Both the position numbers and the translations under genes were made by a program. A DNA stretch of 37,291 nucleotides from Verrucomicrobiaceae bacterium (lineage in GTDB: Bacteria > Verrucomicrobiota > Verrucomicrobiia > Verrucomicrobiales > Verrucomicrobiaceae), in the NCBI GenBank assembly GCA_028293175.1, contig JAQGPI010000236.1, positions 1 through 37,291 of the forward strand, in the 5' to 3' direction. The notes beneath the pieces were generated by a model. That model searched no databases. It was given only the letters and a program-made list of their open reading frames with translations, and was not told the DNA's origin. Below, in pieces: positions 1 to 37,291 of this stretch; position 1 is the stretch's first letter; each line of letters starts with the position of its first letter.

Positions 1-1
1 C

Positions 2-2344
2 ATGGTGGGCAGCCAGTCCGCCATAGGCACAGAGCTTTTCAAGCTGGCGAATGTGCGCACCGCCCCTTTTGCCATCAGTCAGTCGCCGCTCCCCCTTACC
101 CAAACGCTGGCCCCTGGCGCGACGGTGACTTATACGGCGGCCGCCACTGCCGTTTCCGGAGTCACGCTCACCTACCAGTGGCGCAGGAACGGCCTTGGCA
201 TTCCCGGGGCAACCAAGGCTACGTATACTTTCAAGGCGGCGGAAAACCTGGAAGGCACCTACGATCTACTGGTGCGCAGCGGTGACTTCGAACTGATCAG
301 CGGCGCGGCGCAGTTGAGCGTCACGGACCCGGCGAAAATCGCCATCACCCAGCAGCCCCTGGCACGGCTGGCCAGGGTCTTTGACCCCGTCACGTTCAAG
401 GTCAGCGTGGTGGGCCAGTCCCCCTCCTTCCAGTGGTACAAGGGTGCTGTGCCCATCCCCGGCGCCACCACCAGCGTGCTCTCGCTTCCCTTTGTCTTCA
501 ACGCCGATGCAGGCCTTTACAAGGTGAAGGTGAGCAATTCACTGGGCAGTGTCTTCTCCGCTGCCGTGCCGCTTGTCCTGGTCGGCTCCACGGACACCAA
601 TCTGCCGGTTAAAAACCTTACCACGGCCACCATGAAGGCACCGGTGATCGGCGCTGTATCAGGCCTCACTTACCAGTGGCTCTCCGGCAGCTCGGCGCTG
701 ACGAACGGCGCTTTCAACAAACGCATCAACGGGGTTACCACGCCGACGCTGACCTTCACCAAGTTCACATCGGCCGACAGGTATTTCTTCACCTGCGTTG
801 TCACGATGGGTTCGCAGTCGGTCTTGTCGGGCAGGATCTATCCCCAGGTCGCGGACATTCCCATCATCGCGGTGAAGCCTTCGCCGCCCACCTGGATCAT
901 CAGCGGCGGTGTGTTCCAGTTCGCCTCTAGCACGCTGTTCACTCAGTCGAACCTTACCGGCAAACCGTGGAACTTCCCCACCATCTACAACATCACCGGT
1001 CTGCCCCTGGGCATGACCTATGATACGAAGACGGGGCTCATTACCGGCAGGCCACAAGCGGGCGGTGGCACCTCCATCACGCTGAAGATCAAGGTCGGCA
1101 ACGTCGCGGGCACGATGACCACGGCCCTTACGGTGACGATTCCAATCGAGACCTTCCCCGCGTTGGTGAAGGGCGCCTTCCGCGGGCTGGCGGATCGCAG
1201 CACCACCACGCTGAACGACAACCTCGGCAATTATTTTCAAGCGGATGTCACCGCCCTGGGCAGCCTTTCCGGCAAGCTCTTCCGCGGCACCACCGCCTAT
1301 CCCTTCACCACCCGCTTTGTGGACACAACGACGGGAAGCCTTTTCGCCACCGCCGATGTTAAGATCTCGCGGCCCGGCACCACACCACTCACCCTCACCA
1401 TCGTATTTGATGGCAACACCGGTGCGGTCACCGGCAACCTCACGGACGGCACCGACACCACGCCCATCACCGGCGTGCGCAGCCCCTGGATCGCCACCGG
1501 CGTGGGTGCGAACCCGGCCACGGCATACGCGAAAGCTTACACCGCTGCCTTGCAGTTGCCCGACGCTCAGACGGGTGATGGGGCCTATCCACAGGGAGAT
1601 GCCTATGCTGTGGCCTCCATCACCAATGCGGGCGCTGCCTCCGGCGCAGTGCGGCTGGCGGACGGTACGAAAGTGACCTTCAGCACCTTGTTAGGTGGGG
1701 CGGGCCAGCTGCCTTTGCATGTAGGCGCTTACGCCAATACTGGCAGCCTGCACGGCTGGAGCACGATCACCAGCGGCACCGGCAACTGGGATGGCATCCC
1801 CGGCTTCTTCAAGGCCATGCAGCGCCGGGAAAGCACGACGCGCAGCTACAAAAGCGGCGTCCCCCTGCATACCCTCACGCTCATCGGGGGCACCTGGACG
1901 AAGCCCACCGCCGCTGCTTTGCTGCTGGGTGTGACGGACAGCGGCGCTACCGTGGGTGCTAATAATGCGCGGATCGAATTCACCGAGGGCGGCATCAGCA
2001 GCTCCCATCTCGCTGTGGCCGGTAAGTACGCCGTGCCTCTGCGCATCAAGGCCCCCGCCAGCGCCTTCGTCCTGCCGCCCGTCGCCGGCAATCCCGGCAA
2101 GCTCACGCTTGCCTTTGCCACCCTGCTCACAGGCGAGATCACCGGCACCTTCACCACCACGGATGCGAATCCCAACGGCGGCGCCGCCGTGCCACGCACC
2201 GTCTCTTATTACGGTGTGATAGTCCAGCGTTTGAACCGTGGCCGCGGCCACTTTAATCTTGCCAGGCTGCCCGACGACTTCGAGGTGAATCCACTGAAAA
2301 CGGGGATTATCGGCGGGCTGATGGAGCTCTCGGCCTCGCAGTGA
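2..2344 (+). CDS. Secreted Ig-like domain protein, C-terminal part (5' end outside window)
   Basis: The frame is open to the left edge, so the first Met is probably internal and the gene begins upstream. About 780 residues are visible. Two Ig-like modules (roughly residues 20-105 and 112-190) carry the Trp/Tyr pattern YQWRRNG and FQWYKG and end in GTYDLLV and GLYKVKV strands. A third, weaker Ig-like stretch spans about 200-285. A putative-Ig (He_PIG) module at about 305-380 is marked by GLPLGMTYDTKTGLITGRP. The rest is a Thr/Gly-rich beta region without recognised catalytic residues. Such proteins in Verrucomicrobiota are large, exported and probably surface-attached or adhesive; that role is inferred. 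No membrane anchor is visible at the C terminus. Repeat elements of families C and A lie just downstream. Confidence 0.8.
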   Translation: MVGSQSAIGTELFKLANVRTAPFAISQSPLPLTQTLAPGATVTYTAAATAVSGVTLTYQWRRNGLGIPGATKATYTFKAAENLEGTYDLLVRSGDFELISGAAQLSVTDPAKIAITQQPLARLARVFDPVTFKVSVVGQSPSFQWYKGAVPIPGATTSVLSLPFVFNADAGLYKVKVSNSLGSVFSAAVPLVLVGSTDTNLPVKNLTTATMKAPVIGAVSGLTYQWLSGSSALTNGAFNKRINGVTTPTLTFTKFTSADRYFFTCVVTMGSQSVLSGRIYPQVADIPIIAVKPSPPTWIISGGVFQFASSTLFTQSNLTGKPWNFPTIYNITGLPLGMTYDTKTGLITGRPQAGGGTSITLKIKVGNVAGTMTTALTVTIPIETFPALVKGAFRGLADRSTTTLNDNLGNYFQADVTALGSLSGKLFRGTTAYPFTTRFVDTTTGSLFATADVKISRPGTTPLTLTIVFDGNTGAVTGNLTDGTDTTPITGVRSPWIATGVGANPATAYAKAYTAALQLPDAQTGDGAYPQGDAYAVASITNAGAASGAVRLADGTKVTFSTLLGGAGQLPLHVGAYANTGSLHGWSTITSGTGNWDGIPGFFKAMQRRESTTRSYKSGVPLHTLTLIGGTWTKPTAAALLLGVTDSGATVGANNARIEFTEGGISSSHLAVAGKYAVPLRIKAPASAFVLPPVAGNPGKLTLAFATLLTGEITGTFTTTDANPNGGAAVPRTVSYYGVIVQRLNRGRGHFNLARLPDDFEVNPLKTGIIGGLMELSASQ

Positions 2345-2383
2345 GGTCATGCCATGATCGCAGGATGGGCGCAGGCCCGTCGA

Positions 2384-2468
2384 AGTAGCCGCCTTCGCAA
2401 GAAGGTGGGGGAGCGTTGGCGTGCTTCGCCGAGCCCAGGGCCGCACGCTTTTGCAAGCGCGGCTACTC
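2384..2468. repeat. Palindromic repeat, family C
   Basis: Imperfect inverted repeat. The left arm AGTAGCCGCCTTCGCAAG is at 2384-2401 and the right arm, ending CAAGCGCGGCTACT, is at about 2448-2468. They are separated by a GC-rich centre. It lies in the convergent gap between the Ig-like gene and the histidine kinase, beside a half copy of family A. No coding function is apparent. Confidence 0.6.
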
Positions 2469-2469
2469 T

Positions 2470-2499
2470 TCCGATTCGGCTGAAGCCGAAGCCACTTTC
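2470..2499. repeat. Family A palindromic repeat, half copy (A1)
   Basis: A single arm of the family A element: GATTCGGCTGAAGCCGAA followed by GCCACTTTCT. It contains the inner hairpin TTCGGCT..AGCCGAA. Its outer end runs directly into the histidine kinase stop codon (TGA read on the minus strand at 2502-2500). Confidence 0.75.
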
Positions 2500-3918
2500 T
2501 CACACCCGCGCCACCACGCCCGCCACGCCTGCTGTTTCCGCCACCCGCTCCGCCTGCCAGCGCGGCAGGGTGAGCGTAAAAGTGCAGCCCTGGCCCAGCG
2601 TGCTCTGGCAGTGCATGTTGCCGTTCATTGCCTGCGCCATGCGCTGCACGATCCACAGGCCCAGGCCGTTGGAATTTTCGCCCGCCGTTGGGCGCGGGGT
2701 GAGCTTGACGAACTTTTGAAACAGCTTGCCCTGGTCCTCGGCGCTGAGGCCGGGGCCTTCGTCCTTGATATCAATGTGTATCATGCCGTCCTGCTCACGG
2801 CAGGCGCAGCGGACATTGGTGCCGGGGGGTGAGTACTTCACGGCGTTGGACACCAAGTTGTCCAAGATCTGCTGCACCGCGCCTTCATCCGCCACGGCAA
2901 AGGCGGGCGCGGCGGCGGGGATGCGGCCAAGCGTGATGCTCTTGCGCTCAGCAGCGCGCGCGTGGTCCTTGAGAATGCCTTGCAGCAGGGTTTCCACGCT
3001 GCATCGCTCCTCTTTGAAACGCAGCGATCCTTCCTCGATGCGCTTCACCTCCAGCAGGTTGCGGATGATGTCGAGCATGCGCTTGGACAGTGACTGGATG
3101 CCCTGCGTCCATTGCAGGCGCTCGGCATCTGGGTGGTCGGGAAACATGAGCAGCAGCTCCGCATAGCCTAGCACGCCGCCGAGCGGATTGTTCAGATCGT
3201 GCGCGGCGATCTTCATGAACTCATCCTTCTCCTGGATCAGCTTGTTGAGATGCTGATTGGCCATCCCCAGTTCGGAAATGGCCAGCTCCATCTGGCGGAA
3301 CGCGCGGGCGCGGGTGCGCTCGAAGGTGAAGCCCAGCAGCGTCAGGAAACACACCAGCCCGGCGTAGCCCACGAGGTTGATAAAGTGGTGCCACTCGGGC
3401 GGGTAAGTACGCGCCACGTGCAGTCCGCGCATCTCGGCATAACCAAAGCCCAGCGCGATCACCAAGCACACGGCGGACCATGTTAGCGCGGCCTTCAAAT
3501 CCAGCAGCAGGAGGGCGCACAGCGGGATGGCCGCCAGCCAGGCGATGGCATGGCCCTCGATGCCGCCTTCCACCAGGCCGAGCGCGGTGAAGCCGGTGAC
3601 GAGGATGGCGGAGTAATAATGGCCGGTGAAGCGGAGGCTGGAGCGCTTCTTCAGAAACCAGGGGCCGAGCGTCCACAGCAGGCTGCACAGCAGGATGATG
3701 ACCGCGCCGATGGCATGCCCGATGCCCAGATAGAACAAGGCATAGAGCGTGCCGAAGGCCGCGCCCTGCGCACCGAAACGGATGTGCAGCCGGCTGCGCC
3801 GCAGCAGTTCCTCGTCATGCTTGAGGCTTTCGGGTACAAAGGAGTCGTCCAGCGTGGCGTCGCGTTTGAAGAAACGAGACGCCAGAGTCTTTTGAATGCT
3901 GGCGACGATGGAATTCAC
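2500..3918 (-). CDS. Membrane-bound sensor histidine kinase
   Basis: This is a 472-residue two-component sensor kinase that autophosphorylates on His and would pass phosphate to a response regulator not seen here. The N-terminal half has about six hydrophobic segments between residues 50 and 198, with no large periplasmic domain, so it is an integral-membrane sensor. A short coiled stretch (about 200-230) leads to the HisKA domain with H-box AAHDLNNPLGG (phospho-acceptor H240). The HATPase_c domain has an N-box at about 350-363 (ILDNLVSNAVKYS), G1 DEGPGL at about 387 and G2 NGLGLWIV at about 417. The start is a GTG. It lies 15 bases downstream of the FadL-type gene on the same strand, so the two are probably co-transcribed. 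The signal sensed is unknown. Confidence 0.9.
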   Translation of the reverse strand: MNSIVASIQKTLASRFFKRDATLDDSFVPESLKHDEELLRRSRLHIRFGAQGAAFGTLYALFYLGIGHAIGAVIILLCSLLWTLGPWFLKKRSSLRFTGHYYSAILVTGFTALGLVEGGIEGHAIAWLAAIPLCALLLLDLKAALTWSAVCLVIALGFGYAEMRGLHVARTYPPEWHHFINLVGYAGLVCFLTLLGFTFERTRARAFRQMELAISELGMANQHLNKLIQEKDEFMKIAAHDLNNPLGGVLGYAELLLMFPDHPDAERLQWTQGIQSLSKRMLDIIRNLLEVKRIEEGSLRFKEERCSVETLLQGILKDHARAAERKSITLGRIPAAAPAFAVADEGAVQQILDNLVSNAVKYSPPGTNVRCACREQDGMIHIDIKDEGPGLSAEDQGKLFQKFVKLTPRPTAGENSNGLGLWIVQRMAQAMNGNMHCQSTLGQGCTFTLTLPRWQAERVAETAGVAGVVARV

Positions 3919-3933
3919 ACAGAGCTTTAGGCG

Positions 3934-5280
3934 TCAGAACTTGAATCCAACGGTCAATGCGAGCCAGTTAGCGTCAATGCGAACTTTGCTATTATCGTAT
4001 TCCGTACCGGTAATGCCGTTGACGCCCGCGCGCTGGGAGGCACCGAGATCGCGCTGGTAAGCCAGATCCAAGTGGTAGCTGCCGCCATTGTAGCCCAGGC
4101 CGATGGCGACGGTGTGCTCAGAGATGGCCGCCGTCATGGGCAGCAGGGTGCTGTCCGGCACCGGGCTCTGGCCATAGACATAGCCCGCGCGCAGGCAAAG
4201 CTTGTCAGTGAGCGCGTACTCAGCACCGGCGCGATAGACGAAGCGGTCCTTCCACTTCAGCGCGATGGTGTCATCGATCTTGTCGGTGCCTAGCAAGCCG
4301 TTGATGGCCGGGTTGCTGCCTTTGGAAAGATGCACGTCCAGTTGGTCAAACGCCTCGCTCCAGTTGATCCAATCGACCTGAGCGGAAAGGCGCAGGCGCT
4401 CGGTGGCCTGCCATGAGGTGCCCAGGCCCACCTTTTGCGGCAGCTTGGTTTCGATGTCGGAATCGTAGCGGAACTTCGTCGGCACGCCGGTGATCCCTAA
4501 TGAACGAAGCTGCGCGCCGATATCGCCGGTGGCCTCGCCGCTAGTGTCGAATTTCGTCGGCGTGCGGTAGGCGAGGCCGAAGGTGAGGGTCTTGCTCGCC
4601 TTCCATGTCAGGCCCAGGTCACCATTGATGCCGTAGCCATCGGTTTCCATGTCGAGCAGCGTCTTCATCCCGGCCAGCGCGGGATGGCTCTGGAAGATGT
4701 AAGGGCCCTTCAATTCATTGCGCGTGTACACGCCGCCGAGGCTGGCACCGAGGCTGAGGGAATCGGTGATGCGCCAGCCAAGACCGAGCGCGGCGCGGAT
4801 ATTCAATATCTCGGAGTGGTACTCGCGAAAGCCATAGCTGGTGGCACCTCCCGCACCGCCCGCAGGATCACGGAAGTACCAATCCGCCGACCGGCTGGAA
4901 TCGGGGATCACTGAGAAACCAAGGCCGACATCCTTGCTCAAAGGCCTGCGAAACACGACATCGGGCAGGAACTTCCAGTCATCGGATAGGCGGCCTCTGT
5001 TGCCATATTGGTCCTCGTACTTGCCCGAGCCAGTCACGCCGGTGCCGGACAGCGACAAGTCCGAGCCAATAATAAAGCCCAGTGCCGAGGGATTCAAAGC
5101 CATGGAGGCGAAAGGATCCTCCGTATCCGCCATCGAAGCGCCCGCCATCGACATGCTGCGAGCGCCCACGCCATTGCGGTCCAGGCCGTTGGCCTTCACA
5201 GCGGTTGTACTGAGGGCGAGGAGACCACAGACGCAAGTAAGAGTCGTGGCAGCGGACGAGCGGAGAAGAGAGAGCTGCAT
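3934..5280 (-). CDS. OmpP1/FadL-family outer membrane transport protein
   Basis: This is a 448-residue outer-membrane beta barrel of the FadL/OmpP1/TodX family, which takes up hydrophobic compounds such as long-chain fatty acids. A signal peptide covers about residues 1-30 (cleavage near VKA/NG). The mature N terminus carries the family plug signature: NGLDRNGVGARSMSMAGA, then AD..DPFA..LNPSALGF. The rest alternates polar and aromatic residues and ends in an aromatic strand (LTVGFKF), typical of a BAM-targeted barrel. Length fits the family. The histidine kinase follows 15 bases downstream, suggesting a transport/sensing unit. The actual substrate cannot be read from the sequence. Confidence 0.9.
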   Translation of the reverse strand: MQLSLLRSSAATTLTCVCGLLALSTTAVKANGLDRNGVGARSMSMAGASMADTEDPFASMALNPSALGFIIGSDLSLSGTGVTGSGKYEDQYGNRGRLSDDWKFLPDVVFRRPLSKDVGLGFSVIPDSSRSADWYFRDPAGGAGGATSYGFREYHSEILNIRAALGLGWRITDSLSLGASLGGVYTRNELKGPYIFQSHPALAGMKTLLDMETDGYGINGDLGLTWKASKTLTFGLAYRTPTKFDTSGEATGDIGAQLRSLGITGVPTKFRYDSDIETKLPQKVGLGTSWQATERLRLSAQVDWINWSEAFDQLDVHLSKGSNPAINGLLGTDKIDDTIALKWKDRFVYRAGAEYALTDKLCLRAGYVYGQSPVPDSTLLPMTAAISEHTVAIGLGYNGGSYHLDLAYQRDLGASQRAGVNGITGTEYDNSKVRIDANWLALTVGFKF

Positions 5281-5294
5281 AAGATTGACATTCT

Positions 5295-5322
5295 ATTATA
5301 TATTATAATCATAGTAAATCAA
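5295..5322 (-). promoter_or_regulatory. Putative sigma70-type promoter of the FadL/kinase operon
   Basis: On the minus strand a TTGATT box (plus 5317-5322) and TATAAT (plus 5295-5300) are separated by 16 bases, in the only strongly AT-rich stretch nearby. Transcription would start about 8 bases before the ATG at 5280, giving a near-leaderless mRNA. An overlapping alternative -10 lies at 5302-5307. Confidence 0.45.
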
Positions 5323-5398
5323 TGAATTGGCTAGCTTTTTGGGCATGCAAAATATTCGGTTGGGGGATTTGGGGATTGAAGTTATGGAGAAGATAGAT

Positions 5399-5572
5399 GT
5401 GGCGCGGCAGCGCACCAATGTGTGGCAGGCTTTCCAGCCTGCCGGGCTTTGAGCAGCCCTGGACTTTGATTCTGGCCATCGCTGTGCTGTGGAAAGCTCA
5501 ACGCGTGGCAGCTTTCAATGCGCGCCTGCAGGCTGGAAAGCCTGCAGCACATTGGGCGGAGCCGCGCCATGC
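5399..5572. repeat. Palindromic repeat, family D (about 175 bp)
   Basis: Long imperfect inverted repeat. The left arm (5399-5446) carries GGCGCGGCAGCGCACCAATG, then TGGCAGGCTTTCCAGCCTGCC. The right arm (5523-5572) carries GCAGGCTGGAAAGCCTGCAG, then CACATTGGGCGGAGCCGCGCC. Each arm contains its own smaller hairpin (GGCTTTCCAGCC / GGCTGGAAAGCC). The right end abuts the stop codon of the winged-helix gene at 5573. It occupies most of the space between that gene and the FadL promoter. Confidence 0.75.
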
Positions 5573-6616
5573 TTATACCAACACCACAGGCAGCCCCAGA
5601 AAATCCCCATATCGCTGCGCCGCCGCTTCCACCGCTTTACCCGGCGCGTCTGCAAACGCCTTCATCGCCAGGCGTACTTCTTTGCCTTTAAGGGCGCGTC
5701 GCCAAGTCCCGATCACCTGGCCGTGCACGACCACGGTGGGTAAAAACATCCCGCCGGCGATGATGCCTGCGGCGTGCTGGGGATCGAGAACGGCGCTGCG
5801 GTCGGTGTAGCCTAAAAGGCACTCGTCGAAACAGGGCAGGAGATGGGCCGAGCGCGTGGTCTTGGCAGAAGAAGCTTCAGCGCCCATCCAGAAATCTTCC
5901 TCCTTCACCAGCTTCGAAGCCACCATCTCCAGCGCCTTACGGGCATCGGAGATCTTCAAGCCCGACCACCAGACAAAGTCGGCGAGCGTGGCGGGGCCGT
6001 GTCCTTCAAAGTAACGCAGGGCCAGCGTGCCGAGCGATGTCTCGCGGTCCATCACGGGATGGGCTGGCACCCATTGATCGAGCAGGGCGAAGGCGGGCTG
6101 CTTACCCATGTGGCTTGCGCAACAAATGAGCCCTTCCTGCGCCAAGCGCCACAGGATGTGATAGCCGCGCTGGTCATTGGTGGCGATGCCGCCGCTTTCC
6201 AGTACTTGATACAACGTATCACGAGATAATGACTGGCCGCCCTCCAGCGCCTTGATCAGAAGCTTGCGGCTGCGGGCGAAGACTTCCGCGTCCAATCCAA
6301 GCTTCCGATGCCGACCGGCGGCGCTAGCAATGATGCGCGGCGTGAGCAGGGCCAGCAGCCAGCGCACATCCGCTGCCGCGACGAAATGCAAGGTGCCGCG
6401 CATGGGCCAGGTGCGCACGATTTGGCGGTCGGCAATGGCTTCGGTGATGGTGGCCTCCGTCGCTTGGGCGGTGCGCAAACCCACGGACCACAGCGCCCCG
6501 AGATAATCCTGGGCCTGCATGGCCACGAGCGAGGCGACCACCTCCGCCGCCGTCTTGCCAGGGGCCGAGATGTGATGATGCGCGAGGCGCAGACGGGCGA
6601 TGTCGCGGGGCTTCAT
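5573..6616 (-). CDS. Winged-helix (HTH_42) protein, AlkZ/YcaQ-like DNA glycosylase candidate
   Basis: This 347-residue protein matches the HTH_42/AlkZ-like family: N-terminal winged-helix repeats, MRGTLHFVAAADVRWLLALL at about 72-91, and a C-terminal beta region with PCFDECLLGYTDRS. Characterised members (AlkZ, and YcaQ/AlkX of E. coli) are DNA glycosylases that unhook interstrand crosslinks or remove bulky alkyl adducts, using a QxQ or QxD catalytic motif near residue 37. Here AMQAQDYLGA places Q34-A-Q36 at the equivalent site, so the catalytic pair appears intact. Substrate is unknown. It follows holB on the same strand, separated by a family A repeat. Family membership is fairly secure; glycosylase activity is inferred. 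Confidence 0.8.
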   Translation of the reverse strand: MKPRDIARLRLAHHHISAPGKTAAEVVASLVAMQAQDYLGALWSVGLRTAQATEATITEAIADRQIVRTWPMRGTLHFVAAADVRWLLALLTPRIIASAAGRHRKLGLDAEVFARSRKLLIKALEGGQSLSRDTLYQVLESGGIATNDQRGYHILWRLAQEGLICCASHMGKQPAFALLDQWVPAHPVMDRETSLGTLALRYFEGHGPATLADFVWWSGLKISDARKALEMVASKLVKEEDFWMGAEASSAKTTRSAHLLPCFDECLLGYTDRSAVLDPQHAAGIIAGGMFLPTVVVHGQVIGTWRRALKGKEVRLAMKAFADAPGKAVEAAAQRYGDFLGLPVVLV

Positions 6617-6622
6617 GGGTGG

Positions 6623-6720
6623 AAGAAAGTGGCTGCGGCTTTAGCCGCATCAGGCAGGCATAGCACATCGCGCGCACTTTGCCCGCTCCTGATTCGGCTA
6701 AAGCCGCAACCGCTTTCTTT
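6623..6720. repeat. Family A palindromic repeat, full copy (A2)
   Basis: Two arms in inverted orientation: AAGAAAGTGGCTGCGGC..TTAGCCGCATCAGG (6623-6654) and CCTGATTCGGCTAAAGCCG..CAACCGCTTTCTTT (6688-6720), with a 33-base centre. Each arm is itself a hairpin. One end abuts the holB stop codon; the other lies just before the start of the winged-helix gene. Confidence 0.85.
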
Positions 6721-7694
6721 CACCCGAACGCCTCAATAAAGCCCACTTCCAGTGCCAGATTTTCGCTCACGTTGGTGTGCAGGTGCTGCTCCAGTTTGCG
6801 CAGCGTGCGCAGGCGCTTCGAGGCCTCATCAATAGACCAGCGATCCGCCGCCTGTTTGGTGGCGTGCGAGTACTCCAGCAGGTCGAAGAATTCAGCGCCT
6901 ACTTTGTGCCGCACGATATCGCCCATCCAGGCCAGCAAGAGGTCCAGCATGGCATCGCGCTGTTGCAAATAGGTCGCTTCGATGAGCGCCTTCATGTGCT
7001 CTTCCTTGCCCTTCAGATAGGCGGAGCTGTCGGTGGTCTTGCCGTACATCTCCTTCTCCTTTTCGAAGTCGTCTTCCGCATCGCCCTCGATGTCGTCGCG
7101 CAGCGCATCCATCACCTCCTCGAAGCCCGCTTTCAGCCCCAGCGCGATGGACATGGAGCTGCTGTTGAGCTTCGCGTGCTTCTCCAGCAGCGCGAGCAAT
7201 TTGCGCTCATGGTCGCTGTACTTGCGTGCGCCGGATTCCGGCAGCAGCGGCATCTCAATCACGCGCGAAAGGATGGTGGGCAGCAGCTCCTGCGGCTTGC
7301 CCGTGAGCAGCAATAAAACGGTGCCCGGGGGCGGCTCCTCCAGCGTCTTGAGGAAGGCGTTTTGCGCCTGGACCGTCATGCGCTCCGCATCCACGATCAC
7401 GCCGAACTTGTGGCCGCTTGGCCCGGCTTTCAGATGGATCATGCGCTCCATTTCGCGCATGGTTTCGATGGTGATGCGGCGGCTCTTGCTTTCGGGGCTG
7501 ATGATGGGGTAGCCCTGGTGCGCCCAGTCATCGAGCGAGGCGCAATTTTCGCCCGCGATGAGGTTCAGGATGCGGCTGGCGAAGTCCTCGCGGTTCGCTT
7601 CCTTCGGCCCGCTGATGAGGTAGGCGTGGGCGAGGCGGTCCAATTGGATCGCCTTCTTCATCAATTCGATTCCACGGTCAGCTTTGAAGGGCAT
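6720..7694 (-). CDS. holB: DNA polymerase III subunit delta'
   Basis: This 324-residue subunit belongs to the clamp-loader complex, which loads the beta sliding clamp. It shows the AAA+ fold of the delta'/DnaX family: HAYLISGPKEANRED at the degenerate P-loop (no GKT, as expected for the non-ATPase delta'), KFGVIVDAERMTVQAQNAFL, and the highly conserved LKTLEEPPPGTVLLLL followed by LPTILSRVIEMPL (SRC-like motif, with V for C). The four-Cys zinc module of many homologues is absent: only one Cys remains in that segment. Its start overlaps the end of tmk by 17 bases, the classic tmk-holB arrangement. Confidence 0.93.
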   Translation of the reverse strand: MPFKADRGIELMKKAIQLDRLAHAYLISGPKEANREDFASRILNLIAGENCASLDDWAHQGYPIISPESKSRRITIETMREMERMIHLKAGPSGHKFGVIVDAERMTVQAQNAFLKTLEEPPPGTVLLLLTGKPQELLPTILSRVIEMPLLPESGARKYSDHERKLLALLEKHAKLNSSSMSIALGLKAGFEEVMDALRDDIEGDAEDDFEKEKEMYGKTTDSSAYLKGKEEHMKALIEATYLQQRDAMLDLLLAWMGDIVRHKVGAEFFDLLEYSHATKQAADRWSIDEASKRLRTLRKLEQHLHTNVSENLALEVGFIEAFG

Positions 7695-8319
7695 GGCAGC
7701 GGTCTTCTACGAGTTTCCAGATCTGGGTTTCGATGGCCTCGGGCGATTGCGCGGCATCCAGGACGACCATGCGGTCGGGCTGTTCCACCGCGAGATGAAG
7801 GTAGCCCTGGCGCACCTTTTCAAAGAATTCCAGCGGTTCGCTTTCCATGCGGTCAAGCTCCCGGCCCGAGGCGCGGATGCGCTCCCAGGCCGCGCTGGCG
7901 CTCATGTCCAGCACGATGGTTAAGTGCGGCAGCGTGCCGCCCACGGCGAAGTGGTTGATGGCGTGCACGCTGTCCAAAGGCAGGCCGCGTGCGATGCCTT
8001 GATACACTGTAGTGGAATCCAGGAAGCGGTCTAGCACCACCACATTGCCAGCGTCTAAAGAAGGGCGGATTTTCTCGCGCACCAGTTGTGCGCGGCTGGC
8101 GGCGAAGAGCAGCAATTCCGCCTCGGGGGAAAGCGCCGCAGCCTCTGGCGTGTGCTGGAGCAGGGTGCGGATGTGCTCGCCAATCAGGGTGCCGCCCGGC
8201 TCGCGCAGCATGAGCACCGTGCGCCCCGCGTTTTCCAAACGGGCGCGCAGGCGCTGGATCTGCGTGGATTTCCCGCAGCCTTCAGAGCCTTCGAAAGAGA
8301 TGAGCAAGCCAGGGGTCAT
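7678..8319 (-). CDS. tmk: Thymidylate kinase (dTMP kinase)
   Basis: This 213-residue enzyme phosphorylates dTMP to dTDP in dTTP synthesis. The P-loop is FEGSEGCGKST (residues 9-19). The DR(Y/F) motif appears as VVLDRFLDSTTVYQG, and ELLLFAASRAQ is the conserved helix lining the nucleotide site. The LID region reads RASGRELDRMES. Length is typical. It overlaps holB, so the two are translationally coupled. Upstream is a purine-rich repeat region rather than an obvious promoter. Confidence 0.96.
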   Translation of the reverse strand: MTPGLLISFEGSEGCGKSTQIQRLRARLENAGRTVLMLREPGGTLIGEHIRTLLQHTPEAAALSPEAELLLFAASRAQLVREKIRPSLDAGNVVVLDRFLDSTTVYQGIARGLPLDSVHAINHFAVGGTLPHLTIVLDMSASAAWERIRASGRELDRMESEPLEFFEKVRQGYLHLAVEQPDRMVVLDAAQSPEAIETQIWKLVEDRCHALQS

Positions 8320-8364
8320 GGTGGTGCGGGGCGGGAGGTGTAGCAGGGGTGGCGGATCGTTTCA

Positions 8365-8481
8365 AGGGGGATGGGAGGAATGGGAAAGATGGGAGGAATG
8401 GGCCATGATGCCGAAGGGCGAGCATTCCTCCCGTACTTCCTATCCCTCCCATCCCAATAGTTTGCATTCCCTCCCATCTTC
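8365..8481. repeat. Purine/pyrimidine-rich inverted repeats (family I)
   Basis: The purine-rich run at 8365-8402 contains two GATGGGAGGAATG-type units. Pyrimidine-rich mirror units CATTCCTCCC (8423-8432), CCCTCCCATCC (8444-8454) and CATTCCCTCCCATC (8465-8478) follow. Together they can fold into alternative stem-loops. It lies between the divergent genes tmk and the lipoprotein, where promoters for both would be expected. Confidence 0.5.
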
Positions 8482-8496
8482 TGGTTTCATCCTCGC

Positions 8497-9222
8497 ATGA
8501 CCCGCCTGCTTTTCTGTTCACTCGCCCTGGGACTCGCTTTTGTACTCTCCGGTTGTGAGGCGTTCGAATCGATCAACAAGAAGCCTAAGTTCACCGTCTC
8601 CTTCCATTCCGAGGCGAATGAGGCGGAGTCGCCGCGCAGCATTTTTCGCTATCAGATCCCTGGCCGCCCCGCGCCCTCCGTGTTCCACCGCGTGCCCGAG
8701 TTCACCCAGGAAAATGTCTCCGCCTTCCAATCCTTCCCCGCTGCCAATGGCAACGGCTATGGCATCACCCTGCGGCTGGATTTTCGCGGCACCAACAACC
8801 TCGATCTCATGACCCGCACCCATGTGGGCGAGGTGGCGCTCGCCGTGGTGAATGGCACCCCCGTGGATTTCCTGAGCATCGACCGCCCCGTATCTGATGG
8901 CACGGTGACCATTTGGGAAGGCGTCTCCGAGCCCGTGATCAAGCTCATGCAGGCCAAGTGGCCCGCCATCAACAAGCTCAAATCCATGTCCGCAGGCCAG
9001 GAAATGCTGCCCACCACGAAGGGCGAAAAACGCCGCTCCCGAGCCGCCATCGACGCCGAAAACCAGGCCGCCGACCGCGCCGCGAAGCTGGACGCCGCCA
9101 AGCCCAAGGCCGACCCCTCCGCCCCCCAGGCCCCGGACTCCCTGCCCAGCGCGCCGACCACGAACAAGATCCCGCTGGAAGGCAACACCCAGACGCAGCC
9201 GATGCCGCTGATTAAGAGGTGA
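8497..9222 (+). CDS. Hypothetical lipoprotein
   Basis: This is a 241-residue exported protein. The N terminus is a type II signal peptide (MTRLLFCSLALGLAFVLSGC) with lipobox LSGC and lipidation at C20. The mature part has a predicted beta-rich region (about 30-150), then a charged stretch and a Pro/Ala/Ser-rich low-complexity tail (about 185-225: APQAPDSLPSAPTT). I do not recognise a domain. Secretion and lipid anchoring are well supported; the role is unknown. It is followed with a 4-base gap by a broken WapI-like gene whose best Shine-Dalgarno overlaps this stop codon, suggesting the two were one operon. Confidence 0.8.
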   Translation: MTRLLFCSLALGLAFVLSGCEAFESINKKPKFTVSFHSEANEAESPRSIFRYQIPGRPAPSVFHRVPEFTQENVSAFQSFPAANGNGYGITLRLDFRGTNNLDLMTRTHVGEVALAVVNGTPVDFLSIDRPVSDGTVTIWEGVSEPVIKLMQAKWPAINKLKSMSAGQEMLPTTKGEKRRSRAAIDAENQAADRAAKLDAAKPKADPSAPQAPDSLPSAPTTNKIPLEGNTQTQPMPLIKR

Positions 9223-9226
9223 AGCA

Positions 9227-9685
9227 GTGACTGCGGCCATGGTACGGAATGCCATTTACGAACCTCTGAGGCTCGTTTCACGTGATTCGCGCTCATGGTT
9301 CGAAATCTGCCCCTGGTCGGATGACGGGGCCTTCACGGCGCTGCGTCTTTAGGCCCAGATTGATGTGGGAGGCAGCCGGTTCACCGCCTTGAACCGCTCT
9401 GTCATTCCCCTCAATCTGGCCGAGTTTCCTCCAGCCATTGACAGGTTCATCATGGATCGGAGTGTGCGTCCCAGCCTGGATGGAACAGACGATTCCTTTT
9501 TTCGTCTCACGACCCGCTCGCCGCTTCAAGTTTGCTGTCACTTCAGCATTGGAGACACCTATTGTGGCGGTCCAGGGCCACATGAAACCTATCGCCTGAC
9601 GGGCACTTTTGAGATTGATCAGGACAGGCTCCATCAGATTCACGAATACTTCCGCCGACTGGCCCTGATTCCCAGTTGGGCCTGA
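9227..9685 (+). pseudogene. WapI-like small protein gene interrupted by an in-frame TAG
   Basis: A GTG at 9227 has a well-spaced AAGAGG (9214-9219) that overlaps the upstream lipoprotein stop. From there the frame reads through MVRNAIYEPLRLVSRDSR and SWFEICPWSDDGAFTALRL to a TAG at 9350-9352. It then continues without break (AQIDVGGSRFTALNRS ... LTGTFEIDQDRLHQIHEYF) to a stop at 9685, 153 codons in all. The halves join smoothly: the pattern of a Gly/Phe strand pair, a central helix with L..F..AI..F, and a C-terminal F.IDQ..L resembles WapI-type immunity proteins and related small folds. One CAG-to-TAG change would explain the break. A shorter protein could start at GTG 9365, but it would lack the N-terminal third. 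Family assignment is tentative. Confidence 0.55.
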
Positions 9686-9809
9686 TTTCCTTGCAGTGAT
9701 GCAGCCCATCGCTCATTTGTTGCCCGGCCAAAGCTTCCTGGCCCATCGTATATCTTCAAACCTGAGCCTTCACCCTAGCCTGGAGCGCTCTTCGCTGTGA
9801 TCCATTTCC

Positions 9810-10931
9810 ATGCCCGCCCGCCTTCCAAGACCAGCCCTCATCGCCCTCGCGTTGAGCTTCAGCACCCCCGCGCTGCACGCCCTCGATCTCGTGCTGCCCA
9901 CGGATAACAAGGCCCTATTTGAAGGCCATCCCGAGGAGTTTTACCAGTTCGTGGACCGCACGCTGCCGAGCGGCGAGAAGACCACGCCCTGGGAGGCGGG
10001 GCAGTTTGGTTTCGTGCGCAACGAGGCGCATCTCACCAATGGCGAGACCATTTTCACCCGCTTCCATGAGGGGCTCGACATCAAGCCCATGCACCGCGAT
10101 GCGAAGGACGAGCCGACCGACGAAGTGCGCAGCATCGCCGCTGGCGAGGTCGTTTATGCCTCCCTCATTGCCGGTCACAGCAACTATGGCAAGTACGTCG
10201 TCATCCGCCATGACTGGGGCGAGGGCCCTTTCTGCTCGCTCTACGCGCACTTGAGCGAAATCAAATGCGCGGTGGGCGACAAACTGGCCGCCGGCGCGCC
10301 CTTTGCCATCATGGGCCACACCGGCGATGGGCTCGACCGCCGCCGCTCGCACGTGCATGTGGAGCTCGATCTCTTCCTCTCCAGCCGCTTCGGTGAATGG
10401 CACGATGGCACGGCCAGTTCGCCTAATTTTCACGGCAACTACAACGGCATGAACCTCGTGGGCGTGAACCTTGCTACAGTGTATCAAGCCCATGCCAAGG
10501 ACCCCAACGTCTCCCCGGCCGCGCTGGTGAAAAGCGCCGAGCCTTACTTCCGGGTCGCCGTGCCCGGTCTCGCCGAAATGGAGATCCTCAAAAGCTACCC
10601 CTGGCTCTGCGCCACGCCCATTCCGGCGGTACCACCGCAGAGCTGGCAGGTCACCTTCACTGCCTGGGGCCTGCCCATCAAGATCGAGCCCGCGAACGAG
10701 CCCGTGGCCGAACCCCAGGTGGTATGGGTGAAGCCCTCCACCAGCCCGCATTTTTCCTTGTCCCGCCACCTCCTCAACGGCCTCGGATCGACCGCCAAAC
10801 TCAGCGGCGATGGCGAAGCCTATGTGCGCCTGACCTGCGGCATGGAAAACATCCGCAAAGCCAAGCCCGTGGTTTCATCAACGAAAGACAATGCGCCAGC
10901 GCCAGCCAAGCGGAAGAAGAGGAAGGCCTAG
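9810..10931 (+). CDS. M23-family (LytM-like) metallopeptidase, exported
   Basis: This 373-residue protein has a signal peptide ending near LHA (about residue 23). The catalytic domain of peptidase family M23 spans about 60-200. Zinc ligands are visible as H86-x3-D90 (FHEGLDI) and the HxH motif H181-V-H183 (SHVHVELDLF), with a supporting YAHLSE (H147). GEVVYA and YGKYVVIRHD are the usual core strands. These enzymes cleave peptide crossbridges of peptidoglycan or activate amidases. The C-terminal half (200-350) is beta-rich and unassigned, ending in a basic tail KRKKRKA. All metal ligands are present, so it should be active in the periplasm. Confidence 0.88.
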   Translation: MPARLPRPALIALALSFSTPALHALDLVLPTDNKALFEGHPEEFYQFVDRTLPSGEKTTPWEAGQFGFVRNEAHLTNGETIFTRFHEGLDIKPMHRDAKDEPTDEVRSIAAGEVVYASLIAGHSNYGKYVVIRHDWGEGPFCSLYAHLSEIKCAVGDKLAAGAPFAIMGHTGDGLDRRRSHVHVELDLFLSSRFGEWHDGTASSPNFHGNYNGMNLVGVNLATVYQAHAKDPNVSPAALVKSAEPYFRVAVPGLAEMEILKSYPWLCATPIPAVPPQSWQVTFTAWGLPIKIEPANEPVAEPQVVWVKPSTSPHFSLSRHLLNGLGSTAKLSGDGEAYVRLTCGMENIRKAKPVVSSTKDNAPAPAKRKKRKA

Positions 10932-10960
10932 CGCGACATCACCTCACGCGGTTGGATTCA

Positions 10961-11005
10961 AGCCTTCAGCGATCAGGAAAAACGTGTCATGGGCCGTGAT
11001 GCGGA
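10961..11005. repeat. Dispersed repeat, family G, copy 1
   Basis: AGCCTTCAGCGATCAGGAAA, followed by a GTCATGGGCCGTGATGCGG block. A closely similar segment lies at 21708-21752. It sits between the M23 peptidase and the MFS gene. No inverted structure is obvious, and it is not clearly coding. Confidence 0.6.
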
Positions 11006-11039
11006 GTATGGCAAGGTGAACACCTCCCTCCGCTAACCC

Positions 11040-12254
11040 ATGGCCGACGAGCCCCGACCGCAGCCCGAATCGAAACGCATTCATTGGCGTAACATCCTCA
11101 TCGCCGCCCTGCTCATGGTGGCGACCATGCCGGGGCGCACCCAGGGCCTGGGCCTCATCACGGAGCCGCTCCTGCGCGACCTGCAACTGGACCGAGTGAC
11201 CTATGCGAACCTCAACTTGTGGGCCACCCTGCTCGGCGCGCTGATCTGCCTGCCTGCGGGCGGGTTGTTTGACAAGCTGGGCCTGCGCTGGACCAGCAGC
11301 GCGATCGTGCTGCTCTTGAGTGCGGTGGTGTGGCAGATGAGCGGCATGGCGGGCGGCGTAGTGATCCTTTTCACCTGGCTGCTGCTCACCCGTGCGCTCG
11401 GCCAGAGCGCGCTCTCCGTGGCCAGCATCAGCCTCGCGGGCAAGAGCTCCAAGGGTGGCGAAGGCATGGCCATGGGCGTGTATGCCACAGCGCTCAGCGT
11501 GCTCTTTGCCATCGCCTTCGTGGTGGTGGGGAAGAGCATCGAAACGAACGGCTGGCGCACTGCCTGGAATCAACTCGCGCTGGCGCTGGCTTTCGGCGTG
11601 GTGCCGCTCACGATCCTGTTTTTGCGCGAGCCGGAAAGGGTGGCGAAGCAAACCACCGAGCACCTGCCCGGTGCCTCCCTCGAGGCCGCGCTGCGCACCC
11701 GCGTCTTCTGGGTCTTCGCTGCTGCCACGGCCTTGTTTGGGCTCGTGTCTTCCGGCCTCGGGCTCTTCAATGAAGCCGTGCTGGCGGAGGCCGGTTTCGA
11801 TGCCGCCACCTATCACAGCTTCCTCGCCGCCACCTTCATCTTTGGCCTGCTCGGCCAGATGCTGTGCGGCTGGCTCGCCCTGCGCCGCCCCATGCCAGCG
11901 CTCATGAGCGTGGGCATGCTGCTTTATGCCGTGGGGCTGCTGGGCCTGCCGCTGGTGCATGCGCAATGGCAGCTCTGGATGCTCGCCGCGATCATGGGGG
12001 CGGCTGGCGGCTTCATCACCGTGATCTTCTTCGCCGTGTGGGGCCAGGCTTTTGGCCGTCGTCATCTGGGCCGCATCCAGGGCGCGGCGCAGATGCTCAG
12101 CGTCTTCGCCTCCGCGCTCGGTCCGCTGCTCTTCGCCGAATGCCATGCGCGCGCTGGTTCATACGCGCCGCTGCTGTATGGACTCGTGCCCGTGGTCCTC
12201 ATCACCGGCTTCCTCGCGTGGCGCACGAAGCTGCCTCGAGAGGCGAGGGGATGA
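11040..12254 (+). CDS. Major facilitator superfamily transporter
   Basis: This 404-residue integral membrane protein has about 12 hydrophobic segments in a 6+6 arrangement. A motif A-like loop, AGGLFDKLGLRW, follows the second segment (about 73-84), and a charged central loop (EPERVAKQTTEHLPG, about 195-210) separates the halves. The second half contains WGQAFGRRHLGRIQGAAQM, similar to the motif A repeat of many MFS exporters. Substrate cannot be deduced. No Shine-Dalgarno is evident. The gene converges with the HNH gene. Confidence 0.88.
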   Translation: MADEPRPQPESKRIHWRNILIAALLMVATMPGRTQGLGLITEPLLRDLQLDRVTYANLNLWATLLGALICLPAGGLFDKLGLRWTSSAIVLLLSAVVWQMSGMAGGVVILFTWLLLTRALGQSALSVASISLAGKSSKGGEGMAMGVYATALSVLFAIAFVVVGKSIETNGWRTAWNQLALALAFGVVPLTILFLREPERVAKQTTEHLPGASLEAALRTRVFWVFAAATALFGLVSSGLGLFNEAVLAEAGFDAATYHSFLAATFIFGLLGQMLCGWLALRRPMPALMSVGMLLYAVGLLGLPLVHAQWQLWMLAAIMGAAGGFITVIFFAVWGQAFGRRHLGRIQGAAQMLSVFASALGPLLFAECHARAGSYAPLLYGLVPVVLITGFLAWRTKLPREARG

Positions 12255-12267
12255 AGGTGTTAGCCGC

Positions 12268-12645
12268 TCAGGAAGAACGCAAATCAAGGCGGTCTTCCGA
12301 GTTCAAATCAAGCACCTGGACAGTCGTGCGGCCGCTAGTCGTAAGCCCCGCCACATGCACGCCTTTCCACTCAAAGTGCTCGTTCCAAAGGTCTTTGCGA
12401 GGATTGAAGAGTGCCGTCACAAGATCGGTGGCGGGATCAATGCCTGTCAGGTTCGAGCCTTTGCGCAAATTGCAGTCGATGCAGGCCAGACATAGGTTGT
12501 CGGGCTCGTCCGAGCCGCCATGTTTTCTTGGCCGGATGTGCTCGATATGCAAGGGCGCCAGCGGGGAGTCGCTTTGGTGCAGCAGGCAGTACTCGCAGCG
12601 ATTCTTCGCCCGATTCCTGACGAATGCTCGCACCGCCTCCTTCAC
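12268..12645 (-). CDS. HNH endonuclease-like protein
   Basis: This 125-residue protein has a compact HNH/McrA-type motif. C17-x2-C20 (RCEYC) and C52-x2-C55 (LACIDC) form the structural zinc site. HIEHIRPRKHGG (33-44) supplies the catalytic His, and DNLCLACIDCNLRKG the Asn/His part. The C-terminal half (GIDPATDLVTALFNPRKDLW, then NEHFEWKG) is characteristic of a widespread single-domain HNH family. The start overlaps the preceding small gene by four bases (ATGA type), so the two proteins are made together. No restriction, phage or homing context is seen. Confidence 0.85.
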   Translation of the reverse strand: MKEAVRAFVRNRAKNRCEYCLLHQSDSPLAPLHIEHIRPRKHGGSDEPDNLCLACIDCNLRKGSNLTGIDPATDLVTALFNPRKDLWNEHFEWKGVHVAGLTTSGRTTVQVLDLNSEDRLDLRSS

Positions 12646-12899
12646 AATTCAGCGACACCAGCGCGATGACGTGCCTGCCGCCGCAGGATGGCGACAAATT
12701 TGTTGGCACGGATGTAGCCTTCGTACTCCTCGCGGTCCTCTTCGGAAAGCGCGCCTTCCGTGGACTTGCAGGCCAGTTCCTCAATGCGCTCCTGAACCTT
12801 TGGGTCAGCCTTCAAGGCCAGGACCTCCGCCTCCTTGCCCGGAAGCAGGAGTTGCAGCAGCGGGGCCACACCCTCTTGAAATGCAGTCTGAGCACTCAT
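12642..12899 (-). CDS. Small acidic helical protein paired with the HNH gene
   Basis: This 85-residue protein is strongly helical and charged. It has a Leu-rich N-terminal segment (GVAPLLQLLL), a middle EELACKSTEGALSEEDREEY motif, and a basic end (AILRRQARHR). The pattern ..G.LS.EE..EYE.Y......AIL...AR.. is, from memory, typical of small proteins encoded directly upstream of this HNH family in cyanobacteria, planctomycetes and relatives. The four-base overlap with the HNH start indicates translational coupling. It may be a partner, chaperone or inhibitor of the nuclease; that is inference. It is divergent from the membrane protein at 12991. Confidence 0.72.
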   Translation of the reverse strand: MSAQTAFQEGVAPLLQLLLPGKEAEVLALKADPKVQERIEELACKSTEGALSEEDREEYEGYIRANKFVAILRRQARHRAGVAEL

Positions 12900-12990
12900 G
12901 CTCTACTGGTAATGCGACCCGGCGAATAGGCAAGGATCGCCTTTTGCCCCCGTCCTGGAACAAACCAGCCCCACCCGACGTTCTTACCCC

Positions 12991-13662
12991 ATGAGCTGGT
13001 TCCAACTTGATCCCCAAAGCCTTGCCGCGCGTGCTCGCGGGCAGGCGCTGCCATCCTTGTCCGCCTCGGTGTGGCGCGGTATCCTGGGTTTCACCGCCGT
13101 CAGCGTCGCGGGCTTCCTCCCTTGGGGCGTGTTCGGCAAGTGGTTCCGCGGCCATGGCGGTGAGCTGCCCATGTACATCGCCTGCGCCGTCGTCTTCATC
13201 GTTCTAAGCGGCCTCTTGCTTCACCGGCTCATCATCGGCACCGGCTCGCTGCCGCGCTTCTACAAGCTCTTCAGCCTCGCCTTCACCGCCTACTCCGTGG
13301 CCTGGATCATCGGCTGGATGAGCCTGCGCGGCCACCCAGGCAGCATCGCCGGATTGTTTGCGGGCACCGTCGTCATGGGCCTCATGCTCGCCTCCGCCTT
13401 TGATGCCTGGCGCGAAGTGGTGAAGGTGATCCTCGCCCTCTTCGTGTTCAATTCCATCGGCTACTTCACCGGCGGGGTGATCGAGGTTGCTCTCATCGGC
13501 ATCCCCGAGTGCTCGGTCGGCGGCGTCACCCTCGCCAAGCCCACGCAGTTGATGGTGGCCATGATGCAGTGGGGCGTCTGCTACGGCATCGGCCTTGGCG
13601 CGGGATTGGGAATCGCTTTCCACCTCTGCCAAAAGCAGGCGCGCGCCTTGCTCCATGCCTGA
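12991..13662 (+). CDS. Conserved hypothetical integral membrane protein
   Basis: This 223-residue protein has about six hydrophobic segments (near 29-48, 62-82, 91-109, 117-135, 143-165, 188-212). No signal peptide, catalytic motif or recognised domain is seen. GVIEVALIGIPECSVGG, between the last two segments, may be a re-entrant or periplasmic loop. It lies 28 bases upstream of a secreted thioredoxin-like gene and could share its transcript. Function is unknown; the coding call rests on the long hydrophobic pattern and the absence of a better frame. Confidence 0.75.
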   Translation: MSWFQLDPQSLAARARGQALPSLSASVWRGILGFTAVSVAGFLPWGVFGKWFRGHGGELPMYIACAVVFIVLSGLLLHRLIIGTGSLPRFYKLFSLAFTAYSVAWIIGWMSLRGHPGSIAGLFAGTVVMGLMLASAFDAWREVVKVILALFVFNSIGYFTGGVIEVALIGIPECSVGGVTLAKPTQLMVAMMQWGVCYGIGLGAGLGIAFHLCQKQARALLHA

Positions 13663-13690
13663 CATCCTCTTGCCATCTCCGAATCTCCCC

Positions 13691-14257
13691 ATGAAATCGC
13701 TCCGCCGCCTGCTTCCTATCCTGCTTCTACTTGTTAGCTTGTCCCATGCCCAGGTGAAGCCCCTCACGCTCCCTGCCGCCGATGGCAAGGACTACACGCC
13801 GCTCGCTCTGGGCGACAAGAAGGCCGCCGTGTTCTGCTTCGTCTCGCCCTACTGCGCCACCTCCAGCTCCTACATCCCGGAGATGAACAAAATCGTGGCG
13901 GATTACGGCGCAAAGTTCAGCTTCTTCTTCGTCCACGCCGATCCCGAGCTGAAGCTGCCCGATGTGCTTCAACACACCGAACTCATGGCGATCAAGGCCC
14001 CCGTGCTGCTCGACAAGGAGCAGACCCTAGCCAAGCTCACGCAGGCCCGGATCACGCCCGAGGTGGCCGTGCTCACCGCCGATGGCAGGACACTGTATCA
14101 GGGCCGCATCAACGACCTCTACCTCGGCCCCACGAAGAAGCAGCGCAAGGCCACCACCAAAGATTTGCGCGACGCGCTCGACGCCATCCAGGAAGGCAAG
14201 CCCGTGGCCGTGGCGAAGACGGAAGCCGTGGGCTGCAAGATCAGCGGGATGAAGTGA
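13691..14257 (+). CDS. Secreted thioredoxin-fold (redoxin-like) protein
   Basis: I chose the ATG at 13691 because it gives a clear signal peptide (MKSLRRLLPILLLLVSLSHA) and 188 residues; earlier in-frame starts add non-signal sequence and overlap the preceding gene. The mature part has a thioredoxin/peroxiredoxin-like fold: AAVFCFVSPYCATSSSYIPE at the active-site position, FFFVHADPE, PVLLDKEQTLA, and the cis-Pro strand ITPEVAVL. The expected CxxC is replaced by C55-A-T-S58 (CxxS). Another Cys is at 49, and one lies near the C terminus (AVGCKI). This matches a redoxin-like family common in Planctomycetes and Verrucomicrobia. Redox activity is plausible, but the partner is unknown. Confidence 0.78.
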   Translation: MKSLRRLLPILLLLVSLSHAQVKPLTLPAADGKDYTPLALGDKKAAVFCFVSPYCATSSSYIPEMNKIVADYGAKFSFFFVHADPELKLPDVLQHTELMAIKAPVLLDKEQTLAKLTQARITPEVAVLTADGRTLYQGRINDLYLGPTKKQRKATTKDLRDALDAIQEGKPVAVAKTEAVGCKISGMK

Positions 14258-14285
14258 GAGGTTTGGTCCTGTTGAGCACGCCTGC

Positions 14286-14362
14286 GAAAGTGGCTGCAGC
14301 TTCAACCGCATCAGGTAAGGCTTTATCCTGACCCTGATTCGGCTGAAACCGAAACCACTTCA
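14286..14362. repeat. Family A palindromic repeat, full copy (A3)
   Basis: Arms GAAAGTGGCTGCAGCTTCAA (14286-14305), continuing CCGCATCAGG, and CCTGATTCGGCTGAAACCG..AAACCACTT (14333-14360). It lies 28 bases after the thioredoxin-like stop codon. The stems contain several mismatches, so this is a somewhat decayed copy. Confidence 0.75.
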
Positions 14363-14370
14363 CTCAGGGC

Positions 14371-14491
14371 GCGGAGCGCAAGTAGCCCAGTTGCGCCGCA
14401 ACTGGTTTCGCTTTGCATGGTCCACAGTTGAGCCTGGAGGCCTCACAACCCGACACCAGTTGCGGCGCAACTGGGCTACTCGTTCCTCCGC
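14371..14491. repeat. Palindromic repeat, family B
   Basis: A nearly perfect inverted repeat with arms of about 36 bases: GTAGCCCAGTTGCGCCGCAA (14382-14401), flanked by GCGGAGCGCA and CTGGT, and its complement ACCAGTTGCGGCGCAACTGG (14455-14474), followed by GCTACTCGTTCCTCCGC. The centre is about 48 bases. The stem GTTGCGCCGCAAC is itself palindromic. It lies in the 438-base non-coding stretch 14258-14695. Confidence 0.8.
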
Positions 14492-14538
14492 ATGGCATGG
14501 GGGCTCATCCGCATTAGAAAAGCTCAAAATGACCCAAC

Positions 14539-14577
14539 ATGCCTGATCCTGATTCGGCTACAGCCGAAACCACTTTC
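14539..14577. repeat. Family A palindromic repeat, half copy (A4)
   Basis: One arm only: ATGCCTGATCCTGATTCGGC, then TACAGCCGAAACCACTTTC. It matches the right arm of copy A6 at 34177-34215, including the flanking ATGCCTGATC. The left arm is missing or decayed. Confidence 0.75.
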
Positions 14578-14578
14578 A

Positions 14579-14683
14579 ACGCAAATGGAACCGGATGAAC
14601 GCAAATCGAACCCCACCGCAAACAAGCCTCATCTTCCCTTCAAAGGTTCCCATTTGCGTTCATCCGGATCCATTTGCGGTTAA
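14579..14683. repeat. Inverted repeat, family F, copy 1
   Basis: Left arm ACGCAAATGGAACCGGATGA, then ACGCAAAT (14579-14606). Right arm ATTTGCGTTCATCCGGATCC, then ATTTGCGGTTAA (14652-14683). A second copy, with the same TCAAAGGTTC tract before its right arm, lies at 19996-20105. It fills the 3' side of the non-coding stretch before arsC. Confidence 0.75.
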
Positions 14684-14695
14684 ACAAATCATCTT

Positions 14696-15136
14696 TCATG
14701 GGGCCGCCTTGCCTTGATCCCCACGCCCATCTGCATACGCGCCAAACACAGCCTTGATCTCATCACGCACGCGACGAAACACGGCCCGTTGCTCTTCCTC
14801 GGTCCCGGTGGCATGAGCGGGATCATCAAAGGGCCAGTGATGGCGGTTCACCTGGCCGGGGAACATGGGGCATGTCTGATCGGCGTTGCCACACACGGTG
14901 ATGACGGTTTCCACCTCCTGGCTGAGGAATTCATTCATGTGCTTGGAGTGATGGCTGGAGATGTCGATGCCGATTTCCGCCATCACCTGGATGGCCATGG
15001 GATGCACATAACCGGCGGGCTTGGAGCCTGCGCTGCCCACGCGCAAACGATCGCCCACGGCGGCGCGCAAGAGGCCTTCGGCAAGATGGGAGCGGCAGGA
15101 ATTGCCGGTGCAAAGAACGAGGACAAGGGGAGGCAT
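14696..15136 (-). CDS. arsC: Arsenate reductase, thioredoxin-coupled LMW-PTPase type
   Basis: This 146-residue enzyme reduces As(V) to As(III). It has the low-molecular-weight phosphatase P-loop CTGNSCRS (nucleophile C9) and the redox pair C82 and C89 in [10 protein letters not shown], matching the three-cysteine relay of the S. aureus pI258 ArsC type, which is recharged by thioredoxin. The acid loop is HWPFDDPA. All catalytic residues are present. It is the last gene of a minus-strand operon: arsR, aquaporin, DUF6428, arsC. Confidence 0.94.
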
Positions 15137-15148
15137 GACGAGGGAAAT

Positions 15149-15607
15149 TTAGCAGCAGCCGCCCGTCGTTGAGGTGTCGCAGCAGCCCGTGGCGGGCGTG
15201 CATAGCTCCTTCGCCAGGCAGTCCGTATGGCGCAGGCGAGTGTGCAGATACACCGCTCCTTCATCATGCGAAATGCTCTCCAGTGGGAACTGCGAGATCA
15301 GGCCTTCCTCGTACTCGATCTGCACGGACAGTGTATCATCTTCTAGCAATTCCTTGCCCTTGTGGATGATGGCCGCGAGCTTGCCCGCGTTCAGGCGATG
15401 GTCCTCGTCATTATCGGTCACCCAGGTTTGCAGCAGGCAATGGCTCTCGCTCCGGCGGGTGCCGCCGCAGTCGATGAAACGCTTGTCCACACGGCCCACT
15501 TCAGTGACATGGGCATGGAAGGGGATGAGGCCGCCGTCCGGCAATACGAAGCGCACTTCAGCATCGGGTTGCAGGCGCAGGGCGGTTTCGAGATCGTGAA
15601 TGGTCAT
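15149..15607 (-). CDS. DUF6428-like protein of the arsenic operon
   Basis: The ATG at 15607 was chosen because the sequence upstream of it overlaps the aquaporin frame and looks like its shadow. It gives 152 residues beginning MTIHDLETALRLQPDAEVRF. The sequence (FVLPDGGLIPFHAHVTEVGR, the segment IDCGGTRR, then CLLQTWV) fits the DUF6428 family often found beside arsR/arsC. The C terminus is Cys-rich (ATGCCDTSTTGGCC), which could bind arsenite or a thiophilic metal. Biochemical function is not known. It sits 12 bases upstream of arsC, so co-transcription is very likely. Confidence 0.82.
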   Translation of the reverse strand: MTIHDLETALRLQPDAEVRFVLPDGGLIPFHAHVTEVGRVDKRFIDCGGTRRSESHCLLQTWVTDNDEDHRLNAGKLAAIIHKGKELLEDDTLSVQIEYEEGLISQFPLESISHDEGAVYLHTRLRHTDCLAKELCTPATGCCDTSTTGGCC

Positions 15608-15633
15608 AGTGAGTGGGGAATGAGAATGAAAAA

Positions 15634-16299
15634 TCAGGCGCAGTTGCCGCCGCAGCAATCGCCCTCGCGGACGCCCCGGCAGAGCGGCACGGCGACGCAG
15701 GCGCCAAGCAGCGGCGCGACAAGATACAGCCACAGATGCGTGAAGTGGCCGGAGACAAGGGCGGGTGCCAGCGAGCGCACCGGGTTCATCGAAGCACCGC
15801 TGATGGGCCCGGCAAACATCGCTTCCAGGCCGATGATGCTGCCGACCGCAATACCAGCGGTGATGCCCTTTTCCTTCGAGCCGGTGGACACGCTCAAGAT
15901 GGTAAACATCAGCATCCCCGTGAGCACGGCCTCCAGGATGAAGCTCTGCATTTCAGTGCCTGCCGGAAGAGTGGCACCGAGCGTGAGATCAGCGGGGAAG
16001 AGCACCTTCAACAAGCCGCTGGCCAGCAGCGCGCCGGTTGTTTGCGCCAGCACATAGCCGGGCACTTCGCGCCAGGGATGACGGCCCGCGACGGCGAAAG
16101 CGATGGTCACAGCCGGGTTCAAATGCGCACCGCTCACATCGCCAAAGGTGTAGATCATCACCATCACGATGAGGCCAAAAGTAAGCGCAATACCCGCATG
16201 GCCGATGGAGCCGGCACTGGCCGCATCAATGACAATCGCGCCCGTGCCGGCGAAGACCAGCGCGAAGGTGCCGAGGAGTTCTGCCAGGGCTTTTCTCAT
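15634..16299 (-). CDS. Aquaporin (MIP) family channel in the arsenic operon
   Basis: This 221-residue membrane channel has six hydrophobic spans and two half-helices. The first NPA box is intact (GAHLNPAVT); the second is NPV (GASMNPVRS). The N terminus MRKALAELLGTFALVF is typical. The C terminus is unusual: GDCCGGNCA, four cysteines in nine residues, which might bind As(III). Its start overlaps the arsR stop by four bases. No ArsB or ACR3 pump is present, so arsenite made by ArsC probably leaves by diffusion through this channel, as reported for the arsR-aqpS-arsC operon of Sinorhizobium meliloti. That role is inferred from context. Confidence 0.88.
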   Translation of the reverse strand: MRKALAELLGTFALVFAGTGAIVIDAASAGSIGHAGIALTFGLIVMVMIYTFGDVSGAHLNPAVTIAFAVAGRHPWREVPGYVLAQTTGALLASGLLKVLFPADLTLGATLPAGTEMQSFILEAVLTGMLMFTILSVSTGSKEKGITAGIAVGSIIGLEAMFAGPISGASMNPVRSLAPALVSGHFTHLWLYLVAPLLGACVAVPLCRGVREGDCCGGNCA

Positions 16300-16679
16300 C
16301 GGCGTGCAGTGGCGGCCCTGGATGAGGTTTTAGGCGGGCAGCAGCCTTCATCGCGCTGCGCAAGGCGGTTGCGCGCCTTGCGGGCATCCCGGGCCAGGGT
16401 GGCATCGGTGAGGCTGCTGGAACCGAAGTGTTTGAACAAGCTTTTCAGCAGCGGATGAAACGCTGGGTCCACACGGTAGAACATCCACTTGCCCTGCCGC
16501 TCGCTGGCCAGCAGTCCGGCTTTTTGAATCACCTTCAACTGGCTGGAAAGCGTGGACTGCGGCAGCCCCAGCACGTCCGCAAGTTCGCAGACGCACAGCG
16601 CCTGCGCGAAGACCAGATGGATGATCCGCCAGCGGGTCTCATCGGCAAGGGCGTGGGCAAAGGTGACGGGCGCTCGCAT
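16296..16679 (-). CDS. arsR: ArsR-family arsenite-responsive repressor
   Basis: This 127-residue winged-helix repressor heads the arsenic operon. The helix-turn-helix reads LADVLGLPQSTLSSQLKVIQ (33-52), followed by GKWMFYRVDP (wing). C29-V-C31 in ALCVCEL corresponds to the As(III)-binding CVC of the E. coli R773 ArsR. A further Cys pair (EGCCPP) lies in the extended C-terminal tail. Release from DNA on As(III) binding is expected. The four-base overlap with the aquaporin gene supports an operon. A repeated TCGATA palindrome just upstream is the likely operator. Confidence 0.92.
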   Translation of the reverse strand: MRAPVTFAHALADETRWRIIHLVFAQALCVCELADVLGLPQSTLSSQLKVIQKAGLLASERQGKWMFYRVDPAFHPLLKSLFKHFGSSSLTDATLARDARKARNRLAQRDEGCCPPKTSSRAATARR

Positions 16680-16710
16680 CGATATTTATCGTATCGAGTT
16701 TTTTCGATAT
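16679..16710 (-). promoter_or_regulatory. Putative ArsR operator/promoter of the arsenic operon
   Basis: Immediately before the arsR start are an inverted pair, TCGATA (16679-16684) and TATCGA (16692-16697), and a third TCGATA (16704-16709), in an AT-rich stretch. Tandem CGATA half-sites close to the start codon are what an autoregulated ArsR operator would look like. The overlap with the start codon suggests repression by steric block. Confidence 0.45.
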
Positions 16711-16720
16711 GTCAATGATC

Positions 16721-16774
16721 GTACCGAGGGCGACCCGCCCTTGTGCAAATCAGAGGGCGGGTCGCCCTCTGTAC
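16721..16774. repeat. Palindromic element, family H (possible terminator of the second arsR)
   Basis: Arms GTACCGAGGGCGACCCGCCC (16721-16740) and GAGGGCGGGTCGCCCTCTGTAC (about 16753-16774) pair over about 20 bases with one mismatch around a 12-base loop. It lies between the stop of the downstream-reading arsR (16794) and the promoter of the first arsR. There is no T-run, so it is not a standard intrinsic terminator, but it may insulate the two regulators. Confidence 0.65.
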
Positions 16775-16793
16775 GCCGAAGAACATTATCCCC

Positions 16794-17099
16794 TCACTCT
16801 GGCAGCTTGCTGAAATCGAACTGGCAGCAGCCCAGATCCAGGATGTTGTTGTTCTCCTCCAGGTGGCTGGAGAAGTCCGAGGCCAGCGTGTAGAGCCGTT
16901 GCTGGCCCTGCTTCTCCTTGTCCAAAAGACCCGCCTCGGAGAGCACGCGCAGGTGCTTGGAGACATTGTATTGCGTGATGCCCAGCGCCTCGGCGATTTC
17001 ATTCACGCTGCACTGCTTCTTCAACAGCATGCGCAGGATGCGCAGGCGGTTTTCCTCGCCCAACGCTTTCATCGCCGTGATGCAGTCGAATTTATTCAC
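16794..17099 (-). CDS. Second ArsR/SmtB-family metalloregulator
   Basis: This 101-residue winged-helix protein has the HTH SVNEIAEALGITQYNVSKHL (31-50) and wing GQQRLYTL. It lacks the CVC motif of the first ArsR. Instead it has adjacent cysteines C91-C92 near the C terminus (ILDLGCCQFDF), like the C-terminal Cys site of Acidithiobacillus ferrooxidans ArsR, so As(III) sensing is likely by a different geometry. It is divergent from the PiT gene across a 110-base gap containing a palindrome, and probably controls that transporter operon and itself. Confidence 0.9.
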   Translation of the reverse strand: MNKFDCITAMKALGEENRLRILRMLLKKQCSVNEIAEALGITQYNVSKHLRVLSEAGLLDKEKQGQQRLYTLASDFSSHLEENNNILDLGCCQFDFSKLPE

Positions 17100-17172
17100 A
17101 GCGTTTCTTTACAGCTAAGCCGGAATCCTGAAACAAAAAAACGACATCAAAACCGGAAGAATCCGATTTACA

Positions 17173-17190
17173 TATGCGTATTCACGCATA
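17173..17190. promoter_or_regulatory. Putative operator of the second ArsR
   Basis: Perfect inverted repeat TATGCGT-ATTC-ACGCATA, 7-base arms, in the gap between the divergent arsR and PiT genes, 20 bases before the PiT start. Size and place suit an ArsR dimer site controlling the transporter operon. Confidence 0.5.
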
Positions 17191-17209
17191 AAAGCTCCCT
17201 CCCTGCCCG

Positions 17210-18169
17210 ATGCTGCTCATTCTTCTTGCCCTCGCCACGCTTTTCGTTGCCTATGCCACGGGAGCCAACGCCAATTTCAAGGGCGTCGCTTCGCTTTTGG
17301 GCAGCGGCACAACGAGCTACCGCACGGCTATCAACTGGGGCAGTGCCACCACGCTGGCGGGCTCAGTCGCCGCCATGTTTTTGGTCAACGGCATGATCCA
17401 GAATTTCTCCGGCAAAGGCCTGGTGCCCGATGCGCTCACAGCGAATCCCTTGTTCCTGCTGGCCGTCGCGCTCGGCGCGGGCCTCACCGTCACCCTGGCC
17501 GTGCTGCTCGGCTTCCCCGTTTCCACCACCCACGGACTCGCCGGAGCGCTCGTCGGCGTCGGCCTGGCCAATGATCCGCACACGGTGAATTTCGCCAAGC
17601 TATGGGAGGCTTTCCTGCGCCCGCTGCTGTTGAGCCCGCTCCTCGCCATCCTTGCGGGTATAGTGTGTTATTTCATCCTACGATGCCTCCGCCTTGCGCC
17701 CGATCATCGCACCAAGACGCTCGATGCCCTGCACTTCCTGAGTGCTGGTGCGGCAAGCTTTGCTCGCGGCCTGAATGACACGCCAAAGATGGCCGCGCTG
17801 CTCGCCGCTACTTCCTTACTGAACGGCAGGCCCGGCATGCTCGCCATTGGCGTCGTGATGTTCTTTGGCGGCGTGTTGAGCGCCCGCAAGGTGGCGCACA
17901 CGCTCGCGCACAAGGTCACCGATATGAACCCCGGCCAAGGCTTCAGCGCCAATCTCGCCACGGCCCTGCTGGTCACCACCGCGAGCTTCAATGCGCTGCC
18001 AGTTTCCACTACCCATGTGGCCGTCGGCTCGCTGCTCGGCATTGGTGTCGCCACACGCCAGGCCAAGTGGCGGACCGTCATCCCCATCCTGCTTTCCTGG
18101 GTCATCACCCTGCCATGCGCGGCGCTGCTCGGCGCCTTGGTATTCAAGCTCAGCCAGCTCATCGCGTGA
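17210..18169 (+). CDS. PiT-family inorganic phosphate transporter
   Basis: This 319-residue inner-membrane permease of the PiT/PHO-4 family co-transports phosphate with a cation. Family signatures occur in both halves: GANANFKG (18-25) and FARGLNDTPKMAALL, and two PVSTTH loops. About ten hydrophobic segments are seen. PiT carriers also admit arsenate, so its place next to an arsR suggests regulation of phosphate/arsenate entry. It is the first gene of an apparent three-gene operon with an outer-membrane barrel and a rhodanese (gaps of 20 and 32 bases). Confidence 0.93.
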   Translation: MLLILLALATLFVAYATGANANFKGVASLLGSGTTSYRTAINWGSATTLAGSVAAMFLVNGMIQNFSGKGLVPDALTANPLFLLAVALGAGLTVTLAVLLGFPVSTTHGLAGALVGVGLANDPHTVNFAKLWEAFLRPLLLSPLLAILAGIVCYFILRCLRLAPDHRTKTLDALHFLSAGAASFARGLNDTPKMAALLAATSLLNGRPGMLAIGVVMFFGGVLSARKVAHTLAHKVTDMNPGQGFSANLATALLVTTASFNALPVSTTHVAVGSLLGIGVATRQAKWRTVIPILLSWVITLPCAALLGALVFKLSQLIA

Positions 18170-18189
18170 TCCTCCCCCTCCCATCTCTC

Positions 18190-18855
18190 ATGCACAAACA
18201 CACCCTCGCACTCGCCTCCCTGCTGCTCACCACAGCAGCGTTTGCCACCCCTAGCGGCCTCAACAACATCCCCACCGCCGATACACCGCCGCAGGGCACC
18301 GTCGTCATCCAGGGCTGGACGAACTTCGGCAACGACTACGACGCCGACTTCAACATGGGCTTCAAAACCGGCTTCGATGTCTTCGGCCAGAAGCTCGAAT
18401 TCGGCGCCGACTCCCATCTCTTTCCCGACAAGGGCGGCCCCGTCGTCGTCCAGTTCAAGTATGTGCAGAACCTGTGGAAGGGCGGCCAGCTCGCGCTCGG
18501 CATTGCCAACCTGGGCCTCACTAGCGAGCTCAACGACCGCGCCGGTGATCCCTTCAGCTACGCCCTGCTCTCGCAGGATGTCTGCGGCCTCTTCCGCGCC
18601 CATGCAGGCTTCGGCTTTCAGACCCAAAACAACAGCGTCCTGCTCGGGCTCGACAAGACGGTGAAGGTGCTGGACCGCGACCTGCAATTGCGCACCGACT
18701 TCGTCCAGATCCAGGATCAAAATCAATGGCTCGGCAGCCTCGGCTTCCTCTACGCCCTGCACAAAAACTTCGTCATCGAAGCCTGGGCCAGCCAGCCGCT
18801 CGACCACGGCGAAACCATCTACACCGCCAAGTTCAACATCGTCTTCAATTTCTAA
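18190..18855 (+). CDS. Outer-membrane beta-barrel protein, porin-like
   Basis: The ATG at 18190 gives a clear signal peptide (MHKHTLALASLLLTTAAFA) and 221 residues; the open frame extends further upstream but inside the PiT gene. The mature sequence alternates hydrophobic and polar residues in short strands (KTGFDVFGQKLEFGADSHLF, the LALGIANLGLTSEL strand) and ends in an aromatic residue (FNIVFNF), typical of BAM-inserted barrels. No named family is recognised. Its position suggests it passes phosphate, arsenate or a sulfur species across the outer membrane; this is inference. Confidence 0.75.
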   Translation: MHKHTLALASLLLTTAAFATPSGLNNIPTADTPPQGTVVIQGWTNFGNDYDADFNMGFKTGFDVFGQKLEFGADSHLFPDKGGPVVVQFKYVQNLWKGGQLALGIANLGLTSELNDRAGDPFSYALLSQDVCGLFRAHAGFGFQTQNNSVLLGLDKTVKVLDRDLQLRTDFVQIQDQNQWLGSLGFLYALHKNFVIEAWASQPLDHGETIYTAKFNIVFNF

Positions 18856-18887
18856 TCCGCACCTTCAACCCCAACCCCGATTCCTCC

Positions 18888-19823
18888 ATGAAAATCCAAA
18901 CATCCCTGCTCGCCATCGCGGCCCTGTTCACGGGCCTTGCCTCCACCGTCTTCGCCGAAATCGGCACCATCACCTGCGCCGATGCCAAGGCCTTGATTGA
19001 AAACAAGGACGCCGCCCAGCGCCCCATCGTGCTGGATACGCGCGGTGGCTACAAGGACTACTTCCGTGGCCATCTGCCCACCGCCCATCACATCAATTTC
19101 GACACGCTGCGCGGCACTGATAGCGGCGTCGCCGTACAGTACCTGCCCCCTGCTCTGACCAAGGCTCTGCTCACCCGCGCCGGTGCCGACAAGGACCGCC
19201 TGCACCTCATCTACGCCACCGGCGATGTGCTGCCCAATGACGAAATCCTCAGCGCCAGCATGGTCGCTTTCGTGCTGGAAAAATACGGCATCAAGGACAT
19301 CAAAATCGTCGATGGCGGCGTGGCTGAGTGGAAGAAGCAGGGCTTCGCCGCCACCCAGGAATACTTCGGCAATCCAGCCGGCCATTTGCCAAAGAAGGGC
19401 AATCCTGAAATCGCCGCCACCGTGGCCGATGTGCAGAAGCATGTGGGCAAACCCGGCAACGTGCTCGTCGATGCGCGCCCCATTAATGAGTTCCGCGGCG
19501 AAGACGAAGTATGGCTGCGCAAGGGCCACATCCCCGGTGCCATCAGCTTCCATTGGGCCCGCCTCATGGAGAAGGACAACACGCACAAGTTCAAGCCCTT
19601 CGCTGAAGTGAAGGACCAGCTCGAAAAGGCCGGCATCACCAAGGACAAAAACATCATCTGCTACTGCGGCACCTCCCGCGAAGGCAGCCTGGTGCGCTTC
19701 TATTTGAAGTACGTCGCCGGTTTCCCCAATGTGCGCCTCTATGAAGGCGCTTGGAAAGAATACGTCTGGCTGAAAGACAAGTCCCTGCCCGCCGAACAAG
19801 GCGGCGAGCCTGCTGGTCAGTAA
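18888..19823 (+). CDS. Periplasmic two-domain rhodanese (thiosulfate sulfurtransferase)
   Basis: The ATG at 18888 gives a signal peptide ending near VFA (residue 23) and a 311-residue protein. Two rhodanese domains follow. The first (about 28-155: PIVLDTRGGYKDYFRGHLP, with VDGGVAEWKKQG) lacks a Cys at the catalytic site and is probably structural. The second (about 175-300: VLVDARPINEF, KGHIPGAI) has the active-site loop C260-G-T-S-R-E in IICYCGTSREG. Such enzymes move sulfane sulfur from thiosulfate or similar donors. It is third in the ArsR-linked PiT operon, where it might act on thioarsenic species or sulfite/thiosulfate; this is speculative. Confidence 0.88.
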   Translation: MKIQTSLLAIAALFTGLASTVFAEIGTITCADAKALIENKDAAQRPIVLDTRGGYKDYFRGHLPTAHHINFDTLRGTDSGVAVQYLPPALTKALLTRAGADKDRLHLIYATGDVLPNDEILSASMVAFVLEKYGIKDIKIVDGGVAEWKKQGFAATQEYFGNPAGHLPKKGNPEIAATVADVQKHVGKPGNVLVDARPINEFRGEDEVWLRKGHIPGAISFHWARLMEKDNTHKFKPFAEVKDQLEKAGITKDKNIICYCGTSREGSLVRFYLKYVAGFPNVRLYEGAWKEYVWLKDKSLPAEQGGEPAGQ

Positions 19824-19903
19824 GCGTCCAGTTGATAGTGGATGGTTGATTGTTGATAGCCTGAAGGCCTGCGGCAGTTGATCGTTGCCAGTTGTTAGGT
19901 TAA

Positions 19904-19922
19904 GTTGTTGTTGTTGTTGTTA
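19904..19922. repeat. GTT microsatellite
   Basis: A run of about six GTT/TTG triplets, preceded by looser GTTGAT-like repeats (19832-19880). It lies in the 495-base non-coding stretch after the rhodanese gene. No function is evident; it could vary in length between strains. Confidence 0.6.
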
Positions 19923-19927
19923 AGTCG

Positions 19928-19963
19928 CTGCGCCGCTGTCCTCCGGGATGGCGGCGCAGTTTT
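19928..19963 (+). terminator. Probable intrinsic terminator of the PiT-rhodanese operon
   Basis: Stem CTGCGCCGC (19928-19936) pairs perfectly with GCGGCGCAG (19951-19959), with a 14-base loop, followed by TTTT. It is 104 bases after the rhodanese stop codon. Confidence 0.6.
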
Positions 19964-19995
19964 CGTTGTGGCCTGAGTGGCGGAGGGGAGGCTTT

Positions 19996-20105
19996 TTCAA
20001 CCGCCAATGGACCCGGAGGCACGCCAATAAAACATCTACAAATAAGCTTTACATGCGCCTCAAAGGTTCTCATTTGCGTGCATCCGGATCCATTGGCGGT
20101 TGAAA
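19996..20105. repeat. Inverted repeat, family F, copy 2
   Basis: Left arm TTCAACCGCCAATGGACCCG, then GAGGCACGCCAAT. Right arm ATTTGCGTGCATCCGGATCC, then ATTGGCGGTTGAA. Shares its TCAAAGGTTC..CATTTGCGT.CATCCGGATCCATT core with copy 1 at 14579-14683. The remaining 210 bases up to the kinase gene contain only a short GGACC..GGTCC palindrome (20262-20275), possibly regulatory. Confidence 0.75.
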
Positions 20106-20318
20106 CCCAATCACAGGGGCTGGCAAAACTAAAGTCTGACTCGGCCCGTATCATGCATCCCTCTGCTGAATCCCACCCAATGATCCAGACGGAACGACAA
20201 ATCATTATTTCAGTGAATCATTCCCGGCATTCAGTTCGCGGGCGTATGGAGAATTAGCCCAGGACCCTTAGGTCCCCCTGCTCCGCATTTCCGTCATGCA
20301 CCCAGCTCCTTCTCTCTC

Positions 20319-21503
20319 ATGGACAGCCTAGCCAAGGATGTCGCCCTCATTAGCAGCATTGCCGCCGTGCCCGCCATCTTGGATGTCGTCTGCCGCACCA
20401 CCGGCATGGGCTTTTCCGCCATTGCCCGGGTGACCGAGGATCGTTGGGTCGCCTGCAGCGTGCTCGACAACATTCACTTCGGTCTCAAGGCCGGCGGTGA
20501 GCTGAAGCTGGAGACCACCATTTGCAACGAGATCCGCCAGATGCGCAAGGCTGTGGTGATCGATCATGTGGATACAGACGAGCTCTATCGCGACCACCCC
20601 ACGCCGCGCATGTACGGCTTCCAGAGTTACATCTCGATGCCCATCTTCCTCGCCAGCGGCGAGTTCTACGGCACCTTGTGCGCCATTGATCCGAACCCAG
20701 GCCGGGTGAACACGCCGGAGATCACCGGCATGTTCAAGCTTTTCGCCGAGCTGCTTTCCTTCCACATCGGCGCGGCGGAAAGGCTCGCCGACCTCGAATC
20801 TCACCTGCTGCGCGAGCGCGAGACGGCGGAGCTGCGCGAGCAGTTCATCGGCGTGCTCGGGCACGATCTGCGCTCACCGCTCAACGCCGTCGCCATGGGC
20901 GCCACGCTGCTGCGCGAGGACGGCATGAATGACGAGCAATTGCTCACGCTCGATACGATCGACCGCAGCGTCGTGCGTATGTCCGATCTGATCAATGATG
21001 CGATGGACTTCACCCGCGGCCGTCTGGGCGGCGGCATCAGCCTGGAAACCAGGGCCGACCGGCCGCTCCTGCCTGTGCTGCTGCGCGTGATCGAGGAGGT
21101 GCGTATCACCCAACCGGACCGAGTGATAGAGACCGACTTCGCCCTGCTCGAGCGGGTGAATTTTGATGCCAAACGCATGGCCCAGCTTTTCACCAACCTG
21201 CTGTCCAACGCCATGACCCACGGCAGGCGCGGCACGCCCGTACGCATACGCGCCGTGAGCGCCGAGGGCACCTTTGAGCTCTCCGTCTCCAACTCCGCCG
21301 ACCCGATTCCGCCCCTGGTGCTGGAGCGTTTGTTCGAGCCCTTCGAGCGCGGCAAAGCCGGTGATTCCCGCGAAGGCCTCGGTCTCGGCCTCTACATCGC
21401 CTCGCAAATCGCAAGATCGCACGGCGGCGAGCTATCCGTATTCTCAGTACCCGCCGAAACCCGCTTCACCTTCACCATGCCCACGCTTGGCGTGGAGGAG
21501 TGA
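20319..21503 (+). CDS. Soluble GAF-domain sensor histidine kinase
   Basis: This 394-residue kinase has no membrane segment. A GAF domain fills about residues 5-155 (end motifs YISMPIFLASGEFYGTLCAI). HisKA follows with GVLGHDLRSPLN (phospho-acceptor H182), then HATPase_c with N-box LLSNAMTHG (N297) and G2 EGLGLGLYIA (about 352). The G1 region reads VSNSADPIPP, the form usual in phytochrome-like kinases. GAF modules bind small ligands or chromophores; the chromophore Cys of phytochromes is not evident here. No response regulator is adjacent, so it is an orphan in this window. Confidence 0.9.
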   Translation: MDSLAKDVALISSIAAVPAILDVVCRTTGMGFSAIARVTEDRWVACSVLDNIHFGLKAGGELKLETTICNEIRQMRKAVVIDHVDTDELYRDHPTPRMYGFQSYISMPIFLASGEFYGTLCAIDPNPGRVNTPEITGMFKLFAELLSFHIGAAERLADLESHLLRERETAELREQFIGVLGHDLRSPLNAVAMGATLLREDGMNDEQLLTLDTIDRSVVRMSDLINDAMDFTRGRLGGGISLETRADRPLLPVLLRVIEEVRITQPDRVIETDFALLERVNFDAKRMAQLFTNLLSNAMTHGRRGTPVRIRAVSAEGTFELSVSNSADPIPPLVLERLFEPFERGKAGDSREGLGLGLYIASQIARSHGGELSVFSVPAETRFTFTMPTLGVEE

Positions 21504-21513
21504 GAGTGCAAAA

Positions 21514-21607
21514 AGAAAGTGGCTTCGGCTTCAGCCGAATCAGGAGCGGGCATGGAATCTGCCATCGTGCTGATTCCCACCCCATGCGGCTAGCCGCAGC
21601 CGCTTTG
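21514..21607. repeat. Family A palindromic repeat, partly decayed copy (A5)
   Basis: The left arm AAGAAAGTGGCTTCGGCTTC..AGCCGAATCAGG (21515-21546) is well conserved. The right arm (about 21569-21607: CTGATTCCCACC..GCGGCTAGCCGCAGCCGCTTT) carries an insertion and changes. It begins 11 bases after the kinase stop codon. Confidence 0.7.
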
Positions 21608-21705
21608 GCAAGCCTGCGGCGGAGCACGACGCCTGCTGCATTACTCCGAGAGGCCTTGGCATGCGCGAAAGCACAGGAATTTTGCCTGCCTCCAAGCCGT
21701 TAGTG

Positions 21706-21752
21706 TATAGCCTTCAGGCGATCAGGAAAACGAGTCGTGGGCCGTGATGCGG
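21706..21752. repeat. Dispersed repeat, family G, copy 2
   Basis: TATAGCCTTCAGGCGATCAG, then GAAAACGAGTCGTGGGCCGTGATGCGG. Matches 10961-11005 over about 42 bases with few differences. It lies in the 530-base non-coding stretch between the GAF kinase and the WD40-TIR gene. Confidence 0.6.
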
Positions 21753-21817
21753 CTGAAGCCTGGACACCAACGGCGCAGGGCGATAGTAGAGAACGCATTC
21801 ATTTCCCTGCCGCAGAA

Positions 21818-21990
21818 AGGGGCGAGGACGCCCCTACCACTTTGGCAGGCCTGTCGATAGAGTCCGGTAACGCTCCATCCCTTCTTGCGGAAGGAGGGAT
21901 GGAGAAGCAACGCCTATCGCCAGCACCCATGCCTCCGGGTCAAAGCCCCGGGCTACAGCAGAGGCTCCGCCCGGCAGGCCTGATTCTAGG
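21818..21990. repeat. Palindromic stretch upstream of the WD40-TIR gene (family J)
   Basis: Contains the hairpin GGGGCG-AGGA-CGCCCC (21819-21834). A larger stem CTCCATCCCTTC (21873-21884) pairs with GAAGGAGGGATGGAG (21890-21904), flanked by CGATAG and CTATCG. GGCAGGCCTG occurs at both ends (21845 and 21973). The region ends 40 bases before the start codon at 22034. No Shine-Dalgarno is clear before that ATG. Confidence 0.55.
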
Positions 21991-22033
21991 ATTGTGTTAG
22001 GAAAAGTCCCCGCTAGATATAGCTCGAACGACC

Positions 22034-25000
22034 ATGCCTGAGCAGAATCAAAACGAGGGAAACCCGGCAGCAAAGACAAAAGCGCTTCCGCACAGTGAGC
22101 TGCCGCCCGGCGTGACACTGCGGCACACGCTGGCAGGGCATAAGGGGGTTGTTCGCAGCGCAGTTTTCGATCCCTGGGGCCAGACGCTGGCCAGTGCGAG
22201 TGGGGACCAAACGATCAAGTTCTGGGATGCCGCCAGCGGCGAACTGCTGCGCACCCAGGAAGGGCACCACGATAAAGTTCGGAGCGTGACCTTCGATTCC
22301 ACGGGCCGACTCCTAGCCGGCGGGAATGAAGACGGGACGATCAGTATTTGGGAGGCAGCCAGCGGCCATTGCTTGCACCGGTTGGCAGGGCACCAAGGGC
22401 GGGTCCTAAGCTTGGTCTTCGATTCCTCCGGCCAAACCCTGGCGAGTGGGAGCGAGGACAAGATGGTCCGTCTATGGGACGTGGCAAGCGGTCGACTACT
22501 ACGCACCTTGCGAGGGCATCAAGGTGAGGTCAAGAGTGTAGCGTTCGATCCCTTGGGTCGGACTTGGGCCAGCGGAAGTTGGGATGGCACGGTCAAGCTC
22601 TGGGAGGTGGCCAGCGGCAAGCTCCTTGACACTCTAGCAGCGCATCGGTCTTCGGTATGCAGCGTGGCCTTTGACCCCACGGGCCGAACCTTGGCTAGCG
22701 CGAGTGTAGACGATACGATCAAGCTATGGGATCTGACCAACGGCCGCCTGTTGCGCACGCTTGAGAGCCACACCGACACTGTTTCCCATCTGGCTTTCTC
22801 CAAGTATTCAAGGCTGCTCGCCTCGAAGAGTTTTGACGGCACGGTTCGCCTGTGGAGCTGCGAGTCATGGGAGTGTCTGGCGGTGATTCCTATACCCGGT
22901 CAACCGTACGGCGATATTGCCGCCCTGGACTTTCACCCCACCTTGCCCTGGCTGGTCACCGATGCCTCCAGCCCCGGCTCGCCATACGGCACCCTGGGCG
23001 AACTCCTCAAAATCTGGGAGCTGAACATCGACATCCTGTTTGGCAAGGCCGCAGGAGCCCGACCACTCCCTCCGGCCTCGCATCATACCACGGCGAAGGT
23101 GGTGCTGGTGGGGGATTCTGGCGTGGGCAAGACGGGGCTGGGCTGGCGGCTGGCGCATGGCGAATTCAAAGAGCATGCCTCCACCCATGGCCAGCAGTTC
23201 TGGGTGATGCCGGAACTGGGTACGCGTCGCGCTGACGGCACGGAGTGCGAGGCGATCCTGTGGGATCTGGCCGGGCAGCCGGACTACCGGCTGATCCATG
23301 CGCTGTTCCTGGATGATGCGGATCTGGCGCTGGTGCTCTTCGATCCTACGGACACGCGCGATCCGCTGCACGGGGTGGAGTTTTGGCTGAAGCAGTTCCA
23401 CACCTGCGCCACGAACGCCAAGTGCCCGGTAGTGCTGGTGGCGGCCCGCGCGGACCGTGGCGCACCCTCGCTGACGGTGGCGGAGCTGGACGCCTTCTGC
23501 CAGCAGCGGGGACTGAGCGGCTACTACCGCACCAGCGCCAAGGCGGGCGAGGGGCTGGCGGAACTGGTGGCACGGATGCAGCAACTGATCCCCTGGGAGA
23601 CGAAGCCCGCCACCACCACAACCCAGACCTTCAAGCGGGTGAAGGATTTTGTTTTGGGACTGAAGGAGCAGGCCGATGGCGGGCCCATCGCGGTGCGTTG
23701 GCCGACGCTGCGCGAGCTGCTGGCGCGCACGGATGCGGCCTGGGAATTCACCGATGCGGAGATGCAGACGGCGGTGGGGCACCTGGAAAACTACGGCTAC
23801 GTGCGGCGGCTGCACACCTCGCAGGGGGAGGAGCGCGTGCTGCTGAAGCCGGACCTGCTCAACAACCTCGCGGCCTCGTTCATCCTGGAGGCGCGGCGCA
23901 ATGACAAGGGCCTGGGCGCGCTGGAGGAGAAACGACTGCTAGCGGGCGGCTATCGGTTTCCCGAACTCACGGGGCTGGCCAAGCCGGAGCAGGACATCCT
24001 GGTGGATGCGGCGGCGCTGCTGTTCCTGGAGCGGCACGTGTGCTTCCGCGAGCAGACGCTGGACGGCCAGGGCTACTTGGTTTTCCCGGAACTGATCAAT
24101 TTGAAAATGCCGCCGGTGGCGGACACGGAGCCGGTGGTGGAGGGCGCGGCCTACACGGTGAGCGGCGCGGTGGAAAATGTGTACGCTTCGCTGGTGGTGC
24201 TGCTGGGCTATACGCAGACCTTCACCCGCACGGCACAATGGCAGGCGCAGGCGCGCTACGAGGTGGGCGGCGGCGCGGTGTGTGGCTTCCGCCAGGAGAC
24301 GGCGCGCGATGGCGGCCTGGACCTGATACTGTACTTTTGCACCAATGTGGAGAGCCCGGTGCGGATGCTGTTCCAGGGCATGTTCGAATGTTTCCTGCAA
24401 CGGCGGAACCTGACGGTCACCCGCTATGAACCTGTGGCCTGCGGCAAATGCGGCCATGCGTTGGACCGTGCGGTGGTGCGGCACCGCACGCGTGAGGGCA
24501 AGACCTTTGCCTTCTGCAACGACTGCGGCGAAAAGCTGTCGCTGCCGCAGGCGCAGGAGCCCATCCAGCTCACCCACGCGCTGCAGGAAAAGGTAGAGGC
24601 CCAGCGCCTTGTGGCCGGTCGGCGCACGCTTTTCGAGCAGGCCGTATTCCGCTTGCAGGCCTATGTGAAGGACGAGCACCTGCCCGCGCCGGAGTGTTTC
24701 ATCAGCTATGCCTGGGGCGTGCCGGAGCACGAGCGCTGGGTGGAGAAGCAACTGGCGACGGACCTGCAAAAAGCGGGGCTCAAAGTGCTGCTCGACAAGT
24801 GGGAGAACCATCGGATCGGCTCCAGCATCGCGCGGTTTGTCGAATTGATCGAGGAGTGCGACCTGATGGTTGTCGTTGGAACACCGCTTTATCGTCAGAA
24901 GGCTAAGAACGTGGTGTCCCCCAAAGGCAGTGTGGTGGCTGCGGAGTGGGATATGGCCGGCATTCGCCTGCTGTCCACGGAAGCAGCGAAGCAGACGGTG

Positions 25001-25198
25001 CTGCCTGTGCTGCGGGAGGGTGACGGGGCCAAGGCGTTCCCGCCGCTTCTACGGGGTCGCTTTTATGCCGATTTCCGCGACGACAAGACCTACTTCCTGA
25101 CGGTCTTCGACCTGATCCTGAGTCTCTACAACATCGCGCCAAACCACCCCGCCGTAGCGGACCTGCGGGAGTCCTTGAGCGGGCCGGAGATGCGGTAG
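22034..25198 (+). CDS. WD40 - Roc/COR-like GTPase - zinc ribbon - TIR/SEFIR protein
   Basis: One 1054-residue multidomain protein. Residues 31-275 hold six clear WD40 repeats (GH..V.S..FD..G..LASGS.D.T...WD), with a degenerate seventh at about 283-328, giving one propeller. A Ras/Roc-like GTPase follows at 354-520: P-loop GDSGVGKT (360-367), G3 DLAGQ (411-415), G5 TSAK (500-503); the G4 NKxD is replaced by ARAD (471-474). Residues 530-800 look like the COR region of Roco proteins (winged-helix part LENYGYVRRL, VLLKPDLLNNL, YLVFPELI). A zinc ribbon follows (C803-x2-C806, C828-x2-C831). The C terminus (887-1035) is a TIR/SEFIR fold: CFISYAW, LLDKWENHRIG, CDLMVVVGTPLY, and E971 in VAAEWD as candidate NADase glutamate. 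The architecture resembles NLR-like sensors with a cell-suicide effector. The defence role is inferred; the domain order is directly visible. No neighbouring defence gene is seen. Confidence 0.88.
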   Translation: MPEQNQNEGNPAAKTKALPHSELPPGVTLRHTLAGHKGVVRSAVFDPWGQTLASASGDQTIKFWDAASGELLRTQEGHHDKVRSVTFDSTGRLLAGGNEDGTISIWEAASGHCLHRLAGHQGRVLSLVFDSSGQTLASGSEDKMVRLWDVASGRLLRTLRGHQGEVKSVAFDPLGRTWASGSWDGTVKLWEVASGKLLDTLAAHRSSVCSVAFDPTGRTLASASVDDTIKLWDLTNGRLLRTLESHTDTVSHLAFSKYSRLLASKSFDGTVRLWSCESWECLAVIPIPGQPYGDIAALDFHPTLPWLVTDASSPGSPYGTLGELLKIWELNIDILFGKAAGARPLPPASHHTTAKVVLVGDSGVGKTGLGWRLAHGEFKEHASTHGQQFWVMPELGTRRADGTECEAILWDLAGQPDYRLIHALFLDDADLALVLFDPTDTRDPLHGVEFWLKQFHTCATNAKCPVVLVAARADRGAPSLTVAELDAFCQQRGLSGYYRTSAKAGEGLAELVARMQQLIPWETKPATTTTQTFKRVKDFVLGLKEQADGGPIAVRWPTLRELLARTDAAWEFTDAEMQTAVGHLENYGYVRRLHTSQGEERVLLKPDLLNNLAASFILEARRNDKGLGALEEKRLLAGGYRFPELTGLAKPEQDILVDAAALLFLERHVCFREQTLDGQGYLVFPELINLKMPPVADTEPVVEGAAYTVSGAVENVYASLVVLLGYTQTFTRTAQWQAQARYEVGGGAVCGFRQETARDGGLDLILYFCTNVESPVRMLFQGMFECFLQRRNLTVTRYEPVACGKCGHALDRAVVRHRTREGKTFAFCNDCGEKLSLPQAQEPIQLTHALQEKVEAQRLVAGRRTLFEQAVFRLQAYVKDEHLPAPECFISYAWGVPEHERWVEKQLATDLQKAGLKVLLDKWENHRIGSSIARFVELIEECDLMVVVGTPLYRQKAKNVVSPKGSVVAAEWDMAGIRLLSTEAAKQTVLPVLREGDGAKAFPPLLRGRFYADFRDDKTYFLTVFDLILSLYNIAPNHPAVADLRESLSGPEMR

Positions 25199-25277
25199 AG
25201 GGGCGTGGCTCACGTTGCCCTCAACGTGAATCGAAAAAGGTAGCGCGCAGCGCCTGAAAATTCTCTCTAGAAGCGAA

Positions 25278-25437
25278 GAAAGGAGCGTGGACACTCCTGT
25301 CCGCAATCGAAAGGCCTGCGGCGCAGCCGCCACATTCTCAAAGAGCAGCGCAGTCACACTGCAAGCTTCGTTGAGATTCTTCGCGGCTGCGCCGCAGGAG
25401 GATGATTGCGGACAGGAGTGTCCACGCTCCTTTTTTA
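25278..25437. repeat. Large palindrome, family E, ending in T6 (possible terminator)
   Basis: The left arm begins AAAGGAGCGTGGACACTCCT, then GTCCGCAATC and CCTGCGGCGCAGCCGC (25278-25330). The right arm runs from about 25382 (GCGGCTGCGCCGCAGG, then GATTGCGGACAG and GAGTGTCCACGCTCC) to TTTTTT at 25431-25436. The arms pair over about 50 bases with few mismatches and the similarity continues inward. On the plus strand it would form a very long stem followed by six T, so it may also terminate the WD40-TIR transcript. The remaining 250 bases to the CDF gene show only a direct repeat GGATCAAACC (25603 and 25613). Confidence 0.8.
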
Positions 25438-25687
25438 AGCATTGGGCACCCATCGTGCACTTTTTTCGCCATGCTGCCTCTACCCGTCCACAACACCCGG
25501 TTTAGGCGCTGCAATCAGGGGGTGAATGGCTTATAGTTCTGCCATGCCCGCTTCTTTGGATTTTCTCGCCGCAGACACCGTGTTTTGCCCGGAAATCCGA
25601 CTGGATCAAACCGGATCAAACCAAAAATTGCGGCGCGGGGTAGGGAGGGGCAAGGCTGGGCAACGCTTGTTGGACTCTCTGTGGACG

Positions 25688-26599
25688 TTACACACCCGTG
25701 GTCCGCTCCAGGCCGACGTCGTGCCAGGAGACGGGGTCTTCCACGGGCTCGAGATGGGTGACGACCACGAGGCCGGTGATGAGCTTGCGCAGGTCGTTTT
25801 CGATCTGTTCGGAAACGTCGTGGCCGTGGGCGATGGTCCAGGCGCCGGGCATGAGCAGATGCACGGACATGAACTTGAGCGAGCCGGCGCGGCGGGTGCG
25901 CAGCGCATGGTATTGCACGCCGCCCTGGCTGTACTGGTCGAGGGCGCTGCGGATGGATTCGAGCTCTTCCGTGGGCAGGGCGCTGTCCATGAGGCCGTGC
26001 ATGGATTCGGTGACGAGCTTCACGCCGGTGAAGACGATGTGGAAGGCGAGCGCGACGCCGATGAGGGGATCGAGCCAGGCCCAGCCGGTGAGGGCGACGA
26101 GGGCGACGGCGACGAGCACGGCGACGGAGGTCCACACATCGGTGAAGAGGTGCCGGGCATCGGCTTCCAGGGCGATGGAGCGGCGTCGTTTGCCCACGCG
26201 CATGAGCACGCGGGCGACGAACAGGTTGATCAAGGAAGCGCCGACGGAAACGGCGAGGCCCATGGCGGGCTGGGTGATCTCATGGGGGGAGAAAAGGCGG
26301 TCCACGGCGGTCCAGCCAATGGCCACGGCGGCCACCACGATGAGCGCGCCTTCCACACCGGCGGCGAAGTACTCGGCCTTCGAGTGGCCGTGCGAGTGCT
26401 CGTCGTCCTCGGGCTTCATGGCGACGGATAGCGAGGCAAAGGCGACGAGCGCGGCAGCGACATTGGCCAGGGATTCCAGCGCATCGGAAAGCAGGCCCAC
26501 GGAGCCGGTGAGACGCCAGGCCACCAGCTTGAGGAAGAAGGTAACCACCGCGGCCGCAAGCGACAGCATGGCATAGTGGGTGAGGGGGCGTTCAGGCAT
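25688..26599 (-). CDS. Cation diffusion facilitator (CDF) metal exporter
   Basis: I chose the ATG at 26599 (303 residues, MPERPLTHYAMLSLAAAVVT); a longer frame to 26704 adds a poorly hydrophobic extension that overlaps the next gene's promoter region. Six transmembrane segments are followed by a cytosolic C-terminal domain (about 205-290). The metal sites of TM2 and TM5 read LLSDALESLANV and EADARHLFTDVWTS. A His-rich loop (EDDEHSHGHS) lies between TM2 and TM3 after MKP. The ALESLAN form of the TM2 motif differs from the usual D..HS..D, so metal choice (Zn, Fe, Mn or other) is uncertain. CDF proteins export divalent metals by proton antiport. Confidence 0.9.
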   Translation of the reverse strand: MPERPLTHYAMLSLAAAVVTFFLKLVAWRLTGSVGLLSDALESLANVAAALVAFASLSVAMKPEDDEHSHGHSKAEYFAAGVEGALIVVAAVAIGWTAVDRLFSPHEITQPAMGLAVSVGASLINLFVARVLMRVGKRRRSIALEADARHLFTDVWTSVAVLVAVALVALTGWAWLDPLIGVALAFHIVFTGVKLVTESMHGLMDSALPTEELESIRSALDQYSQGGVQYHALRTRRAGSLKFMSVHLLMPGAWTIAHGHDVSEQIENDLRKLITGLVVVTHLEPVEDPVSWHDVGLERTTGV

Positions 26600-26733
26600 G
26601 AGCGGCCCGGAATTAAGCACGGAACGGCGAGTGAGTCGTCGGGAAACCAGCAGGGTAGGAAGTGCGAAGGGGATCGGGGCACCCTTGTGGCTCCCTTTGC
26701 TCAATATACCAGCGCAACAAACTTCTGGTAATT

Positions 26734-29700
26734 ATGGAAAAAGCCTCTAAATTAAGGCTGAACAAACATTTAATGCCCCATAACCGACACCCTGTACCCA
26801 AGGAGCCGAGCGCTCCTGTTGCGTGCTTCCTAGCCTTCCGGCGAGGGGGCCGCGCAGTACTGGGCATGGTTGCGGGGCTGCTGGCTCTCAGTGCGCAGGC
26901 TCACAATCTGGACATGCGCACGGATTACCTGGGCTACGACAAGGCCACGCTCGATCTGTTCCAGGCGCGCGCTGCCTTGGGCCAGACCTTGATCCAGGTA
27001 GGCGATACCATCGGGCTGCTAATGAAGGCGACGCCTAATCTTGGCACGCCAACGGGCGCGGGCGGCTACTCCACCTTCTTCATCCCGGTGGGCTCGCAGT
27101 TGCAGAAAGCCGAGTACGGCCGCCTCGATGCCACCGGCGCGTTTGTTGCCTCCGCCGTGAAAGGCCAGTCCATCCTCGCCCTGGGCGATGGCGCATGGGG
27201 CTCCCGACTCACCACCGGCCTCATCGGACTGCAACTGGGCCCCAACATCAATGGCCAGACGGCGAATGCGGTGAGCAGCACCGGCCTCAACAACGGCACG
27301 ATGGTCGGCGTGTACTCCGATACCGGCATCTTCTATTCCACCGATCCCAAGACCGCCTGGCAGAGCTGGGTGAACACCGGTGGCCTGGATAACAATCAAG
27401 GCACCCCGGCAGACAACTCCGTGCTCACCAGTTCCGGCAGCGCGGTGGTCCCCTCCACCCGCTGGGATGCGGAGCAATTGCTTGCCTTTGGCGTGCTCTC
27501 CCCCACGCTCGCTTTTCTCGATCCGGCAGATGCCCGCGGCAATGCTCCGTGGGGCATGGCTAGCGCCGTCGCCGGGCCGGAAAGCGGCTACGCCTGGGCC
27601 TTCAACAAGACCTACTGGGACTCGCACGCCTCAGACCCCAGCCGCGCGAAGAACTCCATCGCCGTGGGCCCTTGGAAACGCCTCAAGTACGATGGCAGCC
27701 AGTCATCCAAGGACACGCCAGGCTTGAAGAGCACCGCCACCGGCTACTCGGCGGCAGACGCGGGCGACATCGGTTACGACCTCAGCGCGGCTCATCCTCT
27801 GCCTGAAACCAAGAGCTGGACCGACAACAGCAGCCCCAAGGCCGTGCGCATCGCCTGGGGCAATACCGAGCTTTACCGTCCCGAGTACGCGCGCATTCAG
27901 ATCAAGATCATCAAGGGCCCGGGCGAGCTCAAGTCGCCCTTCGATTCCGCCGGATTCCTGCAAGCCTATGCCGATACCTTTGGCGGCGATGCCGGCGGTG
28001 AGTACAACAACTTCGACCACCTCTGGCACTACTACAAGCCCACCACCGCCCAGCTCGCGGGCAGGCCCTTCATCTTCAAGCAAGTGTCCAAGCCGCTGGT
28101 CATGCCCAATGAAGTCTTCTCCTACAGCCTGTGGGTGATCAATTTCGGTTCTCAAACCCTCACTAACGTGCAGGTGACAGACAACCTGCCCGCCGGCGAG
28201 CAGTTCCTCAGCGCCGTGCCCGCCGCCTCCAGCGGGCCGAATCCACTGGTGTGGAATTTTGGTTCCCTGGCACCGCAGGCGATCAGGCAGATTACCGTCA
28301 ATGTGAAGGCCGTGGGCACCGGCGTGATGACCAACGTGGCCACTTCCAAGAGCGACCAGTTCCCGCCGGAGACCACCACCGACACCACCGTGGGAGCCTC
28401 CCAGGCCCTGCTGTATGCGGACAAGATGGTCACACCCACCACCGCGCAGCCGGGTGGGACCGTGAATTACACCATGATCATTTCCAATGAAGGCACCGCC
28501 TCCAGCGCCGTGCCTTTGGTGATCACGGAAAACCTGCCCTCCGGCTTCTCCTACAACGGCTTCATCTCCGCCGATATCAATGGCGCTCCCGCCGCGCCCG
28601 GGGCCATCTCCATCGCCGTGCCGAGTTCCCAGCACCCGGTGTTTACCGTCAATACCGCCATCGAGGCGCGGAAGTCCGTGGTGATTACCTTCAGGGCAAA
28701 GATCAGCGCCGTGAAGCTGCCGGGCAGCTACTGCAACAGCTACAGTTTCGCTTACAGCGGCAAGGTGAACTCCACCGGCGCGCTCGCCTGCGTGACGGTG
28801 CAGGATGTGCAGCTCGGCATCGGCAACCTGGTCTTCTTTGACGAGAATGGCGACGGCCTTGCCAATCCAGGTGAAGGCGTGCCGGGCGTGAATGTGGAGC
28901 TGTACAAGGAAGACATGACGGCGGGCGTGGATGCGCCGCTGGCCAGCACCGTCACCAATGCCAGCGGCCAGTACCTTTTCGATACGCTGGATGCCGGCAT
29001 CTATTACGTCCACATCCCGAAGACCATGTTCCAGTCCAGCGGCCCCTTGTTTGCCAAGGTGGCGGTGGCGGCCACACTCTTCGGCGATGATGACGTGGGC
29101 CAGGACGGGCTCAACAACAGCGATCCGCCCAGCGATGGCGTGGACAGCAATCTCGTCTACCTCTTCCCCGGTCAGGCACCCACGGATGACAATGGCGAGA
29201 CCGGCGTGGGCAGCGGTTCTGACAATGACAACGACGCCTCGGTGGACCTCACCGTGGACTTCGGTTTCCAGATCCCGGTGGGCATTGGCAACCTCGTGTT
29301 CGTGGATGCCAATCACAATAGCCATGCCGATCCTGGTGAAGGGGTGGGCGGTGTGACGGTGGAAATCTATGATTCCTCCGCACCCGTGAGCACGGGCCAG
29401 TACGTGTTCTCCGCCACGACCACTTCCACCGGCCACTACCTCTTCGATCACCTCAGCACCGGCGATTACTACGTGCACATTCCGGCGCTGAATTTCCAGC
29501 CCGGTCATCCGCTTTCAGGCCTGCTGTCGCTGCCGGATGTCGGCGCTGCGGTTCACTCCGATGACAACGTGGGCGAGAACGGTATCGACGCGATTTCACC
29601 CATCTACACCGGCATCACTTCCGATATGGTCCATCTGGAGCCGGGCCTCGCCCCAGTGGATGCGGGCGGCGGCTCGACCAATGGTGAAACGGGCTTCATG

Positions 29701-32700
29701 GCCAGTGAAGACAACGCCAATGACAACAAGATCGACCTAACCATCGACTTTGGTTTCACCGACAGCCCTTCGCCCGTCTGTGGCGTGGGCAATCTCGTTT
29801 TCAAGGAGGACGATGACAACTTCTTCTATGAGGACGGTGAAGGCGTGGACGGCGTGACGGTGCAGTTGTTCACCGCCTCGGTGAGCAATCCGCTTGCCAC
29901 TCCGCCACTGCGCACAGTCATCACGGCCAATGGCGGTGAGTACTACTTTGGCAACCTCCTGCCCGGCAATTACTACGTCTTCATTCCGCCTTCCAACTTC
30001 TCCGCCAGCGGCGTGCTGAAGAACAGTCTTTCCATTCCTGGCCAGGGCGGTGACGACGGGCAGGACGATGATCAGGATGAGAATGGCGATGATCCCTTTG
30101 ATCCGTCCATTTCCGGCGTGAAGTCGAACGTCTTCAACCTCGCCGTGGGCGCGGAACCAACCGGCAACACCTCGGAATTCGGCTTCAATTCCTACGTCGA
30201 TGACGGCTCCGACACCAACAACGACCTCACCATTGACTTGGGTTTCTATGAACCCGTGGGCGTGGGCAATGTGGTGTTCAAGGATCTCAACGGCAACGGC
30301 CGCTATGATGACGGTGAAGGTGTGGACGGCGTGACCTTGCAGTTGTTCACTCCAGGCCTTGATCCGCAGACGCAACTGCCGGTGGCCGCCACTGTCAGCG
30401 CCAATGGCGGCCGCTACAGCTTCACTCGCTTGCGGCCGGGCAGCTATTTCGTTTACATTCCAGGCGTGAATTTCGGCATCGGCGGCCCGCTCAACGGCCT
30501 GCTTTCCGTGGCTGATACCAACACGAGCTGGGCGGGCGATGACAACCAGGGCGAGGACGGCATCGATTCGCCCAATCCGCTTTCCAACGGCGTCTCCAGC
30601 CGCGAGTTCACCTCGCTGACCGGCGCTGCGCCTACGGATGCGACTACCGAACAAGGAGTGGGTGCGGCCGATGACAACAGCACGGAAGGGGACTTCGATG
30701 CCACCATCGACTTCGGCTTCTACGACAACAACACCCCTATCCTGGGCATTGGCAACGTGGTCTTCAACGACCTCAATCACAACGGCCACTACGAAGCTGG
30801 CGAAGGTGTGCCCGGCGTGCATGTGCGGCTCTTCCCCGCCAATGCCAATCCGCAGAGTGACACGCCCGCTTCCATCTCCATCACCGATGCGGATGGCAGC
30901 TACTTGTTAAGAACAAACGTGCCGGGCGATTACATCGTCTTCATCCCTTACACCGAGTTTGATGTGGGCGGTGCGCTGTTCGGCCTGATGTCGATTCCCA
31001 GCAACGGCACGGATGACGGCGTGGATGATAATGCCGATGAGAACGGTATTGATGCGGTGCATCCGAACATCACCGGCATTAGCTCCGCCGTCGTGCATCT
31101 CGCCCTCGGTACCGAACCCTTGGACGGCACGGCTGAAAGCGGTTTCAACGCGGACAGCGACAATGACGCTGACAGCAATTTCGACCTCACGATCGACTTC
31201 GGTTTCGACCACATTTGCCCCACCATGGTCATCAGCCCGGCGACTCTGCCCGGTGTGACCAAGGAGGAAGGCTATCCGCAAGTGCTGAGCACCACCAGCG
31301 GCTACGGCCCCTACACCTGGGAGATCACCGGCGGTGCTCCGCCGGAGGGTCTCGTACTCAGTCCTACCGGCCAGTTCCTTGGCACCGCCACGGATGTGGG
31401 CGTGTACAACTTCAGCGTGCAGGTGACGGATGCCACCGGCTGTACCGGCACGGCGAACTATCAGGTGACCGTCTCGCCCATCCCCACCGTGGGCCTGGGC
31501 AACTGCGTCTATCTGGATGTGAACCACAACGGCGTGAACGATGGCAATGAAGGCCTCGCGGATGTGGAGTTGGAGCTTTTCCGTGCTGGTCAGGACCCGC
31601 TCATCGACGGCCCGCTCGCTGAAGTGGATACCGATGCCACCGGCCGCTACAGCTTTGAAGGGCTCACCCCCGGCGATTACTTCCTCTACATCCCGCCCAC
31701 CGAATTCGCCGTCGGCAGGCCGCTCTATGGCTGCCTCTCCGTGCCCGGTGCCGCTGCTGACAACGGCGTTGATGACAACCTGCCGGGCAATGACAATGGC
31801 ATCGACAACGCTCAACCGGAACTTAACGGCCTCTTCTCCAATGCCATGCATCTGGCACTCGGCACCGAGCCCACGGACGGCTCCACGGAAACCGGTTTTG
31901 ACGTCACGCATGACAATGCCAATGGCAACGATTCGAACTTCGATGCCACCATTGATTTCGGCTTCCAGGCCTCCTGCCCCACCATGGTCGTCACTCCCTC
32001 CACGCTGCCCTCGGCCACGGAAGGCAACGCTTACAACCAGGCGCTCCAGGCCACCGGCGGCGTGGCCCCGGTCACCTTCTCCGTCACCAACGGCATCCTG
32101 CCTTCCGGCATCTCCGTTTCCACCCTGGGAGTGATCGCCGGCACACCGGAAAACCAGGGCGCGTACGCCTTCACCATCCGCGCCACCGATGCCAATGGCT
32201 GCTCCACCGATGTGCCCTCATCGCTCGTTGTCGGGGCCCGGCTCGCGGTCGGTAACCTGGTCTTCTTTGATGCCAATGCCAACGGCCACGCCGATGCGGG
32301 CGAAGGCATCGACGGCGTCACCGTGCAACTCTACCGCAGCACTGATACGCCCGGCACCAGCACGCCGCTGGCCACCGCCACCACGGCGAATGGCGGCCGC
32401 TACCTGATCGATGGACTCGGCTCAGGGCAGTACATCCTGTTCATCCCCAAGGCCATGTTCGCCACGGGTGCACCGCTGGTTAACATGAAGTCCGTGCCCG
32501 GTGCCATGAGCTCGGGTGATGATAACGCCGGGGAGCGCGGTGTGGACAATGCGGTGCCCGCGACCAATGGCATCGCCACGGCTGTCTTCAGCCTCGCCAC
32601 CGGCAGCGCTCCGACCATTGACGACAGTGAAACCGGCACCGATGAAGCCAGCGATGATGCCCGTGATTCCGACATCGATCTCACTCAGGACTTCGGCTTT

Positions 32701-34134
32701 GTGGATGTGAATGCACGGCCCGCCACCTTCACCGCCTGGGCCGGTATCAAAGGCCTCTCCGGCGGCAACGCCCAGCCCACGGCGAATCCGGACGGCGATG
32801 CGTATAACAACCTGATCGAATACTCCCTGGGCCTCAGCCCCACCAGCGGGGCGGATGACATCGGCGCGGTGTTCAGTGTGATACACAATGTGAGCGGTGG
32901 TGTGGACGTGCGCCTGCGCCGCCGTCACGGCAGCCAGGCTGATCTGACCTACACCATCGAGCTGCTGCCGAAGCTGCTCAACGCCACCTGGAGCACGACT
33001 TCCACCTCGCCCTCGATCACCAATAACGCCGACGGCAGCGAGACGCTCAACTTCGCCAGCATCAGCAATGATCTCGCGCTGGCAGGCGGTACTGATGGCT
33101 TTGTGCGCATCCGCGTTTCGCTTGATGCCAATCACGACACCATTGCCGAAGCCACCGCCACCTCCATCATCCTGGGCTGGCAGCGCCGCGCGCTCGGCTT
33201 GCAAAACCAGACCTATGCCGTGCCCTATGCCGCCACCGCTGTCTTCACCGGCACGATCGGCACCGTCACCGGCAACACCATCGACCTCACCGCTGCTGCT
33301 GGCGGCACTAACCTAACAACTCTCTTCGTTACCGGTAAGGAGTACTACATCGAGGCCATGAACGGCACCCAGCAGGGCCACCGCTGGGAGATCAGCGAAG
33401 CCTCCAGCACCGCCACCACTCTTGTGCTTGATCCCACACAGGCCCGCAGCACCCGCACCACCGTTCCCGCCAGCCTCGCGGGCACCCTCGTCGCCCTGCG
33501 CCGCCACTGGTGCGTATCCGATCTCTTCCCGCCCGCCGACTATCACGCCACCAACAGCGCCACCACCGCCGACCAAGTGCTCCTCTGGGACCCTGCCACC
33601 AGCGGCTACGTCACTCTTTGGCTGGCCAATTACTTCGGCCAGTCGCACTGGCATCAGGTCGGCGTCGCCGCACTCAATACCACCGAAGACAACCGCGTTC
33701 TCACGCCCGTGGACGGCTTCTTTGCCCGGCCCCGCGTCGGTGCCGTCACTGCCTTTGCCACCGGCCAGTTGCGCACCTGGCAGTTCGCCATGCCCTTGCA
33801 ACTCGGCACCAATTTTGTCGGCAATCCCTTTCCCATTGCGCAGAGTCCGGTCGAGCGCGTGATGACCACCGCCAACACCTTCACCGGCAAGACCAATCCC
33901 GGGCTGTCTGACCGCATCTACTTCTGGAACGGCGATACCGACAGCACCGCCACTGGCTACACCACTTACCATCTGCTGAAGTCCAGCACCCTGGAGATTT
34001 GGAAGGTCGTCGGCAGCACCGATCTGAGCACCAATCTGGGCCTGCAAAAGCTCTTCCTCAACGCCCGCGCCGGCTTCATCAACAGCATCATCGGCCAGCC
34101 TGATTGGATGATCCCGGCTCCTGCGGTGCCGTAG
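26734..34134 (+). CDS. Giant secreted SdrD_B-like repeat surface protein (2466 residues)
   Basis: The ATG at 26734 gives a long signal peptide (hydrophobic core VLGMVAGLLALSAQA); other nearby starts are possible. Residues to about 445 are unassigned and include several Trp and Tyr. Two DUF11-like modules (about 448-540 and 560-690; VTDNLPAG, ITENLPSG) follow. Seven SdrD_B-like Ca-binding units begin near residues 695, 850, 1016, 1175, 1337, 1586 and 1838, each opening with G.GN.VF.D.N.NG....GEGV.GV and ending in DLTIDFGF. Each full unit is about 160 residues because a second acidic half (DDN.GENGID) is added. He_PIG-type modules sit at about 1493-1583 and 1748-1832. An NPDGDAYNNLIEYSLGLSP motif (about 2013) precedes the 450-residue tail. 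Adhesion or surface-layer function is inferred. The stop codon abuts family A copy A6. Confidence 0.9.
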   Translation: MEKASKLRLNKHLMPHNRHPVPKEPSAPVACFLAFRRGGRAVLGMVAGLLALSAQAHNLDMRTDYLGYDKATLDLFQARAALGQTLIQVGDTIGLLMKATPNLGTPTGAGGYSTFFIPVGSQLQKAEYGRLDATGAFVASAVKGQSILALGDGAWGSRLTTGLIGLQLGPNINGQTANAVSSTGLNNGTMVGVYSDTGIFYSTDPKTAWQSWVNTGGLDNNQGTPADNSVLTSSGSAVVPSTRWDAEQLLAFGVLSPTLAFLDPADARGNAPWGMASAVAGPESGYAWAFNKTYWDSHASDPSRAKNSIAVGPWKRLKYDGSQSSKDTPGLKSTATGYSAADAGDIGYDLSAAHPLPETKSWTDNSSPKAVRIAWGNTELYRPEYARIQIKIIKGPGELKSPFDSAGFLQAYADTFGGDAGGEYNNFDHLWHYYKPTTAQLAGRPFIFKQVSKPLVMPNEVFSYSLWVINFGSQTLTNVQVTDNLPAGEQFLSAVPAASSGPNPLVWNFGSLAPQAIRQITVNVKAVGTGVMTNVATSKSDQFPPETTTDTTVGASQALLYADKMVTPTTAQPGGTVNYTMIISNEGTASSAVPLVITENLPSGFSYNGFISADINGAPAAPGAISIAVPSSQHPVFTVNTAIEARKSVVITFRAKISAVKLPGSYCNSYSFAYSGKVNSTGALACVTVQDVQLGIGNLVFFDENGDGLANPGEGVPGVNVELYKEDMTAGVDAPLASTVTNASGQYLFDTLDAGIYYVHIPKTMFQSSGPLFAKVAVAATLFGDDDVGQDGLNNSDPPSDGVDSNLVYLFPGQAPTDDNGETGVGSGSDNDNDASVDLTVDFGFQIPVGIGNLVFVDANHNSHADPGEGVGGVTVEIYDSSAPVSTGQYVFSATTTSTGHYLFDHLSTGDYYVHIPALNFQPGHPLSGLLSLPDVGAAVHSDDNVGENGIDAISPIYTGITSDMVHLEPGLAPVDAGGGSTNGETGFMASEDNANDNKIDLTIDFGFTDSPSPVCGVGNLVFKEDDDNFFYEDGEGVDGVTVQLFTASVSNPLATPPLRTVITANGGEYYFGNLLPGNYYVFIPPSNFSASGVLKNSLSIPGQGGDDGQDDDQDENGDDPFDPSISGVKSNVFNLAVGAEPTGNTSEFGFNSYVDDGSDTNNDLTIDLGFYEPVGVGNVVFKDLNGNGRYDDGEGVDGVTLQLFTPGLDPQTQLPVAATVSANGGRYSFTRLRPGSYFVYIPGVNFGIGGPLNGLLSVADTNTSWAGDDNQGEDGIDSPNPLSNGVSSREFTSLTGAAPTDATTEQGVGAADDNSTEGDFDATIDFGFYDNNTPILGIGNVVFNDLNHNGHYEAGEGVPGVHVRLFPANANPQSDTPASISITDADGSYLLRTNVPGDYIVFIPYTEFDVGGALFGLMSIPSNGTDDGVDDNADENGIDAVHPNITGISSAVVHLALGTEPLDGTAESGFNADSDNDADSNFDLTIDFGFDHICPTMVISPATLPGVTKEEGYPQVLSTTSGYGPYTWEITGGAPPEGLVLSPTGQFLGTATDVGVYNFSVQVTDATGCTGTANYQVTVSPIPTVGLGNCVYLDVNHNGVNDGNEGLADVELELFRAGQDPLIDGPLAEVDTDATGRYSFEGLTPGDYFLYIPPTEFAVGRPLYGCLSVPGAAADNGVDDNLPGNDNGIDNAQPELNGLFSNAMHLALGTEPTDGSTETGFDVTHDNANGNDSNFDATIDFGFQASCPTMVVTPSTLPSATEGNAYNQALQATGGVAPVTFSVTNGILPSGISVSTLGVIAGTPENQGAYAFTIRATDANGCSTDVPSSLVVGARLAVGNLVFFDANANGHADAGEGIDGVTVQLYRSTDTPGTSTPLATATTANGGRYLIDGLGSGQYILFIPKAMFATGAPLVNMKSVPGAMSSGDDNAGERGVDNAVPATNGIATAVFSLATGSAPTIDDSETGTDEASDDARDSDIDLTQDFGFVDVNARPATFTAWAGIKGLSGGNAQPTANPDGDAYNNLIEYSLGLSPTSGADDIGAVFSVIHNVSGGVDVRLRRRHGSQADLTYTIELLPKLLNATWSTTSTSPSITNNADGSETLNFASISNDLALAGGTDGFVRIRVSLDANHDTIAEATATSIILGWQRRALGLQNQTYAVPYAATAVFTGTIGTVTGNTIDLTAAAGGTNLTTLFVTGKEYYIEAMNGTQQGHRWEISEASSTATTLVLDPTQARSTRTTVPASLAGTLVALRRHWCVSDLFPPADYHATNSATTADQVLLWDPATSGYVTLWLANYFGQSHWHQVGVAALNTTEDNRVLTPVDGFFARPRVGAVTAFATGQLRTWQFAMPLQLGTNFVGNPFPIAQSPVERVMTTANTFTGKTNPGLSDRIYFWNGDTDSTATGYTTYHLLKSSTLEIWKVVGSTDLSTNLGLQKLFLNARAGFINSIIGQPDWMIPAPAVP

Positions 34135-34215
34135 AAAGAAAGTGGCTGCGGCTTTAGCCGCATCAGGCAAGGCTCCATGCCTGATCCTGATTCGGCTAAA
34201 GCCGAAACCACTTTC
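34135..34215. repeat. Family A palindromic repeat, full copy exactly between two stop codons (A6)
   Basis: Best-preserved copy: AAAGAAAGTGGCTGCGGCTT, then TAGCCGCATCAGG on the left, and CCTGATTCGGCTAAAGCCGA, then AACCACTTTC on the right, with a short ATGCCTGATC-containing centre. It occupies every base between the TAG of the SdrD_B-like gene (34132-34134) and the TGA of the exporter (34218-34216, minus strand). It may act as a bidirectional terminator. Confidence 0.9.
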
Positions 34216-35469
34216 TCAATGATGATGCCCGCCGGAAGCCAAGGCCGACCATCCCTGCCAGCCCATGAACACTGCCAGCACGGCCATCAGAGCGCATGAG
34301 ACATAGGGCGCGCGGCGCAGCTTGTCGCCGAGGCCGCTGAACCTCTTCTGCGCGTGCCCCAGGCTCCAGGCGGCGGCGGCACCGACCGACACCATGGTGA
34401 GCGCGAGGCCGAAGCTGAAGGCTCCCACGACGGCGAAGCCCAGGGCGGCGCGCTTCAGTTGCAAACACAGCAGCAGGATGGTGAAGGCGGCGGGGCAGGG
34501 CATCAGCCCGCCTGTGATACCAAATAGGACGATTTGGGATGTCGTCACCGTGCGGTTGGTGAAGCGCCGGGCGATGTCTTCGGCGTGGTAGCGCTCGTGC
34601 GCATCCTGGTACTCCACGGATGCCGCGGCGGCCGCGACTTCCGCCGTTTCCACGGGCTTGGGCACCTGGGCTTCATCGCCGAAGGGAACCCGGAACACAT
34701 GCGCGTGATCGGCATGGCCCATGGTGACGACGGCGAGGAAATGATGCGGCTCGGGCAGGATGGCGGTGGCCTCCCAAAAGGTGTCGCGGGCCTCGAATTG
34801 AAAGAGCTGGCTGGCACCGTCGAGACGCACCGTTTCAATGGTGAGGCGGGTGCGTTTCGCGAGCGACGTGGGCGTTCCGCCGGCGGTGCACGGGAAGATG
34901 CGGAACCGCGCATCGCCTTCCTTGGCCACGGCGATTTCCAGCCAGCCGTGACCGGTATCCAGCAAGGTGCCGCCATGCGGACCTCGCGGAGGCCCAGCGG
35001 CTTTGCGGGCGAAACGGGCAGGCACGATGAGGCCCTGCGGCAGCTCGATCTCATGCATGGTCGCATCGGAGGGCGGCGCTGCGGGCTCATCGTGGGAATG
35101 ATGCTCGTGATGATGGTCTTCGGCCTCGCGCACCTCGCGGCGCGTGCGCATGAACATCCATGCGGACAGCCCCAGGATCAGCACGGCGGACCCGATTTGC
35201 AGATAAGGCTCCACCGTTTCCGCATCGAACCGGTTGCCATAATGCAGGGCCACGGCGGCGAGAATCCAGATGATAAGCGAGTGCGAGAGCGCGGCGGACA
35301 AACCCAGCAGCACGGCCTGCGCCACGGTCCCGCGCACGGCGATGATGAAGGCGGCCATCATGGTCTTCGAATGCCCCGGCTCCAGCCCATGCAGCGCGCC
35401 TACCAGGATGGCAACGGGCACATAAAGCCAGGCGTGGCCGCTGTCGAGGTACTGGGTGAAGGAGGTCAT
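34216..35469 (-). CDS. RcnA/NicO-type nickel-cobalt exporter with a large inserted loop domain
   Basis: This 417-residue inner-membrane protein belongs to the NicO/RcnA family. Diagnostic motifs are HGLEPGHSKT (27-36) and GITGGLMPCPAAFTILLL (317-334). Three hydrophobic segments precede a long loop and at least three follow. The loop (about 112-300) is much longer than in E. coli RcnA. It opens with a His-rich EDHHHEHHSHDE, then has a beta-rich part (about 160-262: GPHGGTLLDTGHGWLEIAV, then LPEPHHFLAVVTMGHADHAH) and ends with HERYHAEDIARRF. The C terminus is GGHHH. Ni/Co efflux is likely; the inserted domain may bind metal. It is divergent from recG. Confidence 0.86.
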   Translation of the reverse strand: MTSFTQYLDSGHAWLYVPVAILVGALHGLEPGHSKTMMAAFIIAVRGTVAQAVLLGLSAALSHSLIIWILAAVALHYGNRFDAETVEPYLQIGSAVLILGLSAWMFMRTRREVREAEDHHHEHHSHDEPAAPPSDATMHEIELPQGLIVPARFARKAAGPPRGPHGGTLLDTGHGWLEIAVAKEGDARFRIFPCTAGGTPTSLAKRTRLTIETVRLDGASQLFQFEARDTFWEATAILPEPHHFLAVVTMGHADHAHVFRVPFGDEAQVPKPVETAEVAAAAASVEYQDAHERYHAEDIARRFTNRTVTTSQIVLFGITGGLMPCPAAFTILLLCLQLKRAALGFAVVGAFSFGLALTMVSVGAAAAWSLGHAQKRFSGLGDKLRRAPYVSCALMAVLAVFMGWQGWSALASGGHHH

Positions 35470-35634
35470 GTGATGAAGGTAGGCGGCATCTGCCGTTCAA
35501 TGTACGCACGCTAGGCAGGGCATGGTTCATGGCAATGACCATGCGCGAGTTCTCGATGGCGGCGGGTGGCGCGCCCTTTGTCCGCAAGACAACGATTGCC
35601 TTCCTTGCCCGTCAGGGCTCTGTTGGTCGCCGCC

Positions 35635-37291
35635 GTGCCCATCCTGCCTGCCCTCCCTGTCGATTCGCCCTTGCACCGTCCCCTTTCCGGGGTGCCGGGG
35701 CTGCTGCCAGCGGCACTGAAAAACCTCACCAAAGAGGGGGTGGAAACCGTGGCCGATGTGCTTTCCATGCTGCCGTTTCGTCACGAAGACCGGCAGCGCA
35801 TGGAGGGCCAGACCTTCCAGCCTTCGGAGGTGCCGAGCTGCCACCGCGTGCTGGTCACGAAGACCGGCGTACGCTACTTCGGCAGCCGACGCGGCGGGGG
35901 CAATTTCGAGGCCGCCGTGCAGCACATTGACGCCAATGCTTTGGGCCAATCGCTCACGCTTCGCTGGTGGAACATGCCCTTCATGGCACGCGCCATCGCC
36001 GAGGGCCAGGAGCTGATCATTCACGGCAAGATCAAGGAGTTTAAGGGCAAGCTCTCCATGGATCACCCGGAATACGAGGTGCTGAAGGGCGGCGATGACG
36101 ACGAGGCGGTGACCATTCACGCCGGGCGCATCACGCCCATCTACCGGTTGCGCGGCGGGCTCACGCAAAAGGCGGTGCGCGCGGCAGCATGGCATTCGTT
36201 GCAGGCCATGCCGGAGCCCATGGTGGCGGACATTCTGCCTGCGCCGAAAGCCGAGGGTGAATTCGCCGGATGGGCAAGGTCGAAGGCGCTGCGCGAGGCG
36301 CATTTCCCCACCTCGATGGAGACCCTGGAGCAGGCGCGGCGCTATCTCGCGCTGGAGGAGTTTTATCTTTACCAACTGCGCGTGGTGCGGCGCAGGCGCG
36401 ATGTGCTGGCCAGTGGTGGCCGCGTGTTGAAAGGCGACGGGCGGCTGGTGGCTTCCTTCCTCAAGGAGCTGCCCTTTGCCCTTACCGAAGCGCAGCGCCG
36501 TTGCGTGGCGGAGATCGCCAAAGACATGTCGCTCGGCTCGCCAATGAACCGCCTGCTGCACGGCGATGTGGGCAGCGGCAAGACGGTGGTGGCCTTCGCC
36601 GCCATGCTCACCGCCGTGGAAGCAGGCACGCAGGCCGCTCTGATGGCGCCCACCCAAATCCTGGCCGAGCAGCACGCGCGCAATGCCCGTCGCTGGCTTG
36701 AACCGCTAGGCCTGCGCGTGGCGCTGCTCACCGGCTCGAAGAAAGAAGACGGCAGCGGCATGGAGCTCTTCGATGCAGCGGGCAATGGTGTCTCACAGCG
36801 CGATGACGGAACGAAACCGCACATTCTTATCGGTACTCATGCGCTGCTGCATGATGCCTCGCTGGTGCACGACCTGGGGCTGGCGGTGATCGATGAACAG
36901 CACAAATTTGGCGTGGCCCAGCGCGCGAAATTGATCCAGCAAGGCACCATGCCGGATGTGCTGGTGATGACCGCCACGCCCATCCCGCGCACGCTCACAC
37001 TTACCATTTACGGTGACCTAGACGTCTCCACCATTGATCAAAGGCCGCAGCAAGGTGTTAAAATCGTCACCAAGGTGCGGCCCAAGGGCAAGCTCGAAGA
37101 TGCGGCGAAATTCCTCAAGGAACAGATCGAAGCGGGCCGCCAGGGCTACCTCGTTTTCCCCCTCATCGAGGAGAGCGACAAGCTGGATGCGGCGGGCGCG
37201 GTGAAGGGTCACAAGGAATGGACCAAGCTGCTCGCCCCGCACTCCGTGGGCCTGCTGCATGGCCGCATGAGCGCCGATGAAAAGGACGCGG
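35635..37291 (+). CDS. recG: ATP-dependent DNA helicase RecG (5' part, truncated by window end)
   Basis: About 552 codons are visible and the frame is open at the right edge. RecG reverses stalled replication forks and branch-migrates Holliday junctions. The N-terminal wedge region is present (PLSGVPGLLPAALKNL, then VADVLSMLPFRHEDR, and the OB-like LTLRWWNMPFMARAI). Helicase motifs are I GDVGSGKT (310-317), Ia MAPTQILAEQHA, II DEQH (420-423) and III TATPIPRT (446-453). The FPLIEES strand of the second helicase lobe is reached before truncation. No ATG is in frame upstream; GTG 35635 is the best start, with TTG codons at 35605 or 35596 as alternatives. The 165-base gap to the divergent exporter gene shows no clear promoter. 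Confidence 0.93.
   Translation, partial: MPILPALPVDSPLHRPLSGVPGLLPAALKNLTKEGVETVADVLSMLPFRHEDRQRMEGQTFQPSEVPSCHRVLVTKTGVRYFGSRRGGGNFEAAVQHIDANALGQSLTLRWWNMPFMARAIAEGQELIIHGKIKEFKGKLSMDHPEYEVLKGGDDDEAVTIHAGRITPIYRLRGGLTQKAVRAAAWHSLQAMPEPMVADILPAPKAEGEFAGWARSKALREAHFPTSMETLEQARRYLALEEFYLYQLRVVRRRRDVLASGGRVLKGDGRLVASFLKELPFALTEAQRRCVAEIAKDMSLGSPMNRLLHGDVGSGKTVVAFAAMLTAVEAGTQAALMAPTQILAEQHARNARRWLEPLGLRVALLTGSKKEDGSGMELFDAAGNGVSQRDDGTKPHILIGTHALLHDASLVHDLGLAVIDEQHKFGVAQRAKLIQQGTMPDVLVMTATPIPRTLTLTIYGDLDVSTIDQRPQQGVKIVTKVRPKGKLEDAAKFLKEQIEAGRQGYLVFPLIEESDKLDAAGAVKGHKEWTKLLAPHSVGLLHGRMSADEKDA

What the first reader, a model, noticed from the sequence alone, without database searches (positions are those of the whole stretch)
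34135..34215. A palindromic repeat fills the whole gap between two convergent stop codons
Copy A6 starts at the base after one stop and ends at the base before the other. Such precision suggests either a mobile element with a preference for gene ends or a co-opted bidirectional terminator shared by the giant surface protein and the exporter.
Basis: seen in the sequence. Interest (0 to 1): 0.55.

Follow-up and report, generated by a model that had tools for sequence, protein, structure and literature searches.

The report
REPIN between two convergent genes
The palindrome that fills the gap between these two genes is one copy of a small mobile DNA repeat (a REPIN: a back-to-back pair of REP hairpins) that occurs all over this uncultured Verrucomicrobiaceae genome, together with the gene for its probable mobilising enzyme; it is an ordinary member of a known kind, not a purpose-built shared terminator.

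Summary
The gap 34135-34215 between the stop of the 2490-codon SdrD_B-repeat gene and the stop of a NicO/RcnA-type exporter gene holds little but an 80-nt palindrome (34137-34216); its last conserved base is the final A of the exporter's TGA. It is a REPIN: two inverted REPs, each headed GTGG and each carrying its own perfect hairpin. A strict half-site pattern hits 55 times in the genome against 0 for the reversed pattern. A RAYT-like transposase gene on another contig has a doublet on each side; a 67-69% identical relative in another genus also sits among the same REPs. Each single-REP hairpin is kept intact, while the cross-arm pairing of a long terminator stem is broken at two fixed columns in 14-15 of 17 doublets: this fits an element recognised through its REP hairpins better than a selected terminator. 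Doublets abut stop codons more often than a uniform null gives (6 of 11 vs 2.05 expected) but are not enriched in convergent gaps. REPs next to stops, even supplying the stop, are published. Terminator or mRNA-end roles remain untested. New member of a known kind; low interest.

The parts
34137..34216 (.). REPIN (copy A6): two inverted REPs with an 18-nt spacer; fills the gap between the two stop codons
34137..34167 (+). left REP, G/C type: AGAAAGTGG head, hairpin TGCGGCTTTAGCCGCA, tail TCAGG
34168..34185 (.). spacer between the two REPs
34186..34216 (-). right REP in inverted orientation, T/A type: hairpin TTCGGCTTTAGCCGAA; its outer base is the last base of the exporter's TGA stop
26662..34134 (+). 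giant SdrD_B/DUF11-type surface-protein gene that ends at the left edge (longest frame; the coding score prefers a start at 26866)
34216..35469 (-). nickel/cobalt exporter gene (NicO family, RcnA-like) that ends at the right edge
6624..6718 (.). another doublet of the same family, 2 nt from the stop of the gene 6720-7694 (-)
14286..14362 (.). another, partly decayed doublet of the family
14548..14577 (-). single REP of the family
21514..21607 (.). doublet with a degenerate right half
2470..2500 (-). single REP directly next to a GTAG-family doublet (2383-2468); abuts the stop of the gene 2500-3918 (-)

Best explanation
The sequence between the two stops is a REPIN: two REPs in inverted orientation, each a hairpin with a GTGG head, making a small non-autonomous mobile unit. 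Shown here: the dispersed family, the doublet anatomy, the conservation of each half hairpin, and a RAYT-like gene with family doublets on both sides. Inferred from published RAYT work: the RAYT (a HuH/Y1 enzyme) recognises the REP hairpins in single-stranded DNA and copied the unit here. At this site it lies just after two pre-existing stop codons because such a position damages neither protein; the last base of one stop now belongs to the element's edge. Any effect on termination or mRNA 3' ends would be a by-product of a very stable hairpin at both transcript ends.
For: 55 half sites in the genome with 0 in the reversed control. Copies are head-outward doublets of 76-96 nt or singlets with unrelated flanks. 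GTGG head plus a perfect 16-nt palindrome per half; intra-half pairing 95% here and 100% in relatives, while cross-arm pairing is broken at columns 10 and 23 in 14 and 15 of 17 doublets. RAYT-like gene L091:8586-9263 flanked by doublets 8530-8624 and 9284-9379, Pfam Y1_Tnp over its cut-off, best NCBIfam model REP_Tyr_transpos at 71.9 bits (cut-off 80). The 67-69% identical RAYT of G047 lies among the same REPs. Exporter relatives and a 60% identical paralogue of the giant gene end at nearly the same residue with no repeat after the stop. GT[AG]G heads, REPtrons, downstream location and stop-supplying ends are published (PMC3733652, PMC6006769).
Against: The RAYT is under the NCBIfam cut-off and has HRH where the other aligned homologues have a non-charged middle residue, so this allele may be impaired. 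No empty site in a close relative was available, so the insertion event at A6 is inferred. The cognate link RAYT-REP rests on proximity in two genomes; the next nearest RAYT relatives (47-55% identity) show no GT[AG]G hairpin nearby with the rule used.
Confidence: 0.93

Rival explanations
1. It is a REPIN by origin but is kept here because it works as a shared bidirectional terminator or 3'-end stabiliser for the two convergent mRNAs.
For: Very stable hairpin on both strands directly after both stops; the - strand transcript continues CCACUUUCUUUCU, a weak U-rich tail; REPs are proposed to act on transcripts (PMC3733652).
Against: No terminator-like site in the scan, no true U-run; cross-arm pairs are broken at two fixed columns in most doublets; no enrichment in convergent gaps; hairpin and tail are features of every copy.
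Confidence: 0.2
2. The RAYT system targets sites at stop codons, so that insertion itself is directed to gene ends.
For: 6 of 11 testable doublets lie within 3 nt of a facing stop, 2.05 expected; several junctions read TGA or TAG next to GAAAG.
Against: No shared target sequence in the flanks listed; singlets show no excess; selection against gene damage, and stops formed at the junction, explain the same pattern; small sample and home-made gene calls.
Confidence: 0.08
3. It is a plain intrinsic terminator of the gene pair that merely resembles the repeats.
For: Hairpin between convergent genes.
Against: 98-100% identity of its halves to other dispersed copies, including the spacer-side tail; copies inside, before and after genes.
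Confidence: 0.01

Closest known systems
REPINs (REP doublets forming hairpins) of Pseudomonas fluorescens SBW25, PMC3116915
   Same: Two inverted REPs with a spacer as the unit, singlets as probable remnants, mostly extragenic, a RAYT gene in the genome
   Different: Sequence unrelated; about 55-65 half sites here against more than a thousand; units have one G/C-type and one T/A-type REP
GTAG REP super-family and REPtrons, PMC3733652 (Opitutus terrae of Verrucomicrobia, GTAG-20 elements with GTGG heads)
   Same: GTGG/GTAG head, hairpin, dimers, location downstream of genes, ends that supply stop codons, RAYT flanked by repeats
   Different: Different stem sequence and another verrucomicrobial family; direct sequence comparison with GTAG-20 not made
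BIMEs of Escherichia coli (from my own knowledge)
   Same: Paired inverted REPs of two slightly different types (like Y and Z), mosaics with other motifs
   Different: Sequence and host unrelated; protein-binding properties of BIMEs not tested here

Membership tests
REPIN / REP family | Dispersed short palindromes in many extragenic copies in one genome | tested here: met
   55 pattern hits, control 0; 36 of 40 placed elements outside called genes
REPIN / REP family | GT[AG]G tetranucleotide at the 5' foot of each hairpin | tested here: met
   GTGG directly before the hairpin in nearly all halves; rule from PMC6006769
REPIN / REP family | Two REPs in inverted orientation with a spacer as the unit | tested here: met
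   17 head-outward doublets found by rule in this genome, 7 in relatives
REPIN / REP family | Cognate RAYT gene flanked by the same REPs (REPtron) | tested here: met
   L091:8586-9263 between doublets; same arrangement in G047
REPIN / REP family | RAYT cuts the REP in single-stranded DNA and mobilises it | not testable with these tools
   Needs biochemistry or mutation accumulation
RAYT (TnpA-REP) | Y1_Tnp domain with HuH motif and catalytic Tyr | tested here: inconclusive
   Pfam Y1_Tnp over cut-off, NCBIfam REP_Tyr_transpos under cut-off; Tyr kept, HuH reads HRH
Intrinsic terminator | G+C-rich hairpin followed by a run of U | tested here: not met
   Scan negative; hairpin present but tail is UCAAUG on + and UUUCUACG on -
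Known Rfam RNA family | Match at gathering score | tested here: not met
   0 matches in the window

The most novel reading that the evidence does not exclude
The unit has two defined, unequal ends (one G/C-type and one T/A-type REP, kept across genera), like the left and right ends of IS200/IS605 elements, and this genome also carries chimeric units in which a GTGG REP is fused to a GTAG doublet, so that RAYTs of different families may mobilise shared composite elements.
Probability: 0.2. Interest if true: 0.4.

Novelty: new member of a known kind. Interest (0 to 1): 0.18.

Why it matters
It settles a suggestive coincidence: the stop-to-stop fit is what a small, tolerated mobile repeat looks like, not a purpose-built terminator. 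It adds a GTGG REPIN/RAYT pair in Verrucomicrobiaceae, with several sister RAYTs in the same family flanked by their own GT[AG]G REPs, a usable set for comparing RAYT specificity.

Tried and rejected
Rfam gave no match. The promoter/terminator scan gave nothing. Looking for the same convergent pair in relatives failed: exporters in five genomes and eleven named contigs show no such repeat after the stop, and no homologue of the giant gene's C-terminus was found near them. A stop created by truncation of the exporter was considered and set aside, because relatives end at nearly the same residue. One protein search failed for wrong frame and was rerun; one alignment failed and was replaced by a script. 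Papers on REPs with trans-translation or Rho in the open library gave nothing of direct use.

Full report
Observation. The + strand gene ends with TAG at 34132-34134 and the - strand gene ends with TGA at 34218-34216, leaving 81 nt. These 81 nt fold into one hairpin on either strand with z-scores near -10. The family edge is AGAAAGTGG...CCACTTTCT, 34137-34216, so two bases lie outside it on the left, and on the right its outer base is the last base of the TGA.

What it is. The window is contig C363 of a 5.4-Mb, 680-contig genome. The nearest kin found through the exporter protein are Verrucomicrobia, the best named one being a Prosthecobacter sp. MAG, so the host is probably an uncultured member of Verrucomicrobiaceae. 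A strict half-site pattern, up to 3 mismatches in 30, finds 55 places in this genome and none for the reversed pattern. In 56 related genomes the same pattern finds at most 9 in any one genome and none outside the family. Copies occur as head-outward doublets of 76-96 nt or as singlets.

Anatomy and what is conserved. Each half reads GAAAGTGG, then C or T, then a 16-nt palindrome in two versions: TTCGGCTTTAGCCGAA or TGCGGCTTTAGCCGCA. Of 65 half sites, 59 keep T-A or G-C at the variable pair. Of 17 doublets, 12 join one G/C-type and one T/A-type half, one joins two T/A halves and four have a mutated half; in relatives 6 of 7 are G/C with T/A. Because the two halves differ, the cross-arm helix is broken at columns 10 and 23 in 14 and 15 of 17 doublets, while the half hairpins are 95% paired (100% in relatives). 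This says the single REP hairpin is what has been preserved. It fits recognition of each end as DNA and does not fit selection for one long terminator stem. A caution: copies are related to each other, so this is a pattern, not a count of independent events.

The enzyme. Contig C527 carries a Y1 transposase gene (L091:8586-9263) with a doublet before it (8530-8624, overlapping the first codons of the open frame) and one 20 nt after it (9284-9379). It is over the Pfam cut-off for Y1_Tnp and its best NCBIfam model is the REP-associated tyrosine transposase, though under that model's cut-off. A 67-69% identical protein in G047 (another genus) lies among the same REPs, and the open frame again runs through a REP at its 5' end. 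Many other RAYTs in the family are flanked by other GT[AG]G hairpins; the one on C372 of this genome is flanked by GTAGCCCAGTTGCGCCGCAACTGG, a family also present at 14380-14480 in the window.

Why it fits between the stops. Both protein ends look native: relatives of the exporter end at nearly the same residue with unrelated sequence after the stop, and a 60% identical paralogue of the giant protein ends with the same motif, followed by unrelated sequence. Over the genes called here, doublets lie within 3 nt of a facing stop in 6 of 11 testable cases against 2.05 expected if placed uniformly in their gaps (P about 0.0009; A6 itself contributes 1 to both, so 5 of 10 vs 1.05 without it). Singlets show no such excess, and convergent gaps are not over-used. 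PMC3733652 reports that REPs lie mostly downstream of coding regions, between unidirectional and convergent genes, and that their ends often provide a stop codon. The simplest reading is insertion, or survival, where no protein is harmed. No empty site was available, so the insertion event itself is inferred.

Function. Shown: a dispersed REPIN family with a linked RAYT-like gene. Inferred from published work on RAYTs (PMC6006769, PMC8266576, PMC3116915): copying by the RAYT through single-stranded REP hairpins. Not shown: any role in termination or mRNA stability. There is no U-run and the scan found no intrinsic terminator, though its settings could not see a hairpin of this size. A stable hairpin at both 3' ends may still affect transcripts; only transcript mapping would tell.

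Verdict. A new sequence family of a known kind of element, in a phylum where such repeats are already reported (Opitutus terrae, PMC3733652). Interest is low; the recurring chimeric units (see Noticed in passing) are the part that might repay more work.

Noticed in passing
window 2383-2500; also G000 C74:17347-17462, C332:13336-13391, C432:10302-10416, C514:560-673 and 2004-2120, C592:6831-6940: Composite repeats: a single GTGG REP (always the T/A type) is joined, with 0-3 nt between, to the tail side of a GTAG-headed REP doublet (AAGTAGCCGCGCTCGCAAGAGCGTGG...CCACCTTCTTGCGAAGGCGGCTACTT). Host flanks differ, so the chimera may move as one unit.
   Followed up: partly
L085:12270-12386, L287:1322-1480: The same GTAG repeat is also joined to a third GTGG-headed repeat (GAAAGTGGCAGGGCGTCCCGCCCCTTTGAGG), again with the junction GG/AAGTAGC.
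   Followed up: no
L091:8586-9263: The RAYT-like protein next to this repeat family has H-R-H in place of the HuH motif; no other aligned homologue has a charged residue there. It may be a damaged allele or an assembly error.
   Followed up: no
L091:8586-8624 and L274:1507-1540: In two genera the RAYT open frame runs through the upstream REP (peptide SAKAEATFFRP), so the repeat overlaps the 5' end of its own enzyme's gene, a possible feedback control.
   Followed up: no
window 14380-14480; L116 (C372): A second REP family (GTAGCCCAGTTGCGCCGCAACTGG) present in the window flanks a different RAYT on contig C372.
   Followed up: partly
window 5415-5555, 14574-14684, 19995-20105, 25276-25436: Further long inverted repeats of other sequence families in intergenic DNA.
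   Followed up: no
L284 (C9), about 2514-2601: A homologue of the giant protein on contig C9 is followed, about 30 nt after its stop, by a GTAG-family doublet.
   Followed up: no
L276:1190-1254 and L277:1164-1228: Two species of another genus (G016, G008) carry a doublet of this family with similar flanking sequence, so some copies seem to be inherited at the same place.
   Followed up: no
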